Shown here one piece after another: positions 1-64,000 of a stretch of 64,000 bases of DNA. The position numbers and the translations under genes are program-made. Under the pieces are notes generated by a model that was not told the DNA's origin, ran no database searches, and saw only the letters and a list, made by a program, of their open reading frames with translations. The first letter of the stretch is position 1. Every line of letters starts with the position of its first letter. This DNA is from a virus, in IMG/VR virus record IMGVR_UViG_3300022916_000007, positions 1 through 64,000 of that record; one strand, written 5' to 3'.

Positions 1-12
1 TGTTTGTTAACC
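1..12 (-). promoter_or_regulatory. Partial early-type promoter (-35 part only)
   Basis: The minus strand reads GGTTAACAAACA pointing out of the left edge, preceded by the same A-rich stretch as the other copies. The -10 box would lie outside the window. It matches the -35 half of the 14 complete copies listed below. Confidence 0.6.
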
Positions 13-35
13 ACTTTTTGAAAGTTTTTTATTTT

Positions 36-185
36 TTATTCCTCTCCCCTTTTATCCTTGCCAAACGTACTCACATACTGGAAGGTTAGTTTGACCTTTC
101 CCTTCGTTGCACGATCAACCATCACAGATCGATAAGAAGTAAATGAAGAACCCACAATTGCCCTTACTTCCTTTCCAATCATCAT
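36..185 (-). CDS. Small hypothetical protein (49 aa)
   Basis: The reading frame is open further upstream, but an early promoter (222-253) lies inside that extension. The first good start after the promoter is an ATG-ATG pair at 185/182, preceded by AAAGGGAGG. The product starts MMIGKEVRAIVGSS and ends in a charged KDKRGEE tail. No membrane segment or known domain is recognised. It is the only gene served by this promoter before the next promoter at the window edge. The family is unknown. Confidence 0.6.
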   Translation of the reverse strand: MMIGKEVRAIVGSSFTSYRSVMVDRATKGKVKLTFQYVSTFGKDKRGEE

Positions 186-221
186 GACCTCCCTTTTGTT
201 GTTATCAACTGAACATAACCA

Positions 222-253
222 CACTATATCATAAACAACTCTGCTTGTTAACC
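222..253 (-). promoter_or_regulatory. Early-type promoter for the 36-185 gene
   Basis: The minus strand reads GGTTAACAAG, ten bases, then TATGATATAGTG: a -35-like TTAACA, a 17-base spacer and -10 TATAGT with an extended TG. A/T-rich sequence precedes it, as in the other copies. Confidence 0.75.
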
Positions 254-290
254 ATTTTTGAAGATTAATTTTATTTTTATCTCCCTTATA

Positions 291-320
291 AAAAAAAGGG
301 CCAACAATGAACGTTGGCCC
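291..320 (-). terminator. Rho-independent terminator (minus strand)
   Basis: A perfect 8-bp stem (GGGCCAAC with GTTGGCCC, 298-305 and 313-320) around a 7-base loop is followed on the minus strand by seven T residues (291-297). It ends transcripts coming from the promoters at 794-821, 932-962 and 1051-1081, just before the promoter at 222-253. Confidence 0.8.
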
Positions 321-522
321 CTGATAAGAACTAGATGTCAATAACGAAAGGAGGAAAGCTATTGACATCACTTTTGTCACTTCTAAAAACTCCCCTAAAT
401 TTTCAGAAAAACAGTGACAATAATACATTAACAATGAACAACACATAGAGGATCTTCTTGTTGGTGTCATGAACACATGCTCACTTTACTATTACAGCCA
501 ACCAAGAACTTTTATTTTATTG

Positions 523-555
523 TCAAGGCACATCTCTAATTCTAATATTACTCAT
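523..555 (-). other. Tiny ORF c of a tandem set (10 aa)
   Basis: ATG at 555 with GGAGAAAA 11 bases upstream encodes MSNIRIRDVP and a stop. It is similar in DNA, including the TTGACAATAAA just after the stop, to tiny ORF b. It may be a short peptide gene, a leader, or part of a decayed repeat. Confidence 0.35.
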
Positions 556-611
556 TAATTTATTTTCTCCATGCTAAATTTTATATAATCAAACTTTCGG
601 TTTATTTATTG

Positions 612-644
612 TCAAGGGCCATCTCGAATTCTATTATTAATCAT
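612..644 (-). other. Tiny ORF b of a tandem set (10 aa)
   Basis: ATG at 644 with AAAAGG 10 bases upstream encodes MINNRIRDGP and a stop. The RIRD core and the 3' flank match tiny ORF c. The unit is repeated about 90 bases away. Confidence 0.35.
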
Positions 645-746
645 TATGTTTTAACCTTTTATTTTAAATTATTATTTATATATTTTATTATCAAACAACT
701 AACAATCAAATCAAACATCTAATTAAATTTAAATATAATTTACCTT

Positions 747-773
747 TTAAGTCTGATCTCGAATTCTATTCAT
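747..773 (-). other. Tiny ORF a of a tandem set (8 aa)
   Basis: ATG at 773 with AGAAGGGAA 9 bases upstream encodes MNRIRDQT and a stop. It lies just downstream of a sigma70-like promoter (794-821), so it would be the first ORF on that transcript. Confidence 0.35.
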
Positions 774-793
774 CTAATGTTTCCCTTCTGTTT

Positions 794-821
794 AATATAA
801 TGCTAATACCAAGTCTGTCAA
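794..821 (-). promoter_or_regulatory. Sigma70-like promoter (TTGACA / TATATT)
   Basis: The minus strand has TTGACA at 821-816, a 16-base spacer and TATATT at 799-794. It differs from the GGTTAACAAA class and sits just before the first of the three tiny ORFs. Confidence 0.5.
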
Positions 822-931
822 GTCTTTATAATAAAATTTTAAACAATCAAAATAAATATCCCTCCTTCTTTGTTTTATTATTAACGTTTTTAAATTATCA
901 ATGAGCGACGGCCTCCGTTATCAACAAAACC

Positions 932-962
932 ACTATAACACACTTTGACCATTCTGTTAACC
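932..962 (-). promoter_or_regulatory. Early-type promoter with no gene downstream
   Basis: The minus strand reads GGTTAACAGA, ten bases, then TGTGTTATAGTG. No ORF of normal size follows before the terminator at 291-320; only the three tiny ORFs lie in between. Confidence 0.75.
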
Positions 963-1050
963 ACTTTTTGAAATTAATTTTATTTTTTTTGTCTCTTTTT
1001 CTTTCCCCCCTTATTGTCAAAGAACTCTCTTTCTGTCAATCTCTGAAACC

Positions 1051-1081
1051 ACTATAACACAATCAACCCTGTTTGTTAACC
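1051..1081 (-). promoter_or_regulatory. Early-type promoter nested in the end of the WYLNG gene
   Basis: The minus strand reads GGTTAACAAA, ten bases, then TGTGTTATAGTG. The GTTAACAAA part also encodes the V-N-K near the C-terminus of the 1063-1449 protein. The roughly 90 bases that follow before the next promoter have no ORF with a credible start. Confidence 0.75.
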
Positions 1082-1449
1082 ACTTCTGAAGTATTATTTT
1101 CCTCAATTACAAAATATTTGTTGTTTGTTGTCTTCATGAACCTTACTCTTTCTTTTCCCCCCATTATTATTACTAGTCCTATATATCGATCTGATACCAG
1201 GAAATTGTTGTTATGCAACTTTCCTTTGATAATATCACAATAACACTTTCCATTCAACCACCATTCTTTTCTTTTATATAGACTTTCAATAGCAGGCCCA
1301 TCTTCTCGATGACGTTTTCCATTTAGATACCATGCCTTTGTTCCATTAGGCCGAACTATTGCAGGACCATCTTCTCGATGAAGTTTTTCATTTAAAAGCC
1401 AATGTTTTGTTCCATTAGAATGTTCTGTCATTGTTGGCTTGTTGTTCAT
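1063..1449 (-). CDS. WYLNG repeat protein (128 aa)
   Basis: It has two full repeats of the W-[YL]-L-N-[GE]-x-x-H-R-E-D-G-P-A-I type (residues about 17-55) and a partial third (KEWWLNGKCY). These are followed by the constant C-terminal domain (KGKLHNNNFLVSD, then GLVIIMGG and RFMKTTNNKYFVI). The repeats resemble MORN/YwqK-type short beta-hairpin repeats; that link is inferred. It is the last gene of the 2316-1063 operon, starting with an ATGA overlap (1446-1449) on the gene before. The last codons hold a promoter for the next transcript. The C-terminus (EENNTSEVVNKQG) is longer than in the other copies. Confidence 0.85.
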   Translation of the reverse strand: MNNKPTMTEHSNGTKHWLLNEKLHREDGPAIVRPNGTKAWYLNGKRHREDGPAIESLYKRKEWWLNGKCYCDIIKGKLHNNNFLVSDRYIGLVIIMGGKERVRFMKTTNNKYFVIEENNTSEVVNKQG

Positions 1450-1796
1450 GAAGCCTCAACCCTTTCTACAATCTCTAATTCTGAAACATTGATTGATTGC
1501 TTATCATTAAGCGTAACAACAGTGTAAACAGGATAATAATAATCACATTCATTAACATAATCACAAAAATCAATTATACCTATGAGACAACGAGGAGAAT
1601 CTAAAACATAAAAATCTCCTTCTCTACTAATTCTTCTGCCAGGAGATAATATCTTATCATTAACAAGGTTAACCACTTCAATATAAATACTGTCATTTAA
1701 TACCTTAAAATAAATAATGTCACCCACCTTATAATTATAAACAACATCTTCCTTAGTTGGGTACACTGTTGGATACTCTTTTCCATTAATAATCAT
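1446..1796 (-). CDS. GDxVW family protein (116 aa)
   Basis: The start chosen is ATG 1796, where GGGGAAAATAAA precedes it; the frame is open upstream to 1838 without a ribosome site. The module signature is YKVGDIIYFK, with Y/F in place of the usual W, so it is a diverged member. The C-terminus has INVSELEIVERVE, matching NVSEMEILRKED in the 2062-2316 protein two genes upstream, which suggests a shared origin. It overlaps the next gene by ATGA. Confidence 0.8.
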   Translation of the reverse strand: MIINGKEYPTVYPTKEDVVYNYKVGDIIYFKVLNDSIYIEVVNLVNDKILSPGRRISREGDFYVLDSPRCLIGIIDFCDYVNECDYYYPVYTVVTLNDKQSINVSELEIVERVEAS

Positions 1797-1797
1797 T

Positions 1798-2061
1798 TTA
1801 TTTTCCCCACATATTGTAACCATAACAATTAACAACAAACTCTACTTGAGGCTTCCCAGTTCCAATTCCACCCTTTGTAATTAACTGGCCTGAAAGACTG
1901 AAGACTGAAACCTTGTGTCCTTTCCCTCTTAGCTCCCTTACTTTCTTGTTCCGATCCTTAAGAGCCATTGTGTGAGCCGCCCTTCGATCCCACTCATACC
2001 ATCCATCATCAGTCCATTCAAAATAATAATCAACAGGATTAAAAATCTTCTGTGTTAGCAT
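1798..2061 (-). CDS. Hypothetical protein (87 aa)
   Basis: ATG 2061 is preceded by GGAGGACATTTAA. The product is rich in aromatic and charged residues near the start (YYFEWTDDGWYEWDRR), then has a basic stretch (KDRNKKVRELRGKGHK). It shows neither the GDxVW nor the WYLNG pattern and I do not recognise it. It lies second in the four-gene operon from the 2344-2372 promoter. Confidence 0.75.
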   Translation of the reverse strand: MLTQKIFNPVDYYFEWTDDGWYEWDRRAAHTMALKDRNKKVRELRGKGHKVSVFSLSGQLITKGGIGTGKPQVEFVVNCYGYNMWGK

Positions 2062-2316
2062 TTAAATGTCCTCCTTCCTCAGTATTTCCATCTCTGAAAC
2101 ATTGTTCAACAAAAAAGTATTGCAACAATATTTAACTGTATATATAGTAAAAGATTTATCTGAAACTTCCTTTTCCCTTAAATACCAATTTTGTATCCTT
2201 GCTAATTGATAATATATCTTATTGTTATTGTTATGATCAGTAAGATCTTCAGGATAATTAGTATTATCCGTTTTAACCCAAACTATGTCTCCTAACTTAT
2301 ATTTTGGTTGGCTCAT
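2062..2316 (-). CDS. GDxVW family protein (84 aa)
   Basis: The start is ATG 2316, directly after GGAGGGAGAAAATAAA. The longer open frame (to 2478) runs through the promoter and is not used. The signature is YKLGDIVWVK at residues 5-14. The second motif (Y-x-G-P-A-I-I) is poorly kept (YYQLARIQNWY), and the end is NVSEMEILRKED. It is first in the operon 2316-1063 and reads away from the plus-strand operon starting at 2468. Confidence 0.85.
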   Translation of the reverse strand: MSQPKYKLGDIVWVKTDNTNYPEDLTDHNNNNKIYYQLARIQNWYLREKEVSDKSFTIYTVKYCCNTFLLNNVSEMEILRKEDI

Positions 2317-2343
2317 TTTATTTTCTCCCTCCTTCAACACCCT

Positions 2344-2372
2344 TATACCACAAACTATCCCGTTTGTTAACC
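2344..2372 (-). promoter_or_regulatory. Early-type promoter for the 2316-1063 operon
   Basis: The minus strand reads GGTTAACAAA, ten bases, then TGTGGTATAAGG. It lies about 40 bases back to back with the plus-strand promoter at 2413-2443. Confidence 0.8.
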
Positions 2373-2412
2373 CCATAAATAAACTTTTTTTAATAAAATA
2401 TTTCTTGAAATA

Positions 2413-2443
2413 GGTTAACAAATGAAGTTGGTTGTGGTATATT
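2413..2443 (+). promoter_or_regulatory. Early-type promoter for the 2468-3525 operon
   Basis: GGTTAACAAA, ten bases, then TGTGGTATATTG. The leader that follows (GTTGTCAGTTGAAAGGGAGG) is nearly identical to those at 3784-3813 and 46538-46567, so promoter, leader and gene start were copied together. Confidence 0.85.
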
Positions 2444-2467
2444 GTTGTCAGTTGAAAGGGAGGAATC

Positions 2468-2890
2468 ATGAGCAACAAGCCAATAATGACAGAACATCCT
2501 AATGGAACAAAATCATGGCACCTAAATGGCTATTTTCATCGAACTGATGGCCCTGCTGTTGAAGATTCTAATGGCCATAAAGAATGGTGGTTAAATGGAA
2601 AGCATCATCGAATTGATGGTCCTGCTGTTGAATATCCTGATGGAACAAAATCATGGTATCTAAATGGGAACCATCATAGAGAAGATGGTCCTGCTGTTGA
2701 ATATTCTGATGGAACATTTGTATGGTATCTAAATGACATACTTTATTATCATATCAAAGGGAAGCTGCACAACAACAATTTCTTAGTATCAGATCAGTAT
2801 ACAGGTCCAGTAATAATAATGGGAGGAAAAAATAAAATAAAGTTCATGAGAACAATAAACAATAAATATTTGGTAATTGAGGAACAATGA
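2468..2890 (+). CDS. WYLNG repeat protein (140 aa)
   Basis: This is the longest copy, with three full repeats and a partial one: SWHLNG, EWWLNG and SWYLNG each followed by H-[RH]-x-x-D-G-P-A-V-E, then VWYLND. The constant C-terminal domain follows from about residue 95 (KGKLHNNNFLVSDQYTGPVIIMGG, given here as its key residues K-L-H-N-N-N-F and T-G-P-V-I-I). AAAGGGAGGAATC precedes the ATG. It leads a plus-strand operon and overlaps the next GDxVW gene by ATGA (2887-2890). Confidence 0.88.
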   Translation: MSNKPIMTEHPNGTKSWHLNGYFHRTDGPAVEDSNGHKEWWLNGKHHRIDGPAVEYPDGTKSWYLNGNHHREDGPAVEYSDGTFVWYLNDILYYHIKGKLHNNNFLVSDQYTGPVIIMGGKNKIKFMRTINNKYLVIEEQ

Positions 2891-3090
2891 ATAACAACAA
2901 ACCAAAATATAAAATAGGTGATGCCATATGGATACATGTTCAATCACCAATAAATCCAATTAGATATAAATATTATGGTATTGCAATAATAACAAATGTT
3001 TTACCATATGGCGCTTATGATATAAAAACAATGGATTCAGATTGTTGGTGCATAGGCAACCACCATATAAAAGGAGAAGTAACTACATGA
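2887..3090 (+). CDS. GDxVW family protein (67 aa)
   Basis: The signature YKIGDAIWIHV at residues 8-18 is followed by YYGIAIITNVLP near residue 30, so both motifs are kept. ATGA overlaps join it to the WYLNG gene before and the GDxVW gene after. It is among the shortest members with both motifs. Confidence 0.85.
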   Translation: MNNNKPKYKIGDAIWIHVQSPINPIRYKYYGIAIITNVLPYGAYDIKTMDSDCWCIGNHHIKGEVTT

Positions 3091-3320
3091 AACCAAAACT
3101 AGAATATAAACCTGGAGATGTAATATGGATTAACTATGATCAATACCCACCATATAAAGGACTAGCTATTATTGTTGGCTATACCACACACAAACCATAT
3201 TTTGATGATCAAGATATAGAACTGCAATACTATAAACTAACTTGGCCAGGATTAAAATCATCAATTAGATATGTACACTTGCCTATGCATAAACATTATT
3301 TGTTTTGTGACATAAAATAA
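3087..3320 (+). CDS. GDxVW family protein (77 aa)
   Basis: The start is ATG 3087, preceded by AAAGGAGAAG, in a one-base-shifted overlap with the previous stop; the frame is open back to 3042 but lacks a site there. The signature is YKPGDVIWINY, then YKGLAIIVGYT. The C-terminal part (LTWPGLKSSIRYVHLP) closely matches the next gene, so the two are a tandem duplication. Confidence 0.87.
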   Translation: MKPKLEYKPGDVIWINYDQYPPYKGLAIIVGYTTHKPYFDDQDIELQYYKLTWPGLKSSIRYVHLPMHKHYLFCDIK

Positions 3321-3324
3321 CTAT

Positions 3325-3525
3325 ATGAAACCAGAATATAAAATAAATAATGTTGTGTGGATTACCCATAAAAACTATGTTGGACCAATAATTGTTATTG
3401 GCTATATTTATAAAAAATCTAAACCAATTTATTATAAAGTAATTTGGCCAGGATTAACACCAACAACTAGTTGTGTACACTTTCCTGTCTCAACCTTCTC
3501 TTCCGCTTACCATATAAGCCCGTAA
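3325..3525 (+). CDS. GDxVW family protein (66 aa)
   Basis: It starts MKPEYKINNVVWITHKN, so the usual G-D is N-N. Then comes YVGPIIVIGY, and VIWPGLTPTTSCVHFP aligns with LTWPGLKSSIRYVHLP of the gene before. It is the last gene of this operon, and the C-terminal end (STFSSAYHISP) is unlike its partner. Confidence 0.8.
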   Translation: MKPEYKINNVVWITHKNYVGPIIVIGYIYKKSKPIYYKVIWPGLTPTTSCVHFPVSTFSSAYHISP

Positions 3526-3758
3526 ATCAATGATTATTTCTACCCCATTTATGTCAGTATAACACAATTAGAAAATTAACTAAAATGTTTCTTATCCCCC
3601 TATAGGAAATTGAAACAAAAATATATAGAATTCCACTTGCAATACCTTAAATCAATAGGAGCAAAAAGTACAAAAAAAACCCAAGTTATATAACTTTTTG
3701 GCACGCTTTTTGGCTTATATAAAAACCATCAATAAAAAAGAAAATAAATGCCTAATTT
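3526..3758. other. Intergenic stretch
   Basis: No ORF with a ribosome site is seen. A 14-base perfect A/T palindrome (AAGTTATATAACTT, about 3684-3697) is present, but without a G/C stem it is not a convincing terminator. Confidence 0.5.
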
Positions 3759-3789
3759 GGTTAACAAATCAACCTTGTTGTGGTATATT
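3759..3789 (+). promoter_or_regulatory. Early-type promoter for the 3814-4487 operon
   Basis: GGTTAACAAA, ten bases, then TGTGGTATATTG. From the -10 box to past the next start codon it is almost identical to the 2438-2490 region. Confidence 0.85.
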
Positions 3790-3813
3790 GTTGTCAGTTG
3801 AAAGGGAGGAATC

Positions 3814-4167
3814 ATGAGCAACAAGCCAATAATGAAAGAATATCCTGATGGATCAAAACGATGGTATCTAAATGGAGAGTGTCATCGAACTGATGGGCCT
3901 GCTATTGAACATTCCAACGGAACAAAAATATGGTATCTAAGTGGAGAACGTCATCGTGAAAATGGTCCTGCATATGATTGTTTTGATGGATATAAAGAAT
4001 GGTTTCTCAATGATCAACATTATAGTCACATCAAAGGAAAACTGCACAATAATAACTTCCTGATATCAGATCAATATACAGGGCCAATAATAATAATGGG
4101 GGGGAAAAATAAAATAAGATTCATGAAAACAACAAACAATACATACTTGGTAATTAAGGAACAATGA
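3814..4167 (+). CDS. WYLNG repeat protein (117 aa)
   Basis: Repeats RWYLNGECHRTDGPAIE and IWYLSGERHRENGPAYD are followed by a partial EWFLNDQHYS and then the constant C-terminal domain (KLHNNNFLISD, GPIIIMGG, RFMKTTNN). The leader and first codons match the 2468 copy, so it is a recent duplicate with one repeat fewer. It overlaps the following GDxVW gene by ATGA. Confidence 0.88.
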   Translation: MSNKPIMKEYPDGSKRWYLNGECHRTDGPAIEHSNGTKIWYLSGERHRENGPAYDCFDGYKEWFLNDQHYSHIKGKLHNNNFLISDQYTGPIIIMGGKNKIRFMKTTNNTYLVIKEQ

Positions 4168-4487
4168 ATAACAGCAAACCAAAATATAAAAAAGGTGACA
4201 TAGTTTGGGTTAAAGTATATGAACATGTCATAGCTTACTTTGAACATGAAAATAATCATGAGATCAAAAAAAATAAATTAATCTATATGGGGTTGGCAAT
4301 AATAACAGAAAACCCTAGCTTAAGAACATTTTTTAGCTTAAAAAACTTCTCATGCACTGCATATACCATAAATTCCCTTGCTCTCATAAGTAAATACGAA
4401 GCCTTCTCAGTTTGCAAAAAAAGCATTTTATATAAAATAAATCCCCCAAATAGGTTAACAAATACACCATCTTGTGCTATAATGTAG
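4164..4487 (+). CDS. GDxVW family protein (107 aa)
   Basis: The signature YKKGDIVWVKVYE at residues 7-19 is followed by LIYMGLAIITEN near residue 46. The last 20 codons overlap the next early promoter (4453-4483): R-L-T-N-T is encoded by the -35 region. The C-terminus (SCAIM) therefore may have been extended by read-in to promoter sequence. Confidence 0.8.
   Translation: MNNSKPKYKKGDIVWVKVYEHVIAYFEHENNHEIKKNKLIYMGLAIITENPSLRTFFSLKNFSCTAYTINSLALISKYEAFSVCKKSILYKINPPNRLTNTPSCAIM
4453..4483 (+). promoter_or_regulatory. Early-type promoter for the 4831-5276 genes
   Basis: GGTTAACAAA, ten bases, then TGTGCTATAATG with a perfect -10 TATAAT. It lies inside the last codons of the 4164-4487 gene and is followed by a leader of about 340 bases. 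Confidence 0.82.
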
Positions 4488-4830
4488 TTAGAAGTCAAAA
4501 GAATAAATAAGCTCTTTGACATATGCTTGATAAAATAAACCTAATCAATAACCGTGCCAATATATACGGTTGATAAAAGGTTTGTTAAAAATATTGCTGA
4601 TTGTTGGTTTTATTGTTATTATTGTATTTGTTGTTTATTGTAAGTTTATTGTTATTTGATTGTGGAAAACTTGTGGAGAATTTGTTGGTTATTGTTGTCA
4701 AATTTATACCCCCCTTTAAGCAATCATCAATCAAGCCTATTAAACTGACAATTATTATTTTACATAACAATTAATTATATAACTCACAAGTTATTAACAA
4801 TAATACACAATTAAAAAGGATATAAAAAAA
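4488..4830. other. 343-base leader/intergenic stretch
   Basis: This is very AT-rich. It has a small hairpin (AACCGT/ACGGTT with a 10-base loop, about 4555-4573) without a following T run. A 16-codon ORF starts just after CATATG. A 21-codon TTG-start ORF at 4594-4659 would encode an almost wholly hydrophobic peptide (LLIVGFIVIIVFVVY), with AAAAGG 13 bases upstream. Two TGTGGA-A/G-AA motifs near 4660-4680 loosely resemble DnaA boxes. None is strong enough to name. Confidence 0.4.
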
Positions 4831-5004
4831 ATGGTTATATGGATTCATAAGAATATTACAATGCCTACTGCATATCATGTAGATTATCATTATAAATACA
4901 TTGGTTTTGCTTTATTGACAACAAGCCGATTTGATTCTGGTTATTATAATGGTCTTGAGTTAGATTATTTAATATCTGAAGGATGTATTGAGGTTTTGGA
5001 TTGA
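4831..5004 (+). CDS. GDxVW family protein, minimal (57 aa)
   Basis: ATG 4831 is preceded by AAAAAGGA. The protein starts MVIWIHKNIT, so it begins right at the V-W-I core without the Y-K-x-G-D lead. It continues YHYKYIGFALLTTSRF, the second motif, and ends EGCIEVLD. Its TGA overlaps the TTG start of the next gene by four bases. It is shorter than usual ORF cut-offs, but position, ribosome site and motif all support it. Confidence 0.75.
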   Translation: MVIWIHKNITMPTAYHVDYHYKYIGFALLTTSRFDSGYYNGLELDYLISEGCIEVLD

Positions 5005-5276
5005 CCAACAAACACAACATATGGATTAACAGGCATTTGCTTAACATATATCATTCGAACAACGCCTGTGTTGATTGTTTATATATTGGACCTGCAATTG
5101 TTTGTTCTTGTGGCAACAATACTGATCTTGTTATTATTTATTTTCCACACAAGGTTTTAAATTATCTATATCCTGTTAATATTGGCAGGCTTGTGCCAAG
5201 ATATAACAAGTCAATTACAATATCCATTCATCATTTTAATTATTTTAAAATGCATAAACTTCTTGAATTTATTTAG
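5001..5276 (+). CDS. GDxVW family protein with TTG start (91 aa)
   Basis: The TTG at 5001 overlaps the previous stop (TTGA). The product has NIWINRHLL near the start and YIGPAIVCSC near residue 28, then IYFPHKVLN. The G-D pair is absent. It ends convergently with the minus-strand gene 5269-5496, overlapping by eight bases. Confidence 0.72.
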   Translation: MTNKHNIWINRHLLNIYHSNNACVDCLYIGPAIVCSCGNNTDLVIIYFPHKVLNYLYPVNIGRLVPRYNKSITISIHHFNYFKMHKLLEFI

Positions 5277-5496
5277 TTTTACCTTTTTTAATTATCTTTT
5301 TAATCTCAAAGGGAAATATATAATGAAGTTTATAGCCTTCTTCATTTAAGTGGATGGTTGGAATTTTAACATATATTTTATTTACCTCTTCACACCGTTT
5401 ATCTATGACAATTCCAATTCCAGAACCATATTCATTATTTATTGTTTTAAACCAGACCACATCATTGATTTTTATATCTTTATATTGGATGTTCAT
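5269..5496 (-). CDS. GDxVW family protein (75 aa)
   Basis: KINDVVWFKTINNEYGSGIGIVIDKR carries both motifs (key parts: I-N-D-V-V-W-F and G-I-G-I-V-I), with N-D for G-D. The C-terminal half is FPFEIKKIIKKGK, strongly basic. It is second in the operon begun by the WYLNG gene 5500-5853, which ends 3 bases before this start. Confidence 0.82.
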   Translation of the reverse strand: MNIQYKDIKINDVVWFKTINNEYGSGIGIVIDKRCEEVNKIYVKIPTIHLNEEGYKLHYIFPFEIKKIIKKGKTK

Positions 5497-5499
5497 TAT

Positions 5500-5853
5500 T
5501 TAATAGCCTTTAATAACATAATGTTTATTGTTTGTTGCCTTCATGAACCTTATTTTATTCTTTCCCCCCATTATTATTATTGGCCCTGTATATTGATCTG
5601 ATGTTAAGAAGTTATTGTTGTGCAGCTTTCCTTTGGTATATTCATAATCTTGACTATTTAACCACCAAAATTTCTCTCCATTAGCCCATTCAACAGCAGG
5701 GCCATCTTCTCGATATAGAAGCCCATTTAAATACCAACGTTTTGATCCACTAGGATATTCTCCAGCCGGACCATCCTCTCTGTGCAACGCTCCATTCAAC
5801 CACCATTCTTTTGTCCCATCAGAATATTCTTTCATTGTTGGCTTGTTGTTCAT
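5500..5853 (-). CDS. WYLNG repeat protein (117 aa)
   Basis: Repeats EWWLNGALHREDGPAGE, RWYLNGLLYREDGPAVE and FWWLNSQDYE are followed by the constant C-terminal domain (KLHNNNFLTSD, GPIIIMGG, RFMKATNN). ATG 5853 is preceded by AAAAGGGAGGGTTC. It leads the two-gene minus-strand operon. Confidence 0.88.
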   Translation of the reverse strand: MNNKPTMKEYSDGTKEWWLNGALHREDGPAGEYPSGSKRWYLNGLLYREDGPAVEWANGEKFWWLNSQDYEYTKGKLHNNNFLTSDQYTGPIIIMGGKNKIRFMKATNNKHYVIKGY

Positions 5854-5871
5854 GAACCCTCCCTTTTAAAT

Positions 5872-5902
5872 ACAATACCACAAACCATTCACTTTGTTAA
5901 CC
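5872..5902 (-). promoter_or_regulatory. Early-type promoter for the 5853-5269 operon
   Basis: The minus strand reads GGTTAACAAA, ten bases, then TGTGGTATTGTA. The spacing matches the other copies. Confidence 0.8.
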
Positions 5903-6151
5903 ATTTAAGTCAGACAATTTTCTTATATAACTTTCGTCCTTATTTTAACAGAAATGTTTCTCACTTCCCTTATAAATCATTCTAGTATTAATCAATGGTT
6001 GTATATAGGCTTTACATTCAAGTTGATTACAGGTCAAGTTTGGTTTTTTAGGTATCAGTTTGGGGCCTTATGTGTGCAATAAAAATTGATATTATTTATT
6101 TTGTTAGTTATATAAATTTTATCTGATATTGTTTGTTGTATAAATTTGCTT

Positions 6152-6380
6152 TTATGGTTCAATTACCAAGTGTTTGTTGTTCATTGTTCTCATGAACTTT
6201 GTTTTATTTTTTCCTCCCGTTATTATTACTGGTCCTGTATATTTGTCTGATATCAGGAAGTTGTTGTTGTGCAACTTTCCTTTGATGTGATCATAAAACT
6301 GATCATTTAGATACCAATATTTTAATCCATCATGATATTCAGCAGCAGGACCATCAGTTCGATGAAACTTTCCATTTGTA
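6152..6380 (-). pseudogene. 3' fragment of a WYLNG gene
   Basis: Reading from about 6380 the frame gives NGKFHRTDGPAAE, YWYLNDQFYD and the whole C-terminal domain (KLHNNNFLISD, GPVIITGG, KFMRTMNNKHLVI) to a TAA at 6152. No start codon or first repeat is present. The 5' part is replaced by the head of a GDxVW gene in another frame (6322-6432). It is a relic of recombination. Confidence 0.75.
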
Positions 6381-6432
6381 ATCCTGATTTAATCCAAATT
6401 GTATCTCCAACCTTATAGCTTTTTCTTTTCAT
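6322..6432 (-). pseudogene. Truncated GDxVW head fused out of frame (36 aa)
   Basis: ATG 6432 starts MKRKSYKVGDTIWIKSGL, a normal family head. At about 6380 the sequence switches to WYLNG-gene sequence in the wrong frame and stops at 6322. The -10 box of its promoter (6440-6470) ends only seven bases before the ATG and there is no ribosome site. Confidence 0.7.
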
Positions 6433-6439
6433 GAAAAAC

Positions 6440-6470
6440 ATTATATCATATTTCTATTAGTTTGTTAACC
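6440..6470 (-). promoter_or_regulatory. Early-type promoter, near-leaderless
   Basis: The minus strand reads GGTTAACAAA, ten bases, then TATGATATAATG; the -10 TATAAT ends at 6440 and the ATG begins at 6432. The -35 lies inside the last codons of the 6446-6775 gene (S-E-V-V-N-K). Confidence 0.82.
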
Positions 6471-6775
6471 ACTTCTGAATGAATAGCATAATTAAGATCT
6501 AGGCTATCGCTTTTAAAGTTAGCTGATGATCTTACTACGCCAATGTAGTACTCACTTGTTTTAATCATTTTAATTTTTTTTGGAAATAATAATATATCCC
6601 AACCAATTTTTCTTCTATCTAGAATGACTGGGCCATAATAAGTTTGATCTGGAATTGTTATTCCCTTGTAAAGAGCTTGGTGGATGTTAACTTTCCAAAT
6701 CATATCTGCTAATGTTTTTTGATCTAAATTAAGAAAATAAAGATTTAATTCTCCAAGCTTGCTGCCTGACTTCAA
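6446..6775 (-). CDS. GDxVW family protein, diverged (109 aa)
   Basis: The second motif is clear (YYGPVILDRRKIGWDILLFP near residue 46, key part Y-Y-G-P-V-I-L), and DMIWKVNIH near residue 24 replaces GDxVW. The C-terminus SEVVNKLIEI is shared in part with the 1063-1449 protein because both overlap the same promoter sequence. It starts right after the stop of 6776-7114. Confidence 0.72.
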   Translation of the reverse strand: MKSGSKLGELNLYFLNLDQKTLADMIWKVNIHQALYKGITIPDQTYYGPVILDRRKIGWDILLFPKKIKMIKTSEYYIGVVRSSANFKSDSLDLNYAIHSEVVNKLIEI

Positions 6776-7114
6776 TTAAACCCCCTCACTTTCTCCCCAA
6801 AGCTTCTTTCTGTTAGCTAACTGTCGTCTAACTTCCTCTTCCCATTTTTTCTTTTCACTCTCTTCGACTTCTGCCCTAGAAAGATAAAGATCAATAATCT
6901 TTTTAACAAATTTGTCACCATATTTTTGTTTGATTACATTTACATCAACAGTTTTATCAATATCTTGTGCAACGGACATTGGAGTTTCTGCTGTTTTTAT
7001 TGACATCATTTTATTTTGCAATCTCCCCATGAATTCATTTATAATCTTTTGTTTCTCTACATCATTAATGTGTTCTAATATATATTTTTCTATTTGTTTT
7101 TTAGTGTTATTCAT
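6776..7114 (-). CDS. Hypothetical charged helical protein
   Basis: The frame opens at 7132, but ATG 7114 (MNNTKKQIEKYI) overlaps the previous gene less and has GGAG 13 bases upstream. The product is almost all charged helix, with repeated K/E blocks (SRAEVEESEKKKWEEEVRRQ). It is not recognised. It lies between two GDxVW genes. Confidence 0.7.
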   Translation of the reverse strand: MNNTKKQIEKYILEHINDVEKQKIINEFMGRLQNKMMSIKTAETPMSVAQDIDKTVDVNVIKQKYGDKFVKKIIDLYLSRAEVEESEKKKWEEEVRRQLANRKKLWGESEGV

Positions 7115-7337
7115 GCTCAATCGGTTCTCCATTTTTTATTTTCTTTATTTTATCCCAATAAACTAAATGATCATATGTTTGATTTATTGGTTTCGGAATT
7201 TTAACATAATAATAACCATATTTTTTATATTCTGACCCGACTATTTTGCCCACCCCCTCATACCTTTCTATGATGTTCTCAATACATACCCAAATTTTTT
7301 CTGCCACATTAAACTGTACTCTTTTTTTTCTTCTCAT
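7107..7337 (-). CDS. GDxVW family protein (76 aa)
   Basis: NVAEKIWVCIENI (E-K-I-W-V for GDxVW) is followed by YEGVGKIVGSEYKKYGYYYVKIPK. AAAAGGATATTAAAC precedes ATG 7337. It has a very basic start (MRRKKR) and ends before the 6776-7114 gene with an eight-base overlap. Confidence 0.75.
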   Translation of the reverse strand: MRRKKRVQFNVAEKIWVCIENIIERYEGVGKIVGSEYKKYGYYYVKIPKPINQTYDHLVYWDKIKKIKNGEPIEHE

Positions 7338-7339
7338 GT

Positions 7340-7834
7340 TTAATATCCTTTTATAATAATAACTTTTGGGATAATTCCCATCATATATGCAATGTCTAGC
7401 CTTGTGTTACCAGACATTATCCACCAATCATCAGGTGCGTATTCCAAGATAAATGGCATTTTCATTGGTTCATTGTTTTTAAAACCGTCAACAATTGCTT
7501 GGGTAGTTTTTTCGTTTCTAAACTCTGGCCATGATCTATATGATTTTAACAAGCTAGTTAATTGCTTCATATTTTTCGTTCTACTTCTGTTATCAACCAT
7601 TGAGTCTAAGCTTTTAGTTAAGCTAACTATTTCACCATCCTTTACAGCCCTTTCAAAGTCCTCCAAAGTTGGAAAAATATCTCCAAAAGAATATACAATA
7701 TGGTTTTTATACTCAACATCATATTCTAACCTAATTGCATCATGATCAGGCCTTACCCAGTTTGTAAAATTAACATTTCCATTTTGCTCTTGAAGACTTC
7801 CTTGCCATTCTTTAACTAATCTACTTGTTCCCAT
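7340..7834 (-). CDS. ParB-like domain protein (164 aa)
   Basis: The C-terminal part WIMSGNTRLDIAYMMGI (about residues 141-157) matches the ParB/sulfiredoxin-fold signature in which a G-N/H-x-R motif contacts nucleotide or DNA. Such domains occur in phage proteins acting as DNA modifiers, nucleases or NTPases. Upstream residues (FPTLEDFERAVKDGEIVSL) are unassigned. AAGGAA precedes the ATG. The gene overlaps the stop of the zinc-finger gene 7816-8559. Confidence 0.65.
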   Translation of the reverse strand: MGTSRLVKEWQGSLQEQNGNVNFTNWVRPDHDAIRLEYDVEYKNHIVYSFGDIFPTLEDFERAVKDGEIVSLTKSLDSMVDNRSRTKNMKQLTSLLKSYRSWPEFRNEKTTQAIVDGFKNNEPMKMPFILEYAPDDWWIMSGNTRLDIAYMMGIIPKVIIIKGY

Positions 7835-8559
7835 GTCAATTGTTCCTTATTTTGCTTTTTTTCTTTATGTTCTTCCATAATTGTATCAATATCACCGATA
7901 CTATCAAATATTTTATCTGTATCAATGTCATATAATTCTTCTTCTTCAGTAGCAATGTCAGTTCTTTTGTACTCTCTTGTTTCTGAGTCTATTTTTGCCT
8001 TACCCATTCTCCACAACACCCTACAATTAGGACACAAAACAATTGTATTATTTACATTAAACTTAAATCCTTTTTGACCTGGGTATACAATATAATACAT
8101 CATAATAATGTCATCAAACCCACAATTTTCACAAGCAAGCTCAGCCCTCATTAAACTTTCTTGTAGCAGACTTCTTGTTATGTCATCTCTTCTATAATAC
8201 TTTAAAGAGCATTGAATACTACAAAACATTAACCCACCTTTATTTTTCTTCTTTCTCTTTTCATATATCCTTATTCGTATCTCTTCCTCTTTCCCACATT
8301 CAGCACAATTAAAGTTGATATAATTTTCAGGATTCTTTTTTCTTCCTGGCTTTCTGCCAGTCTTCTTTCTTTCCTTTTTGTCTTCCCACCTTTTTTTAGT
8401 TTTCTCTGACCATGTATCATATTGCCCTTCTTTTTTATGTGCTCTGAAAATATGCATTTGTAAAGCTTGAGGGGGAGCATTTTTAAACACACGCTTGCAA
8501 ATAGGGCAAACCCTATCCTTTCTTACTATGTTTCTCTTTTTTTGTTGTGGTTCTTCCAT
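7816..8559 (-). CDS. Multi zinc-finger, HNH-like protein (247 aa)
   Basis: An N-terminal C2H2-like finger (CPICKRVF then H-x-x-x-A-H) is followed by a basic linker (KKTGRKPGRKK), a four-cysteine unit (CAECG and CSIQC) and a third pair (CENCG and CPNCR, residues about 143-180). The last pair is arranged as in HNH/McrA-type nucleases, but the catalytic histidines are not obvious (CPNCRVLW where CPNCH is usual). It may therefore be a DNA-binding relative or an inactive nuclease. The C-terminus is acidic. Confidence 0.65.
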   Translation of the reverse strand: MEEPQQKKRNIVRKDRVCPICKRVFKNAPPQALQMHIFRAHKKEGQYDTWSEKTKKRWEDKKERKKTGRKPGRKKNPENYINFNCAECGKEEEIRIRIYEKRKKKNKGGLMFCSIQCSLKYYRRDDITRSLLQESLMRAELACENCGFDDIIMMYYIVYPGQKGFKFNVNNTIVLCPNCRVLWRMGKAKIDSETREYKRTDIATEEEELYDIDTDKIFDSIGDIDTIMEEHKEKKQNKEQLTWEQVD

Positions 8560-8561
8560 TA

Positions 8562-9026
8562 TTAACCTTTAAAATGTTCTCCTGTCCCGAAGTCTTCAAA
8601 ACCATAATTGCTTGTGACCTTCAATAAGTCTAAAAATTTTAACCTGTCACCACTACCACCAACATCTTCTACAACTTCGTCATAACTATTAAGGTTGAAA
8701 ATTAGATTTGTTCCCCTTTCTAACTCTGTGAAATATATATTCTCCCAACTTCTTAACTTCATCCCCATCATTCCTAGTTTAAGTTCTTTATATGTTATTT
8801 TTTTAGGTGAAAGATTTTCGTACTCTTTTCCATTCCACTCCATAAACAAGCTGCTATCAAAATCAAAAAATATAACATTTTTGCTACTTGCTAACTTTGC
8901 ATAATAAGTATTTTTGACATCGAAACCAACATTTTTAAGTTCACTTAAGAAACTTTCATACTTTTGTTTGTTATCCTCTTTGATTTCTTTAATAATTTTG
9001 TTAATAATTTTCTTATTTAGTTTCAT
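8562..9026 (-). CDS. Hypothetical protein with phage N-terminal helix (154 aa)
   Basis: It begins MKLNKKIINKIIKEIKEDN, a basic amphipathic helix like those at the N-termini of neighbouring 9386-9853 and, loosely, 12330-12818. The body (VIFFDFDSSLFMEWNGKEYE) is unassigned; the DFDSS resembles a HAD motif I, but no other HAD motif is seen. It overlaps the ImmA-like gene by 14 bases. Confidence 0.7.
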   Translation of the reverse strand: MKLNKKIINKIIKEIKEDNKQKYESFLSELKNVGFDVKNTYYAKLASSKNVIFFDFDSSLFMEWNGKEYENLSPKKITYKELKLGMMGMKLRSWENIYFTELERGTNLIFNLNSYDEVVEDVGGSGDRLKFLDLLKVTSNYGFEDFGTGEHFKG

Positions 9027-9393
9027 TTTTTTCCCCTATAAAGTCTTTGTAAAACTCAATTACTTTTTCATAATTATGTTTTTTTAACAATTCTATTGCA
9101 AACAGATCCACTTCATGTTCCAACTCATCGGTACAATCAGTTTCTTTCGTATGTCCCATCAAATAATGTGCTGCTTCATGAGCTTGAATAATTAGCATAT
9201 GTTTTCTTTTAAACCAACTTTGACTTACCTTGTTGCCATCAATAACAATCATTTTATCTTTTGCCATTAAAAAAGCATTAGTGTTTTCAAATGCAACTTT
9301 AAACCAAGAATAATTTTCATGCTTAGGATAAATGATCATTACATTTAATTCACCACAAAATAAACATTTCGAAACTATAAGACCGCTATTCAT
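9013..9393 (-). CDS. ImmA/IrrE-like zincin metallopeptidase (126 aa)
   Basis: The motif HEAAHYLMGH (about residue 72) is the H-E-x-x-H zinc site with a following G-H, as in ImmA/IrrE (M78) peptidases. A downstream ELEHEVDLFAIELL supplies a likely third-ligand Glu/Asp helix. Two cysteines near the start (CLFCGE) may form a half zinc knuckle. No HTH is present, unlike repressor-cleaving relatives. Substrate unknown. Confidence 0.75.
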   Translation of the reverse strand: MNSGLIVSKCLFCGELNVMIIYPKHENYSWFKVAFENTNAFLMAKDKMIVIDGNKVSQSWFKRKHMLIIQAHEAAHYLMGHTKETDCTDELEHEVDLFAIELLKKHNYEKVIEFYKDFIGEKNETK

Positions 9394-9853
9394 TTCTTTC
9401 TAACTCTTTAATTGGGCTATCATCAATTGTAATTTCAGATAAAAGCCAAGGTTTGTTTAATAGTTTTGCTGCATAATATCTGTGATGACCATCTTCCAAC
9501 TGAAACCCTCCACTCTTATATTTTATCTCAATTGGCTCTTTAAATAAAACAGTTTTTGCCCATTCTATGTTATTATTAAATTGTCCGCTTTTTACTTTAA
9601 GATCAATCTCACCTTCTGCAATTTCAAGATCATTGTAAACAATATTTATCATATTTAATGGAACCTTATATTCCCCATCAGATATTCCAAATGCAGCTAA
9701 GTCTAATATGCGAATTGGAACAACCTCTAAGCTATCGTAATCATCTAACATTAATGAATTTTTTGCTTTAACCCTCTTCAACCTCTCTTTAAACTCATTA
9801 TAGTATAATTCTTTTGTTTCTTCTATTATTATTTTTTTTAACAGCTTTTTCAT
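9386..9853 (-). CDS. ParB-like domain protein (155 aa)
   Basis: FQLEDGHHRYYAAKLL (about residues 115-130) is a clear ParB/Srx-type motif (D-G-x-H-R-x-x-A-A). It begins MKKLLKKIIIEETKEL, the same kind of N-terminal helix as 8562-9026. It overlaps the 9853-12258 stop by one base. A role as DNA-binding or modification accessory is possible but not shown. Confidence 0.72.
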   Translation of the reverse strand: MKKLLKKIIIEETKELYYNEFKERLKRVKAKNSLMLDDYDSLEVVPIRILDLAAFGISDGEYKVPLNMINIVYNDLEIAEGEIDLKVKSGQFNNNIEWAKTVLFKEPIEIKYKSGGFQLEDGHHRYYAAKLLNKPWLLSEITIDDSPIKELERNE

Positions 9854-12258
9854 TATTTATCTTTAATAATGTTCTTACTTTTTAGCCACTGAATAAGATC
9901 TTGGTTTGTTATGTTGTTTTCTTCTATCAACTTTACAACATCCACAAATATGTCATGTTTCACTCGAACCTTTACGTTGTGATCCAAGTAAAAATCTTTT
10001 AAAAGATTAAATACACCATCACTATTTTTAAGCTTATTGTTAGATAACAGTTGTTTAACAATTTCAAATATATTTTGTTCTGAAAGATAGTGATATAAAC
10101 TATCTTTATCATATAAATTAACCAAAAATTCTAAAAAGACCTCATTGTCAAAAAGTTTTTCACTAAAATAAGCATGTTTAATAAAATTAAATTTATTATA
10201 ATTAATAAGAACTTTTTCTTTTGGCAATATGTTTGTTATAAAATATATAATATTTTTCCAAACTTGCTCTTTATGTTTTGATAAATGTTTTATTTCTTTA
10301 GGAAGCCTATTGTTTTTGATAACCTTAATTGTACTTATAAACTTATGCAATTTAGCAAATGTATGAAAATAATCTAACATATATTTATGATTATCTAAGT
10401 CATGATTTTTAAACAACTCACTCATAATTGTAATTACATGATATTGTTTATTCTTAAACAACTTTTTAACTTTAAATTTATTGCTACTAAATACAAGAAC
10501 TTGCTCTGGCTCATTGTCATGAATAAAGCCCAGGCCGGGGTCATAAACCCCGTCATAACCTAATATTTTGTTTATTATGACAGACCATCGAGTAGTGTTC
10601 CGACCTCCCTCAGCCAAAATCAAACACAATTTATATATTTTAAACGCATCATATGAAAGCCTTGAATCTCTATGTCGGCTGAACTCATTAATAATTTTAT
10701 CTATAAACTCATTAATGTTTTTGTCTGCAAGACTAAATTTGTTTGCATCAAATGCATATACAACTTTCCTTTTCCTATCTAAAGACAAGCCTTCCCAAAA
10801 ACTCTTTAGCCTTTTAATGTCTTCATTGTAACTTTTTTCAAAATAATTATCAAACCTTAATAACTTAATATCTTTATCTAACTTAGCAATAAATACATTT
10901 TTACGCTCACCTGCATATGGGAGGCTCCACTTAGAAATGTCTGCCCACATTAACTTGATGGGATAAAAATAAATTCCTACTGGAGTGTCAAATTTACCCG
11001 CTGATTTAACATTAATTCCCACCTTAGTTGAGTCTGACATATGTAACATTGCATACGGATCATCAGAGTATGGTTTTAATTGATCAACAATGCTAATTCT
11101 TGGGTCTTCGCCAGTCCTGGCTTCGCTTAGCTGTGCTCTTGGAAACCTCTTTTTCGCATACAAAACCCATTTGTTTTTAATTTTCTCCAAAAACCCATCA
11201 ACATCTTTGATTTTAGCCTCTTGAGCTTGGGGTTTTATAATAGCTTTAAGATATATATTAATTAGTTTAATAAATGATCTCTTTTGCATCTTAGCCATCT
11301 TATATAAGCCAGCAACATATGCTTCAACTTCAGTACTATCTAAATAATACTCTTCTATGTTTTCATTGTTGGACTCATAGCCAACTTTTATGAACTTTTC
11401 AAACCTTTTAGCATCTTGAGAGCTATGTTCTAATTCATGCCTTATTGTGTCTTTAAGGTTCGCTACAATAAGGCTCATTTTTTCCTTAGCGTTCTCCCAC
11501 CGAACCATATCTTTACCCAAAGTTATATCTACAAACAACGCCCCATTATCAGGAATGTATTCTCCACTCATTAATATTGTATCTTTTGGCACCTTTACTT
11601 CTTTAGTATCAGGAGTCACGATATATGCAGCCAAACTTATCCCAGGTATAGATTTATAATGTTTTTCTGGTATTGCAAAATAATTTTCTTCAGTTGCTGA
11701 TCCTTTTAGAAAATAATTGCCTTTTATGTTATTAATCAGTTCATTGATAATAAACCTGGACATATCTGTTGTTTCTTTTTCAAACTTTCCTTCATTGATT
11801 ATGTGGCTTATATTATCTATTTTTTTATCTTTACCCTCTTTATATATGTCGACTTGAACAGCATTAATGCCACCATCCTTTGCAGCCTCTATTTCTTCTT
11901 CATCATCATCATAATGAATTTGAACTCCTAATTCTTTTAATGTGTCAACCTTAAGCTCATTGTTTGTATAATAAATACCATCAACAGGCAATTTATATTG
12001 TTCAACAAACTCTTCTGGTGTTGGATTGTAATTTGGATGATCCATTGAGACACCATAGTTAAAGTTTTGATCACCCCAATCAATTCTTGCAGTAACAATA
12101 TATACTTTATATCCTTTGTTTTTATAACTCTTAAGTTTTTTTATCATCTGTTCAGAAGGCCCTTCAACAACTTGGCCATAATCTGTATCATATTTATATT
12201 TTAACAAAGTAGAGTCAAAATCAAAGCTTACAATATTTTTCGTTTCATCTTTTCGCAT
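9853..12258 (-). CDS. HAD-phosphatase / zincin / unknown-domain fusion (801 aa)
   Basis: Residues about 8-140 are HAD-like: motif I SFDFDST, motif II-like YIVTARID, and a late acidic site HYDDDEEE. Residues about 165-330 hold a zincin motif RHELEHSS (274-278), with STEVEAYVAG downstream giving a likely Glu ligand (312). Residues about 378-470 have DPRISIVDQL, MLHMSDSTKVGIN and TPVGIYFYP, a conserved block that I believe occurs in other phage proteins and whose function I do not know. The remainder is long, helical and lysine-rich. AGGAT precedes ATG 12258. Confidence 0.72.
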   Translation of the reverse strand: MRKDETKNIVSFDFDSTLLKYKYDTDYGQVVEGPSEQMIKKLKSYKNKGYKVYIVTARIDWGDQNFNYGVSMDHPNYNPTPEEFVEQYKLPVDGIYYTNNELKVDTLKELGVQIHYDDDEEEIEAAKDGGINAVQVDIYKEGKDKKIDNISHIINEGKFEKETTDMSRFIINELINNIKGNYFLKGSATEENYFAIPEKHYKSIPGISLAAYIVTPDTKEVKVPKDTILMSGEYIPDNGALFVDITLGKDMVRWENAKEKMSLIVANLKDTIRHELEHSSQDAKRFEKFIKVGYESNNENIEEYYLDSTEVEAYVAGLYKMAKMQKRSFIKLINIYLKAIIKPQAQEAKIKDVDGFLEKIKNKWVLYAKKRFPRAQLSEARTGEDPRISIVDQLKPYSDDPYAMLHMSDSTKVGINVKSAGKFDTPVGIYFYPIKLMWADISKWSLPYAGERKNVFIAKLDKDIKLLRFDNYFEKSYNEDIKRLKSFWEGLSLDRKRKVVYAFDANKFSLADKNINEFIDKIINEFSRHRDSRLSYDAFKIYKLCLILAEGGRNTTRWSVIINKILGYDGVYDPGLGFIHDNEPEQVLVFSSNKFKVKKLFKNKQYHVITIMSELFKNHDLDNHKYMLDYFHTFAKLHKFISTIKVIKNNRLPKEIKHLSKHKEQVWKNIIYFITNILPKEKVLINYNKFNFIKHAYFSEKLFDNEVFLEFLVNLYDKDSLYHYLSEQNIFEIVKQLLSNNKLKNSDGVFNLLKDFYLDHNVKVRVKHDIFVDVVKLIEENNITNQDLIQWLKSKNIIKDK

Positions 12259-12329
12259 AAATTTATCCTAAACAATTAATGTTTCAATATTATAATTATT
12301 ATTTTTTTATATAAAAAGAACTTATATTT

Positions 12330-12818
12330 TCAGTTACTTGAATATTTTTTGATTTTTTCTAAAGTGTTATTATCACTTAATAACAGCGCCAGTCCAGAGT
12401 GTTTTGGGCCTACCTTTAATAACTGCTCATATGTCATCCATTTAAGCTGCTTATTTTCCCAGTTCTTTACAAAGCTTGTTATCTTATTTGGAACAAAGCC
12501 AATAAAGTTTTGATATTCAAAGTTATTACTTGAGTAGTTGTAAACTGGAATTAACTTCATTGGCCCCATATAACCTGTTTCCTCATAAAACTCTCTTTGT
12601 GCCCCCAAGCCTAGTGAACCATCTCCTTCTGTAACCTTACCACCAATTGTTCCCCACGTTCCAGGCTCATCAACATATTCACTTCGTAATGCCAACAATA
12701 TATCCCCAGTATCTTCAGCAACAGCAATGATGCCAGCAGCTTGAACTTTTTCACTAACCTTACTTTCAGCCAAAATATTCCAGCTATTTAATATCTTCTT
12801 ATAATTACAACCTTCCAT
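12330..12818 (-). CDS. Nudix hydrolase (162 aa)
   Basis: The Nudix box is visible as GGKVTEGDGSLGLGAQ followed by REFYEETGY (about residues 59-83). The loop between the first Glu and the R-E is about three residues longer than in the standard box; all catalytic Glu of REFxEExG are present. The N-terminal NYKKILNSWNILAESK looks like a phage targeting-type helix and is not part of the fold. GGGGAAATA precedes the ATG, which overlaps the dUTPase stop. A role in dNTP sanitation or NAD-type cofactor turnover is possible. Confidence 0.85.
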   Translation of the reverse strand: MEGCNYKKILNSWNILAESKVSEKVQAAGIIAVAEDTGDILLALRSEYVDEPGTWGTIGGKVTEGDGSLGLGAQREFYEETGYMGPMKLIPVYNYSSNNFEYQNFIGFVPNKITSFVKNWENKQLKWMTYEQLLKVGPKHSGLALLLSDNNTLEKIKKYSSN

Positions 12819-13267
12819 TATTTCCCCGTACTTCCAAAACCGCCCACCCCACGCTTAGTTTCTTCAAGGTCTGGAACTTCAATAAACTTGGCCTCACAAT
12901 ATTTAACAAAAACAGCTTGTGCAATTTTATCACCACGAATAACTTTTGTTGGAGTTTGTTGTATTTTGTTATACACTTTATGCAAAATAACGCCAATTTC
13001 ACCACGATAATCAGGATCAACAATCCCTGGCGAATTTAAAACAGTAATGCTTTCTTTCAAAGCTAACCCACTCCTTGGCACAATCATCATACAATAGCCT
13101 TCTGGTACTGCCACTGCAAACCCACATTTAATCAAATGAGTTTCTCCAGCAAAAATATTAACATCTTCAAGACTATATAAGTCATATCCAACAGCCGTGT
13201 CTGAAGATTTTGCAGGGGTTACTGCGCTTACTTTGTTTTTTTTGATTGGAATAGTAATAATATTCAT
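12818..13267 (-). CDS. dut: dUTPase (dUTP diphosphatase), 149 aa
   Basis: All five motifs of the trimeric dUTPase are present in order: SDTAVGYDLYS, PRSGLALK, GIVDPDYRGEIGV, GDKIAQAVF, and the C-terminal arm RGVGGFGSTG. Length fits the family. It converts dUTP to dUMP and PPi, keeping uracil out of DNA and feeding ThyX, encoded 2.2 kb upstream in the same gene run. Confidence 0.95.
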   Translation of the reverse strand: MNIITIPIKKNKVSAVTPAKSSDTAVGYDLYSLEDVNIFAGETHLIKCGFAVAVPEGYCMMIVPRSGLALKESITVLNSPGIVDPDYRGEIGVILHKVYNKIQQTPTKVIRGDKIAQAVFVKYCEAKFIEVPDLEETKRGVGGFGSTGK

Positions 13268-13295
13268 ATGAAAATTCTCCTATCTTGTTTTTTTA

Positions 13296-13754
13296 TTATC
13301 TTTTTGAGCGAAGCTCTTCAACATAATGCTCTAAAAGTTTCTTTATCTTTTCTTTAGAATACCATGTCCAAAAATAGGTGGGTCCAGATAACGACTCAAT
13401 AACTTCATCATATGTAATTAATTTAGCATCAATGTTAATAGCATATGCTTCACATTCAAATTTTAACCTAAAATAAGCAAACAGTATTGGAAATGGTAAA
13501 AACAAATACATTAATCCATAAAATGGAAAATATTTTTTATATTGCTCAATATGCTTTTTTTCATGCATTATTATCATAATTTGATATCTTTTTGCAAAGC
13601 TTTCAAACTTTGTTGGCAAATATATTGTTTTCCCCACTGTTGTTGTATATGTAGTCATAAATTTAGGGCAAAATGGTTTTGTAATAAACCCAAGAATCTT
13701 CATTAATAAAGATTCATTCTTATATTTTATTTTATAATCTTTATCCACCATATT
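13296..13754 (-). CDS. Zincin-like protein with membrane segment
   Basis: The frame opens at 13787, but ATG 13754 (MVDKDYKIKY) has GAGG at the right distance. MIIMHEKKHIEQYKKY (H-E-K-K-H) is an H-E-x-x-H zinc motif. A strongly hydrophobic stretch follows (FYGLMYLFLPFPILFAYF), and then FECEAYAINID offers a Glu ligand. The order HExxH, hydrophobic helix, ExxA is common in small phage proteins of this type. It may be a membrane-linked metallopeptidase. Confidence 0.68.
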   Translation of the reverse strand, partial: NMVDKDYKIKYKNESLLMKILGFITKPFCPKFMTTYTTTVGKTIYLPTKFESFAKRYQIMIIMHEKKHIEQYKKYFPFYGLMYLFLPFPILFAYFRLKFECEAYAINIDAKLITYDEVIESLSGPTYFWTWYSKEKIKKLLEHYVEELRSKR

Positions 13755-13820
13755 AAAGACCTCATTTAAAAAATAATTTTTGTTCATAATTATAATTATT
13801 TTAAACTTCTAATAAAATAC

Positions 13821-14150
13821 CTATTTTTTTTCTTGTCGCTTCTTATCTAACTTATATTTTGTCATTAAGAGGCCATAACCTGCAATGTCAAGAAATGGAT
13901 CTTCATTGTGGTTATCTTTATCTGTTGCCACCCTAAACAGTTTGTCAATAATTCTTAAAACTGTTAACATTTCAACATATTGATTTGGGTTGATCCCATT
14001 AGGGTAAAGTACTTTTACTACCTCACTTGACTTTTCGAATGCATTACCATAAGATTCTTGCTTCTTAGTTACAATTTCACCAATTTTTTTGCCAAGCTTT
14101 TCATAATCTGAAAGGCCTCGTGTTTCTTCAACCTTTTTTTGCTCACTCAT
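13821..14150 (-). CDS. Conserved phage protein, possible MazG/Nmad-like (109 aa)
   Basis: The all-helical pattern KKQESYGNAFEKSSEVVKVLYP, IDKLFRVATDK and DPFLDIAGYGLL resembles phage proteins related to nucleotide-modification or MazG-like pyrophosphohydrolases (key residues Y-G-N, D-K-L-x-R, D-I-A-G-Y). The assignment is from memory of the pattern and tentative. GGAGGAAAAAA precedes the ATG. It sits among the dNTP genes. Confidence 0.55.
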   Translation of the reverse strand: MSEQKKVEETRGLSDYEKLGKKIGEIVTKKQESYGNAFEKSSEVVKVLYPNGINPNQYVEMLTVLRIIDKLFRVATDKDNHNEDPFLDIAGYGLLMTKYKLDKKRQEKK

Positions 14151-14562
14151 TTTTTTCCTCCATCAACTCTATTTCTATTTCTTTAAAAACCTCATATTTG
14201 CTAAACATAGTGTTTATTAAATATATTTTTTCATTGTTATATACATTGTGCATCATCATATTAAAGATTTCTTTGCTGATCTCTCCTTGGATATCTCCTT
14301 GAATCGTAGAATAAACATTAACATTAATGTCTTTTATTTTTTTTGCTGTTGGTGCTGATGCTGGTGCGTACCAACTTTCATTAATTTTTTTTTGGTCAGT
14401 TTTTGAAATTATACAAATTTTATATTGGCTTTTCTCAATATCCCATTTGGAAACCCTATCAACAAATCCTAAGCCCTTGTAGTCAGCATTGTTAACCCAA
14501 ACATAATCACCTTCTTTAAACTGATAGCTTTTATTGGGTATATTTATAGTAATATCGTTCAT
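14143..14562 (-). CDS. GDxVW family protein, long (139 aa)
   Basis: YQFKEGDYVWVNNADYKGLGFVDRV carries both motifs close together (key parts E-G-D-Y-V-W-V and Y-K-G-L-G-F-V). The C-terminal 60 residues (YSTIQGDIQGEISKEIF and an acidic end) are an extension not seen in other members. It overlaps the next gene by eight bases. Confidence 0.82.
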   Translation of the reverse strand: MNDITINIPNKSYQFKEGDYVWVNNADYKGLGFVDRVSKWDIEKSQYKICIISKTDQKKINESWYAPASAPTAKKIKDINVNVYSTIQGDIQGEISKEIFNMMMHNVYNNEKIYLINTMFSKYEVFKEIEIELMEEKNE

Positions 14563-14569
14563 AATTTAA

Positions 14570-14917
14570 TTATAATTCAAGTTCTTCAATTTCTAAAGGA
14601 AAATCAATGGCCTTTTTGCCATCCTTTGAAAGAAATGCCAAGTTGTTTTCTCTCACTAAAACAGTTGTTGCATCTTTTTTAATCTCATCATTATGTAAAG
14701 TCAACTCCCCAGTTTCTTTATCGACATACAAAACAAAAATACTGTCAAGCCTACATTGGTATACATTGTCAAACTTAGAATCAATTTTTCGTAAATTGTT
14801 TTCATAAAAATCATAAACTGTTTTTATGTTTTTGTAAGAGTGAATGTTAACAACCTTTTGTGATGCCATTTGTTTTTTAATGGTTTCAATTTGATCTGGC
14901 TTAATTAATGTTAACAT
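14570..14917 (-). CDS. Hypothetical protein (115 aa)
   Basis: AAAGGAGGTTAA precedes ATG 14917. The start (MLTLIKPDQIETIKKQM) is helical, and the second half looks like beta strands (LDSIFVLYVDKETGELTLH). No known motif or family is recognised. It lies between GDxVW genes. Confidence 0.75.
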   Translation of the reverse strand: MLTLIKPDQIETIKKQMASQKVVNIHSYKNIKTVYDFYENNLRKIDSKFDNVYQCRLDSIFVLYVDKETGELTLHNDEIKKDATTVLVRENNLAFLSKDGKKAIDFPLEIEELEL

Positions 14918-15207
14918 TTAACCTCCTTTATATCAGTTATATCGTTTAATGTGAAAACTACCCAATTAATTGTTGTTGGTGACTTTGCAATGATTACTAT
15001 GTCTAAACACTGTTTTTTACCATCATAAAACAAAATATTTTCATTAATGTTAATAATATATACTAACCCATAATAATATTTATAATGTTTTTTACCTAAG
15101 TTAACAGCTATCCAATATGTTTTATTTGTCTTAATATTGACATTATCACCCCACTTTACTTGTTGAAGATATTGCCTTTTTTCGAGTCTTTTTGGATCAA
15201 ATTTCAC
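14911..15207 (-). CDS. GDxVW family protein (98 aa)
   Basis: VKWGDNVNIKTNKTYWIAVNLGKKHYKYYYGLVYIININ holds a stretched version of the module (W-G-D-N-V, then Y-W-I, then Y-Y-G-L-V-Y-I). It ends VFTLNDITDIKEVKC. It overlaps both neighbours. Confidence 0.75.
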   Translation of the reverse strand: MKFDPKRLEKRQYLQQVKWGDNVNIKTNKTYWIAVNLGKKHYKYYYGLVYIININENILFYDGKKQCLDIVIIAKSPTTINWVVFTLNDITDIKEVKC

Positions 15208-15448
15208 AAATAACCGTTATCTCATCGAACGTCACAAAACAAAAACCACCTATAGACTTTTTTACGCCTATGCTAAAAGTATAATCACCATCAAAAACTA
15301 CAGCTTCAATACTATCAACAACAATTGGCCCTTTATAATTTCTAACCCTATCAGCACAGATATTAACCCAATATGACCCACCCACTTCAACTAAAAACCC
15401 ATCTTTCAGTCTACAACAACTATGTGATTCAAAAGCTCTATATGTCAT
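15197..15448 (-). CDS. GDxVW family protein (83 aa)
   Basis: VEVGGSYWVNICADRVRNYKGPIVVDSIEAV gives G-G-S-Y-W-V and Y-K-G-P-I-V-V. The end, FVTFDEITVICEI, is like VFTLNDITDIKEV of the next gene, so these two are close paralogues. It overlaps ThyX by 11 bases. Confidence 0.8.
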   Translation of the reverse strand: MTYRAFESHSCCRLKDGFLVEVGGSYWVNICADRVRNYKGPIVVDSIEAVVFDGDYTFSIGVKKSIGGFCFVTFDEITVICEI

Positions 15449-16163
15449 CTAACCTAACCTCCTTAAATAAGCTTGTCGCTTCCGGGAATAACTGTTCACA
15501 ATAATACAATAATGCCTCAGCAACAACTCTAATTTCATATTGAGCATGTTCACCAAGCCTTAATGATAAAAAATGAAATAAATTATGAAGATCACAGGTT
15601 CCAATATAAGTTGTATATAAGTTTTGAGGAAGAATCATTCTTGCTTGCTCTCTTGTAATATTTGCATCTAATAACTTTTGATATGCAATAAAACATTTAT
15701 TTGTAGTGGACTCAACTAACAAATCTGCTAATTTGCTTTCACCCATAGAAACACAAGTATGAATTTTTGGATTAATTGAGTCATTGTTACTTGCTTGTAT
15801 ATTATTTTCATGTTGTGTCCTAAATGATTTCGGTAAATAAAATTGGATATCTTTGTCTGTGAATCTCCGACTTAATTCATTGAAATTCCATAATCTGTGC
15901 CTCATATGTTGACTTCTAACAAACAATGGAACAGTAAACCTACACTTAAGCTTAACATGTTCAAAAGGACTGGTGTGTTTATTTTCTATAAGATATTTCA
16001 TTAACTCTCTATCTTTTTCTGAGAATGGCTTTTTACTTTCTTTACCAACACTTGCTCTTGCCGCATTAACAATATCTTTATCTGATCCCATGTGATCGAC
16101 ATATTCAACACAACCAATTTTTTCTTTTTCATTTGGATAAATATAAACTTTTTCCTTCTTCAA
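15438..16163 (-). CDS. thyX: Flavin-dependent thymidylate synthase ThyX (241 aa)
   Basis: The ThyX signature R-H-R-x5-N-E-x-S-R-R is at residues 89-100 (MRHRLWNFNELSRRF), with HTSPFEHV upstream and the ARMILPQ helix plus LRLGEHAQYEIR downstream. It makes dTMP from dUMP using methylene-folate, FAD and NADPH, and is unrelated to ThyA. With dUTPase and the RNR it forms the dTTP supply. Length fits the family. Confidence 0.93.
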   Translation of the reverse strand: MKKEKVYIYPNEKEKIGCVEYVDHMGSDKDIVNAARASVGKESKKPFSEKDRELMKYLIENKHTSPFEHVKLKCRFTVPLFVRSQHMRHRLWNFNELSRRFTDKDIQFYLPKSFRTQHENNIQASNNDSINPKIHTCVSMGESKLADLLVESTTNKCFIAYQKLLDANITREQARMILPQNLYTTYIGTCDLHNLFHFLSLRLGEHAQYEIRVVAEALLYYCEQLFPEATSLFKEVRLDDI

Positions 16164-16188
16164 AGCGCCCTCCTGTTATTAATTACAA

Positions 16189-16428
16189 CTAAACGATACC
16201 AAATTTTTTATCAAAGCTAATTTCGTCTAAACTAATTCTAATTGCCTTTCTTTCTTTATCTGTTAATCTATACCATAACTCACTCATATTGTTTTGTTTA
16301 TTACTAATAATTAAATTTAGCTTCTTTTGTTTGTTTATATCATTACCAGACTCAAAAAGCTTATCTTCTATAATAATAAACATATTTATTTTAATTAATA
16401 AATCAATATATTTTTTTATGTTACTCAT
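16189..16428 (-). CDS. Hypothetical helical protein, tandem family member 3 (79 aa)
   Basis: It is helical with the pattern Y-I-D-L-L-I-K near the start and ELWYRLTDKERKAIRISL near the end. The latter aligns with ILWDNYLTDNQKEKGRLLI and SIWKKATTNEKIVINKF in the two genes before it. This is a diverged tandem triplet. Function unknown. Confidence 0.7.
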   Translation of the reverse strand: MSNIKKYIDLLIKINMFIIIEDKLFESGNDINKQKKLNLIISNKQNNMSELWYRLTDKERKAIRISLDEISFDKKFGIV

Positions 16429-16435
16429 TTTTTAT

Positions 16436-16684
16436 TTAATTCATATATTTTTTATATATTTTCCCTATTAACAACCGACCTTTTTCTTTTTGGTTATCAG
16501 TCAAGTAATTATCCCACAATATAGATGATCTAAATGTAAGGTCGTAAAGCCTTTTCAACTTTTTCAACTTACAGCGATCCTTAGTTGTTGTTGTACATAC
16601 TTTATCCCTACTAAAAAGCCTCAACACATATACCTTCAAAACTAGATCAATATATTCTTGAAACTCTTTAGTTGTCTTTAACAT
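16436..16684 (-). CDS. Hypothetical helical protein, tandem family member 2 (82 aa)
   Basis: EYIDLVLKVYVLRLF and a basic middle (KDRCKLKKLKRLYDL) are followed by ILWDNYLTDNQKEKGR. It has the same architecture as its two neighbours. No known domain. Confidence 0.7.
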   Translation of the reverse strand: MLKTTKEFQEYIDLVLKVYVLRLFSRDKVCTTTTKDRCKLKKLKRLYDLTFRSSILWDNYLTDNQKEKGRLLIGKIYKKYMN

Positions 16685-16687
16685 AAT

Positions 16688-17041
16688 TTACTCTTCGGCA
16701 AAATCAAAAACCATATTTACACTTCTTATGGATTTATTGTTACCAAGACTATCAATTTGACAAACAAACTTATTAATAACAATTTTTTCATTTGTTGTTG
16801 CTTTTTTCCAAATAGACAATCTTTTGTTTGTAGATTGGCTCACTTTGTTTTCTATTTTATCATATATTTTATCTTGAATTAACTTATTTGAATCAAATAA
16901 GTGTTTTTTTAATGCTTTCGATTTCAAATACAATTCAACATAATTAATAATTGTATCTAAATTGCAATCATTGAGATCGTTTTTTGTGATTTTAGAATCA
17001 TATTTATATGTCACTACTTGTTGTGATTTTTGCTTGCTCAT
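16688..17041 (-). CDS. Hypothetical helical protein, tandem family member 1 (117 aa)
   Basis: ATG 17041 (MSKQKSQQVV) overlaps the preceding TGA as ATGA, so it is preferred to the frame opening at 17068. IINYVELYLKSKALKKHLF and SIWKKATTNEKIVI give the triplet pattern. N- and C-terminal extensions are specific to it. Confidence 0.7.
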   Translation of the reverse strand: MSKQKSQQVVTYKYDSKITKNDLNDCNLDTIINYVELYLKSKALKKHLFDSNKLIQDKIYDKIENKVSQSTNKRLSIWKKATTNEKIVINKFVCQIDSLGNNKSIRSVNMVFDFAEE

Positions 17042-17391
17042 GCTTTTCTTATCATTTCTTTTGTACATTCTAAATCTTTCTTGCCATATTTGTTAGCTAT
17101 AATCGCAAAAGGATAAGAGCTAGTAACAACAACTCTCTTTTGCAGTTCTAAAAACCTAAAATGCTTTATTATCCCGACCCCTCTATATAATTCATGATTA
17201 ACCCAAACTAATTCACCAACTTTAAAACCATATAATTTATTTGTTCCATTTAATAAGTTTTTTGTTGTAGTTAATAACTTAGAAATTTCATATATCTTGT
17301 TATTTTTATATCTTTTAATCCATTTTCCATAATTAATATCATTTTTATTATAACTACCCCATTCCTTTTTATCTTTATGTATATAAGTCAT
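17038..17391 (-). CDS. GDxVW family protein (117 aa)
   Basis: The module is in the middle: YGFKVGELVWVNHELYRGVGIIKHF at about residue 54, with G-E for G-D. The N-terminal 50 residues (WGSYNKNDINYGKWIKRYK) are an unusual extension. It ends KDLECTKEMIRKA. Confidence 0.82.
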   Translation of the reverse strand: MTYIHKDKKEWGSYNKNDINYGKWIKRYKNNKIYEISKLLTTTKNLLNGTNKLYGFKVGELVWVNHELYRGVGIIKHFRFLELQKRVVVTSSYPFAIIANKYGKKDLECTKEMIRKA

Positions 17392-17395
17392 TTTA

Positions 17396-17641
17396 TTATG
17401 CCCTTTTAATCATTTTAATTTTATCTTCCATAATCCAAAAGCTTCTAGTTTTATTTTTTCTTCTTGTTGAACTAAATTCGATAAAAACCTCCATTGGAAC
17501 TTCACATAAATATAAATTATGAAACTTAGATATTAACCTAACTGGCCCTTCATAATAACCACTTTCTCTACAACTAGAGAGCCATGCGACATCACCCTTC
17601 AAGTTAACCCTTTGCCCTAATACCAATCTAGGCATTGTCAT
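17396..17641 (-). CDS. GDxVW family protein, diverged (81 aa)
   Basis: VLGQRVNLKGDVAWLSSCRESGYYEGPVRLISKF gives G-D-V-A-W-L and Y-Y-E-G-P-V. The end, RSFWIMEDKIKMIK, has the usual W-I and basic tail. It overlaps the preceding gene by 14 bases. Confidence 0.8.
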   Translation of the reverse strand: MTMPRLVLGQRVNLKGDVAWLSSCRESGYYEGPVRLISKFHNLYLCEVPMEVFIEFSSTRRKNKTRSFWIMEDKIKMIKRA

Positions 17642-17825
17642 TGTTTAACCCTTTAATTTCTTTTCTAGAAATCCAAATATTATCCTTCATTGCACCCATA
17701 ATTTTAACATTATAGCCAAATAACCACTTTTCATCAACGTCCTCTTTCTCTATAATTGCAGGGCCACAATAAAATCCTATATCAATCCAAACATGTTCAC
17801 CAACTTTATATTTTTTGTTTTTCAT
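17628..17825 (-). CDS. GDxVW family protein (65 aa)
   Basis: ATG 17825 (MKNKKYKVGEHVWIDIGFYCGPAIIEKE in outline: K-V-G-E-H-V-W-I, then Y-C-G-P-A-I-I). A TTG at 17837 would add four residues. The end KDNIWISRKEIKGL carries W-I. A 15-codon leader ORF (17806-17853) with the better ribosome site overlaps this start out of frame. It is first in the long minus-strand run from the 17875-17905 promoter. Confidence 0.82.
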   Translation of the reverse strand: MKNKKYKVGEHVWIDIGFYCGPAIIEKEDVDEKWLFGYNVKIMGAMKDNIWISRKEIKGLNNDNA

Positions 17826-17853
17826 TAAGCCATCCAATCATCAACTGTTTCAT
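17806..17853 (-). other. Leader ORF overlapping the next start (15 aa)
   Basis: ATG 17853 follows AAGGAGATCAAAAT, a near-perfect ribosome site just after the promoter. It encodes MKQLMIGWLNEKQKI and ends 17 bases inside the GDxVW gene 17628-17825. It may couple translation to that gene. Confidence 0.4.
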
Positions 17854-17874
17854 ATTTTGATCTCCTTAGACCAT

Positions 17875-17905
17875 ATTATAGCACAAACAAAACATTCTGT
17901 TAACC
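17875..17905 (-). promoter_or_regulatory. Early-type promoter for the gene run below 17.8 kb
   Basis: The minus strand reads GGTTAACAGA, ten bases, then TGTGCTATAATA with a perfect -10. No terminator is seen before 6446, so it may drive much of the metabolic block. Confidence 0.82.
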
Positions 17906-17938
17906 AGTACCAGCCAATAAAAAAAACTTTTCATTTTT

Positions 17939-20900
17939 TTAAACCTCCAAACTTAAAATGTTCAAGTTAATAAATGGGAATTTTGATATATCCATGTTTT
18001 CAATATTATTAACATCAAACTTTTGCAATGAATATCCAAAATCATTCTTTGAGAGTTTAGCCAAAACAACAGAACCCTTACTCAGCAAATCCTTGGCTTC
18101 AGAATTATAACACTTTTCTATTAACTTTGGCTCCCATATTTTAAATGACAACCCAGAGCTAGCCTTGCCTGTATAATCTGAAACTTCAACAATTCTATAT
18201 TCTTTTCCTTTTTTAGTTTTCTTAATCACTGAGTTAACAATAATGCCGCAAATATGATATTTGTATTCAGTTGATTCTTTTTGGGTATACTTATTAACAC
18301 AAACTTGTTTTGGCATTATATTCATTTCACTTACTAGCATTGCACCAAACATTTGAATATATTTATCATACATAGCCAAAACATCTGATTGCAAATAAAA
18401 CCCAATATACTTCAGTTCAAAGTCAACAAGTTCTTGTTTGTTGTATGGCTTAAGATCTTCTAAGCTAACTTCAGTAATTATATCATCAATTTGATCCCAC
18501 TCAAAACTTTTCCTTTTGCAAATCTTTTTTGTTCTCTCATATATCTCTATTAATTCTCTACCATTAGAATGTATATTTCTCGTAATACCTGTTTGAATCA
18601 ATGGATAAACTGTTTTCTTTGATATGCCATGTTCCAATGCCTTTTGTATAAAATCATTTATAGATGTAAATGGCCTTAGAGCTAGCACCTTGTTAATATC
18701 TTTTTTACTTGTACCCTTAAGAAAACCAAAGCCACAATAAATCTCATTATCAACAATAAAAAAATCCCAACCAGATTCATTAATATCGATATAATTTATT
18801 TTTACATTATTTTTTCTTGCCTCACTTAAAGTTGTATATAATTTTTCTTCGTTAGATTGTACATTCGCTAAAACAGCAGTAAAGAATTCAATTGGATAAT
18901 TCTTTTTTAACCATAACGTAATATATGAGTTTAATGAATATGCTGCTGAGTGTGACTTGTTGAATGAATAATCACTGCTTGCTCTTAACCACTCTAAAAT
19001 CTTGCTAACCTCCTTATCATTAAGGCCATTTTCTTTTGCACCCTTTGCAAATGTTTTTAAAAATGCATTAAGCTTTTCTAACTCTTCTGGACTCTTCTTT
19101 GCCTTACCTAAAGCTTTGATTGTTTTTCTAGCCAAATCACTCTCACTTAAACTTAAGTTGCCAATTTTTTGCAATGTGAACAAAACTTGCTCCTGAAATG
19201 CTGGAACTCCGTAGGTCTTTTCTACAATACCTTTGACTTTCGGATGCACATATGTAATATCATCACCCTTAAATTTATTTTCAACAGCCACATTATGCAT
19301 ATTAGCACCTAAAGCCCCAGGACGATATAATGCATTGCACAAAACAACATCACTAAAACTACTAACACAAATATTTTGTAATAAGCTTTTCATGCCATCA
19401 GACTCAAACTGAAAACAATTATCAGTGTTCCCTTTTGCAAACTCATCTAAAATATTCTTGTCTTCTCTATCAATATCAAATATTGTTTTTTGATCATAGG
19501 GAAAGTCATCATGTCTCTCTTTAATCAACTTTATTGTATTGTTAATAATAGCTGCTGTTGACAATCCAAGCAAATCTAACTTTAACACCCCTACTTGTGG
19601 AAGTTCTCGATATTCAACGCCCTCTACATAGGCTGTCAACGTCTTTTTCTTATGATACAACAATGGAACATGATCATACAATTCTCCAGGCACAACAACA
19701 AGCCCTGAAGCGTGTTGGCCCACATTTCTAATACAGCCAACCAACTTGCTACTCCACTTAAGAACATCTCTCTCATGTTTTTCTAGCCATTTGTATTCCC
19801 TAGAATTCTTTTTAAACCTTTTTGCTGCTAATGCCCACTCCTCATTGACATCCTCACTTTTATCATTTAATGTTTTAGTGATGTTGTTAATCACTTTTAA
19901 GTCATCATCAACTGCCAAGGCCCTTGCAACATCTTTTATTGTATTTTTTATACTGAACTTAGTGTAATTGCCCACAGAACAAACAGAGCGTTCACCATAT
20001 CTTTTCTTTAGCCACTCTTCGACCAACGGCAACTCATCACTACTAATATCAATGTCAAGATCTGCTGCATCTGTCTCCAGCCTTGCTTTATTAATAAACC
20101 TTTCGAAAATCAAACCATCCTTTATTGGATCTAGCTTCGTTATATCAAGCAACCACAATAGCAAGCTGGCGCAAGCAGAACCTCGACCAGCACCCAACAT
20201 ACCACCTTGTTCATATACAAAGTTCTTGATATCATCAAAAAACAAAAAATAGTCTGAGAAATCTCTTCCATGGTTAGTTAAGACATCAATCTCTTCTTTT
20301 ATTCTATCAACATAAGTAGGTATGTCTTTTTCTTTAACCTTACCTTCACTTAACTTTTGTTTTAACCCACTCTTAGCCTTGTTGATCAATAATTGTTTTG
20401 AAGATATGTCACCCTGATGTTTGTGTTTAGGAAACTTATAGTCATAAAAAGGAATTTCAACATCTACCTTAGAGTTGATTTCTAAAGTTGAACTAAACAA
20501 CCTCTTAATAAAGTCTATTGAATAATTATAACCAAACTCCTTATTACACTCTATAACTTCTTCAGGTGTTTTTATCCAAAGACTTTTTGTTTCAAATTGC
20601 CATGCCTCATCTTTCTTTCCCTTTTCCTCCCCAGAGTCATCATTACTTTCCAAGCTCTTTACTGTCTTTTTGTCCCTAATGAGAAATGTTAACTGTTGAA
20701 GAAACCAATCTTCCTTTTCAACATAATGAGAGTCTAAACCCAGGGTTAAACTTATGCCTGTCTTATTGGAAATCTGAATTAGTTTATCATTATAAGCTTT
20801 TTGTTCTTTTGTAAGTTCGTTTATTTGTAGTTCTAAGTAAAGATCATCACCAAAAACATTGTAATACTTCTTTATCCACTCTTTTGCTGAGCATATTTCA

Positions 20901-21343
20901 TTGTTTTTAAAATAATGATGTAATTCAGAACCAAGACAAGCGGTTGTGCATATAAGATTTCCTTTTTTTGCTTTTTGTAAAATAAGTTCATTTGTTGTCC
21001 TTGGCTTGCCATAAAAATTATATGTTGACTCTCCTTGTAACCAAATTAAATCTTTATAACCCTCATAGTTTTTTGCAAATAAACATAAGTGAAAATTCTT
21101 TCTATTTGTTTTGTCTTTAAAGTCTCTATTGTTATTTACATAAAATTCAACACCTGGAATAAAGTTGATATCCTGCGACTTACATTCATTATATGCTTGC
21201 AACAATCCGCCAGCAACACCATGATCAGAAATTGATACGCCAGGACATCCAATATCTTTTGCCTTTTTGACGATGTTTTTTATCTTAGAAGGTGCATCCA
21301 ATGTCGAAAAATTGGAGTGAATGTGAACTAAAGCATATTTCAT
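17939..21343 (-). CDS. dnaE: DNA polymerase III alpha-type polymerase (1134 aa)
   Basis: The N-terminal PHP domain has VHIHSNFSTLDAP and, near residue 44, ISDHGVAGG. The C-family palm carries GRGSACASLLLW and the acidic DLDIDISSDELP (about residue 430). The FNKSHSAAYSLNSYITLW block (about residue 795) is typical of DnaE. A C-terminal OB-like region follows (YRIVEVSDYTGKAS). Length fits DnaE rather than PolC, which has an extra exonuclease. It probably is the main phage replicase. AAAAAGGATATAAA precedes the ATG. A PolA-type polymerase is also encoded at 51487-52812. Confidence 0.94.
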   Translation of the reverse strand: MKYALVHIHSNFSTLDAPSKIKNIVKKAKDIGCPGVSISDHGVAGGLLQAYNECKSQDINFIPGVEFYVNNNRDFKDKTNRKNFHLCLFAKNYEGYKDLIWLQGESTYNFYGKPRTTNELILQKAKKGNLICTTACLGSELHHYFKNNEICSAKEWIKKYYNVFGDDLYLELQINELTKEQKAYNDKLIQISNKTGISLTLGLDSHYVEKEDWFLQQLTFLIRDKKTVKSLESNDDSGEEKGKKDEAWQFETKSLWIKTPEEVIECNKEFGYNYSIDFIKRLFSSTLEINSKVDVEIPFYDYKFPKHKHQGDISSKQLLINKAKSGLKQKLSEGKVKEKDIPTYVDRIKEEIDVLTNHGRDFSDYFLFFDDIKNFVYEQGGMLGAGRGSACASLLLWLLDITKLDPIKDGLIFERFINKARLETDAADLDIDISSDELPLVEEWLKKRYGERSVCSVGNYTKFSIKNTIKDVARALAVDDDLKVINNITKTLNDKSEDVNEEWALAAKRFKKNSREYKWLEKHERDVLKWSSKLVGCIRNVGQHASGLVVVPGELYDHVPLLYHKKKTLTAYVEGVEYRELPQVGVLKLDLLGLSTAAIINNTIKLIKERHDDFPYDQKTIFDIDREDKNILDEFAKGNTDNCFQFESDGMKSLLQNICVSSFSDVVLCNALYRPGALGANMHNVAVENKFKGDDITYVHPKVKGIVEKTYGVPAFQEQVLFTLQKIGNLSLSESDLARKTIKALGKAKKSPEELEKLNAFLKTFAKGAKENGLNDKEVSKILEWLRASSDYSFNKSHSAAYSLNSYITLWLKKNYPIEFFTAVLANVQSNEEKLYTTLSEARKNNVKINYIDINESGWDFFIVDNEIYCGFGFLKGTSKKDINKVLALRPFTSINDFIQKALEHGISKKTVYPLIQTGITRNIHSNGRELIEIYERTKKICKRKSFEWDQIDDIITEVSLEDLKPYNKQELVDFELKYIGFYLQSDVLAMYDKYIQMFGAMLVSEMNIMPKQVCVNKYTQKESTEYKYHICGIIVNSVIKKTKKGKEYRIVEVSDYTGKASSGLSFKIWEPKLIEKCYNSEAKDLLSKGSVVLAKLSKNDFGYSLQKFDVNNIENMDISKFPFINLNILSLEV

Positions 21344-21344
21344 T

Positions 21345-21662
21345 TTATATCCTTTTTATCATCTGATTTAGATTTTTAACTTGTCGCTTGTCTACAAGAA
21401 AACAATAACGCTCGCCTTTAGTGTTATGTTGATCATACACCAACCCCTCTCCATCAATAATTTTATATATTATCTCCCCTACCCCTACATTATTTAATGG
21501 CTTAACTTTGAAACAATTATTATATGCAAAAACCTCCTTAACAATCCCTGGCCCAACATATTTAATAATTTGTATATATTTATTTCCTTCAACTAAATTA
21601 CCATGCATTTCAACATTGTTAAACCATAACAAGTCTCCTTTATTAATGTTTAAGCTAATCAT
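21345..21662 (-). CDS. GDxVW family protein (105 aa)
   Basis: LNINKGDLLWFNNVEM is followed, after a 20-residue insert, by IIKYVGPGIVKEVF. It ends RYCFLVDKRQVKNLNQ. It overlaps the next gene upstream by eight bases and ends two bases before dnaE starts. Confidence 0.83.
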   Translation of the reverse strand: MISLNINKGDLLWFNNVEMHGNLVEGNKYIQIIKYVGPGIVKEVFAYNNCFKVKPLNNVGVGEIIYKIIDGEGLVYDQHNTKGERYCFLVDKRQVKNLNQMIKRI

Positions 21663-21990
21663 TAATATTTCCTATTATTGTAACATATTTTGCAGTGTGT
21701 TTATTCTTTCTAATTGAACAAATCTCTTTACGTTCAAATATAGTAACACTAGTGTTTTTTCCAAGCCATTTTTTTGTTTTATTTTTATTAATAGAAAAAA
21801 TATCTACATCCATATGTGAAACATTTAATAATATAGAAAAATTACTTGAATGATTATAGCTAACAATGCCAAAGCCAACATAGTTATGTTTATAAAGTTT
21901 TAATTTTGAAGGCATCCACGACGGAGTATATTCTAAATTATTAACCCAAACTATATCACCCTTTTTAATATCTCTTAAATTTTTAAGCAT
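21655..21990 (-). CDS. GDxVW family protein (111 aa)
   Basis: RDIKKGDIVWVNNLEYTP, then HNYVGFGIVSYNH near residue 34. The C-terminal ICSIRKNKHTAKYV is basic. It is part of a four-gene array 22473-21345. Confidence 0.84.
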   Translation of the reverse strand: MLKNLRDIKKGDIVWVNNLEYTPSWMPSKLKLYKHNYVGFGIVSYNHSSNFSILLNVSHMDVDIFSINKNKTKKWLGKNTSVTIFERKEICSIRKNKHTAKYVTIIGNIND

Positions 21991-22222
21991 TTTTAACCCT
22001 ATATTTAATCCACTCTTCTCTGATTGTAGATCTCACTATTGATCCCAGAAGTTCAAAATGATAATTAACTCTATTAACAATATAATCCGCATCAGAACGA
22101 TAAAGCCCTGACATAATATCAACTTCATCTCCCATAATAACAACTGGCCCGATCAATTTATATTCCCAATTTGAAAACTTTCCATCAACCCAAACAACAT
22201 CACCTATTTTATATTTGCTCAT
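21983..22222 (-). CDS. GDxVW family protein (79 aa)
   Basis: YKIGDVVWVDGKF, then YKLIGPVVIMGDEVD, and the typical C-terminus IREEWIKYRVKNA. It is a good reference for the family: all three signatures are present. AAAGGTAAAATG forms the junction with the gene before. Confidence 0.88.
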   Translation of the reverse strand: MSKYKIGDVVWVDGKFSNWEYKLIGPVVIMGDEVDIMSGLYRSDADYIVNRVNYHFELLGSIVRSTIREEWIKYRVKNA

Positions 22223-22473
22223 TTTACCTTTCTAATGATCCATTCATCCCTAACATTAAAACCATAAAAAGACTCAAATTTCACTGGCAGCTTGCAAGCG
22301 TAATTATATTTTATAGGATTTTCTTTTCCTATCCCAATCTTATAGCTGATTATAGCAAGCCCAACATACCCACCATGATTAGAAACAATATGATAATGTG
22401 GAAGAAAATCTTCCATATTTGGAATCTTAACCCATACAAGATCTCCAGAAGCATAATTATTTTTTACTTGCAT
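22219..22473 (-). CDS. GDxVW family protein (84 aa)
   Basis: ATG 22473 is preferred to the TTG at 22479. ASGDLVWVKIPNM, then GGYVGLAIISYKI, then VRDEWIIRKVK at the C-terminus: all three signatures. The gene ends with an ATGA overlap on the next. Confidence 0.87.
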   Translation of the reverse strand: MQVKNNYASGDLVWVKIPNMEDFLPHYHIVSNHGGYVGLAIISYKIGIGKENPIKYNYACKLPVKFESFYGFNVRDEWIIRKVK

Positions 22474-22663
22474 TTTCAATTATATCTTTTTTGTAATTAG
22501 CTATCATTTTATCATATAGTTCAAGATACTCTTCAGCATCTTTTCCTGGCAAATATTTTTGAACAAAATTAATCTCTTTGAACATTTTAACATTTGTCCC
22601 AACAAAAAACCCAATGCCAATTAAAACAAACCCAACAACTAGCGATAAAACTCCCTCAATCAT
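22457..22663 (-). CDS. Small membrane protein (68 aa)
   Basis: ATG 22663 (MIEGVLSLVVGF) has GAGGGAAAGAAGG before it. One transmembrane helix (SLVVGFVLIGIGFFVG) at residues about 6-22 is followed by a charged helical tail (KDAEEYLELYDKMIANYKKD). It has an N-out or N-in single-pass layout; function unknown. Start and stop overlap the neighbours. Confidence 0.75.
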   Translation of the reverse strand: MIEGVLSLVVGFVLIGIGFFVGTNVKMFKEINFVQKYLPGKDAEEYLELYDKMIANYKKDIIENASKK

Positions 22664-23126
22664 CCTTCTTTCCCTCATTAGAGTCACTTTCTTTTGCACA
22701 ACCATCACATAATGTTTTTACCCAACCCCGACCACGAAGTTTTCCTGAGTCACCACAATTCTCACAAATATAAGCTGACATATTTTCTGCCATCCAAATT
22801 GCACCGTTGATCACATCATTTCCACCATCAATATAAAAACGCAACGTTCCAAACTTTTCTTTAACTTGTCCAGCTTCCACATAAGGAATATGGACCTTTT
22901 CATATGGTGGCTTTTCACCCTTTGCAATACAATCATCAACAACCTTATTAGTTCTCTCAGCATTATTAACTATATTTTGAACAACACCGCACAAACAATC
23001 AATTAAATCATACCACCCATCCCCAGGCAACCCCCAACACATACAAGTTTCTTGTGGAGATAAATCTTTTTGTGCAAAAATCTTAGGATATTTTTCATAT
23101 AACTTTTTTTCTAGTTCTTCTTTCAT
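22656..23126 (-). CDS. Conserved phage zinc-ribbon protein (156 aa)
   Basis: CMCWGLPGDGWYDLID near residue 28 and QVKEKFGTLRFYIDGGND are followed by a C-terminal zinc ribbon (CENCG, then CDGCA). This order is familiar from uncharacterised proteins in many phages; the family has no function known to me. GGAGGAATAAAA precedes the ATG. Confidence 0.78.
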   Translation of the reverse strand: MKEELEKKLYEKYPKIFAQKDLSPQETCMCWGLPGDGWYDLIDCLCGVVQNIVNNAERTNKVVDDCIAKGEKPPYEKVHIPYVEAGQVKEKFGTLRFYIDGGNDVINGAIWMAENMSAYICENCGDSGKLRGRGWVKTLCDGCAKESDSNEGKKDD

Positions 23127-23128
23127 TT

Positions 23129-23380
23129 TTATTCCTCCAGTTTTTCTATTATGTTAGACCTAATCAACCTTCTCACTGTGTTTGAATGGAAATATTTTGT
23201 AGCAGGAATTTCTGACTTAAAAAATAACCCACTAGCATTGTTTTTCATAAATATTTTATTTGGAAACAATATAATGGCTGTACTGCTCTTTTGTTCCATC
23301 AATGCTGGACCAATATAATAATATTCTATATTATCAGCTTTAAAGCTTTTTTTAATCCATATTTTTTCAGATCTATACAT
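23129..23380 (-). CDS. GDxVW family protein (83 aa)
   Basis: The start is short (MYRSEKIWIKKSF, E-K-I-W-I), then YYYIGPALMEQK. The middle is IILFPNKIFMKNN. It has a long basic C-terminus (NTVRRLIRSNIIEKLEE). It overlaps the preceding gene by eight bases. Confidence 0.8.
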   Translation of the reverse strand: MYRSEKIWIKKSFKADNIEYYYIGPALMEQKSSTAIILFPNKIFMKNNASGLFFKSEIPATKYFHSNTVRRLIRSNIIEKLEE

Positions 23381-23591
23381 CTTCTATTTTTTCAAGTTTA
23401 ATAATATTATTATCTCTATCTGTCCTATCCGAAACAAATACATTTTCACCTTTAGACCATTTAAGCCAAATTATTGTTCGAACTGAGCCTTTTTTAACAT
23501 AATAACAATATGCTGGACCAACATAATTATGTTTGCCCCCAAGCTCAACCCAAACAGTTTCCCCTACTTTTGGAACATAATTGAAACCCAT
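23373..23591 (-). CDS. GDxVW family protein (72 aa)
   Basis: ATG 23591 follows GGAAGGAGGGCAG. YVPKVGETVWVELGGKHNYVGPAYCYYV holds both motifs with only seven residues between. It ends IIKLEKIEDV. Confidence 0.83.
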   Translation of the reverse strand: MGFNYVPKVGETVWVELGGKHNYVGPAYCYYVKKGSVRTIIWLKWSKGENVFVSDRTDRDNNIIKLEKIEDV

Positions 23592-23833
23592 CTGCCCTCC
23601 TTCCAAGCAAACTTAATCTCTTCTTTTCCTATTGCAATGTTGATATTGCCAAGATATTGTTGACTTAAATATACGCTATAGTCATGTTTTGACCAACTCC
23701 CTTCCCTTGCATCAATTATTGCAAGACCATAATAGCTATCCTTAATAGAGTTGTTAAACTCCTTAATGCTTAACCAAACGATATCTCCCCTTCTAATATC
23801 TTCAATTCTATAATATCTTTTATATTCTGTCAT
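23564..23833 (-). CDS. GDxVW family protein, near-leaderless (89 aa)
   Basis: ATG 23833 lies six bases after the -10 box, with no ribosome site; the frame open to 23872 runs into the -35 and is not used. EDIRRGDIVWLSIKEF, then YYGLAIIDAREG. It ends KEGRWVSIMFQK. Confidence 0.78.
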   Translation of the reverse strand: MTEYKRYYRIEDIRRGDIVWLSIKEFNNSIKDSYYGLAIIDAREGSWSKHDYSVYLSQQYLGNINIAIGKEEIKFAWKEGRWVSIMFQK

Positions 23834-23839
23834 ATGAGT

Positions 23840-23870
23840 ATCATAACACAAAGAACCCCATTTGTTAACC
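23840..23870 (-). promoter_or_regulatory. Early-type promoter, near-leaderless
   Basis: The minus strand reads GGTTAACAAA, ten bases, then TGTGTTATGATA. The ATG of 23564-23833 begins 6 bases downstream of the -10 box. The promoter sits just past the stop of the MT-A70 gene. Confidence 0.8.
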
Positions 23871-23889
23871 ATCTTTATGTGTTATTTTT

Positions 23890-24438
23890 TTAAACTTCAT
23901 CCCCCCAACAATCCCAACCATCAACTTTATCTCTTGCAAATAATTCAATTCTTGGTAAGTCTCCACACAACTCAACAATCCTTTTTCTTGCTTCATCAGG
24001 CTTCTTGCTGTGTCCTTCAATTGGTGTGTCAATTACTGAATGAATACTTGCTGAGATTCTCTTTGGCTTACCTCTTGTCGCCAATAAACAAACTTCAGGG
24101 TTTGATCTTGTCCAGTTGCCCATTCCCCAAAACCATGAGTCAGACTTTTTATTCTTTTTGACCCAATTAAAAGCAACAGTCTTATACTCAAAGCCCCACT
24201 CTTTCATAACCTCAAAAGCGTTTGGCAACTGAGGAAATGTAACCCACAAGAAAAGAATACAATTATCTTCTGAAATATTATTAACAGGAAGATCTTTAAT
24301 TTCCCCTAATGTCATTGTGTTATATTTAAAAGAAGCCCCTCTCTTTCCTGCCGACGCCTTATCATTATAATTCCAAGGAGGGTCAGCATAAATGATATTA
24401 TATTTTTTATCTGGAAACTTGACTTGCTCTTTGTTCAT
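23890..24438 (-). CDS. MT-A70 family adenine methyltransferase (182 aa)
   Basis: ATG 24438 follows GGGAGGAAATAAA (the frame opens five codons earlier). NIIYADPPWNYND carries the DPPW catalytic motif. CILFLWVTFPQLP, TVAFNWVKKNK and LATRGKPKR match MT-A70 phage methyltransferases acting on adenine N6 in DNA. The C-terminal IELFARDKVDGWDCWGDE is also typical. Confidence 0.9.
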   Translation of the reverse strand: MNKEQVKFPDKKYNIIYADPPWNYNDKASAGKRGASFKYNTMTLGEIKDLPVNNISEDNCILFLWVTFPQLPNAFEVMKEWGFEYKTVAFNWVKKNKKSDSWFWGMGNWTRSNPEVCLLATRGKPKRISASIHSVIDTPIEGHSKKPDEARKRIVELCGDLPRIELFARDKVDGWDCWGDEV

Positions 24439-24695
24439 TTTATTTCCTCCCACATGTCTTTATTAACCCTTTTAACAAATTTTATAGTAATGTTTTTTAA
24501 GGGCCGTCTTTTTTTATTATAAACATTATCAACAAAATAGTTTTCTTCTAGCAAAAAGCTCATACAATTAATATGACTAAGTTTAGATGTGATTATATAC
24601 AACTTATTATCAATTGACCAAACAATATCTCCAAGTGAGAATGTTCCTTCTTTATATGAACCTTTCTTTTTAGTCCACTTTAAAGTTTTCACCAT
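24435..24695 (-). CDS. GDxVW family protein (86 aa)
   Basis: FSLGDIVWSIDNKLYIITSKL keeps the first motif but the G-P-A part is replaced by Y-I-I-T. The C-terminus is basic (LKNITIKFVKRVNKD). A tiny ORF with a good ribosome site lies just upstream (24701-24733). Confidence 0.75.
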   Translation of the reverse strand: MVKTLKWTKKKGSYKEGTFSLGDIVWSIDNKLYIITSKLSHINCMSFLLEENYFVDNVYNKKRRPLKNITIKFVKRVNKDMWEEIK

Positions 24696-24700
24696 ATTAA

Positions 24701-24733
24701 TTATTCCTCATCAACATAATAAATTTTTGACAT
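24701..24733 (-). other. Tiny ORF upstream of 24435-24695 (10 aa)
   Basis: ATG 24733 after GTGAGGTAAAA encodes MSKIYYVDEE and stops at 24701. The ribosome site is better than that of the next gene, so it may be a leader. Confidence 0.35.
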
Positions 24734-24784
24734 TTTTACCTCACTTCTTGTTTGTTGTTTTCAAATATTTCCCATTAACCACTG

Positions 24785-24895
24785 TTATATTTTTGTTGTT
24801 TTTTTATTGTGCATATAAGCCCCCAAATAGCTAGCTAGAAATTCAAATTCAAACGCTACAGGCTTTTCTAACTTAGCATATACCTTTCTACGCAT
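24785..24895 (-). CDS. Possible small protein (36 aa)
   Basis: ATG 24895 encodes MRRKVYAKLEKPVAFEF and ends in a lysine-rich tail. There is no clear ribosome site, so it is weak. It fills most of the gap between 24733 and 24928. Confidence 0.3.
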   Translation of the reverse strand: MRRKVYAKLEKPVAFEFEFLASYLGAYMHNKKTTKI

Positions 24896-24927
24896 AAAGA
24901 AGAAAATCGATTTAAAAGGAAGTTTAA

Positions 24928-25236
24928 TTAAATTTTCAACTCTTCAATAACATCTAAACAGCCATCACGAATAAGTTCCAAAATATTATTTGATGTTGTA
25001 AGTTTTTGAATACAATTTTTATTGATTGTACCTGAATAGCTGTCGTGTCTATCAACAGTATTGGTTAGTGTGATATATGATTTAAATAACCCGTTTTTAT
25101 AATTATACTCTTCCATTATTGCTAAGCCTTGATATTTAATCCAAAAACTCCAATTATATTTTCTAACTTTATTATGTGACAGATCCTTGATCCAAACTTT
25201 AAAAAACCGTTTTTTAGGTTCACACATCATCATCAA
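24928..25236 (-). CDS. GDxVW family protein (102 aa)
   Basis: KRFFKVWIKDLSHN has only the V-W-I core, then FWIKYQGLAIMEEYNYKN. It ends RDGCLDVIEELKI. AAAGGAAGG precedes a run of ATG codons, so the exact start among the first four Met is uncertain. Confidence 0.75.
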   Translation of the reverse strand: MMMMCEPKKRFFKVWIKDLSHNKVRKYNWSFWIKYQGLAIMEEYNYKNGLFKSYITLTNTVDRHDSYSGTINKNCIQKLTTSNNILELIRDGCLDVIEELKI

Positions 25237-25445
25237 CCTTCCTTTAATATATATTTGATCTCTTTTTTAAATATGTCTCCAATTTCACCGCCTGACATTT
25301 TGACCTCATAATCAAGGGAAGGATGGGAACTTCTTCCTATTATAACAAAAACACTTTCATTATCATACTTTATGTGTTTAAACCAGATAATTGTTCCAGC
25401 TTTTAACCCCTCTAGTTGTTCTTTTGTTGGCTTAATCCATTTCAT
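25233..25445 (-). CDS. GDxVW family protein, near-leaderless (70 aa)
   Basis: ATG 25445 (MKWIKPTKEQLEG) lies seven bases after the -10 box; an earlier ATG (25454) overlaps the box itself. LKAGTIIWFKHIKYDNESVFVIIGRSS holds the module (A-G-T-I-I-W-F then V-F-V-I-I). It ends with an overlap on the next gene. Confidence 0.75.
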   Translation of the reverse strand: MKWIKPTKEQLEGLKAGTIIWFKHIKYDNESVFVIIGRSSHPSLDYEVKMSGGEIGDIFKKEIKYILKEG

Positions 25446-25452
25446 AAGAAGC

Positions 25453-25483
25453 ATTGTAGCATAGTTGACTTGGTTTGTTAACC
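25453..25483 (-). promoter_or_regulatory. Early-type promoter, near-leaderless
   Basis: The minus strand reads GGTTAACAAA, ten bases, then TATGCTACAATG. It lies between the end of the 25499-26470 gene and the ATG at 25445. Confidence 0.8.
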
Positions 25484-25498
25484 TGAAAAGGTGGGTTT

Positions 25499-26470
25499 TT
25501 AAAAAAGACCGGCTTCTTTTGCATCTTCTAAAGTAGGAGTTCGATCTGTAATATGTTCTAGACCTTCAAGAACAATAGGCTTAAGAACTGCATTTTTAAC
25601 TGAACCAAAATTAAACTGACAATCATCATCTAACCCTTCCAACCTACATAACTTCCATCTTTGAGAAACTGTTCTATTTGAGCTATATGGTTGAAATGTA
25701 TGTTTTTTACCACTATAATATTTTTTACCATCTCTTTTAATATAATGTCCATTTGCTGCAAATTCCACTGGAGTATTTTTTGGCATTGGTTCTCCAGTAA
25801 TTGGATCGAAAATCATAAACTCATCATCAAACTTCAAACACAATACAACATGATGAGACATATGTATAACATTAATCCTTCCTAGCTTATCAACATTGTC
25901 ATGCAACCATGAACCAAGATACTTTCCTTTTGTCCACTTATCAACAACAGGAACAAAATAATTACCATACCCATTAATAGTTCTACCTTTGATTTTTTTA
26001 GAAACAACGTCTGTGATTAACTGAGATTGTCTGCCTGTGCGCCAAGATCTATTTGAGTCAGAAACTAAGCTACTAACAACTGACCAACAAAAATGACCAC
26101 AGCTTGCCCCAAAATTTAACCCACTTTCATTACCATCAGCACCATTCCAAATTTTATTTGATTTGGGGAACAACACCATATTTTCTGTTTCTTCCCAAGG
26201 TTTAATTGACAACGGGCCTGAGTACCTTGTTCCTTTCCCGCCTAGCGTTAATTGAGTTAAGTCAACAATCCTCTGCATTCTTTGCTCTAACACAGTTTGT
26301 TCTCTTTTACCCTCGCTCTCTTCAAACTGTCTCTCAAACTCTTCTGCCATTTCCACAGCGGCTTCTTTCCTTAGATTGTCAAACAACTCCACAACTGGAA
26401 GAAACAATTTATTTCTCAATGGTACTTTAAATTCTAATTCTTTTTCTAGTTTTTTACTAACTTTGCTCAT
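25499..26470 (-). CDS. Possible papain-like cysteine-peptidase-fold protein (323 aa)
   Basis: ATG 26470 follows GGGAGAAAATAAG (the frame opens five codons earlier). The N-terminal 75 residues are a charged helix. Then GASCGHFCWSVVSS (Cys 124/128), SHHVVLCLKF (His 206/207) and FMIFDPITGE (Asp 222) appear in the order Cys, His, Asp with the spacing of C39/NlpC-type or transglutaminase-like folds. This is inference from motif order; no family is recognised. It could process a phage or host protein. Confidence 0.5.
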   Translation of the reverse strand: MSKVSKKLEKELEFKVPLRNKLFLPVVELFDNLRKEAAVEMAEEFERQFEESEGKREQTVLEQRMQRIVDLTQLTLGGKGTRYSGPLSIKPWEETENMVLFPKSNKIWNGADGNESGLNFGASCGHFCWSVVSSLVSDSNRSWRTGRQSQLITDVVSKKIKGRTINGYGNYFVPVVDKWTKGKYLGSWLHDNVDKLGRINVIHMSHHVVLCLKFDDEFMIFDPITGEPMPKNTPVEFAANGHYIKRDGKKYYSGKKHTFQPYSSNRTVSQRWKLCRLEGLDDDCQFNFGSVKNAVLKPIVLEGLEHITDRTPTLEDAKEAGLF

Positions 26471-26492
26471 CTTATTTTCTCCCATTGTTTAG

Positions 26493-27293
26493 TTATTTTT
26501 TTACTGCTAAATATCTTTCGATATGCGGACCTGGAGGGTTTGTGTGTGTTTTGTTTGACGTATTTAAAACTTCAAAACCAGACATTTTTAACATGTGGTA
26601 AAGATCATGAACTTCAAATGCAAACATGTGTCCATACCTAACCCTTGGAATTCCTTGTTCGATTGGCACTTCAACATGAAGATAACAATCATTTCCCATA
26701 GATTCATAAATTTTCTTTATTGCCCTTAAAGGATCTGTTAAGTGTTCTAACATGTGATAACAAACAATTAACCCACAATCATCGACATCAAGACTTTCTA
26801 TGCAATCTGAATTAAAATCATATTTTTTAACATTATAACCTAAATGTTTGCCAATCAATATGTTTAAATCAACAACATCATATCCCTTTATGTCATAATT
26901 ATCTTCTTTATAATGTTTTAAAAGTTTCGGAACCCTAAAACCTAATTCAGCCATTCTGTTTTTAAAGCTAATAGAATATCTGTTTTGAATTTCAGTCAAC
27001 TCATTAATGCGAACTAAATCTGGCTCTTTTATATTGACAATTTCATTTTTTACATTATTTACAACCAATTCCCATTCAGGCGAGTCAACATCAATACCTC
27101 TTGAAGCCTGCAAATCTTCATATGTTTTTTGCTTCAATGCTTTATAACATTTTCTTGTGCCAAAAGAATATTTTGTTTCAATTAGCTCATAATTTTCATT
27201 AATAGTTCTAACACTAGACCAATTATTATTATTTGAAATAGTTGAAAGTTCCTCAACTTCTTTGCTTATGTTATCAACAGATCCATCATTCAT
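26493..27293 (-). CDS. Class I SAM-dependent methyltransferase (266 aa)
   Basis: ATG 27293 follows GGGAGAAAATAAG. The C-terminal half is Methyltransf_23-like: GYDVVDLNILIGKHLG, GLIVCYHMLEHLTDPLRAIKKIY (key part H-M-L-E-H-L-x-D-P) and CYLHVEVPIEQG. The usual first glycine-rich loop is degenerate. The N-terminal 120 residues are charged and unassigned. Substrate unknown; a sugar, small molecule or protein is as likely as DNA. Confidence 0.75.
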   Translation of the reverse strand: MNDGSVDNISKEVEELSTISNNNNWSSVRTINENYELIETKYSFGTRKCYKALKQKTYEDLQASRGIDVDSPEWELVVNNVKNEIVNIKEPDLVRINELTEIQNRYSISFKNRMAELGFRVPKLLKHYKEDNYDIKGYDVVDLNILIGKHLGYNVKKYDFNSDCIESLDVDDCGLIVCYHMLEHLTDPLRAIKKIYESMGNDCYLHVEVPIEQGIPRVRYGHMFAFEVHDLYHMLKMSGFEVLNTSNKTHTNPPGPHIERYLAVKK

Positions 27294-27311
27294 CTTATTT
27301 TCTCCCACTAA

Positions 27312-27719
27312 TTAATTATTAACAACCCCATTTAAGAACTCTCTTTCAACCTCTTTTCTAATCATTTCATGCCTTTTATTATTGATTAATGACTTATTTA
27401 TGATAATAGGGTTAAGTTGCCTTAATAAATGTCTATATTTTCCAAATTTAAATAAACATCTATTAAAAATAGTTCTTTTTATATTATGTTTACAATCAAG
27501 CTTGTCTAGAGATATACAATAACTCAAAAAAAACTTTTGAACATATATAGAAACATTATTATTTTCAAACCACAATATATTATTATTTTTATAGTCTCTA
27601 CAAAATAATTTATTGTTTTTTTGTGTTAAGGCACAAATAATAAGTTCAATTGCTTTTGTTGCTGACAAGCAATTTGCCTCTTCCAAGACATTACGTTCTT
27701 TTAACAAGTCACCATCCAT
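27312..27719 (-). CDS. Hypothetical protein (135 aa)
   Basis: ATG 27719 (MDGDLLKERNVLEE) is preceded by GGAGGGTAAA; the frame opens at 27734. It is asparagine- and lysine-rich, mostly helical, with several cysteines (CALTQ, FCRDY, CISLD, CKHN). No recognised domain. Confidence 0.7.
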   Translation of the reverse strand: MDGDLLKERNVLEEANCLSATKAIELIICALTQKNNKLFCRDYKNNNILWFENNNVSIYVQKFFLSYCISLDKLDCKHNIKRTIFNRCLFKFGKYRHLLRQLNPIIINKSLINNKRHEMIRKEVEREFLNGVVNN

Positions 27720-27742
27720 TTTACCCTCCATCAATCTCGAAA

Positions 27743-27871
27743 CTATTTAAAATATTTATTTTTAACGAACAAGTAATTGTAATTAATACTATATTTAAAT
27801 TGTTCTTTTTTATCTTTAATTAATTTTAGGACTAATTCTAATAGCTCATCTTTTGCTAAATAACTTTTCAT
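27743..27871 (-). CDS. Small hypothetical protein (42 aa)
   Basis: ATG 27871 overlaps the TGA of the 27868-28212 gene as ATGA, the common junction here. It encodes MKSYLAKDELLELVLKLIK and ends KNKYFK, basic and helical. It fills the gap to 27734. It is below usual length cut-offs but supported by the overlap. Confidence 0.55.
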   Translation of the reverse strand: MKSYLAKDELLELVLKLIKDKKEQFKYSINYNYLFVKNKYFK

Positions 27872-28212
27872 TGCACATAACTCCATTCATTTATTGAAAC
27901 CAAAACCATGTCATCCTTAACATCATGCCACTTACCATAATTCTTGACCTTAAGTTCTATTTCCTTAAGAAGCTTTGCTCTAATCAATGTTCTATTTAAA
28001 TAACAATCAATAAAATCATGTAACTTTTCTTCTTTTGAAACTAACTCCTCAACAATTGCTGGCCCAACATAAATTACTCCTAATTCTTTTATTTTGTGTC
28101 TTTTATCATACATCTTAAATTGATAATTACTGTTAGCCCAAGCATATGCTTTCTTAATCCAAATTAAATCTCCGACTTGAATATTTTCTTTATTCTTCTT
28201 TTCCATCAACAT
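27868..28212 (-). CDS. GDxVW family protein (114 aa)
   Basis: ATG 28212 or 28206 are the likely starts; the frame open to 28269 overlaps the previous gene. ENIQVGDLIWIKKAYA, then a 27-residue insert, then GVIYVGPAIVEELV. It ends VLVSINEWSYVQ. Both core motifs are intact. Confidence 0.82.
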   Translation of the reverse strand: MLMEKKNKENIQVGDLIWIKKAYAWANSNYQFKMYDKRHKIKELGVIYVGPAIVEELVSKEEKLHDFIDCYLNRTLIRAKLLKEIELKVKNYGKWHDVKDDMVLVSINEWSYVQ

Positions 28213-28441
28213 TGGTTCCGATAAAATCTTCAACAGCTTTTGCAGTTTCTTCAGACAATGAACCGACATATTTGTTTGTAAGAGTTAATTCAACCTTACC
28301 ATCATCAAGTTCTCTATTTGATTCAGTCAAAACGATATTTTCAATCAATTGACCAGCATCTTGTTCTAACATAATGGCTTCTTGTAGAATAAGCATTAAT
28401 CTTGCAACTACTTCTTTTGAAAATTTATAATTCTTAATCAT
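28190..28441 (-). CDS. Hypothetical protein (83 aa)
   Basis: ATG 28441 (MIKNYKFSKEVVARLM) follows AGTAGGAGAGAAAAA, a strong ribosome site; the frame opens at 28477. The first half is helix (LMLILQEAIMLEQDAGQLIE), the second beta/helix (GKVELTLTNKYVG). Acidic overall; not recognised. Confidence 0.75.
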   Translation of the reverse strand: MIKNYKFSKEVVARLMLILQEAIMLEQDAGQLIENIVLTESNRELDDGKVELTLTNKYVGSLSEETAKAVEDFIGTNVDGKEE

Positions 28442-28451
28442 TTTTTCTCTC

Positions 28452-29111
28452 CTACTTGTTTTTAATTGGTTTATCATTACTTTCTTTTATTACTCTGATG
28501 CCTGGGCGTGTTGGCTTATTTAGTTCTTTCTTTTCATCCGAACTTGAACTATATGTTTCGTTAAAAATTTCTTGATCACAAATATATAACTCGCCTTTTA
28601 TACCCTCAATTAAATAGTCACCCTCTTTTCCTCTCATTGTTCCCTCTAAGGTTTGAACAACTGGAATGGCATTATCTTTTTTTAATTTGATTTGTTTTGC
28701 CCTAACTGTGACTGCTCTTTTAGTATATTTTTTTGCCCCCTCCAAATAGTCTTTTGTTAGAAAAACATTAAATGGACTTATGTTAATATCACTTGTTGAG
28801 CAAAGATTATAATGTTCATCCTCAGTATAAAAAAACTCCCACTTTGTCTCACCTAAGCCAACATTGTCTGTTGACCAACAGCTAGGAACAACTGCCCCAC
28901 CTTCCTCCTGTCGCCTTTTTAATTCAGGCTCCATATTGCAATCAAGACACTGTAGCTTATTTGGGCCATAAACTCTTTTACAAATAGGACAACACCATCC
29001 GTAGATTATATTTCCACACATTTCACTCTCCAAATTATCAGAATGCATGGGGCAACAGTTTTCATGCTCACCTGTTGTACTTAAGTTACAACAATAACAT
29101 TGCTTATTCAT
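28452..29111 (-). CDS. Cysteine-rich zinc-binding protein (219 aa)
   Basis: The N-terminal 60 residues contain many paired cysteines (CYCC, CCPMH, CCPICKRVYG, CLDC), likely two or more zinc knuckles. The rest (FNVFLTKDYLEGAKKY, VVQTLEGTMRGKEGDYLIEGI) suggests a beta-rich domain, and RGKEGDYLIEGIKGE resembles small phage proteins that share a G-D-Y-L-I core. Function unknown. Confidence 0.7.
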   Translation of the reverse strand: MNKQCYCCNLSTTGEHENCCPMHSDNLESEMCGNIIYGWCCPICKRVYGPNKLQCLDCNMEPELKRRQEEGGAVVPSCWSTDNVGLGETKWEFFYTEDEHYNLCSTSDINISPFNVFLTKDYLEGAKKYTKRAVTVRAKQIKLKKDNAIPVVQTLEGTMRGKEGDYLIEGIKGELYICDQEIFNETYSSSSDEKKELNKPTRPGIRVIKESNDKPIKNK

Positions 29112-29131
29112 TTATTTAGCCTTCCCCCTAA

Positions 29132-29419
29132 TCAATCAATAATCATTCCAATTTTATCTTTAACAATATCTTCTACTTCTTCAATTGTTTCCAGAGATGC
29201 ATTCTCAATAGCAAGCTTAGCCTTTACAATCTTAATAATATTACTTACCATCTTCATCGGGATGCGTTCCTTATATTCAGCCTTAAGAACCTTGCGATCT
29301 TCTCTTAGGCCAATAACTTCTTGCTCTAATGTAAAAAGTCTTTCGATAAACTCTCTTACTGCCTCAAGATCCACTGCGCCCTCTGATTTCTCTACCATCT
29401 CCATAATTTCTTCTGTCAT
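29132..29419 (-). CDS. Coiled-coil hypothetical protein (95 aa)
   Basis: A continuous charged helix with heptads (FIERLFTLEQEVIGLREDRKV) makes a coiled coil likely. AAAGGAGG-like sequence is found before the ATG (ATTTTAAAATGG region has GGAGG just upstream). No known domain. Confidence 0.7.
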   Translation of the reverse strand: MTEEIMEMVEKSEGAVDLEAVREFIERLFTLEQEVIGLREDRKVLKAEYKERIPMKMVSNIIKIVKAKLAIENASLETIEEVEDIVKDKIGMIID

Positions 29420-29443
29420 TTTAAAACCTCCATTTTAAGTCAA

Positions 29444-30817
29444 TTAAATTCCAAAGCCAGTTTTTTCCTTTTTAACATTTTTTATTTCATTTAAGAAATA
29501 AGTGTGTTCTTGAACAGCCTTTTTAAGATCAGAATCTGTAGCCCTCTTTCTGTTCAAGTCAAAAGTGGAAACAATTGAAGAAATATAAATTTCATTTAAC
29601 AATGAAAAACTATGACCCTTCAATCTTCCAACAACATCTTTAATCATATTACCAGAAACCCGCTCACCTTTAAACTTGTTTTTTAAAAACTTATATGCAT
29701 TTTCCTCACTAGGACAATCAAATTTAATCCTCCTATCAAACCTTCCTGGCCTTAACAACACAGTCTTATCTAGTAACTCTGGCCTATTTGCCGTTGCAAC
29801 AATAATAGAGTTTTTTATTTTATTTGCCCCATCAAGGCCGTTCAGGAGTGCGGCTAAGCTAACATTAACTTTTTGTTCTTTGTCAAACATCCTATCAATG
29901 TCTTCCAAAATGTACAACTTAACATTTGTGCCACCTTTGTTTGCCATGCTTATTGATGACATATTTAAAGATGCAGGGGCATTACTATCTCTTCTTCTAT
30001 TATTATTACTATTACCATGCAACCACCTAATAAACTCTGTGTCAGGTGCGTCTAACGCTGCCGAAAAATCAAATGTTTTAGGCTTTGTACATAAAAACTT
30101 GGACAAACAACTAATAAACAGACTCTTACCATTTCCAGGAGGCCCATAAAATAAATACGACCTTTTGTAAGGAATATTTTTTTGATCAAACCAACTTCTA
30201 TTGTTAGTAAAAAAATCTATATCTTTTTTAATAATAGAAGTTTCATCTGTAAGGTACATTGGGTCAAATGAACTGTTTTTATATTTCTCAACTTTAAGGT
30301 TTAAGTTCTTTAATTCATTATCAAACTTAACAAAGTCATTTTTATCAATTGCACCAACTACACAATAATCATTATAATCATCATAATAACGATCATCCTC
30401 ATCATTATCATTTAGTAAATTTTGACTTTCTAATAAAACCAACTTGATATTACTATCAAAAACAGTATAACAAGATAATGGTGCCGGAATATTATTATCA
30501 ACACTTATGACCTTATCATTAAAAACGCTATATTTTTTATATATACCAAACACATTATTGTCTAACTTGAAGTGTTTGGTTCTAAATATTGTCTCTGGGA
30601 TCCTAGCTATAATATAATCAGTAGAACCTAAATAGTCCTCAATAAAACCTCTATAATATTCATGTCTTAAAACTTCATAGTTGACTGGCAACTTTGAGTC
30701 AGACGAACAAAAAAACTCAAAATTAAGATTAGCACTTGTGTCTAAGTCTTGTTTTTCTGTACTATAACTATACTTTTTGTCTGCGGGACTTCTGATTATA
30801 TTCTTATTATTATCCAT
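29444..30817 (-). CDS. AAA+ ATPase, BCS1-like (457 aa)
   Basis: Walker A FYGPPGNGKS (residues 223-232), Walker B LYILEDID (about 301-308), sensor 1 VATANRPELLD and arginine finger LRPGRFDRRI are all present. The closest pattern I know is the BCS1/FtsH branch of classic AAA. The N-terminal 200 residues are a substrate or localisation domain I do not recognise, with an acidic tract (NDNDEDDRYYDDYND). A single helicase-unrelated AAA in phages often remodels proteins. Partner unknown. Confidence 0.85.
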   Translation of the reverse strand: MDNNKNIIRSPADKKYSYSTEKQDLDTSANLNFEFFCSSDSKLPVNYEVLRHEYYRGFIEDYLGSTDYIIARIPETIFRTKHFKLDNNVFGIYKKYSVFNDKVISVDNNIPAPLSCYTVFDSNIKLVLLESQNLLNDNDEDDRYYDDYNDYCVVGAIDKNDFVKFDNELKNLNLKVEKYKNSSFDPMYLTDETSIIKKDIDFFTNNRSWFDQKNIPYKRSYLFYGPPGNGKSLFISCLSKFLCTKPKTFDFSAALDAPDTEFIRWLHGNSNNNRRRDSNAPASLNMSSISMANKGGTNVKLYILEDIDRMFDKEQKVNVSLAALLNGLDGANKIKNSIIVATANRPELLDKTVLLRPGRFDRRIKFDCPSEENAYKFLKNKFKGERVSGNMIKDVVGRLKGHSFSLLNEIYISSIVSTFDLNRKRATDSDLKKAVQEHTYFLNEIKNVKKEKTGFGI

Positions 30818-31010
30818 TTAACTCTTCCTCAACAACTTCCACACTAACAACATTTTTTTTGCTCACATTTAAAACTTCCATTTGTTTATACACCCACTCC
30901 ACAACCTCATCCTTACCACTCCCAACAACATTAAACTTTCTATTTTCTTGCTTCTTCTTTTTTGTTTTTTTATCTACAGCTTTATATGTAATATCAACAA
31001 TATATTTCAT
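30810..31010 (-). CDS. Small hypothetical protein (66 aa)
   Basis: It begins MKYIVDITYKAVDKK with a lysine-rich loop, then a helix (EVVEWVYKQMEVLN) and a strand (NVVSVEVVEEEL), a small alpha/beta layout. It overlaps the AAA gene by eight bases. Confidence 0.7.
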   Translation of the reverse strand: MKYIVDITYKAVDKKTKKKKQENRKFNVVGSGKDEVVEWVYKQMEVLNVSKKNVVSVEVVEEELNG

Positions 31011-31011
31011 T

Positions 31012-31299
31012 TTATTTCTCCTTCACAGCTTTTTTTAAACAATAAATAACATCATCTACCTCTCTCTCTATGCTACCAACATACCCTTGACAGTCATATA
31101 GCCTATCTAACGTTTCTTCAATTATTTCTTTATAACCTTCTGCATTTTCACCATCATCATGTTTATTTTTATTAATCCCCATCAAATCACCTAACATAGT
31201 TTCTAATCTCATCATTTCATCTTGAGACAAAAAATCATTATCAGGCAATGTTAAAATTTTATTTAACATAAGCTCAACATCCATACTTGAATACTTCAT
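31012..31299 (-). CDS. Hypothetical acidic protein (95 aa)
   Basis: It is helical and acidic, with no cysteine-rich motif (MMRLETMLGDLMG, then EETLDRLYDCQGYVGSI). No known domain is recognised. It is packed one base before the next gene. Confidence 0.7.
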   Translation of the reverse strand: MKYSSMDVELMLNKILTLPDNDFLSQDEMMRLETMLGDLMGINKNKHDDGENAEGYKEIIEETLDRLYDCQGYVGSIEREVDDVIYCLKKAVKEK

Positions 31300-31312
31300 A
31301 AAGCCTCCTAAT

Positions 31313-31828
31313 CTATTTTATTTTTTTATCTATAGTAATTATTGTATCATTATGACATGCTCCATGACAAACAATCATGATTTCTTTAATTTCAAAACCC
31401 CTCTTTTTACCAACACCAGTACTATCCCAACAAAACGATATACATAAACCTCCCGGTTTTATTATTCTAGCTATCTCATCTTTACACTTAGCCCAATATT
31501 CTGCTCTTCCTGCCGTACCATTATGTTTTGGTGTATATCTCCTAAGACATTGTTCAACAGAATATGGGGGATCAAACAAAACACCATCCACAGAACCCCT
31601 ATCTAGCTGTTTTAAAAAATCTAATGCGTCAAGATTATATACAGCATTACGATTGTTCTTTTCGATATCATTTGTAATATTACATGGGCTATTATTACCA
31701 GCAAATGGATCTGCCCAATTGTTATTATTTGGAACATATTTATCTATTAATTGCTTTATAGGCTTAACATTAAATGTCCAAATAGAAGGCATAGCCCAAG
31801 TCCTACTAAGTTCAATACTTTTATTCAT
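31313..31828 (-). CDS. DPPY-type DNA methyltransferase-like protein (171 aa)
   Basis: ADPFAGNNSPCN serves as the SAM-binding F-x-G motif and VLFDPPYSVEQC as the DPPY catalytic motif; IKPGGLCISFCWDS is the following strand. It is short, and similar to phage-encoded Dam-like relatives lacking a target-recognition domain. N6-adenine or N4-cytosine activity is likely but not decided. Confidence 0.8.
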   Translation of the reverse strand: MNKSIELSRTWAMPSIWTFNVKPIKQLIDKYVPNNNNWADPFAGNNSPCNITNDIEKNNRNAVYNLDALDFLKQLDRGSVDGVLFDPPYSVEQCLRRYTPKHNGTAGRAEYWAKCKDEIARIIKPGGLCISFCWDSTGVGKKRGFEIKEIMIVCHGACHNDTIITIDKKIK

Positions 31829-32100
31829 ACTTCAATCTCCATTTTTATATGTTTAACTAAACGATCCTTTTCTAAAAAGCACATTTGGAAAACTCCATAC
31901 TCATCAATCCTTACCTCACAAGAATAATAATTAAATAAGTTGGGGCAATATGATTTAAAATAATTATTAACAAATTGGTTTGCTGTTGATTCTAGCTGAA
32001 GAGTGATCGGCATATGACGAAACCTATCATCCATTTCCCTATAGAAATCATGATATTCTTTAGGAGTTAAAAACCTTCTTATATTATCTATCATATTCAA
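31825..32100 (-). CDS. Hypothetical protein (91 aa)
   Basis: It begins MNMIDNIRRFLTPKEYHDF, mixed alpha/beta with CEVRIDEYGVFQMCFLEKDR. It overlaps the methyltransferase by ATGA. Not recognised. Confidence 0.7.
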   Translation of the reverse strand: MNMIDNIRRFLTPKEYHDFYREMDDRFRHMPITLQLESTANQFVNNYFKSYCPNLFNYYSCEVRIDEYGVFQMCFLEKDRLVKHIKMEIEV

Positions 32101-32138
32101 AAACCCTTTCTATCATTTTAAACCCTTAAACTAACAAT

Positions 32139-32165
32139 AATATACCACGACCTAGTTAAAAACTA
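32139..32165 (-). promoter_or_regulatory. Possible extended -10 promoter
   Basis: CGTGGTATATTATTG on the minus strand matches the -10 of the early class (TGTGGTATATTG). A TTAAC is present upstream but at the wrong distance, so it may be a diverged copy. It lies between RNR and 31825-32100. Confidence 0.35.
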
Positions 32166-32171
32166 AAGCAA

Positions 32172-35036
32172 TTAATCACATTTAGACCAGCCACAAGAAC
32201 ACTGAATGCATCCACCCTGATAAACAAGACCATCTTCCTGTCCACAATCAGGACAAGCCTTTAACATTCCATTAGCAGACTCTCCATCAGATATATATCC
32301 CTTTACAATTCTTGCCAACCCCTTTGTGAAAGAATAAAAATCTGAATCTTTGTTTTTTTGCAATTGTTCCACAACATATTTAGGGCTAGCTCCATGTCTT
32401 AACGACAATGAAACCATTCTACATAGAGACAAGTTATTGCTATTGTCAAACTGTTCAACAATATCTGAAACTACAAGCTCATCATCCCCTTCACCAACAA
32501 TCAAGTCATATGTTGATCTAATGGTTTTTTTAGAGTTTTTCACTATCTTTCCAGTCTTATATTTTCTAGGTATTTTAATTTTATTTTGTAGCCCTGAAAA
32601 TAATTCATATGGTTTGTTATTATATAAACCAACCAATACAATATACTGTTCGCCTACAATAGAAGTAGAGTGTATATCACAAACTAACTCCTTTAGTCTT
32701 TTTGGTGCGTTACATTGTGTAAATTTATTTTCTTTCTCCTCATCCTTTGAAACAAGCACTCCACTCCTAGAACCATCTCTATAAACAGTCATCCCCTTAC
32801 AACCACTTTGCCAACCCATCATATAAATATCATTAACATCATTAACACTTGCCGTCTTTAAGAGGTTTGTTGTGTTTGATATAGAGTGACATACCCATCT
32901 TTGGGCAGCCGATTGAAGCATAACCTTTTTAATTGGCTCAATTTTATCTGAAGTTGAATTATAATAAGGGGACTTCTCTGTATCATTTAAGCCAGAAACA
33001 TGCTTCCATTGTACTAACCCAAAATGCTCAACTTCATATTCTTCCCACTCAGTACCAAAATCATCAATAAAAGCAACCTTGGCATTTTCCCCTTGCCCAA
33101 TTTTTCTTCGTCTTTTATATGACAACTTAAATACAGGTTCAATACCAGAAGTGCTTTGTGTTTCACAACTTACAGAACCTGCTGGTGGGGTTGTTGTTAA
33201 GGCTATGTTTCTTCTACCATGTTTATTATATAAATCATATAACCCCTTATCTTCATTTAATACCTTGCTAATAAAACTATTGTTCTTTTCGACACTTGCG
33301 TCAAACGCTGGAAATGGGCCTCTTTCTTTTGCCAAAATACAACTAGCCTTGTAGGAGTTGATAGAAAGTGCCTTATAAATTTTTTCAGTCAAGCTAATAG
33401 ATTCATCTGACCCATAATCTAAATTTAAAAATGCAAAAACATCTCCAAGGGCAGTAATGCCCAACCCTACTCGCCTACTTTCAGCTAATATGCTTTTAAT
33501 ATTTTCCCATAAATTAACTTCTGTTTCTGTAATAAACGAAGGCTCAGGATCAAGAGTTACTTTTTCAATAATTTGATCTATTTTTTCTAATTCAAGATCA
33601 ACCAAGTCATCCAAAAGCCTTGTTGCCAATTGAACCTTTTCTGTAAACATTTCGAAATCAAAGTAAGCATCTTCTTTAAATTGATTTTTTACAAATGATT
33701 TTAAGTTGAGCAAAGTTAATATACAACTTGCACCAGCACCCATAAAAATTTCACCACAATTATGAACCAACATACCATTGGCAAAATAATTGTTATTATC
33801 ATTTACACTAAGATCATAGACTTCAATTTTTTCATTAAGACTTTTTATGTCTTTTATTCTAGAAACACCATTTGATATAATTATTTCATCATTCTTTCTT
33901 AATTTCTTAGCTTTAACCCATCCATTGTTATAAACAAACACTTTATGATCATATGTTAATTTTAATGTCGAACCATTTTCAAGCTCAATTGCAATAATTT
34001 TTTTTTCATCTTTTGTTTTAAACGCATGTGCTACTTTGAATTCTAGCCCATTATTGCTTTCATTGAAGCTTAAAACCTTAAATATAGTTTCTGCATCAGC
34101 GAGTTCCTTTATTGTTTTGTTACCAATATCAGTAATTACAATAGCGTCACCGGAAACACAAGGGTTGGAGCAAACAGTTCTAAATTTTTCATATGCATCT
34201 GCTGGAGAATTGTCAAGTATTGTGTCCCAAAAAAATACTCCAGGCTCCCCACACTTCCAGGCAGACTTGATTAGCTCACCCCAAACATCAACTGCATCTA
34301 CCATTTTTTTAATTATTGGTGTATCGCTGCCAACTGGAAACCTTAGTTCATAAGATGTATTATTTTTGACTGCTTCCATAAACTCATTCGTTAGCCTAAC
34401 AGATAAATTTACGTTGGTAGCCTTTCTAAGATCTTTTTTAAGGGTAACAAAGTCTAAGATGTCTGGATGATGGATCGAGCAGCTAATTAAGCCCGCTCCC
34501 CTTCGTCCACCTTGGGCCACTTCACCAATCGAATTAGAATAACGTTCAACAAACAAAGCAAGACCGTCAGAAGTGTTTGCTGAGTTGTTAACATTAGCTC
34601 CTTTCGGTCTTATTGTGCTAATATCAAAACCAACACCACCACGTCTTTTTGCAATTTGTACAATTTCTTGATCAGTTTGTAAAATTCCACCATAACTATC
34701 AAATGGAGAATTTAAAACAAAACAATTGCCCAAGCTTTGTACTTTATACTTGTTGCCAACTCCACTCATCGGGCCACCTTGCGGAACCACATACTTAAAG
34801 TTCTTAATTAATTCATAGATATCTTTTTCAGGCAATGCATTTTTATATTTATTTTCAATTCTAGCGAATTCTTTTGCGAGCCTTTTATGTGTATCATCTG
34901 GTGTTTTTTCTAAAAAATTATTGTCTTTATCTTTTAAGCAATATTTGTTGATCCAAACATTTGCAGCAAGCTCATCACCATTAAAATAATCTAAAGTGGC
35001 TTCTTTAACTTCAACTTCAGTATATGTTCTTAACAT
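32172..35036 (-). CDS. nrdJ: Class II ribonucleotide reductase NrdJ with an intein (954 aa; about 820 after splicing)
   Basis: LGNCFVLNSP, RRGGVGFDISTIRP, GRRGAGLISCSI, the active-site CGE (427-429, preceded by SNP across the intein) and TTPPAGSVSCETQSTSGIEPVF match the AdoCbl-dependent class II enzyme. The C-terminal CPDCG and CSCGWSKC form the cysteine-rich tail typical of NrdJ. No NrdB-like small subunit is seen in the window. It makes dNDP or dNTP from ribonucleotides. Residues 293-426 are an intein, listed separately. Confidence 0.92.
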   Translation of the reverse strand: MLRTYTEVEVKEATLDYFNGDELAANVWINKYCLKDKDNNFLEKTPDDTHKRLAKEFARIENKYKNALPEKDIYELIKNFKYVVPQGGPMSGVGNKYKVQSLGNCFVLNSPFDSYGGILQTDQEIVQIAKRRGGVGFDISTIRPKGANVNNSANTSDGLALFVERYSNSIGEVAQGGRRGAGLISCSIHHPDILDFVTLKKDLRKATNVNLSVRLTNEFMEAVKNNTSYELRFPVGSDTPIIKKMVDAVDVWGELIKSAWKCGEPGVFFWDTILDNSPADAYEKFRTVCSNPCVSGDAIVITDIGNKTIKELADAETIFKVLSFNESNNGLEFKVAHAFKTKDEKKIIAIELENGSTLKLTYDHKVFVYNNGWVKAKKLRKNDEIIISNGVSRIKDIKSLNEKIEVYDLSVNDNNNYFANGMLVHNCGEIFMGAGASCILTLLNLKSFVKNQFKEDAYFDFEMFTEKVQLATRLLDDLVDLELEKIDQIIEKVTLDPEPSFITETEVNLWENIKSILAESRRVGLGITALGDVFAFLNLDYGSDESISLTEKIYKALSINSYKASCILAKERGPFPAFDASVEKNNSFISKVLNEDKGLYDLYNKHGRRNIALTTTPPAGSVSCETQSTSGIEPVFKLSYKRRRKIGQGENAKVAFIDDFGTEWEEYEVEHFGLVQWKHVSGLNDTEKSPYYNSTSDKIEPIKKVMLQSAAQRWVCHSISNTTNLLKTASVNDVNDIYMMGWQSGCKGMTVYRDGSRSGVLVSKDEEKENKFTQCNAPKRLKELVCDIHSTSIVGEQYIVLVGLYNNKPYELFSGLQNKIKIPRKYKTGKIVKNSKKTIRSTYDLIVGEGDDELVVSDIVEQFDNSNNLSLCRMVSLSLRHGASPKYVVEQLQKNKDSDFYSFTKGLARIVKGYISDGESANGMLKACPDCGQEDGLVYQGGCIQCSCGWSKCD
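33759..34160 (-). other. Mini-intein in the RNR (134 aa)
   Basis: It starts C293 (CVSGDAIVITDIG, block A), has the block B site LTYDHKVFV, and ends YFANGMLVHN at 426, followed by C427. The terminal H-N plus a downstream Cys are the splicing residues. No LAGLIDADG or HNH endonuclease is present. It lies exactly before the Cys of the NPCGE active site. Confidence 0.92.
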
Positions 35037-35053
35037 TAAAACTCTTCTCCAAT

Positions 35054-36472
35054 TTATTTGTTATTTTTGTTCCTTAATTCTGCAAAGGCTTCCTGAACAC
35101 TATTACTTTTTAACACCTCTTTCATATCAACACCTTGTTCGCCTTTGTTCATCATTTTTTCAACAAGACTTTGATCTAACTTATTATAAATCTCAGCCCT
35201 AACTGTTGCTGTATCTAGCATAATAGGAAACACAAGCCCATCTCTGCCTCTTCTAGATTTGCCAATATAAAGCTTGCCCATATTGTTTGCCCTATCTTTT
35301 AACCTTCTTGTTAACGTAATGATAACATCTGCAACCATTGTTTTTGCAAAACTTTCATGTGCCTTATCAATCTCAAGTATTTCATCATTGTATCCAGAGC
35401 GATTGCTTTGACTAGCAGTCCATAGTGGAATTTGTAATTCACCTGCCAAGTTCCTTAAATCCTCATAAATTGCCTCAAGTTCAAATCTTTTTGTGTCTGT
35501 ATATCTTGTTCCCTTCATTGTGTCCGCATAATCCAAAACTAGCAAGTCACATTTAAAGTTCTTTATTGCTAACTTGTCAATATAAGATCTTAAGGTGTTG
35601 GTGGTTGCACTTTTTGTTGGAAAAAATTTAATAAAAAGTCTCCCTCTTTTTTGACTTACCTTCTCTTTAACACTTTCTTTGAAATCTTTTAATTCATTTT
35701 GCGGGATTCCAGAAAAGTTGGCATCAAACCTTCGACCAACATCTTTTTCAGACAACTCAAATGTAAAATAAACCACATTTAGCCCTTGCCTCATTGCATT
35801 AGCTGCTAATATTGCCAGCATATTTGATTTGCCAACACCTGTAGGCGCAATAACAATACCCAACTCTCCCCTTGCCAGCCCACCATTTAAAATATTCTTA
35901 TCATCCAAAACATCAAAGCCAGTCGCAACAGTTTCCACATTATCTTCTGAAAGCCTGTCCTCTAATCGCTCACTATACTCATGGCCATAGTCCGTTTCTC
36001 CCCCTACATCAATGGCTTTTTTAATAGTTGATACAATGTTTTCATAATCCATTTTATCCATCATATCAACTACTTCGAACATAGCATTTTTCAATGACTG
36101 ACTCTTACAAAACTCCAAAGCCTTATCTTTAACATACTGCAAATCACCATTTAAAGGCTGGGTCTTTATGTCAACAAAATAAGATAAAATCTCTTTTTTG
36201 ACCAAACCTTCCTCGCCTTCAGAACCAACCTCATCTTTAATAATTGTACATAACAATTGAAATGATGGAAATGCATTATATTTTGTATAATAACTAAAAT
36301 ATTTATCAACAATAACTTTTAAATATTGTAAAACAAAAAAATTAACATTAAGAATGTCAACCAACTGCTCAGCAAACTTTGGATCAACAATTAATGCTTG
36401 AACAATCTTCTTTTGAAACGTTGGCCCAAAAGAAGAAAAATCAACATTATTATTATTATTGTTTTCTGACAT
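35054..36472 (-). CDS. Replicative DnaB-type helicase (472 aa)
   Basis: The RecA-like core has Walker A IAPTGVGKSN (209-217) and Walker B LLVLDYADTMKG (about 311-322). VVYFTFELSEKDVGRRFD is the H2 region (E-L-S) typical of DnaB/T4 gp41. The N-terminal 170 residues are a helical domain, diverged from DnaB. The neighbouring 5'-3' exonuclease and RNR fit a replication block. Confidence 0.9.
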   Translation of the reverse strand: MSENNNNNNVDFSSFGPTFQKKIVQALIVDPKFAEQLVDILNVNFFVLQYLKVIVDKYFSYYTKYNAFPSFQLLCTIIKDEVGSEGEEGLVKKEILSYFVDIKTQPLNGDLQYVKDKALEFCKSQSLKNAMFEVVDMMDKMDYENIVSTIKKAIDVGGETDYGHEYSERLEDRLSEDNVETVATGFDVLDDKNILNGGLARGELGIVIAPTGVGKSNMLAILAANAMRQGLNVVYFTFELSEKDVGRRFDANFSGIPQNELKDFKESVKEKVSQKRGRLFIKFFPTKSATTNTLRSYIDKLAIKNFKCDLLVLDYADTMKGTRYTDTKRFELEAIYEDLRNLAGELQIPLWTASQSNRSGYNDEILEIDKAHESFAKTMVADVIITLTRRLKDRANNMGKLYIGKSRRGRDGLVFPIMLDTATVRAEIYNKLDQSLVEKMMNKGEQGVDMKEVLKSNSVQEAFAELRNKNNK

Positions 36473-36483
36473 TATTTATAACT

Positions 36484-36735
36484 TTACTGTTGTTCTGAAT
36501 TTGTTTCATTATAAAAATAAGCATCCATTAACTTCATGTTGTCATGCAACCAAGATTGCACCTTCTTGTTAATGTAAGCCTTTTTGAAGTCATCAACAGC
36601 ACTTTTCCAACTTACTTGAGTTGACATACTATTTGCGTAAAGAAAACCATTTCTACCAATATCAAACTTAACATCCTTATAACGTTCACTCAAAATCCCA
36701 ACTAGTTCTTTATCATAATCATGATCAAACCCCAT
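36484..36735 (-). CDS. Hypothetical protein (83 aa)
   Basis: It begins MGFDHDYDKELVGILSERY and ends in a polar tail. The stop lies 12 bases before the helicase start and its own start overlaps the exonuclease stop. It might be a replisome accessory by position only; not recognised. Confidence 0.65.
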   Translation of the reverse strand: MGFDHDYDKELVGILSERYKDVKFDIGRNGFLYANSMSTQVSWKSAVDDFKKAYINKKVQSWLHDNMKLMDAYFYNETNSEQQ

Positions 36736-37693
36736 TTTTAACCTCCATTAAATAATTGAAAACATTTGGCCAATTAAACCCAAACTTATTAAAACCATAC
36801 TCATTAAACAATCTCAATAGCTTTATTTTATCATACACGACCTCTTTTTCAAAGCAATATTCTAACTGATCTATTTGAGAATTTTTTAATATCACCCCGT
36901 CTAATGCTACCACTCTATAATTATTTTTCACGACCTCTTTATCTTCCAAAAAACGTTCAATTAGTTTGTTTTTTTCTTCAAAACCTTCTACCGTTTCAAT
37001 AAAGTCGTTAATATATATATATTTTTCACTTAAAATAGGAAACATCTTGGCAATAGTCTTAAACCCAAAGCCATGAACACCAGTAACGTTGTCAGATTTA
37101 TCACCATTTATAGCTTTTGCAATAGCGAAATTTTCTGGCAAAATCTTAAACTCTTCGATCAAATGCTTCTTTGTGACATACTCTCTTTTAATGCTTCTGT
37201 AAATGATTGTCTTGTTGTCGAGCAATTGAAAAAAATCTTTATCATTTGTCACAATCAACTTTTTGTTATCTTTGAACTTGTTTGCACATAAATAAGCAAT
37301 AATGTCATCAGCCTCACAACCATCAGAAAAAACTTGTGTGATTGGTAAACACTTCAAGCATAAAAACAATAACCTCAGTTGATATTTTTTATTCTCTTCA
37401 ACCTCAACAGGAGTTTCATCCTTATAAAACCTATTCAACCTCAATGGTGTTCTTCCATTTTTATATTCAGGCAACAACTTTCTTCTATTTTTTGAACTAT
37501 CCTTTCCATCCCATGCAATTATAATTTTGCTTGGCCTAATATTATAAGTCAAATAAGAAAGTGCTCTTAAGAACCCAAAAGCACCACCAATATGATTTCC
37601 AGTTATAGCTGACTGTGTTGGATTAGCCGTGAAATGTCTAATAAATTCAGATAATCCATCAATCAACATAACCATCTCTTTGCTTTTGCTCAT
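36725..37693 (-). CDS. 5'-3' exonuclease / RNase H-like (FEN superfamily, 322 aa)
   Basis: The order of acidic motifs is that of T4 RNase H and PolI 5' nuclease: MLIDGLSEFIRHF at the start, AWDGKDSS, DGCEADDIIAYL (about residue 127), TNDKDFFQLL and GDKSDNVTGVHGFGFKTI (H3TH). It removes RNA primers or flaps during lagging-strand synthesis. It sits directly upstream of helicase in the same run. Confidence 0.92.
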   Translation of the reverse strand: MSKSKEMVMLIDGLSEFIRHFTANPTQSAITGNHIGGAFGFLRALSYLTYNIRPSKIIIAWDGKDSSKNRRKLLPEYKNGRTPLRLNRFYKDETPVEVEENKKYQLRLLFLCLKCLPITQVFSDGCEADDIIAYLCANKFKDNKKLIVTNDKDFFQLLDNKTIIYRSIKREYVTKKHLIEEFKILPENFAIAKAINGDKSDNVTGVHGFGFKTIAKMFPILSEKYIYINDFIETVEGFEEKNKLIERFLEDKEVVKNNYRVVALDGVILKNSQIDQLEYCFEKEVVYDKIKLLRLFNEYGFNKFGFNWPNVFNYLMEVKNGV

Positions 37694-37980
37694 CTTTTCT
37701 CCACTAATGTTAAATGATCTTCTTGTAAATATAACACATTGTCAAATATATACTCAACAGGATGTTTTAAATGACATGATAAATCTAATGCCATTTCTAA
37801 ATTCCATTTGCACTTTAGCTTTCTTGTTTGATAACTTGTAGAATCTACTGCAAATGATTTGCTAGCAATTCTTGTAATATATGCATTTCCATATTTCTGA
37901 ATAATGATCCCAAGCCCAACATAATAGGGACAAGTGCAATTAATCCACACAGAATCACCATTTTTAAATTTATTACCCAC
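37690..37980 (-). CDS. GDxVW family protein with GTG start (96 aa)
   Basis: The GTG at 37980 has GGGGAAGAAGG upstream. KFKNGDSVWINCTCPYYVGLGIIIQKYG contains both motifs with six residues between. It ends LYLQEDHLTLVEKR. It overlaps the exonuclease start by ATGA-type four bases. Confidence 0.82.
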   Translation of the reverse strand: MGNKFKNGDSVWINCTCPYYVGLGIIIQKYGNAYITRIASKSFAVDSTSYQTRKLKCKWNLEMALDLSCHLKHPVEYIFDNVLYLQEDHLTLVEKR

Positions 37981-38257
37981 CCTTCTTCCCCATTAAAACT
38001 AAGTCAGTCTTGTCTGTATATGTAAAATGACTAAAAAAATCCATCCCATGAAAAACCATTAAATCTTCAGCACTTTTAATTTTTTTATCAAAAGTAATGT
38101 AATTCTCTTTCGCAATTTCAGATTTCTTAAATTTATAAACTGAATTATTTTGAACACTTATCATATATAATGCTCTTCCAGTATCCCTAGATGTTAATGT
38201 TGATTGTACAAGCCCAACCCCACAATAACCACATTTACCATTAATCCAAACTAACAT
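37973..38257 (-). CDS. GDxVW family protein, head-shortened (94 aa)
   Basis: It starts directly at the core, MLVWINGKCGYCGVGLVQSTL (L-V-W-I then Y-C-G-V-G-L-V), lacking Y-K-x-G-D. The C-terminal half (HGMDFFSHFTYTDKTDLV) is specific. AAAGGAAACGA precedes the ATG. Confidence 0.78.
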   Translation of the reverse strand: MLVWINGKCGYCGVGLVQSTLTSRDTGRALYMISVQNNSVYKFKKSEIAKENYITFDKKIKSAEDLMVFHGMDFFSHFTYTDKTDLVLMGKKGG

Positions 38258-38652
38258 TCGTTTCCTTTAACCTTTTCTTTCTCTCCATTATTTTTTAACA
38301 ATTCCAAAAATATATATCTGTTTAACCAAATGTTGTCAGTTGGATCTCTTCTTATGGGCCTAATAATACTATAAACTTTGTTTTCAATATTAACTTCCTT
38401 GTTCGCTAATTGTAACTGATAATATGGAAAAGTTAAATTTTTATTTCCACCTGAAGCATCGCTGACTCCAAAATCAATACCAGCAACAATTGCAGGGCCA
38501 CAATATTGTCTTTTAACGGCTTCTGTCTTTGTTCTAATTGGCTCATAATCTATAATATTTTTAACATAATAATAAGGAATAAAACTATAATCAACCCAAA
38601 GAACTTTCCCTAACCATGCTAACCATATAGAATTATTCTTTTGATCAACCAT
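38251..38652 (-). CDS. GDxVW family protein, long (133 aa)
   Basis: WLAWLGKVLWVDYSFIPYY (G-K-V-L-W-V) is followed after a 22-residue insert by RQYCGPAIVAGIDF. It ends NIWLNRYIFLELLKNN with W-L. It overlaps the next gene by seven bases. Confidence 0.8.
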   Translation of the reverse strand: MVDQKNNSIWLAWLGKVLWVDYSFIPYYYVKNIIDYEPIRTKTEAVKRQYCGPAIVAGIDFGVSDASGGNKNLTFPYYQLQLANKEVNIENKVYSIIRPIRRDPTDNIWLNRYIFLELLKNNGEKEKVKGNEC

Positions 38653-39273
38653 TTAAATCTTCTTCTTTTTTCTCTTGGGCCTTTTTGTTTTACTGGAAGT
38701 TTTCTTTTTACGATTTATTCTTTTACTTTCTTCAATTTTTTCCTTTTCTGCCTCTTGTGCTTCCAACTCCTCTTGAGCACGCTTATCGATTTCCTCTTGT
38801 TCCTGTCTTTCTTGCTCTTCTTTTTCTTTAGCTAACTTGTCAACTTCACCCTGTTCAACACGTTCTCTTTCCTGCCTTCCCTGCAAGGTAAACTTATTAA
38901 GAGTTTCAACAGTTTTAAAATTAATCCCATTCATTCTTGATGCACGATATTTTCTATATACCATTAGCCTCGTTGCTGGCTCTTGAACATAATTATAATA
39001 AAACTTTTGATGCTCATGAATATTTGGAACCTCTCCATAAGTTTTTAAAAAATCTTTAACAGCAGGATAACTAAATGTTAAATCTTCTGCCTTATCTGGA
39101 TAGGCTAAGCACAATAAATGAATTGTTTGTTGTGTTGTTAAATAATTCAAGTTAATTGCATGTACAAACCCACCCCAACTTGGGTTTAATATTAACACCA
39201 TTGGACTTGGATCATGTGAATATGGCCCACTATACTTGAAAGACACAATGTCTCCAGCTTTAAATCTTGGCAT
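38653..39273 (-). CDS. Conserved phage protein with GDxV-like start and charged tail (206 aa)
   Basis: Residues 1-110: MPRFKAGDIVSFKYSGPY, HDPSPMVLILNPS and FVHAINLNYLT, a pattern I have seen in uncharacterised phage proteins. Residues about 135-206 are a K/E/R/Q-rich coiled coil ending in a lysine tract (SKTKRPKRKKKKI). The AGDIVSF start and S-G-P-Y hint at the same small barrel as the GDxVW family. Role unknown; nucleic-acid binding is possible from the basic tail. Confidence 0.65.
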   Translation of the reverse strand: MPRFKAGDIVSFKYSGPYSHDPSPMVLILNPSWGGFVHAINLNYLTTQQTIHLLCLAYPDKAEDLTFSYPAVKDFLKTYGEVPNIHEHQKFYYNYVQEPATRLMVYRKYRASRMNGINFKTVETLNKFTLQGRQERERVEQGEVDKLAKEKEEQERQEQEEIDKRAQEELEAQEAEKEKIEESKRINRKKKTSSKTKRPKRKKKKI

Positions 39274-39276
39274 TTA

Positions 39277-39552
39277 TTATAACTCTCCTATCTTTTCAAT
39301 AAAATTAATGTTTTTGGCTAAAACCATATACAAATAATTAGTAGTGTGTTTTGACAAATTAATAAAAAAATAAGGATGTTCTTTATAATATTTATTCCTA
39401 TTGACAACCCCCACGCCAGTATAGTTAATTGGATAAGAAAAAGAACCAGTAGTAAATGTCTCTATATGGCTAACTTGAACCCAATATGCTTTTCCCTCTT
39501 CAACTATTTCTTTGCTAATCATTGGACCCCCATTCGATCTTACCTTTATCAA
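39277..39552 (-). CDS. GDxVW family protein, diverged (91 aa)
   Basis: VEEGKAYWVQVSHIETF (E-G-K-A-Y-W-V) and YTGVGVVNRNKYYKEHPYF (Y-T-G-V-G-V-V) carry the module. It ends LAKNINFIEKIGEL. It is packed between the coiled-coil gene and an FVSNSS protein. Confidence 0.77.
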   Translation of the reverse strand: MIKVRSNGGPMISKEIVEEGKAYWVQVSHIETFTTGSFSYPINYTGVGVVNRNKYYKEHPYFFINLSKHTTNYLYMVLAKNINFIEKIGEL

Positions 39553-39567
39553 CCCAAACCATACTTA

Positions 39568-40071
39568 TTAAAAGCAATATTTATTATCTTTAATATCAAC
39601 AAAAGTAAGATCACTTAAGTCTAAATATTCATCAAAATAATTATTAATTGGATCTGGAGTGTCGCTAGGTAGTTTTTCCGGTGTGTCATTATATTTAGAA
39701 GTATACCAACAATAATGATCCATTCTAGAATCCACAGCAAAATGATTATGCCAGTAATGATTATTGCATGTGTCAACAAATATCCCATTATTATTTTTCC
39801 AAATATATGTTTTATAATTAATTGACCATGGAAAATATATATTTCCATCATATTTAATATTGTTTTGCAGCCATTTTATTGCCATCAAAATTTTCCCATT
39901 AGAATATTTTCTAATTCCTTCAATAATTGACTCCCTATCCTCATCAAAATAATCATCTTTAACAATTTTTAACATTTGCAATGCACATTCTGCTGTAGTT
40001 TTAATCGACTCCTCTTTAATAACAAATGATGTGCTTGAACTGTTACTAACAAAACCTTGACGAACTTTCAT
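39568..40071 (-). CDS. FVSNSS-motif protein (167 aa)
   Basis: The N-terminus MKVRQGFVSNSSSTSFVI is the motif shared by three adjacent genes. The rest is aromatic and acidic (WYTSKYNDTPEKLPSD, YFDEYLDLSDLTFVDIKDN). The N-terminal pattern occurs in many phage and bacterial hypothetical proteins as I recall; its role is unknown to me. AAAAAGGGTTAAAAC precedes the ATG. Confidence 0.75.
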   Translation of the reverse strand: MKVRQGFVSNSSSTSFVIKEESIKTTAECALQMLKIVKDDYFDEDRESIIEGIRKYSNGKILMAIKWLQNNIKYDGNIYFPWSINYKTYIWKNNNGIFVDTCNNHYWHNHFAVDSRMDHYCWYTSKYNDTPEKLPSDTPDPINNYFDEYLDLSDLTFVDIKDNKYCF

Positions 40072-40074
40072 GTT

Positions 40075-40668
40075 TTAACCCTTTTTATTTTTTCCAATAA
40101 ATTCATTAAGCTCATTAATGTTTTTAAATGATTTTTTAATTGCCTCTTCAATATTAGTTTTGTTTTTCCCTTGAGATGCCAACATAAACTCTAACAAATC
40201 TTCATCTCTGAATGCCTCTAAAGTACAAACAGGACAATAGTCTATAGGAAATTCATACCTATACTCTCCTTCCTCAAAAAAGTTTTCCCACTCTTCTATA
40301 ATTTCTTCATATTCTTTATTTTTCAACTCACTAAGTTCTTTTTCAAGATTGCTAATGTTTGCTTCATAGCCTGATGAATTCCAATTTGAATTAGTGGCCT
40401 TAAGTTTCCTTATGTTATTTTTCGTTGTTGTAATTTGACCATTTAATTTATTTTCAACAAACTGCAATAACTTCTCTTCATTACCAAGAATCTCATGATA
40501 ATCAAACCCGCCCTTAACATGACCTTCACAAAAAATATGACCATTACCACACTCATACATTTCTGCTTCACTTAACATCATGTCATAACCTGAAACATTT
40601 TCTCCACACACGTTACAAATAAAACTACTTGATGAGGAGTTACTAACAAAGCCTGTTCTAATTTTCAT
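40075..40668 (-). CDS. FVSNSS-motif protein with zinc-finger-like cysteines (197 aa)
   Basis: MKIRTGFVSNSSSSSFICNVCGENVSG runs directly into a zinc-binding pattern (CNVCG, then CGNGHIFCEGH) like a RING or ribbon. A coiled coil follows in the middle, then YCPVCTLEAF. The FVSNSS part is thus fused to a zinc domain. GGAGGTAAAAAA precedes the ATG. Confidence 0.78.
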   Translation of the reverse strand: MKIRTGFVSNSSSSSFICNVCGENVSGYDMMLSEAEMYECGNGHIFCEGHVKGGFDYHEILGNEEKLLQFVENKLNGQITTTKNNIRKLKATNSNWNSSGYEANISNLEKELSELKNKEYEEIIEEWENFFEEGEYRYEFPIDYCPVCTLEAFRDEDLLEFMLASQGKNKTNIEEAIKKSFKNINELNEFIGKNKKG

Positions 40669-40682
40669 TTTTTTACCTCCGT

Positions 40683-41024
40683 TTATCCATAATAATTTTT
40701 AAATTCCCATGTAAAATTTTCACTTTCATTAACCTCATCTCTATCTTTATTTAAGATCTGACTTAAAAAACAGCTTGCATAATTATCATCTTCATTTGAA
40801 ACATATAACTTTATACTTATTTTGGGCTTTAAGTTATAGTTATTCCTATATAATTGCTCAGCATCATTTAATAGTTGTCTCAAAGAAATGTCAAGATAAG
40901 ACTCCCCTAGCCTATCAGACAAATCAATCACCAAATCAACTACATTTAGCATTTTATCAGACTTGTTAGTAATAATAAAGCTGCTTGTTGAACTATTGCT
41001 GACAAATCCTTGCCTTACTTTCAT
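40683..41024 (-). CDS. FVSNSS-motif protein (113 aa)
   Basis: MKVRQGFVSNSSTSSFIITNKSD is followed by an alpha/beta body (LNVVDLVIDLSDRLGESYL, ISIKLYVSNEDD). It is the third of the run and starts four bases before the DnaK stop, on the same strand. Function unknown. Confidence 0.75.
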   Translation of the reverse strand: MKVRQGFVSNSSTSSFIITNKSDKMLNVVDLVIDLSDRLGESYLDISLRQLLNDAEQLYRNNYNLKPKISIKLYVSNEDDNYASCFLSQILNKDRDEVNESENFTWEFKNYYG

Positions 41025-41027
41025 TGC

Positions 41028-42926
41028 TTATTCAATATCCTCAAATTCTGCGTCAATAATTACCTCACCTCTTTTACTGTTTTCCCCCCTGGCATCGCAA
41101 CTTAGGTCATCATCAGAACAGCCCTGATACATTTCCTTTGAGATGTTGTGGAGAATACTTTCTAACATTTTTTTCTGCTCATTTAAGGCCTCAGACGTGG
41201 TGTCAGAATTCCCCAAAAGCTCCTCAGTGGATTTTATAACATCACCCAATGGGTTGACATAGGCCTTCCCTGAATGCTCTTTAAAAAGGCTCTCAGCAGA
41301 AATTTTTAATGTTTCAAGTTCATTCCTTAAATTGATAATTTCAATTTTTTCCTCATCTTTTACTTTGTTCTCTTCTGCATCATTTTTCATCTTTTCAATT
41401 TCTTCATCAGAAAGCCCACAAGAAGATGTAATTGTAATATCTTTATTTTCTCCAGTCACCTTATCAGTTGCAACAACATTCAAAATGCCATCTGAATTCA
41501 AATTAAATTTAACTTCAATTTGTGGAGTACCTTTTGGGGCAGGTGGAATTCCAATTAAATCAAACTTACCTAAAAGTTTATTATTTGCAGCAATATTTCT
41601 TTCCCCCTGATAGGCAACAATAGATACTGCTGGTTGGTTATTTGCTGCTGTAGAGAAGATCTCCGATTTTACACAAGGGATTGTTGTGTTTCTTTCAATA
41701 ATTCTTGTAAATACTCCACCTAAAGTTTCAATCCCCAAAGACAATGGAGTGACATCCAACAACAAAATATCTTTCACGGCATCGTCACCAGAAAGAACCG
41801 CCCCCTGGATAGCCGCACCCATTGCAACAATTTCATCTGGATTAACACTCTTGTTTGGCTCTTTTCCAAAAAAATCAACCATAATTTTCGTCACTAATGG
41901 AATTCTTGTTGTTCCACCAACAAACAAAACCTCATCTATATCATCAACACTTAGTTTAGCATCTTCCAATGCAATTTTACATGGGACCAAGGCCCTCTCT
42001 AACAATGGCATAATCATTACCTCGAACTTACTCCTACTAAGCTTATAAATAAAATGCTTAGGACCAGTTTCATTTGCTGAAAGGAATGGTAAGTTAACCT
42101 CAGTCTCCAACATTAGGGACAACTCAATCTTCGCCTTCTCCGCTGCCTCTTTTAACCTCTGCATAACCATCTTATCACCAGAGGCATCGATGTTAGTCTG
42201 ATTTTTAAATTCCTCAATAAAATGACCCAACAAAACATTATCTATATCATCACCACCTAAATATGTATCGCCACTTGTTGATAATACCTCAACAATTCCG
42301 CCACCAACTTCAAGTACTGAGAAGTCCGTTGTTCCCCCGCCAATATCAACAACCATAACCTTAAAATCATCTTTTTTATCAACACCATAAGCTAAAGCTG
42401 CCGCTGTCGGCTCATTGATGATCCTTACAACATCCAACCCAGCAATTTCGCCTGCAACCTTTGTTGCCATTCTTTGAGAATCATCAAAATAAGCAGGAAC
42501 GGTAATAACAGCCTTCTCAACCTTTTCCCCAAGATAATCTTCAGCGGCCTTCTTAAGTTTAATTAATATCTTTGAAGAGATCTCTTGTGGTGAATGTTCG
42601 TTATCATCATAAACAATTTTTGTTGAACCATTGCTGTTTTCAAAGACAGAATATGATAAGTTTTTTAACTCACCCTTAATATCTTTATACCTTCTACCAA
42701 TCAACCTTTTTACTGAATAAATTGTAGATTCCGGGTGAACAACTCCAGCCCTTTTTGCTGATATCCCAACTGAACCGTCACTTAAACTAACAACTGATGG
42801 TGTTGTTCTATCGCCCTCTTGATTAATAATAATGCTTGTCTTGCCTGCTTCCATCACCGCAATTGCAGATCGAGAAGTCCCAAGATCAATGCCAACAATT
42901 TTATTTTTAATATTATCACTTCCCAT
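41028..42926 (-). CDS. dnaK: Hsp70 chaperone DnaK (632 aa)
   Basis: ATG 42926 follows GGGGGAAATGGTT; the frame opens five codons earlier. NBD motifs GIDLGTSRSAIAV, NEPTAAALAYG and VVDIGGGTTDFSVLEVGG are present, as is the substrate-binding domain (LLLDVTPLSLGIETLGG). The helical lid is full length, but the C-terminal tail ends VIIDAEFEDIE with the EEVD-like acidic end typical of DnaK. It may aid folding or assembly of virion proteins or hijack the host DnaJ/GrpE cycle. No dnaJ or grpE is seen here. Confidence 0.95.
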   Translation of the reverse strand: MGSDNIKNKIVGIDLGTSRSAIAVMEAGKTSIIINQEGDRTTPSVVSLSDGSVGISAKRAGVVHPESTIYSVKRLIGRRYKDIKGELKNLSYSVFENSNGSTKIVYDDNEHSPQEISSKILIKLKKAAEDYLGEKVEKAVITVPAYFDDSQRMATKVAGEIAGLDVVRIINEPTAAALAYGVDKKDDFKVMVVDIGGGTTDFSVLEVGGGIVEVLSTSGDTYLGGDDIDNVLLGHFIEEFKNQTNIDASGDKMVMQRLKEAAEKAKIELSLMLETEVNLPFLSANETGPKHFIYKLSRSKFEVMIMPLLERALVPCKIALEDAKLSVDDIDEVLFVGGTTRIPLVTKIMVDFFGKEPNKSVNPDEIVAMGAAIQGAVLSGDDAVKDILLLDVTPLSLGIETLGGVFTRIIERNTTIPCVKSEIFSTAANNQPAVSIVAYQGERNIAANNKLLGKFDLIGIPPAPKGTPQIEVKFNLNSDGILNVVATDKVTGENKDITITSSCGLSDEEIEKMKNDAEENKVKDEEKIEIINLRNELETLKISAESLFKEHSGKAYVNPLGDVIKSTEELLGNSDTTSEALNEQKKMLESILHNISKEMYQGCSDDDLSCDARGENSKRGEVIIDAEFEDIE

Positions 42927-43203
42927 AACCATTTCCCCCATTTAAATAATAAAGTTTCTGTATGTTCCTCTTATTTATGAACCAATTTGTATTGTCTATT
43001 TTAGAAAACACAACATTATATATATTTTTAGTTAAAAACTTAAAGCTAAAATAGTTACCATGACATTCTTTATATAACAAAGCTATATTATTATAAAGCA
43101 AGTCTCCCTGTTTATTAATTAGTACAACATATACTGGAAGCCCTTCTCTGCCTTCTTCAGTAATATAAGTGAAAACTAACCCTTTGTCAAGATTATATTT
43201 CAT
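42916..43203 (-). CDS. Hypothetical protein, possibly a diverged GDxVW member (95 aa)
   Basis: MKYNLDKGLVFTYITEEGREGLPVYVVLINKQG has Y-N-L-D-K-G-L-V-F where K-x-G-D-x-V-W is expected, and V-Y-V-V-L-I. The C-terminal half (NTNWFINKRNIQKLYYL) is like the W-I ends of true members. Assignment is weak. It overlaps DnaK's start. Confidence 0.6.
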   Translation of the reverse strand: MKYNLDKGLVFTYITEEGREGLPVYVVLINKQGDLLYNNIALLYKECHGNYFSFKFLTKNIYNVVFSKIDNTNWFINKRNIQKLYYLNGGNGYGK

Positions 43204-43534
43204 TTTTTGCTTCAGTATTGATAAATAATATTAACCCATCATTCTTAACGTGTAAACTCTTAAGCCCAATGAGCTTTTTTAATCGGCTTTCTGGCAACTT
43301 AAATGTTTCAATTATAACAACAACATCTTCTTCTCCCTTTTCACCAAGCAGCCTTTTTAATATAACTGGGCCAACATAATTGAATTGATCGTTTGTTAAC
43401 TTATACTTCAAATTAACAAAAGCAACCTCTTGTTTAATTATATCAAATTTGAATCCTGCTATAAAGAACATTTCAAATTGTTTTCTTTTTTGAATTAAAT
43501 GGCCAAAGTTAGTTTCAATTTTTATATATTTCAT
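43193..43534 (-). CDS. GDxVW-like protein (113 aa)
   Basis: Only the second motif is intact: YKLTNDQFNYVGPVILKRLLG (about residue 52). It is preceded by IIKQEVAFVNLKYKL where G-D-x-V-W would be. The end is LKSLHVKNDGLILFINTEAK. It overlaps both neighbours. Confidence 0.68.
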   Translation of the reverse strand: MKYIKIETNFGHLIQKRKQFEMFFIAGFKFDIIKQEVAFVNLKYKLTNDQFNYVGPVILKRLLGEKGEEDVVVIIETFKLPESRLKKLIGLKSLHVKNDGLILFINTEAKNEI

Positions 43535-43917
43535 CTTTCAAACCAATCAACATCAGAACATAAAGTTATTTTGTCACCCTTCCTATTTATAAACCAACCC
43601 GAAACTATTCTTTCTGCACCAACAAACTTGGGGAAAGTATATGTAAAAAAAGCCATTTGTTCTTTAGGGTTAAATTTACTAACAAAAATAACTTTTCGTC
43701 TAACGACTGGCCCAACATAAATTATTTTATTTGCGGCAAAATTATCATATGCATAACGATCAAAGAATACTCTTGAAAACTTTAATGATTGTCCACCACC
43801 AATAAATTGCCAACTTAACGATTTGCAATGATAATGAAATGTTCGTCTAGATATTTCTTTAGATGTGCTGTTTGTAAAGTACAAATCAATCATATCTCTA
43901 CCTTTTCCAAAACCCAA
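43531..43917 (-). CDS. GDxVW-like protein (128 aa)
   Basis: NKIIYVGPVVRRKVIFVSKFNPKEQ carries the second motif at about residue 65; the first is replaced by FIGGGQSLKFSRVFF. The C-terminus has IVSGWFINRKGDKITLC with W-F-I. It seems related to the 43193-43534 protein. Confidence 0.68.
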   Translation of the reverse strand: MGFGKGRDMIDLYFTNSTSKEISRRTFHYHCKSLSWQFIGGGQSLKFSRVFFDRYAYDNFAANKIIYVGPVVRRKVIFVSKFNPKEQMAFFTYTFPKFVGAERIVSGWFINRKGDKITLCSDVDWFER

Positions 43918-44171
43918 CTTTCAGGAATCTGACAACCACCAATTTCTAATCTATCAACAATTAACTTGTTAGCAAAAACAATATCATAATCCCAGGGGTT
44001 CCATGTAGACTGTTCAGAAATAATAGCAAGACCTTTGACAGCCCTTTTAAAGCTTAATAAAAAATGATTATTAATTAAAGCTTGATAATCAGTAAGCTCC
44101 GCAACTTCTTTTAGTGGAATCTGATACCAAATAACATCGCCAGCTTTATACTTTTTATTTTTTTTCATCAA
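43890..44171 (-). CDS. GDxVW family protein (93 aa)
   Basis: KKYKAGDVIWYQIPLKEV, then, after a 23-residue insert, AVKGLAIISEQS, then WDYDIVFANKLIV and the end ESWVLEKVEI. All three signatures are present. It overlaps the next gene by 28 bases. Confidence 0.85.
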   Translation of the reverse strand: MMKKNKKYKAGDVIWYQIPLKEVAELTDYQALINNHFLLSFKRAVKGLAIISEQSTWNPWDYDIVFANKLIVDRLEIGGCQIPESWVLEKVEI

Positions 44172-44408
44172 TCAGCCTTCTATAATGTCCTTAATTGCAT
44201 CTTCCGAAACAAGACACATATATTCATCTTTGGAATAAAACCCAAGATATAAAGCTTGTTGTTTCATTGACGTATCTTTGAAAATAATCATTAATGGCCC
44301 AACAAAATCTCGATAAACATAATGATCACCCAATGAAAAACCTACCCTTCCATCAACCCAACATAACTTTCTAATTTCATTACTATAAAATTTCAAAACT
44401 GTTCCCAA
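44172..44408 (-). CDS. GDxVW family protein (78 aa)
   Basis: IRKLCWVDGRVGFSLGDHYVYRDFVGPLMIIFKDT gives L-C-W-V and D-F-V-G-P-L-M-I-I. G-D is moved after the W. It ends LVSEDAIKDIIEG. Its start overlaps the small gene 44393-44536. Confidence 0.78.
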   Translation of the reverse strand: MGTVLKFYSNEIRKLCWVDGRVGFSLGDHYVYRDFVGPLMIIFKDTSMKQQALYLGFYSKDEYMCLVSEDAIKDIIEG

Positions 44409-44536
44409 ACATCATCTGAGGCCCATGTGTTTTCACCGTAACGATCTTCTATGTCTTGCTTTTGTACTTCCTTATTGTTGTCCCAATCAACAGAACCAAT
44501 AAACTCACAAACCATTTTTTCATTGATACTTTCCAT
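44393..44536 (-). CDS. Small acidic hypothetical protein (47 aa)
   Basis: ATG 44536 follows AAAAGGAAGGGACAA, a strong ribosome site, 36 bases after the -10 box of the early promoter. It encodes MESINEKMVCEFIGSVDWD and ends DDVWEQF. It is too short for ordinary cut-offs but has promoter, ribosome site and a 16-base overlap with the next gene. Confidence 0.72.
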   Translation of the reverse strand: MESINEKMVCEFIGSVDWDNNKEVQKQDIEDRYGENTWASDDVWEQF

Positions 44537-44571
44537 TTGTCCCTTCCTTTTAAATATCAATCAATAAAACC

Positions 44572-44602
44572 TTTATACCACAACCAACCCTGTTTGTTAA
44601 CC
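44572..44602 (-). promoter_or_regulatory. Early-type promoter for the 44536-down genes
   Basis: The minus strand reads GGTTAACAAA, ten bases, then TGTGGTATAAAG. It lies just after the stop of 44608-44946. Confidence 0.82.
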
Positions 44603-44607
44603 ATAAG

Positions 44608-44946
44608 TCACAAATCAATTCTAAAAAGAGGGTTGTCAAAAAGAGTTGGCAACAACCTTGCAATAATTAAACATAACCATTCAGCATTTCTGAGGTTGTT
44701 CAAAAAGTCTTCTTCAACCATTTTTTCAGTCCAATTATTATTTTTTTCCATAATTTCCCAATTAATATGACTTGAGTTAGCCCACCTGTCAAAATACTTC
44801 GCTGATCCCATTGAAACAGTATCTCCTTTACCTTCCTTATAAAGAATTCGAACAATATGATGTTTGTTACTATAACCAATACCATCATCATATTGCCAGT
44901 CTATCTTATATCCTTTCTTTTTAAAAATGTGCTTAAAATGTTTCAT
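44608..44946 (-). CDS. Hypothetical protein (112 aa)
   Basis: MKHFKHIFKKKGYKIDWQY then HHIVRILYKEGKGD, helical C-terminal half (WTEKMVEEDFLNNL). AAAAGGAATAAATA precedes the ATG. It has no GDxVW motif although it closes a GDxVW array. Not recognised. Confidence 0.72.
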   Translation of the reverse strand: MKHFKHIFKKKGYKIDWQYDDGIGYSNKHHIVRILYKEGKGDTVSMGSAKYFDRWANSSHINWEIMEKNNNWTEKMVEEDFLNNLRNAEWLCLIIARLLPTLFDNPLFRIDL

Positions 44947-45181
44947 TATTTATTCCTTTTGTGCAATCTGCTTTGGCTATTCCATATATATGCTCCCCAA
45001 ACTTAATAATATATTCATAATAATTACCACATTTGCCAGGAAATCTTGGGTGATAAACAATTCCTACTCCTGAAAATGATTGCCACCTATAAAACCCAAG
45101 AACGCCATTAAAGCTAACAATATAACAACTAGCCCAAACAATATCACCTTTTCTATGTCTAAACATTAATTTTTTTGTCAA
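44933..45181 (-). CDS. GDxVW family protein (82 aa)
   Basis: MFRHRKGDIVWASCYIVSF, then SFSGVGIVYHPRFPGK. It ends GIAKADCTKGINNETF, without the W-I tail. It is last of a five-gene array 46174-44933. Confidence 0.83.
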   Translation of the reverse strand: MTKKLMFRHRKGDIVWASCYIVSFNGVLGFYRWQSFSGVGIVYHPRFPGKCGNYYEYIIKFGEHIYGIAKADCTKGINNETF

Positions 45182-45371
45182 TATCTTTCTCCGTTATTGC
45201 TACCCAACGACCAGACAGCAACCCAACCCAAGAAACTAGATATTTTTTAGAACCATTTATGTAACTTTGTTGAATAATAGCAAGACCTGACATCGTTATG
45301 AACTTCCCTGCACACATATGCTGATAGTTGTTAATCCACACAATATCACCAATTTTATATTTATAAGTCAT
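45159..45371 (-). CDS. GDxVW family protein (70 aa)
   Basis: MTYKYKIGDIVWINNYQHM, then KFITMSGLAIIQQSY, then RWVAITEKDIDKKINV. The first 14 codons are nearly identical in DNA to those of 45630 and 45875. It joins the previous gene through the junction GTAAAATGACTTATAAATA. Confidence 0.87.
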   Translation of the reverse strand: MTYKYKIGDIVWINNYQHMCAGKFITMSGLAIIQQSYINGSKKYLVSWVGLLSGRWVAITEKDIDKKINV

Positions 45372-45643
45372 TTTACTTTCCCTTTAACCCACTCTTTGAC
45401 AATAGCCCACTCTTTAAGTTTTTTAGTGCCATATTCAAGACTAAAACCAATAGGCAATGAAATGACATAATCCCAAGAACCAAATTTATTGTTATGAGAA
45501 TATACCTCAAAAATAACAGCAACAAAGGTACAACCACCCTTTTTTACAACTGCATGTCCTTTACAATTTTCATTTTTAACATTTCTTAAGTTTGGAATTT
45601 TAACCCAAACAATATCACCAACTTTATATTTATAAATTTTCAT
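45368..45643 (-). CDS. GDxVW family protein (91 aa)
   Basis: MKIYKYKVGDIVWVKIPNL, NCKGHAVVKKGGC, then AIVKEWVKGKVK. The C-terminal EYGTKKLKEWAIVKEW is close to the 46174-45875 end. All three signatures are present. Confidence 0.87.
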   Translation of the reverse strand: MKIYKYKVGDIVWVKIPNLRNVKNENCKGHAVVKKGGCTFVAVIFEVYSHNNKFGSWDYVISLPIGFSLEYGTKKLKEWAIVKEWVKGKVK

Positions 45644-45878
45644 TTATTAAACCTTTTATTTGGCTTTCTCCAATAATACTAAGACCTTCATATACCCCAA
45701 CAGGCAATCTGACTACATATACAATCCCCCTTATATCATGATCATATTTTCCTGACAATCCACAACTAACAATGCTTACTGGTCCAGTATAAAAAGAATA
45801 GCTGCCTTTTCTTGGCCAATAAAAAGCCTCTTTAACCCATACAATATCACCAATTTCATATTTGTATTTATAAGTCAT
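45630..45878 (-). CDS. GDxVW family protein (82 aa)
   Basis: MTYKYKYEIGDIVWVKEAFYWP (two extra residues in the head), SFYTGPVSIVSCG, VVRLPVGVYEGLSI. It ends QIKGLINENL rather than W-I. A ribosome site is scarcely visible beyond the AATAAAA of the junction. Confidence 0.86.
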   Translation of the reverse strand: MTYKYKYEIGDIVWVKEAFYWPRKGSYSFYTGPVSIVSCGLSGKYDHDIRGIVYVVRLPVGVYEGLSIIGESQIKGLINENL

Positions 45879-46174
45879 TTTATTTTTCTATCAATCCATT
45901 CTTCGGCAATAGACCATTTATATTTTTCATCAACAGCAGACAAGTTGTTAAGCTCAAGCGGGAATAGCAATGAAAGCTCAACATTATAATGCCAACCTGA
46001 GATATTATTATTATTATTTAAACCGTTTTGATTTAATACTTTGCTGACTCTTCCTAGACAACTGCAACCACCACAGGCAGCAATAAAATGTTTATTATGT
46101 TTTCTATTTTTAATGTCCTTTGCTGGTGGAATTTTAACCCATACAATATCACCAACTTTATATTTATGTGACAT
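45875..46174 (-). CDS. GDxVW family protein (99 aa)
   Basis: MSHKYKVGDIVWVKIPPAKD, then a cysteine-containing insert (FIAACGGCSCLGRV), NVELSLLFPLELNN and the end IAEEWIDRKIK. GAGGAGTTATAAATA precedes the ATG. The usual GPAII is replaced by CLGRVSKVL. Confidence 0.85.
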   Translation of the reverse strand: MSHKYKVGDIVWVKIPPAKDIKNRKHNKHFIAACGGCSCLGRVSKVLNQNGLNNNNNISGWHYNVELSLLFPLELNNLSAVDEKYKWSIAEEWIDRKIK

Positions 46175-46177
46175 TAT

Positions 46178-46537
46178 TTATAACTCCTCAAATTTAATTA
46201 CCAGATATATATTATTTATTGTTCTCATGAACCTTATTTTATTTTTCCCTCCCATTATTATTACTAGGCCTGTATATTCATTTGATACCAGGAAATTATT
46301 ATTGTGCAACTTCCCTTTGGTGTCATAATAAAATTGCCCATTGAGATAACATTCTTTATATCCATCAGGATGTTCATAAGCAGGGCCATCTTCTCGATGA
46401 CACTCCCCATTTAGATACCATCCTTTTGTTCCACTATGATGCTCAGCAGCAGGACCATCTTCTCGATGCAACTTTCCATTTAGATACCAATGTTTTGTTC
46501 CACTAGGATATTCTGTCATCATTGATTTGTTGAACAT
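46178..46537 (-). CDS. WYLNG repeat protein (119 aa)
   Basis: Repeats HWYLNGKLHREDGPAAE, GWYLNGECHREDGPAYE and ECYLNGQFYYD are followed by the constant C-terminal domain (KLHNNNFLVSN, GLVIIMGG, RFMRTINN). Its leader matches those of the copies at 2468 and 3814, 40 kb away. It heads the five-gene GDxVW array 46174-44933. Confidence 0.88.
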   Translation of the reverse strand: MFNKSMMTEYPSGTKHWYLNGKLHREDGPAAEHHSGTKGWYLNGECHREDGPAYEHPDGYKECYLNGQFYYDTKGKLHNNNFLVSNEYTGLVIIMGGKNKIRFMRTINNIYLVIKFEEL

Positions 46538-46561
46538 TAGCCCTCCTTTTCAACTGACAAC

Positions 46562-46592
46562 AATATACCACAACAAGGTTCATTTGTTAACC
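46562..46592 (-). promoter_or_regulatory. Early-type promoter for the 46537-44608 operon
   Basis: The minus strand reads GGTTAACAAA, ten bases, then TGTGGTATATTG, followed by the same TTGTCAGTTGAAA leader as at 2443 and 3789. Confidence 0.85.
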
Positions 46593-46639
46593 TACAACTG
46601 AAATATATTTTAAAAAAATTGTAATTTAAGGGTATTTAA

Positions 46640-46699
46640 TTAAGATTTGAACCATTCAAGAAAATCAGATTCCCATATGACGACAAAATTTAAATAAGC
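46640..46699 (-). pseudogene. Possible endonuclease 3' remnant
   Basis: Just after recA the minus strand reads AYLNFVVIWESDFLEWFKS to a stop at 46640. The V-V-I-W-E-S-D ending is like the C-terminus of Vsr/EDxHD-type phage endonucleases. No start or upstream domain is present. Weak. Confidence 0.25.
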
Positions 46700-46717
46700 T
46701 ATTTTTTTGTTATTTTT

Positions 46718-48379
46718 TTAATTTTCTAAGATTTGATCTGCCAAAGCAGACACTTCAAGGTAGGAATCTGGGTTTATTTCAAACTCTTCAGGGTTGCCAA
46801 GTTTTCTAACACAAGATTGATCAATTAATTCTTCGATCATTTCAGGATATACATTGATTATCTTTTCTTTAAATTCTTTCTTCCTGAAGCTTTCATTTAA
46901 AAGAATGTTGCCTTTCTGATCTTTTGCAACCACTTTACTCCAAGCGCTAGCAGAAAAATTAACAATACATTCTTTATCATTAATAGTATAAGTTAAGTTT
47001 TCAGCCTTAGCCAAAGTATCAAATATTTGTTCACTCTCTTCAATTCCAACGTTAAACATAATATTAAAGCCAGCAGTCTTAAATGGGATAGATACTTTAT
47101 TTTTAATAACCTTGGCCTTAACACCAACCCCAATTTGATCATCTTTGCCTTTATCACCAAGCACTTTGCCATCTCTTAACAATTTAATCCGTGTGCTAGA
47201 GTGATAGGGTATCGCTTTGCCCCCAAACGATACCATACTATCACCATAAACCACACCAATCTTTGACTTTAATTGATTAGTAAATACCATTGTAACCTTT
47301 TCTGAACCGATCATCTGTGTAATTTTTCTAAGACTTTGAGCAATCACTTTTGCAGCAGCAGCCATAAACTTATCATCATGTTCACCATCCAACTCTGCTT
47401 TTGTAGGAGTTCCAGCAACGGAGTCCCAAACAATTGTCACAGGCTTATTTTTACCTATTGTTCTTATCTTTTTAATAACTTGCTCAATTGTGCTAAACAC
47501 ATCTTCAATATGATTAGGTTGTGCATACACAAAACCCTTTAAATTAATACCAAGTCTTTTAAGTAGCTCAGGACTGGTTGCATTTTCAGTATCCAACAAA
47601 ACTCCAATACCACCTTTCTTTTGGGTTGATTTTAATAACTCTATGGCTAATAAACTTTTTCCTGTGTTGTGATTTTTTATTCCATTTGCCCAATAACAAT
47701 GCTCTTCATGATCAACTTCAATGTCATAAATCTCATGTTTTCCAATTGATTCAATTGATATAATTTTTTGAGGACCAGTAACTGTAGATATTTTATCACT
47801 GATGTCTAAATCTTTTGCACAAACCCAACCAACTTCATTCTCATTTTCACAAAACAACAAGTGATCACCAGTACATTCAATAAACCTTTTATCCTTAACA
47901 ACAACCTTAATAGCATGTAGTTTCCCTTTCTCAACAAACCTTTTTACAGGAATAAAACCATAAGGAGAGTCAACACAAACACTTCTACCACTCTCTAACA
48001 TTTCTTTAATATCAACAATCTTAACTATTTTTTTTACATCTCCATCAGTAGAGACTCTAATAGCGGAACGTCCAGTGATACAACTTTCCTCACCGACAAT
48101 CTCAGTTAATCTTCCAACAGGCACACCTCCACCTTTTTTATTTGCAATTGCATAATCAAGCAACGTACTTCCTGTTGAAATAAACTCTTTAATATCAGTT
48201 GGGCTTTCTTCGAACCCAAGGGAATAAGCTATTTTTGTTTTTGAGCTTTTATTAATTTCTTCAATTAATTCTTTTGAGATTTCACTAATAATTTTGTCAT
48301 TCTCTTTTGATTTTTCAATAAACTTCTTTTTTTGCTCTTCTTCTTTTTTTTCTTTATTAGTTTCTTTTTTTGTTACCAT
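46718..48379 (-). CDS. recA: RecA/UvsX recombinase with an intein (553 aa; 414 after splicing)
   Basis: The host protein has ISTGSTLLDYAIAN and PVGRLTEIVGEES, and after the intein TGKSLLAIELL restores the Walker A site GEESTGKS. GVLLDTENATSPELLKRLG is the next conserved block, and VMVFTNQLKSKIGVV with GGKAIPYHSSTRIKL the L2 region. It promotes strand exchange for replication and recombination. The N-terminal 30 residues are a lysine/glutamate tract. The C-terminal 100 residues are more divergent. The intein occupies residues 100-238. Confidence 0.93.
   Translation of the reverse strand: MVTKKETNKEKKEEEQKKKFIEKSKENDKIISEISKELIEEINKSSKTKIAYSLGFEESPTDIKEFISTGSTLLDYAIANKKGGGVPVGRLTEIVGEESCITGRSAIRVSTDGDVKKIVKIVDIKEMLESGRSVCVDSPYGFIPVKRFVEKGKLHAIKVVVKDKRFIECTGDHLLFCENENEVGWVCAKDLDISDKISTVTGPQKIISIESIGKHEIYDIEVDHEEHCYWANGIKNHNTGKSLLAIELLKSTQKKGGIGVLLDTENATSPELLKRLGINLKGFVYAQPNHIEDVFSTIEQVIKKIRTIGKNKPVTIVWDSVAGTPTKAELDGEHDDKFMAAAAKVIAQSLRKITQMIGSEKVTMVFTNQLKSKIGVVYGDSMVSFGGKAIPYHSSTRIKLLRDGKVLGDKGKDDQIGVGVKAKVIKNKVSIPFKTAGFNIMFNVGIEESEQIFDTLAKAENLTYTINDKECIVNFSASAWSKVVAKDQKGNILLNESFRKKEFKEKIINVYPEMIEELIDQSCVRKLGNPEEFEINPDSYLEVSALADQILEN
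47666..48082 (-). other. Mini-intein in recA (139 aa)
   Basis: It starts C100 (CITGRSAIRVSTDG), has block B FIECTGDHLLF, and ends YWANGIKNHN at 238 followed by T239. It splits the P-loop between S99 and T239. No endonuclease domain is seen. Threonine as the +1 residue is one of the allowed nucleophiles. Confidence 0.92.
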
Positions 48380-48402
48380 GTTTGCACACTACTCCATTGC
48401 AA

Positions 48403-48422
48403 TGCCGTCCCGAAGGACGGCA
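48403..48422 (-). promoter_or_regulatory. CUUCGG tetraloop hairpin between ssb and recA
   Basis: On the minus strand transcript GCCGTCC-UUCG-GGACGGC makes a 7-8 bp G/C stem closed by the very stable C(UUCG)G loop. There is no T run, so it is not a simple terminator. It lies between the ssb stop and the recA start. Confidence 0.8.
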
Positions 48423-48454
48423 ATTAAGTTAGCAATATTTTTATTTAATTTTTA

Positions 48455-49246
48455 TTAATCCAAACCTAAGTCATCAAAAGCGTCATCAATACTTTTATGC
48501 ACACCAGAAGCAGGCTTTTCTTCCTTATCTTTACCTTTGTATTCTGAACCGCTATCGATTTCCTCAACACTTGGCTCATCAGTCATTTCTGCCTGCCATT
48601 CTAGGAGAATTTCTTCTAACTCCTCATATGACTTTGCCTTAAGAAACTCAATGTTGTCAAAATCAGAAATACCTTCCATCAACTCTTTAATTTCCTTGTC
48701 TGATTCTGCAAGCTGACTTGTTCTTGGCTTAAGTTCCACATCAATATCAGGATAAGCCCTTCCCTGCACTGGAGTTACAATAACCTTAATATCTCTGCCC
48801 TCTTTTGCATCAATATAGTTACCATAATCTTCGTCAATTAGCTTTGAAAGAAGATACATGTAAACAGTTTTAGAGAATCCCCACCACTTTACTCCATCAC
48901 CTTCTTTGCCTCTTACAATAATTGGTGCAAAATATCTAGACTTTGGAGAAAGCTGTTTTGCAAGCGCCACTGAATCATCTGTCCCTTTATCAAAAAGAGT
49001 TTTCCTGAATTCCCAAATAGGATCTTGTTTTTCAAAGCTTGCCCATGGAGACACCAGACTACGATATTTTCCAATGTTGTAATAAAAAGCTCGTTCCCTA
49101 AAAGGATCATTCACACCCTTAATAGGCACAATCCTTACTTCATGCACAGCCTTTTCAATTCCTGGTCCCCATGTATCCTTCTTTCCAGAGCCTTGAGGAC
49201 CACTTTGAAGCTTCTCTAGTTTCTTTTTAATCAGTTCAAAATCCAT
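48455..49246 (-). CDS. Single-strand DNA-binding protein, T4 gp32-like (263 aa)
   Basis: The core resembles T4 gp32: VHEVRIVPIKG near residue 36, KSRYFAPIIVRG and GVKWWGFSKTVYMYLL. The acidic C-terminal tail (DDAFDDLGLD) is the usual partner-binding tail. It coats ssDNA and organises replication. It stands just upstream of recA in transcription order. Two Cys/His residues for a gp32-type zinc site are not clear. Confidence 0.85.
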   Translation of the reverse strand: MDFELIKKKLEKLQSGPQGSGKKDTWGPGIEKAVHEVRIVPIKGVNDPFRERAFYYNIGKYRSLVSPWASFEKQDPIWEFRKTLFDKGTDDSVALAKQLSPKSRYFAPIIVRGKEGDGVKWWGFSKTVYMYLLSKLIDEDYGNYIDAKEGRDIKVIVTPVQGRAYPDIDVELKPRTSQLAESDKEIKELMEGISDFDNIEFLKAKSYEELEEILLEWQAEMTDEPSVEEIDSGSEYKGKDKEEKPASGVHKSIDDAFDDLGLD

Positions 49247-49308
49247 TCTTTTCTCTCCTTAATTTTCTAAGGTTAACAAAACATTTAAAACACAACCTAA
49301 CTAACAAC

Positions 49309-49337
49309 ATTGTAGCAAAGTTTTCTCTATCTATAAA
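49309..49337 (-). promoter_or_regulatory. Possible promoter for ssb
   Basis: The minus strand has TTTATA (49337-49332), a 17-base spacer and TGC-TACAAT (49314-49309). It lacks the GGTTAACAAA box of the early class. It lies about 60 bases before the ssb ATG. Confidence 0.4.
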
Positions 49338-49350
49338 GCATTTTTTTTAA

Positions 49351-49812
49351 TTAGACACCAATAATTTCATATAAGACTGTTGGAATCTTATGAAGCTCAT
49401 CATTATTTCTGACTAGCAATAGTGAATTTTTATAGTTTTCCCAATCAATTACATAATCTCTATTTTGCTCCCCATTTTCATTTACAACAACCATATTCAA
49501 CGCATTAAGGGTATATAAGACGTTATAATCTTTTTTTCTATGGATCTGAAAGGTTGACTTAAGGATGTCCTTATATTTTAGATCCGGCTGGTTTTTAACA
49601 TTATAAGTTAATATAAATTTGCTATTATCATTATCTTTTGTTTTAAGGACAAATATATTTCCACCTACAACCTCAAAGTTTCTTGTAATATTATCCACTG
49701 TTTTTTCCAGATAGTACTTGGAATGTTCAATAATCGTACACAACAAAATAACATCAGAATCGTAATTTCTATTCTTCATCACTTTTAGCCCCCACTTTAT
49801 TTGATTTACCAT
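49351..49812 (-). CDS. Hypothetical protein (153 aa)
   Basis: The body is alpha/beta (DSDVILLCTIIEHSKYYLEKTV, NIFVLKTKDNDNSKF). The start has two Met (49812 or 12 codons in, 49779); the exact start is open. It is unrecognised and lies between an HD/unknown pair and ssb. Confidence 0.7.
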   Translation of the reverse strand: MVNQIKWGLKVMKNRNYDSDVILLCTIIEHSKYYLEKTVDNITRNFEVVGGNIFVLKTKDNDNSKFILTYNVKNQPDLKYKDILKSTFQIHRKKDYNVLYTLNALNMVVVNENGEQNRDYVIDWENYKNSLLLVRNNDELHKIPTVLYEIIGV

Positions 49813-49826
49813 TAAATTCGAAAACT

Positions 49827-50753
49827 TTAAATCTTAAATTGCTCTTGCATATTCTCTATTAATTCATTTAAATTATCTATAAGTTTTGTAATGTTTTGAT
49901 CAATTTCATTTAGGTTGTTTTTAACACTTTCTTCCATATCATAATCATCTGGATTGCCAAATATTTTTATTAAATCCACCACATATTTTTCAAACTTTCC
50001 TTTTAACGAATCTCTCAGGCCTTCTACAACACTAACTGCAATAGTTGCTTGCTTTTTAAACTTAGGGTTTATAATGTCTTCTGTTCTTCCCTGGCCGGAT
50101 GCGTGTACATTTTTGACATACTGACTTAAAGAATTTTTTGTCCCCTTTGCTTGAGCATATAATCTTGAAAAAAAGCCTTCGTTTAACTCCTCTATAACAA
50201 TATCTTTAATGTATAAGTCTAATGACTCTTTCTTTACCTTGTTGCTTGTTTTATAAGCCATACTACTTTTAAAGCTTTTTTTCATGTTTGGATCATTTAT
50301 ATAATCACCATCAACCTCATCCCAATCATCCATCATTTTATCTGCCCCTGGCTTTGATTTAGAATCATGACCCATTGGGGCTTGATACCCTGCAACTGAC
50401 GCTGTTGAACTTACCTCTTCTAAACTATCCTCTTCCTCTTCCAAAACATCATCAAGCTCTTCAAACTCTAACTCTGACTCTGTTTTTTTACCTGTTGCCA
50501 TTTGTCTTAGTTCCTCTTTTGTATATTTTACTATTGGTCCACCTGGGAATCCCCTTGTTGTACCTGGGGTGGATCGTTTTGACATGTCCCTATAATGATT
50601 ATTTCCAGCAATTGCACCTTGGGGAGAACTCTTTTTCACTATTGCCCCATCATTACTAATATCTTCACCATCAATAAGATCTAACATATCTTCTGCTGTT
50701 AAATCTTGGCTATGATCATCATTAACATCGTATGGTTTTTTTTCTTTTGACAT
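49827..50753 (-). CDS. Hypothetical low-complexity protein (308 aa)
   Basis: Residues 1-165 are low-complexity with an acidic tract (ELDDVLEEEEDSLEE) and GFPGGPIVKYTKEELRQM. Then comes LDLYIKDIVIEELNEGFFSRL, a helix like those at the start of other phage proteins here, and a C-terminal coiled coil (NNLNEIDQNITKLIDNLNEL). It may be a scaffold- or virion-associated protein; that is only a guess from the composition. Confidence 0.65.
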   Translation of the reverse strand: MSKEKKPYDVNDDHSQDLTAEDMLDLIDGEDISNDGAIVKKSSPQGAIAGNNHYRDMSKRSTPGTTRGFPGGPIVKYTKEELRQMATGKKTESELEFEELDDVLEEEEDSLEEVSSTASVAGYQAPMGHDSKSKPGADKMMDDWDEVDGDYINDPNMKKSFKSSMAYKTSNKVKKESLDLYIKDIVIEELNEGFFSRLYAQAKGTKNSLSQYVKNVHASGQGRTEDIINPKFKKQATIAVSVVEGLRDSLKGKFEKYVVDLIKIFGNPDDYDMEESVKNNLNEIDQNITKLIDNLNELIENMQEQFKI

Positions 50754-50806
50754 AACTATAATTACTTAGTCAACCCAACAAAAAGACAAAATATTATCTT
50801 GTTCAT

Positions 50807-51427
50807 CTAGTTTTCTTCTGACTCTAATTGTTCCATTTCTTTTTCTTGTTGAACGGCTAACATGTCTGCAAAATGTAATGTTAGTGCTAGTGGTGGTTGT
50901 TTTTGGGAATATGCTTGATTTGCTTCCAAATGCATACCATCATGAGTCAAAATAGCAACATATTCTTCTTCAGTTAATTTAATGTCATAATGTTGCAACA
51001 AATACAAGGATCTATGTGCATGAAGCATAAACTGAATATCATCATTAAACCCATAGTAGATGCCCCTTTCTTGGTGCCACTTAGAAGAATTAAACACATA
51101 TTGATCTTCCTTTAAGTTTCCAATCTTACCGATATCATGAAACAATGCAACGAAAATTAATTGCCCATCATCCCAACGATCAGGATAGTGTGTCTTTGCC
51201 ATCTTCAATAGATTGATACAAACATTAATACTGTGATGCATCAATCCACCTGGATATGCAGCATGGAATTGCTTTTTATGCGAAGCGGGTGCGATACAAA
51301 ACCTTTCTTGTAGATCTTCCATCATCAACTTCGCTAACTCTCCCCGTCTGCCAGGAATGTTGTCCAATAATTTAACAAGACGTTTATGGTTTTTCTTAGC
51401 CAACTCAGTACGATCATTTGAATACAT
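50807..51427 (-). CDS. HD-domain phosphohydrolase (206 aa)
   Basis: ATG 51427 (MYSNDRTELAKK) follows TTAAGGAGTTTTGTT. GGLMHHSINVCINLL, FHDIGKIGN (H-D) and LTHDGMH supply the metal-binding H...HD...H/D set. The layout is of the HD superfamily acting on nucleotides or cyclic nucleotides. In phages some are dNTPases; the substrate cannot be read from sequence. Confidence 0.83.
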   Translation of the reverse strand: MYSNDRTELAKKNHKRLVKLLDNIPGRRGELAKLMMEDLQERFCIAPASHKKQFHAAYPGGLMHHSINVCINLLKMAKTHYPDRWDDGQLIFVALFHDIGKIGNLKEDQYVFNSSKWHQERGIYYGFNDDIQFMLHAHRSLYLLQHYDIKLTEEEYVAILTHDGMHLEANQAYSQKQPPLALTLHFADMLAVQQEKEMEQLESEEN

Positions 51428-51464
51428 AACAAAACTCCTTAACATTGAAACGTTTAATTAATTA

Positions 51465-51493
51465 ATTATAACATAATCACCAAAATTTATAAA
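51465..51493 (-). promoter_or_regulatory. Possible promoter for the HD gene
   Basis: The minus strand has TATGT-TATAAT (51470-51465) and a weak TTATAA 17 bases upstream. It lies 38 bases before the HD gene start, inside the end of polA. Confidence 0.35.
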
Positions 51494-52812
51494 ATTTCTC
51501 TAATTGAAACATTCATTTTATTATTAATAATATTATTATTTGTCATAATACTAACAACATCATCAATAAACTTCTGTTCTTCGTTAGGATGAACGTCAAA
51601 CAACAGATCGTCATGAATGATTGCAACACACTCTGACTTGTATTCTTTTTCTTTTTTTAACTTTAATATCTTATACAATGCATCTAGTACAACATCAACT
51701 CCTGTTGATTGAGCATAATAATTTATGTTTTTATATTTTTGCATATTATTCTGTAAAGATATCGGCCTTCCATACTCATTATACAAGACCTTGTTATCAT
51801 AACCATAATCTTTAATGTTTATTTTTGACAATATTTTATTTTTATTAAAGTTAATGTTAATTATATCACTTACCCTTTTTACATCAGACTTGCATATGCC
51901 ACTTAACTCCACGATTCTTTCCAAAGAAGCTCCATATATAAAAGGTAAAAATATTTTTTTTATTACATCCCTGTCAACATTCTTGTTATTTGCTAACTTT
52001 GCAATATTCCCATATAAATCACCTACACCCAGATCTCCATCCCCGCCCATTAATGATAATATTATTGTTGGCTCTATAGCTTTAAAGTCAATAGATATTA
52101 TTTTCCCCCCCTGGAACTTTGATTTAACTAAATATCTATAATTCTTTGGTAATGTCAAGATGTTTAATCCAGATGAGACAATCAGCCTGCCTGTTTTAGT
52201 GCTTAAGTTATTATACCTTATTGGAAACAACAATTCATTTTTATGATCTAAATACCTTACCTTTTTTGCCAAAGACGCCATATTCTTATTAAGCAAGCAA
52301 GCAAATGCTAAGCTTTCTTTTGACATATGGATAGCACCAAGGTTGTTAAGGGCATGTTTGTGTTTTATAAAATGATTCTTGTAATAACTTAAATCTGTTT
52401 CATTACTTTTACAATATTTAATAAAAAAGTTCATAAATTCCAACCTGCAACCAATAAATTCCCTTAATGTTGTTATTGGAAGACACTTTTCTATTTCAAG
52501 TTGATTTAAATTAACGCCTAATAATTCATATGACCTTTTATAAGCATTTATTTTTTTTGTTATATTGTTAAACCTTCTAATAAACTTTCTATCATAATCA
52601 TATATTCTTGGCCTTTTTATATTATAAAGCTGAATAATGTCTTGAATATCATATAGGTTTTTTATATTTAAAAGGTGAGAATTGGCAAAACACATGCTAT
52701 TGTTGTTTTCAAATAATGATTTATCAAATGTAACATCAAACTTGTTAATGTTATTACTGTCTGAGTGGTATATATTTTTATTAATATATGCTATGAAATA
52801 ATCAAAATCCAT
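51487..52812 (-). CDS. Family A (PolA-type) DNA polymerase domain protein (441 aa)
   Basis: TKTGRLIVSSGLNILTLPK (about residues 205-223) matches the T-x-T-G-R-L-S block. Motif A is IISIDFKAIEPTIILSL (D242), motif B lies around VDRDVIKKIFLPFIYGAS (279-296), YYAQSTGVDVVLDAL is the Q-G-T-like helix, and motif C is AIIHDDLLFDV (H400-D401). No 3'-5' or 5' exonuclease domain is present; the first 190 residues are unrecognised. Length is far below full PolI. It coexists with DnaE at 17939-21343. AAAGGG precedes the ATG. Confidence 0.85.
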   Translation of the reverse strand: MDFDYFIAYINKNIYHSDSNNINKFDVTFDKSLFENNNSMCFANSHLLNIKNLYDIQDIIQLYNIKRPRIYDYDRKFIRRFNNITKKINAYKRSYELLGVNLNQLEIEKCLPITTLREFIGCRLEFMNFFIKYCKSNETDLSYYKNHFIKHKHALNNLGAIHMSKESLAFACLLNKNMASLAKKVRYLDHKNELLFPIRYNNLSTKTGRLIVSSGLNILTLPKNYRYLVKSKFQGGKIISIDFKAIEPTIILSLMGGDGDLGVGDLYGNIAKLANNKNVDRDVIKKIFLPFIYGASLERIVELSGICKSDVKRVSDIININFNKNKILSKINIKDYGYDNKVLYNEYGRPISLQNNMQKYKNINYYAQSTGVDVVLDALYKILKLKKEKEYKSECVAIIHDDLLFDVHPNEEQKFIDDVVSIMTNNNIINNKMNVSIREIL

Positions 52813-52824
52813 AAAACCCTTTAA

Positions 52825-55800
52825 TTAAACTTTAAAAACCTTTTTAGAGTTGGGATCCTTGCTAGAAGCCCTATCTTCTTTCTTATTATACAACCAAACC
52901 TCTATGCTTGAAATCAATTTTTTATTTTTATTTATAACACCTAAGACTTTCTCGTTTGTCTTTGCCCTATTTGCAGCATTTCCCCTGTTTGTTCCCTTAA
53001 CATCGACATCAATAGGGGCAAAACCAGTCTGTTGTCCTGACTTAATTAAGACTCTTGCAAAATATTTCCTTGAAGACAATGTTGACTTCTCTTTGATTTG
53101 ATCGGGAGCAAATGGAGCAAAAACATCTTGTAACTGTGCCAACCTCAACATTTTTCTCTCATACTTCTCCTTTAACTTGTCAAAGCCAACATTTAAAGAT
53201 TCTATTTCAACATCTTTTTTCGTGGCTAAGGCAATAAAACTTAATTCATCATTCAAAAATGCATTGTTAATTTCCTTATCGAACAAAGCATCATTTAATT
53301 TAAATTGGCCCGGCGCTCCACCAGCAAACAATGCTTTATTAATTTGATTAGGCTTTAATTTTACATCAAAATTTTCTGTCCATTGATAATAACTCAAAAC
53401 CCTGTCTAACTTTTTATCAGAATATTTCCATAAAGCTTTTGGGTCAATGTTGTTCGGTGGATATGCTTTGTTGTTTGTAAAACTACCTATAAAGGGATAT
53501 TTGTTTTCAACACCTAATATATCAAAAACACCTTTATCATCATCTCCCTCGCCAAATAATAAGGTTTTATATTCCCTTTCTAAATCAGAAATATTAACTT
53601 TTTTTCCTTTACTATCATTATTAATATTAGTCAAAAACCATGAATAAAAAAAGCTTGACTCACTTAAAAATCCTAATGAATCTAAAGAATCTCTTATTGA
53701 TTTCATGTTTCTGTTTATGTCATCTGGTAAAATATAAGTAAAGGACTTTGGCTCGATTAACTTTTCATAATACAACTTTTCATGCATTCTTAATTTAAAA
53801 TAATCAAGCTCTGCCAATGCCATTAATTTATAAAATTCAAATATGCTAGTATCCCCAATACCATGTGACCATTCTAATTTATTGTTAACAAGAATTTTCT
53901 TTCTGTTTCTTTTACTTCTATATGTTTCTCGCTCAATAGTCTTAGCATAATATCTCATTATAAACAACCTAATGAAATCTTGATTAATTAATGACCAAGC
54001 AACATCCCTATATCGTTCATATATTTTCTCTGCTGCATCTAAATCATAACCATCACTAACACTCGGCGCTCTTGTAACACTTTCTTCAGTTAGATCAATA
54101 AACTCACTTCTTATATCTGCTGCTGTCCTATACTTTAAATAACTTTGTAAGGGATATAAAGTACAATTTGTTGTAAAATTATCTGCTGATATTTTATGCG
54201 TTATCTCACCCACTGAATATATGGAATCTATATTTGTTCCTGTTTTAAAATCAATAAACATCTTTTTTTGTGGCTCTAACAAAGGATAGCCAGCCATATC
54301 CATCGAAAGCTCCATTGGAACATAATCAATTGGCAACTCATCTAACTGATTAACCAATCTGTTTGTTATAATAGGGTTGGGATCTGTATTTTGCTCTAAA
54401 TAAATTGCTCCCATCAAATCATTAGTCTCAGTTTTAGCCCCTATTTTCTTTATTGGGCTTCTTTCAGTGCCAGGAATAACATATGGCATTTTAATTTCAT
54501 CTCTAATCTTTCTTTTGGTAACTTCTAAATTATATTTTTCAACATCTCCACTAACTTGTCCTCTAATTGTACCATCCATTAAATCTTCAAATTGTTTTGT
54601 GTTAAATGAAGACTCTGAAGATTCAAAGTTCGCTTCATCATATATAAAAAGAAAATGCTTTACTGTTTCCTCTTTTTTAATAGTAGTCTTAGTGCTTCTT
54701 AATAAAAATCTTATCTTTGGAACAATAAATTGGCCACCACTTTGTTTAATAAACCCATTATATTGCTCTTGAAGGTTTGGATTATCAACAGGCTTGTCAG
54801 TAATGTGATCGTAAAACTTTTGCAAACCATAATTTATATTCTTTTTATTGCTAACCATGTTCTTAAATATATTTTTCATATCATTAAAATTAATGTTATA
54901 TGAAGGCTTAGACGAAACAACTTCAAAAATTGCATCTACAAACTTTTTCTTATCTATAACAAAAGAACCTATATTTTTCCCACTCATGTTTCCACAATAA
55001 TTATTAAATGTAAAATATACTATATTTAAATCTTTAACTACCTTGCCATGTAAGCCAACATCTGCGCCTCGAACAACATTTTTTATGTCATTTTCAACAA
55101 ACTTAAACAATGAACTTAAAGCATATGACAAATAAGAATAATCATTCCCACTAGATTCAGATGTAATATTGACACTTGAAAACCCTTTAAATTTTTTCTT
55201 GGCTCCCTTAGAAATAACATTAGGAACTAACAACTTTTCTGAATATATCTTATCAGTCGTTTCGCCCAACTTTCTAAAACTAGCTAGCCTCTTCTCATTT
55301 TCTTTCGCTGAGAATAATTTATTTATTCTTTTTTCGACCTCTGCCTTTGCACTACCTCTAACTTGAAGCGGCTCTTTTACCTTTCTTCTGTCAACACCAT
55401 AAGCATCTTCCCCATTAAGGATAGATATGCTATCCCTCAAACGTTTGACTATCTTCTTTCTACCAAATAATTGTGGGTTATTTTCATACCTAGAGGCCAT
55501 TCTTGTCAATCGCTTTCTATACAAAACATATTCACTAAGACTCTTTTGGAAATTAACATTAATTAAGCCAGTTTCGGCTGAAAAAACATTACCGGCGATG
55601 GAAACTAAACTTAAATTAGCCGTTGTAGTTCCTGTTTCATCTAAAGATATATCAAAATTTTCTAATATAAAAACACTGCTTTTCTTAAGACCATTTAAAA
55701 AACTTGCCACACTTTTGAACTTTATATCTTTCTTCTCTACCTTGTTTGTTGTACCATTAAAACCATAATCATAAACATCAATTGGAAAGTCAGAAATATT

Positions 55801-56472
55801 TTCATTGTTAATTTCAGGATGATTCCAACCATATTCAATTATAAAATAAGTACCATATTGTGGGTTAAATAAGGCAGTTAACTCCCTCAACTTGCTCTTA
55901 TCGTGTATATATAAATTTAAACTAATTTCCTCAGAAAAAGCCACTGCGCCTGGAGCTTGTACAATCTTAACTGTCATGTCCTTTATGCTAAAAATTGGCT
56001 TAAACTTATTATAATAATTGCCCCTAGCTGCAAATGCTTTGTTAGTGTTGTTTAGGGTCACTGGCATTGTATATGCTTCAATGCCAATTCCTTCCCAAGC
56101 ACCACTCTTAAAATCTGCACTAGTTGCACCATAACTACTGGGTCCATTTAAATTAACAATGTCATCAAACACCAACTTGTCAAGACTGACAACAGAAGGG
56201 CCAATAGCCCTAAAATTAATAAACGGTTTTGCTAAAGCCCAATTAATTGTTGGAATATAATTAAAAAATACATCTAAGACATCACTTTGTAAATATGACC
56301 AATTATCTGCATATGCAAATTCCAACGGAGTGCTTTGTTGCTCACCATCGTCTGCTTCAATATTTTCAGATATTCTTATAATTTGTTTTTCTACACTACT
56401 ACCAACGTTTTTTGGTATTTTAACCACTTCGTTACTAAGTAAAACAAAGGTGCTTTCTGTCTTTTTTGCCAT
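52825..56472 (-). CDS. Large tail/baseplate protein (1215 aa)
   Basis: It has no enzymatic motif. Blocks such as GTYFIIEYGWNHPE and MFIDFKTGTNIDSIYSVGEITHKIS (key residues G-T-N-I-D-S-I-Y and H-K-I-S) followed by TNCTLYPLQSYLKY resemble baseplate hub-type proteins (T4 gp27/gpD-like pattern of a target-positioning domain). The middle is long and lysine-rich. It stands next to a LysM baseplate protein and another large virion protein, so a baseplate role is likely. Confidence 0.7.
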   Translation of the reverse strand: MAKKTESTFVLLSNEVVKIPKNVGSSVEKQIIRISENIEADDGEQQSTPLEFAYADNWSYLQSDVLDVFFNYIPTINWALAKPFINFRAIGPSVVSLDKLVFDDIVNLNGPSSYGATSADFKSGAWEGIGIEAYTMPVTLNNTNKAFAARGNYYNKFKPIFSIKDMTVKIVQAPGAVAFSEEISLNLYIHDKSKLRELTALFNPQYGTYFIIEYGWNHPEINNENISDFPIDVYDYGFNGTTNKVEKKDIKFKSVASFLNGLKKSSVFILENFDISLDETGTTTANLSLVSIAGNVFSAETGLINVNFQKSLSEYVLYRKRLTRMASRYENNPQLFGRKKIVKRLRDSISILNGEDAYGVDRRKVKEPLQVRGSAKAEVEKRINKLFSAKENEKRLASFRKLGETTDKIYSEKLLVPNVISKGAKKKFKGFSSVNITSESSGNDYSYLSYALSSLFKFVENDIKNVVRGADVGLHGKVVKDLNIVYFTFNNYCGNMSGKNIGSFVIDKKKFVDAIFEVVSSKPSYNINFNDMKNIFKNMVSNKKNINYGLQKFYDHITDKPVDNPNLQEQYNGFIKQSGGQFIVPKIRFLLRSTKTTIKKEETVKHFLFIYDEANFESSESSFNTKQFEDLMDGTIRGQVSGDVEKYNLEVTKRKIRDEIKMPYVIPGTERSPIKKIGAKTETNDLMGAIYLEQNTDPNPIITNRLVNQLDELPIDYVPMELSMDMAGYPLLEPQKKMFIDFKTGTNIDSIYSVGEITHKISADNFTTNCTLYPLQSYLKYRTAADIRSEFIDLTEESVTRAPSVSDGYDLDAAEKIYERYRDVAWSLINQDFIRLFIMRYYAKTIERETYRSKRNRKKILVNNKLEWSHGIGDTSIFEFYKLMALAELDYFKLRMHEKLYYEKLIEPKSFTYILPDDINRNMKSIRDSLDSLGFLSESSFFYSWFLTNINNDSKGKKVNISDLEREYKTLLFGEGDDDKGVFDILGVENKYPFIGSFTNNKAYPPNNIDPKALWKYSDKKLDRVLSYYQWTENFDVKLKPNQINKALFAGGAPGQFKLNDALFDKEINNAFLNDELSFIALATKKDVEIESLNVGFDKLKEKYERKMLRLAQLQDVFAPFAPDQIKEKSTLSSRKYFARVLIKSGQQTGFAPIDVDVKGTNRGNAANRAKTNEKVLGVINKNKKLISSIEVWLYNKKEDRASSKDPNSKKVFKV

Positions 56473-56475
56473 TTT

Positions 56476-56781
56476 TTACTCTTTGAAATATAATAAAACA
56501 TCATCAATATTATCTGGAACCTGTAAGATAGTTCCAGGAGGCACTTGTGGAATAAACCCAATTTTATTACACAATGCTAAAATCCAAAAATATTCACCAT
56601 CGCCAAATTCTTTAAAAGCAATATGATCCAAACGATCTCCAGGCCTAACAATAACCTCATGAGTCTTTATCTTGTTATTTTCAATCATATCATATATAAA
56701 ACTATAATCATCAAAAGACTCATAAAATGATCCAAAAATACCATTAAGAGGCCAATTATTTGCGTATCTAGAAATAGCCAT
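56476..56781 (-). CDS. Baseplate protein with LysM domain, gp53-like (101 aa)
   Basis: The LysM pattern is IVRPGDRLDHIAFKEFGD (residues about 44-61) and ends PPGTILQVPDNID. The N-terminal RYANNWPLNGIFGSF and length suit the T4 gp53-type baseplate wedge protein. It overlaps no gene and lies four bases before the 1215-aa protein in transcription order. Confidence 0.8.
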   Translation of the reverse strand: MAISRYANNWPLNGIFGSFYESFDDYSFIYDMIENNKIKTHEVIVRPGDRLDHIAFKEFGDGEYFWILALCNKIGFIPQVPPGTILQVPDNIDDVLLYFKE

Positions 56782-56788
56782 ATATTAA

Positions 56789-59700
56789 TTAGCTCCCCTT
56801 TTTCAAAAGTTCATCCAAAGTGTCTGTTGAGGCCTCATAATTTGAATCAGTAGGCCAGCCAATCATATTTTTCCTAAATAATGGTGCCCTATTAAACCCA
56901 TCAAAGTCAAGCCCTGGCTGAATGTCGTGTATTGCTGTAAATGCAACTGTCACTGCTAAATATTGAGGCATTACATACCCTGGGGCAGTCTCCCAAGTAA
57001 CATTTGTAATATCAAAGTCTAACGATGTTATATAACCAGCTAAACCTTTTCCACCATAATTTTTAAAGTTAGCATGAACCCTTTGAAGCTTGGTATCATC
57101 ATCACCTTGCTTGCCAACAATTCTTTCAGCATCCTTGTAACTGTAGTTTGTTGTAATATAATCACCAACCCTTAACCTAATTATCGGATCTGCTATAGGC
57201 AACTGCGAAAATGGGATAGTTTGATCTTTAATGTTTTTTTCCCCAGCATTATATTGATGATATACAAAAGTAACTAACTTGTTTATTTTATCGTACATAT
57301 AATCCATATCTTTAGGGCTCATCGCCGCAACTATAAAACTTAATGCTAATGTCCTCCCAGTGCCTGCAAGGTTAGGAACTACATCTGAGCGTCCATAAAA
57401 TGATTCTGCGCTCCAGGAAGGAGAAAATGATTGGCCTAAATTAGTTAAAAATGCATGAAAAGATATAACTTCATTAGTTCTTAAATCATGAAAATAAAAC
57501 GGACAATATTCAGCCTCTAATAGATTCTCCACCTTAACAACTGTTTCTAATGGTATTCTTTCAATTTTATTTTTTATAATAAATTGATTTTCTTTATTAT
57601 TAAGCAGTACATCTTTTCCACCAATATTATTTCCATAAATAATTGAACTTAAATTTGAAACACTTGTCTCATTTTTAGCAACATGTTTAACAACCATTCT
57701 TTTAGCCTTAGTATGGACTGGATTTTCCTCTATTACAATAGACAACTTCGGTTCCAAATCATCTCTAAACTCAGTAAATGATAACGTTCCATCATCAAGC
57801 AAACTATCTAAATATGGAACCTGAACCACTGGCAACCAAGTCTCACCCATCAAAAAGCCTGCACCAGATGAAATTCTTAAAGGATTAAATATCTTTCCTT
57901 TCCCTGGCGCAAACGCAGCAGGGGATGGAATCCATGATAAAACTGATGGCCCTGCTCTCAATGTAATGTCTGCCACACTTCTTTTTGCAAACGAACTATT
58001 ATCTTCTAACCCTATTGCGGCTAAAGCACTTGCTAGTCCACCACCCGAAGTTTCTTCATCAATATTTCTAACATTTGGGTTCATAGCAGTTAGCAATAAA
58101 TTATTTAAAACCCATTTAAGGATTTTTACACCACCTGTTCTATTATATTCCCTAGCTATACCATTGAAAAAGTTTATATATGGATTCTCTAATGAGCCAA
58201 ACGAGTCAATTGACTTGCCAACTAAAGATAAGGCCCCAAACACACCAAAAAATGAAGCCTCAAGAGCCTCTACAACATCTTCACCAAAATTACTTTGCCC
58301 CATCCTCCTTGCAGCAAACACCCGATCAGGTGTGTAAAATTGGCCCCATGTTTTATTTGTACCATTAGACATTGTATGGTTGACATTATTATCAATATCA
58401 AATATACTGACAAGATTAGTTAAACTTCCATCATTAGTTTTGTTCTGTTGTTCTTTAACTAGCTTATTTCCCAAAGCTTTCAAACTATCCCATGAAAACA
58501 TCTTGCCTGAGCTAAAGTATTTTGATCCATCTATTCTAGGCGGATCTCCAGCACTTGGGTTCCATAACTTTTCTTTGCTAGCCTCAAAATCTTGAAAAGT
58601 ACTCTCATCTATATAACCTTCTTTTTTGAACTTTGTTGTGCTAGAGTCAAATGTCTTTGGCCCGAACCTATTCTCATTAAAAGCATTTGATAATCTTTGT
58701 ATACCATATTTTTTATAATTAGAATAGCCAGCCTTCCCTTTAATAAATTCTGGATCTACTCCAGCACCAGGACTGTCAGAGTTGTTGTGTCCAGCAATTT
58801 TACTTGCAGCGACACCTTCACCCTTACTAAACTCATCATAAACCCCACCCTCACCATCAGATCTAAATTGCTCAGGTTTAAACATATATGCATTATAACT
58901 TTTACCCTTAGCTTTTGTTTGTAAGATTTCATTACCAACAGTGACAGATAAAATTTTCGTACCATATGTTGTTTTTAACTCTAGGTCAACTGTAGTTAAC
59001 CCTGAATTTTTAAAATAAGCCTCTAAAACTTTATTATTAATCTCCTTGAAATGTTCCCCTAAAACACCCTTGTATTGACCTTCAAAAGATTTGGGATTTG
59101 ATGATGCTTCACCATTAATAACAGTTGCGTTAGGGTTAACATTAAACTTCAACAACTTGTCAAGATAGCTATTTAAGTTGCCAACTAGACCAATTAACTT
59201 TTTATTCCTACTTAAAACTTCACCAAAAACACTTAGACCGCTGAGCTTATTTACCTTTGCACCATCAATAAAAAACCCAAGAACAGAATTGGGTATTGTA
59301 CCATCTTCTGCAAATATATTATCGGGAGAATATATTGATTTTCTATTTAAGCTACCATGAGCATTAGGATTTGCTGAAAATACCTTAAACACCTCAAACA
59401 AACTAGTGTCTAATGTCTTAGTTAATTCCACAAGAGGATCTTTAGTTGCAGGCAAGTTGATTAAAATAGAACTATTGACGGAGTTAGCATATGTGCCCAT
59501 TGTCATCTTTAAAGAGGAAAATTTGGGCGGATTAGAACTTTGAGGAACACCGCCATATTGTTCAACTTCTTCTATAGTCTTACCAGGACTTCCACCAGTT
59601 TTTGGAGAATATCCAGGTAAATCATTTGGCAATACATGCTTAGCGCCTGCCCAAGACGGTCCCTCTAAAATATCTCTAATAACATCTTCAGCATTATAAC

Positions 59701-59908
59701 TTGGTGAATATGGGACGCTAGTTAATTCATGAGCAGGACCAATTTTTAAAGTACTGCCAAAATTAAGAACAGATTTATCTTTTGGTAAATTTTTAGTGTT
59801 GTTATCCTCTTTTACCAAAACATCACTAGCCATATTTTGACTGTCAAACCTATTCTTTTTAATAAGCCTGCCCAAAGTCTCTCTTCCCCTTTTTTCCAAA
59901 TCTGACAT
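56789..59908 (-). CDS. Large virion protein, likely baseplate/tail (1039 aa)
   Basis: The last 200 residues have SFHAFLTNLGQSFSPSW and YGRSDVVPNLAGTGRTLALSF, then GYVMPQYLAVTVAFTAIHD, a pattern I know from tail or baseplate-associated proteins of large myoviruses. The middle (residues about 350-600) is glycine/lysine-rich. Overlaps the tape measure stop by one base. The exact role is not resolved. Confidence 0.7.
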   Translation of the reverse strand: MSDLEKRGRETLGRLIKKNRFDSQNMASDVLVKEDNNTKNLPKDKSVLNFGSTLKIGPAHELTSVPYSPSYNAEDVIRDILEGPSWAGAKHVLPNDLPGYSPKTGGSPGKTIEEVEQYGGVPQSSNPPKFSSLKMTMGTYANSVNSSILINLPATKDPLVELTKTLDTSLFEVFKVFSANPNAHGSLNRKSIYSPDNIFAEDGTIPNSVLGFFIDGAKVNKLSGLSVFGEVLSRNKKLIGLVGNLNSYLDKLLKFNVNPNATVINGEASSNPKSFEGQYKGVLGEHFKEINNKVLEAYFKNSGLTTVDLELKTTYGTKILSVTVGNEILQTKAKGKSYNAYMFKPEQFRSDGEGGVYDEFSKGEGVAASKIAGHNNSDSPGAGVDPEFIKGKAGYSNYKKYGIQRLSNAFNENRFGPKTFDSSTTKFKKEGYIDESTFQDFEASKEKLWNPSAGDPPRIDGSKYFSSGKMFSWDSLKALGNKLVKEQQNKTNDGSLTNLVSIFDIDNNVNHTMSNGTNKTWGQFYTPDRVFAARRMGQSNFGEDVVEALEASFFGVFGALSLVGKSIDSFGSLENPYINFFNGIAREYNRTGGVKILKWVLNNLLLTAMNPNVRNIDEETSGGGLASALAAIGLEDNSSFAKRSVADITLRAGPSVLSWIPSPAAFAPGKGKIFNPLRISSGAGFLMGETWLPVVQVPYLDSLLDDGTLSFTEFRDDLEPKLSIVIEENPVHTKAKRMVVKHVAKNETSVSNLSSIIYGNNIGGKDVLLNNKENQFIIKNKIERIPLETVVKVENLLEAEYCPFYFHDLRTNEVISFHAFLTNLGQSFSPSWSAESFYGRSDVVPNLAGTGRTLALSFIVAAMSPKDMDYMYDKINKLVTFVYHQYNAGEKNIKDQTIPFSQLPIADPIIRLRVGDYITTNYSYKDAERIVGKQGDDDTKLQRVHANFKNYGGKGLAGYITSLDFDITNVTWETAPGYVMPQYLAVTVAFTAIHDIQPGLDFDGFNRAPLFRKNMIGWPTDSNYEASTDTLDELLKKGS

Positions 59909-62900
59909 TAATTACTTCTCCCAGACGCTCTTGGGCTAGTCACCTCTTTTGCCACCTTCTCAATAAAGTCATTAAACTTCTCATTTCCAATATACAATGA
60001 AACATTAACCTCTGGTGACACTTTAGCAACATTGATGCTTGTTGAAGATCCCGCACTAATCTTATTAATTGAATCATCTGCAACATGTACTTCTGCATAC
60101 TCTGGAAGTTTAATCTTCAAAAACTCATCACTATCAATAACCTTTCCGAAAAGCTGCTCCAACCCAGGATCATGAGCGAAAATACCACTTTCAGCCACTG
60201 CATTTTGTGACATTTTTGTCAATGCTTGATTGGTTTCTTTTTGGGCAACTTCTTTCTGTGCGTCTGTAAATGCTTGTTTCTCATACTCTTTCCTAGTTTT
60301 TGGATCATATAACTTAACAAGTTCGCTCATACTTTTTAATTGTTTCTCTTGGATATCTTCCATGTCCTTACCGCTTGTCTTATATTGCCTTTCTTTCTCG
60401 GCCAAAGCATTAATAATTTTACCTGCCTGCACGCCTCGGTCGTTTATTTTTTTCTGGGCCTCAAGTATATTCTTATATTGTGGCGCATTTCTATCGCCCA
60501 CCGCAATCCTTTTCTTTAAATAGCCTGACAACTCTAATTCTGGAACTTTTTTAACTAAGGTTTGAACTGCCTCGGGTAAATTTTTTATCTCACCCCTAAA
60601 TCTTGCATGTAAATATTGCATATCGTCGAGAAAATTCTCTGTATCTTTTTTTCGCTTTATAGATAGCTCTACAATATCCTGCTCTAGCTTAGCTCTGTTT
60701 TTTAGCCCAACCTCTACTTTTAAAGCCGCCCTATCAACCTCCATTTTCTTCGCAATTATTTCAGTCTCAAGACGTTTGGCAGCAACAAGCATGGCTGAAG
60801 CAACCCTAGACGCCTGTTCAACTACTGTTTTATCTTTCAAAGCCTCCTCATCGCCCTTCAATGCCGCCATTAACTTACCCAAACTGCCATCATTAGTGTT
60901 GCCTGATAACTCTTTTACCTTTTTCAACAATTGCAATTTAACGGCGTCACTTAACCCGCTCAGATCATCTCCAGCTTTTTTTATACTAGCTACCATGTAA
61001 TCTGTATGGGCCTTTTCTAAATTATATGACTTTGTTGCTTGACCTAACTCTGAATTTAAAAGCTTCATTTTGTCAATATTTGCATTAATAACTTTATTTT
61101 GTTCATCAAAATACACCTTTAATGATGACACAATTCCCTTTATACCTTTTCTTAGTTTCTCTTCACCAGTTTCCAAAGAATAAATAAACCCCGTAAGTGC
61201 CCCCACCGCACCACCAACAGCTATGCCCATCGGACCAAACATACTCCCAACCATGGCACCACTCAAAGCACCACCACCAATTCCAGATACAGCAGCCCCA
61301 GTAGAGCCTGCACCAAAGGCAGCACGACCTGAATATGCGCCCAAAGCACCAACACCAGCCCCCGCAAGTTTGCCAAGAGCACCCGCACCACCAGTCTTGC
61401 CAATACCCCCTATCGCAGCAGATAACAAACCAGGGCCAACCGTTCCGACAAGCATACCAGCAATAACCTTATCCCCATTATCTTTCCACCAATCTACAAT
61501 CCACTTTTTCATATTTTTTAATAAATCATGAATACCATTTTTTATTTTATCATACTTAGACTGTAATCCATCTAAAATGCCGTCTACAAATGGTGATATG
61601 TTTTCATGCCATATTTTCATCCCCGCCGCAAACATTAACTCCCAATTATCAATAGCAATTTTTTTAAGCTTTCCCCACATTCTCCAAAACCAATCACTTA
61701 AACTTTCCCATAATGTTTTTAATGGCTTTTCTAAGTCTTTCCAAACATCTGAAAACGCTGCTACAATTGGCTTAGTCCATTCCATTCCAGGAGCAAACTT
61801 TGATACCCTTGCCGGATCATTAATCAACTCAACAATTGTTACTATCATATTACCAATTATTCGTATTACAGCACCACTAATTTGTCCAAACAAGGTTAAG
61901 AATACCTTTTTAAGCCCAACCAATGCTGCTTCTATATCTAAGCCCCCAGCTTTAAAAATACTAATAATTTTATCCCAAAATGTTCCAAAGGCATTAGGTG
62001 CGTTTTTTTCAATGTCTTTAAATAAATTCTCTAATGTTTTTTGTAATTCCTCACCTTTTTCTGTAAATATTTCAAAAAACCTAGAAGTTTGTGCAGCAAA
62101 TCCTTCAGCCGCATCTGAATGTTCTAGGAACTCTTTTGTTGCCAGTTTGGTTATTTTATATACCTTTCTTAATCCCACAGTTAAATCCGCCGTCAAGCCC
62201 GTTTGTCTTGCCCACACTTTTGTTCCCCTTTCGAAACCTTTTGTCATTGCATCCCAAATGCCAGTAAATTGATGGCCAGATTTTACTAGCCTTTCAATCT
62301 CTTCCTTAAGTTCACTCACCCTTTGTTTATCAGTCTTCTTTTTAGCCTGAGATTTATCTAGTTGTTTATTAATCTCTTCAATAGATTTACCTTGGTTTCT
62401 AGTGGAAAACGCTGCTTTTGCAGTTGCCTCATCTAACCCAGTTGTTTGAGCTAATAACATAATTTGTCTTCTAGACATTGTTTCAGTTGATCTTCCTAAC
62501 CTAGAGAACTCTTTTCTTATTGTTTCAATACGTTTTGTTGGATCTTCCTCTTTCATCATTCGTAATGAGTCAATTTGTACACCAAAAGCTCTCGACAACA
62601 TAGCCACGTTCTTTGATGCATCTTTGAAGGTATCAAAAGCCTTAACAATACCAGCAACTTTCTTAATTTCAAGGCCCAAAGACCTCGTTCTCATCGCTGC
62701 TGCTGCCATTTGTTTTGTAGTAAGGCCTCCCCAAGAGGCAATATCAACCTTCATTTCACCAATATCTTTAGCGATCAATTTGGCACTAACATTAAAGGCT
62801 TTCGCTAAGGCTTGTGCTGAGTCATGAATATCTCTTAAAATACCTAACATTGGCTTACCACTAGCCAAAGACTCTCTTGCTATTTCTTGCATAGCCTCTG

Positions 62901-64000
62901 CACTTAACGTTAACCCCTTGTTAAACAACATCAATAATTTTTGAGAGTTTGGATCAGCAAGTTGACCCATAATAGCCTCAACAGTTGGGCCTAAATTCTT
63001 AACTAACTCAGCAGCAAGGGCAAGAACTTCCCCTCTAAAATATCTAAATTGTCTAAATGCTGACTTAGATGCTTTTGCCATGTTAATAGCAAACCTTGCG
63101 ACACCCCTTTCTAAATTACCATATTCAGCACGAAGCTTTTCTAATTCTTGTCTCCACTGAGAAACACCTGAGTACATTTCTGTTGCAGTATTCCAGAAAA
63201 ATACCATTAACTTAACTGTAGATGACAATATCAAGTTTATTATATTAAGAACTGTTTCCATCGAAGCTTTTATTATGTTTGCAGCCGATTTAAAGGCAGT
63301 TGCCAATAAATTACCAACAGTATCAGCAATGCTTTTTAAAATATTTTGTAAGCTTTCAAATGGTGAAGTAATAACAGATAATAAATTACTCAAAACATCG
63401 CTAACAAAGCTATGCATATGAGAAAACACATCCTCAATTGCCATAAATACTTCTTTGAATATAGTTTCAGTTAAATTGCCAAACTCCTTTAAAATATCTG
63501 GTATTATTGGGAATTGACCTAAAAATATATCAATCATCTGGCCCATAAAGTTTTTAATAGAACCATATAAACCAATAACAGCATGTTTTAACACATCATA
63601 CATAGCTTTCATTGGCTCTGCAAACGAACTATAAATAACCTTCCCCACAGACTCAAACCCCACACCAACTGTTTTTAATGCATCTCCTAAAATATCTAAA
63701 GCAGTTGTAAAGCCTGCTAAGACAACAGATACCCCAATTTCAAAAACTTTAAACACGCCCTTGGCAACAAACCATAAGCCCTTTAAAGCTGCCGTATACA
63801 ATTTAATCTGTGCTTTGCCAACCAACATAACCTTTTGGGTGAGTGTTAGGTTTTTCCACAACAAATGATAAGATTTAATTAAACCTTTTACTGAATGCCA
63901 CCATTGTTTATGTACAGGAATAAGATCGCCACTAACTTCACCCAAAGACTTGATATAGTCTATCTGATCGTTTAAAGCTCTGTTCAATGTTTCCTCTGAT
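59908..64000 (-). CDS. Tail tape measure protein, 5' end outside the window
   Basis: The frame stays open to the right edge (S-E-E-T-L before a TTG at 63987), so the true start lies outside. It is long and helical, with a hydrophobic glycine/alanine segment (about 61210-61470; LSGAMVGSMFGPMGIAVGG) and coiled coils. YGNLERGVARFAIN and MRMMKEEDPTKRIETIRK-like blocks are typical of tape measure proteins, which set tail length and reach the host membrane. At least 1360 residues are visible. Confidence 0.87.
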   Translation of the reverse strand, partial: SEETLNRALNDQIDYIKSLGEVSGDLIPVHKQWWHSVKGLIKSYHLLWKNLTLTQKVMLVGKAQIKLYTAALKGLWFVAKGVFKVFEIGVSVVLAGFTTALDILGDALKTVGVGFESVGKVIYSSFAEPMKAMYDVLKHAVIGLYGSIKNFMGQMIDIFLGQFPIIPDILKEFGNLTETIFKEVFMAIEDVFSHMHSFVSDVLSNLLSVITSPFESLQNILKSIADTVGNLLATAFKSAANIIKASMETVLNIINLILSSTVKLMVFFWNTATEMYSGVSQWRQELEKLRAEYGNLERGVARFAINMAKASKSAFRQFRYFRGEVLALAAELVKNLGPTVEAIMGQLADPNSQKLLMLFNKGLTLSAEAMQEIARESLASGKPMLGILRDIHDSAQALAKAFNVSAKLIAKDIGEMKVDIASWGGLTTKQMAAAAMRTRSLGLEIKKVAGIVKAFDTFKDASKNVAMLSRAFGVQIDSLRMMKEEDPTKRIETIRKEFSRLGRSTETMSRRQIMLLAQTTGLDEATAKAAFSTRNQGKSIEEINKQLDKSQAKKKTDKQRVSELKEEIERLVKSGHQFTGIWDAMTKGFERGTKVWARQTGLTADLTVGLRKVYKITKLATKEFLEHSDAAEGFAAQTSRFFEIFTEKGEELQKTLENLFKDIEKNAPNAFGTFWDKIISIFKAGGLDIEAALVGLKKVFLTLFGQISGAVIRIIGNMIVTIVELINDPARVSKFAPGMEWTKPIVAAFSDVWKDLEKPLKTLWESLSDWFWRMWGKLKKIAIDNWELMFAAGMKIWHENISPFVDGILDGLQSKYDKIKNGIHDLLKNMKKWIVDWWKDNGDKVIAGMLVGTVGPGLLSAAIGGIGKTGGAGALGKLAGAGVGALGAYSGRAAFGAGSTGAAVSGIGGGALSGAMVGSMFGPMGIAVGGAVGALTGFIYSLETGEEKLRKGIKGIVSSLKVYFDEQNKVINANIDKMKLLNSELGQATKSYNLEKAHTDYMVASIKKAGDDLSGLSDAVKLQLLKKVKELSGNTNDGSLGKLMAALKGDEEALKDKTVVEQASRVASAMLVAAKRLETEIIAKKMEVDRAALKVEVGLKNRAKLEQDIVELSIKRKKDTENFLDDMQYLHARFRGEIKNLPEAVQTLVKKVPELELSGYLKKRIAVGDRNAPQYKNILEAQKKINDRGVQAGKIINALAEKERQYKTSGKDMEDIQEKQLKSMSELVKLYDPKTRKEYEKQAFTDAQKEVAQKETNQALTKMSQNAVAESGIFAHDPGLEQLFGKVIDSDEFLKIKLPEYAEVHVADDSINKISAGSSTSINVAKVSPEVNVSLYIGNEKFNDFIEKVAKEVTSPRASGRSN

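Follow-up and report, generated by a model that had tools for sequence, protein, structure and literature searches.

How can a row of small phage genes carry near-identical starts and stop/start junctions around dissimilar middles? The question is raised by an array at 45–46 kb of the window, the whole stretch of 64,000 nt analyzed here (positions 1–64,000 of IMGVR_UViG_3300022916_000007, a virus record of 92.7 kb with a GC content of 32%). The source virus is a large tailed phage, and among the other genes of the window are those for a RecA/UvsX with an intein-like insert, a gp41-type helicase, a 5'-3' exonuclease and ThyX, together with an SSB named by its location and by a match to an Immutovirus gene. 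Two more IMG/VR records belong to the same population, 3300024243_000011 (G001, 76 kb) and 3300024258_000128 (G002, about 22 kb); all three records are fragments, and the population comparisons rest on few relatives. We consider it reasonably probable that the array is an accessory set in which recombination at short homologies adds, removes and reshuffles genes, as it does in phage T4.

All array genes lie on the minus strand, at the ORF positions given in a preliminary description of this DNA. They form a putative operon, in which a promoter-like motif at 46591 is followed by a WYLNG-repeat gene and then by cassettes joined through stop/start overlaps, in the order A-B-A'-B'-C. The features of this array and of its nearest counterparts are as follows.

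46565–46591, minus strand: promoter-like element at the array start (six exact copies in the window, none in shuffled sequences)
46178–46537, minus strand: WYLNG-repeat leader gene, 119 aa, one of at least seven copies (73–81% DNA similarity among copies)
45875–46174, minus strand: cassette A, 99 aa, head KYKVGDIVWVKIP, tail EEWIDRKIK and stop overlapping the next ATG
45630–45878, minus strand: cassette B, 82 aa, head MTYKYKYEIGDIVWVK
45368–45643, minus strand: cassette A', 91 aa, paralogous to 45875–46174 over its whole length (body z 14–16)
45159–45371, minus strand: cassette B', 70 aa, head MTYKYKIGDIVW, SH3-like barrel in the AF2 model
44933–45181, minus strand: cassette C, 82 aa, GDIVW without the constant head
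44608–44946, minus strand: next array gene, 112 aa, unknown family
44575–44601, minus strand: second promoter-like copy by motif match, putative start of the next transcription unit
43890–44171, minus strand: A-type cassette, 93 aa (body z 7.6 with 22219–22479)
22219–22479, minus strand: A-type member of the third A-B dyad, with the tail DEWIIRKVK and a stop overlapping the next ATG
21983–22222, minus strand: dyad partner of 22219–22479, head MSKYKIGDVVW

Neither an Rfam RNA nor a terminator was found within the array, which RecA/UvsX-type and ssDNA-binding genes adjoin. The intein-like insert of the RecA/UvsX-type recombinase (46718–48379, minus strand; Pfam Intein_splicing, E 4e-6) starts within the first part of the RecA domain. 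A phage-encoded DnaK-like protein, identified by sequence, lies immediately downstream of the cassette region (41028–42941, minus strand).

The cassette family is far larger than the array, with about 30 members recovered by iterated profile searches across the two main records. A typical member has KxGDxVW at its start, YxGxAII in mid-protein and an I...I tail. Searches of Pfam and PHROG gave no family match of significant E for the cassettes, and PADLOC gave no family; among the Pfam and PHROG results there was no curated SH3, KOW or Tudor sequence match. AF2 models of 45159–45371 and 45368–45643 had pLDDT values of 91.9 and 83.7, respectively. The former is a small five-stranded barrel of SH3-like fold (strands 10–20, 23–38, 42–48, 57–60 and 64–68), the last of its strands being preceded by a short helical turn. 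Its Foldseek matches to chromo-barrel, Tudor and SH3 folds had probabilities of about 1 and E of at least 0.037; the best solved folds were the chromo-barrel/Tudor group (Tip60, MSL3, MRG15) and ribosomal protein L19, a likeness of fold only that carries no evidence of shared function. Viral Foldseek matches were uncharacterised small phage proteins. YorP of Bacillus subtilis (PDB 2heq) and uncharacterised SH3-like proteins of Enterococcus phage 9184 and Aeromonas phage Aeh1 resemble the cassettes as small single-domain SH3-like barrels (Foldseek probability 0.99–1.0), but no sequence relation to the cassettes was found for them (E 0.01–0.4) and they are not known in arrays. Judged by these models, the roughly 30 cassette proteins are predicted to be SH3-barrel-like, and they make up an orphan family.

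Relatives were sought in IMG/VR with UvsX, SSB, RNR, the WYLNG gene, the GDIVW motif and the promoter motif as queries, which yielded the two records of the same population and distant phages without the cassette family. As a control, the cassette-family model does match in all three home records; Immutovirus gave a single weak match (E 0.007). No relatives were found in the bacterial and archaeal genomes, plasmids and GenBank phages searched, and the family was not found outside the home population in these collections. In the Immutovirus and Mel-JY01 relatives, RecA is directly followed by replication genes, with no array between them.

Genes 46174, 45878, 45643 and 45371, named by their start positions, share a 36-nt head core around KYKxGDIVW with 88–94% pairwise identity and exact words of 13–25 nt. 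The preliminary description had given all four near-identical MTYKYK heads and one junction. The core is indeed present in every one of them, but the MTYKYK start is confined to 45371 and 45878, whereas 45643 starts MKIYKYKV and 46174 MSHKYKV, both with other junctions. The quoted junction likewise occurs, as (G/A)TAAAATGACTTATAAA, at 45878 and 45371 (one base changed) but not at 45643 or 46174, and its stop, read as TAA, is a TGA overlapping the ATG (ATGA): the tails EEWIDRKIK and KEWVKGKVK of the genes before 45878 and 45371, respectively, overlap the next ATG by 4 nt. Gene 45181 (44933–45181) has only GDIVW of the constant head. In the window, another head, K(V/I)R(Q/T)GFVSNSSS(T/S)SF(V/I), is near-identical in two adjoining genes at 39568–40668 (minus strand), and the rest of these genes differs.

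A codon-by-codon check had been proposed for these genes. Wherever two of the four heads agreed in amino acid (47 pairwise comparisons of sites), the codon was also identical in 40 cases, against about 26–28 expected in simulations, namely 25.7 by phage genome codon usage (P 0.0005), 27.6 by the family's own usage (P 0.0017) and 26.4 by the first-15-codon usage of phage genes (P 0.0005). Hence, the DNA of the heads is more similar than the protein motif needs. Family-wide, the head ratio in this test was 1.28 (z 5), and leaving out the four genes still gave 1.23 (z 3.3); the second motif, YxGxAII, equally conserved in protein, had a ratio of 1.10 (z 1.2). Two heads of one array were more similar in DNA than two from different arrays (0.68 vs 0.62, P 0.0013), with no difference in the synonymous ratio alone (P 0.15); these head statistics come from a small sample of short sequences and from several tests.

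Nucleotide-level selection on the start region, through an SD-like purine tract, low structure and preferred early codons, would also keep heads and junctions alike. The upstream tails do carry SD-like tracts right before the ATG, and the conserved part lies within about 45 nt of the start. We nevertheless consider this explanation very unlikely, as first-15-codon usage fails to account for the head identity and GC3 in this region is barely lower than elsewhere (0.24 vs 0.25).

Plain tandem duplication with divergence is a different proposal, in which heads and tails are under purifying selection, bodies drift and heads do not recombine; the kept parts would then correspond to the first strand and the last helix/strand of the fold and to translational coupling. 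The bodies of the four genes had been described as different, and they are in general shorter, longer or unalike, but 46174 and 45643 are homologous over their whole length (z 14–16). Their heads match at 40 of 41 nt and the last ~53 nt plus the stop at about 75–79%, the DNA between aligns poorly, and an excess of shared codons is found in the head (9/10) and, mildly, in the body (16/22). Taken alone, this pair fits plain duplication. The family tree gave fair support to 45643 with 46174 only (93/86). Since the A members (46174, 45643, 22479 and 44171) form one subtype, A-B dyads can be recognized at 46174/45878, 45643/45371 and 22479/22222; the dyads are defined by their A members, kinship of the B members not being established by body comparison. 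The dyad at 22 kb repeats the same tail-start overlap, and the head motif is conserved in protein across the family, as plain duplication would also have it. Against it, A and B heads share codons despite their unlike bodies, YxGxAII is as conserved in protein without a codon excess, and copies of a promoter-led module, 73–86% identical, break off abruptly in the head. We regard tandem duplication without head recombination as possible but rather unlikely. Repeated duplication as such, proposed from the outset, is supported by gene 46174 as a duplicate of 45643, by the A-B dyads and by the five copies of the module. The DNA of the 3' end of 45878 also matches the middle of 45371 over 47 nt (GLSII vs GLAII region), perhaps by internal shuffling or by chance.

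The module consists of a promoter-like motif and a WYLNG gene. The motif, GTTAACAAA-N9-TTGTGGTAT, is readable as TTAACA, 17 nt and an extended -10, TGGTATATT. Across the two main records, 14 distinct sites carry it in slightly degenerate form. Most of them immediately precede a WYLNG-repeat gene or a cassette, and in G001 some stand ahead of other genes. Matches in three other contigs were discarded as chance matches inside an unrelated gene. The WYLNG gene had a weak DUF6745 match, below cut-off, and a MORN_2 identity was rejected, with no PF07661 match at E 0.1 in the three records. In nearly all comparisons the upstream edge of the module is the first base of the promoter. The downstream edge lies 26–50 nt into the following cassette in the copies at 2414, 3760 and 46591, and at about the WYLNG stop in those at 5901 and 67791. 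Two of the copies are arranged as follows.

2414–3090, plus strand: module copy with promoter 2414–2440, WYLNG gene 2468–2890 and cassette 2887–3090
3760–4487, plus strand: module copy with promoter 3760–3786, WYLNG gene 3814–4167 and cassette 4164–4487, of different body

Homology between the 2414 and 3760 copies stops 34 nt past the cassette ATG; identity near this junction is 26–28 of 30 per comparison window, then noise. Cassette bodies after the module edges had z < 2, and the bodies of 2887 and 4164 barely relate (P 0.05 in protein, P 0.03 in DNA). This weak similarity leaves room for very fast divergence in place of replacement. The synonymous divergence of WYLNG genes is only about 0.2–0.85, and at such values unconstrained cassette bodies should still align. 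A search for breakpoints at the heads had been suggested, and in module copies DNA homology does end a short way into the next head.

Population evidence comes from G001, which is identical to the window over 18,476 + 4,950 bases (23.4 kb) except for one 687-bp gap. The 687 bp are missing from the window, between two copies of ATTATAATAACCA (13 bp; window 4938–4950). G001 has three full cassettes there (L014, 3340–3597, 3655–3912 and 3949–4212), and the window has a single 57-aa chimera of the first and the last of them.

4831–5004, plus strand: in-frame cassette chimera with junction repeat ATTATAATAACCA at 4938–4950; the three genes are intact in IMGVR_UViG_3300024243_000011

Because G001 has the full-length form, the difference suggests a deletion in the window. 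Direct repeats thus flank a change in cassette copy number, in a single event at a site other than the 45–46 kb array. The recombination put forward in the preliminary description gains support from this deletion, with its chimera, and from the module homology that ends inside the following head. The comparison of the same locus among relatives had a mixed outcome: the sole relative overlapping 45–46 kb, G002, matches the window at 100% identity along all of its ~22.5 kb, and hence no variation was seen at that array, but a cassette deletion was found at a sister array.

The polymorphism at 4.9 kb and its chimera might instead be artefacts, since both sequences were assembled from metagenomes; nothing would then show directly that the arrays change. 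Usual assembly k-mers, however, are far longer than 13 bp, so that the repeat lies far below them; the junction is in frame, and the remaining 23.4 kb is 100% identical. An artefact is, in our view, highly improbable.

A further fusion is found nearby, in the same form in G001.

6152–6441, minus strand: dead chimera in which a GDxVW head runs out of frame into the 3' part of a WYLNG gene

The chimera at 6322–6432 had been cited as independent evidence that heads recombine. It is real, but it is out of frame and a dead gene; what it shows is illegitimate joining, not a productive swap of heads. Direct-repeat pairs of 13 nt spaced 300–1500 nt apart number 515, compared with 7–22 in Markov sequences. 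The 0–5 kb bin holds the start of 86 of these pairs and the 45–50 kb bin that of 43, and repeats of the length seen at the deletion thus join the heads of the 45–46 kb array. Most of the remaining pairs lie at 70–80 kb, in another repeated family. At 72292–92637 of the record (minus strand), among structural genes, at least seven proteins share the start MNLLEKYIRLLL(I/V)E(S/G)R and a DPSGNNKYLxWM motif.

Shared promoters, WYLNG leader, stop/start junctions and the first 35–45 nt of the cassettes together make up a lattice of short direct repeats. Recombination at such short homologies would duplicate, delete and re-join cassettes, so that heads and junctions stay constant around bodies that differ. 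Re-joining of this kind is documented by the one deletion and by the module edges, and by extension would have shaped the 45–46 kb array. The phage's own recombinase probably drives it, with catalysis by the RecA/UvsX-type and ssDNA-binding proteins. In T4, genes are amplified and deleted via microhomology recombination, and at dmd-tifA segmental amplification is accompanied by compensatory deletions of 0.7–6 kb (PMC9391042). Here as there, recombination at short direct repeats alters the dosage or content of accessory genes. Unlike dmd-tifA, the present case involves a standing set of ~30 paralogues, diverged but equipped with conserved heads and leader modules, and its one 0.69-kb deletion is known from sequence comparison. 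It offers a natural, sequence-visible case of phages building and pruning arrays of small accessory proteins, in which constant heads and leader modules provide the short homologies and the bodies differ.

A dedicated diversification layout, with promoter, leader and head modules as standard recombination sites for different barrel bodies, we hold to be unlikely; if true, it would give a fast-changing repertoire of host-directed effectors on one fold. A diversity-generating retroelement was rejected because the three (fragment) records contain no reverse transcriptase match (PF00078). Polymorphic toxin systems combine a constant N-terminus with a recombining C-terminus (PMC3482391), and the cassettes resemble them in their constant start and varied remainder. 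The constant part is a delivery domain in those systems, however, and one strand of the fold in the cassettes, which are single small domains with no trafficking or toxin domain found. This identity was rejected as well, the cassettes being single-barrel proteins of ~67–107 aa with no toxin family in Pfam, PHROG or PADLOC.

The invariant head would form the first barrel strand and the body may confer specificity. The bodies, too divergent for dN/dS, may have been diversified under selection. The cassette proteins are small, their genes are packed behind promoters and lie between core genes, and relatives lack them; on these grounds they are probably accessory, early-expressed, host-directed factors of, for example, takeover or counter-defence. 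If such roles were proven, the family would be a ready panel of ~30 variants on one small fold.

Elsewhere in this population, G001 carries at 59–76 kb (L039) a large sugar cluster with a NeuB-family synthase, a cytidylyltransferase, a UDP-GlcNAc 2-epimerase and glycosyltransferase-like genes, which suggests synthesis of a nonulosonic-acid (sialic-like) surface sugar.
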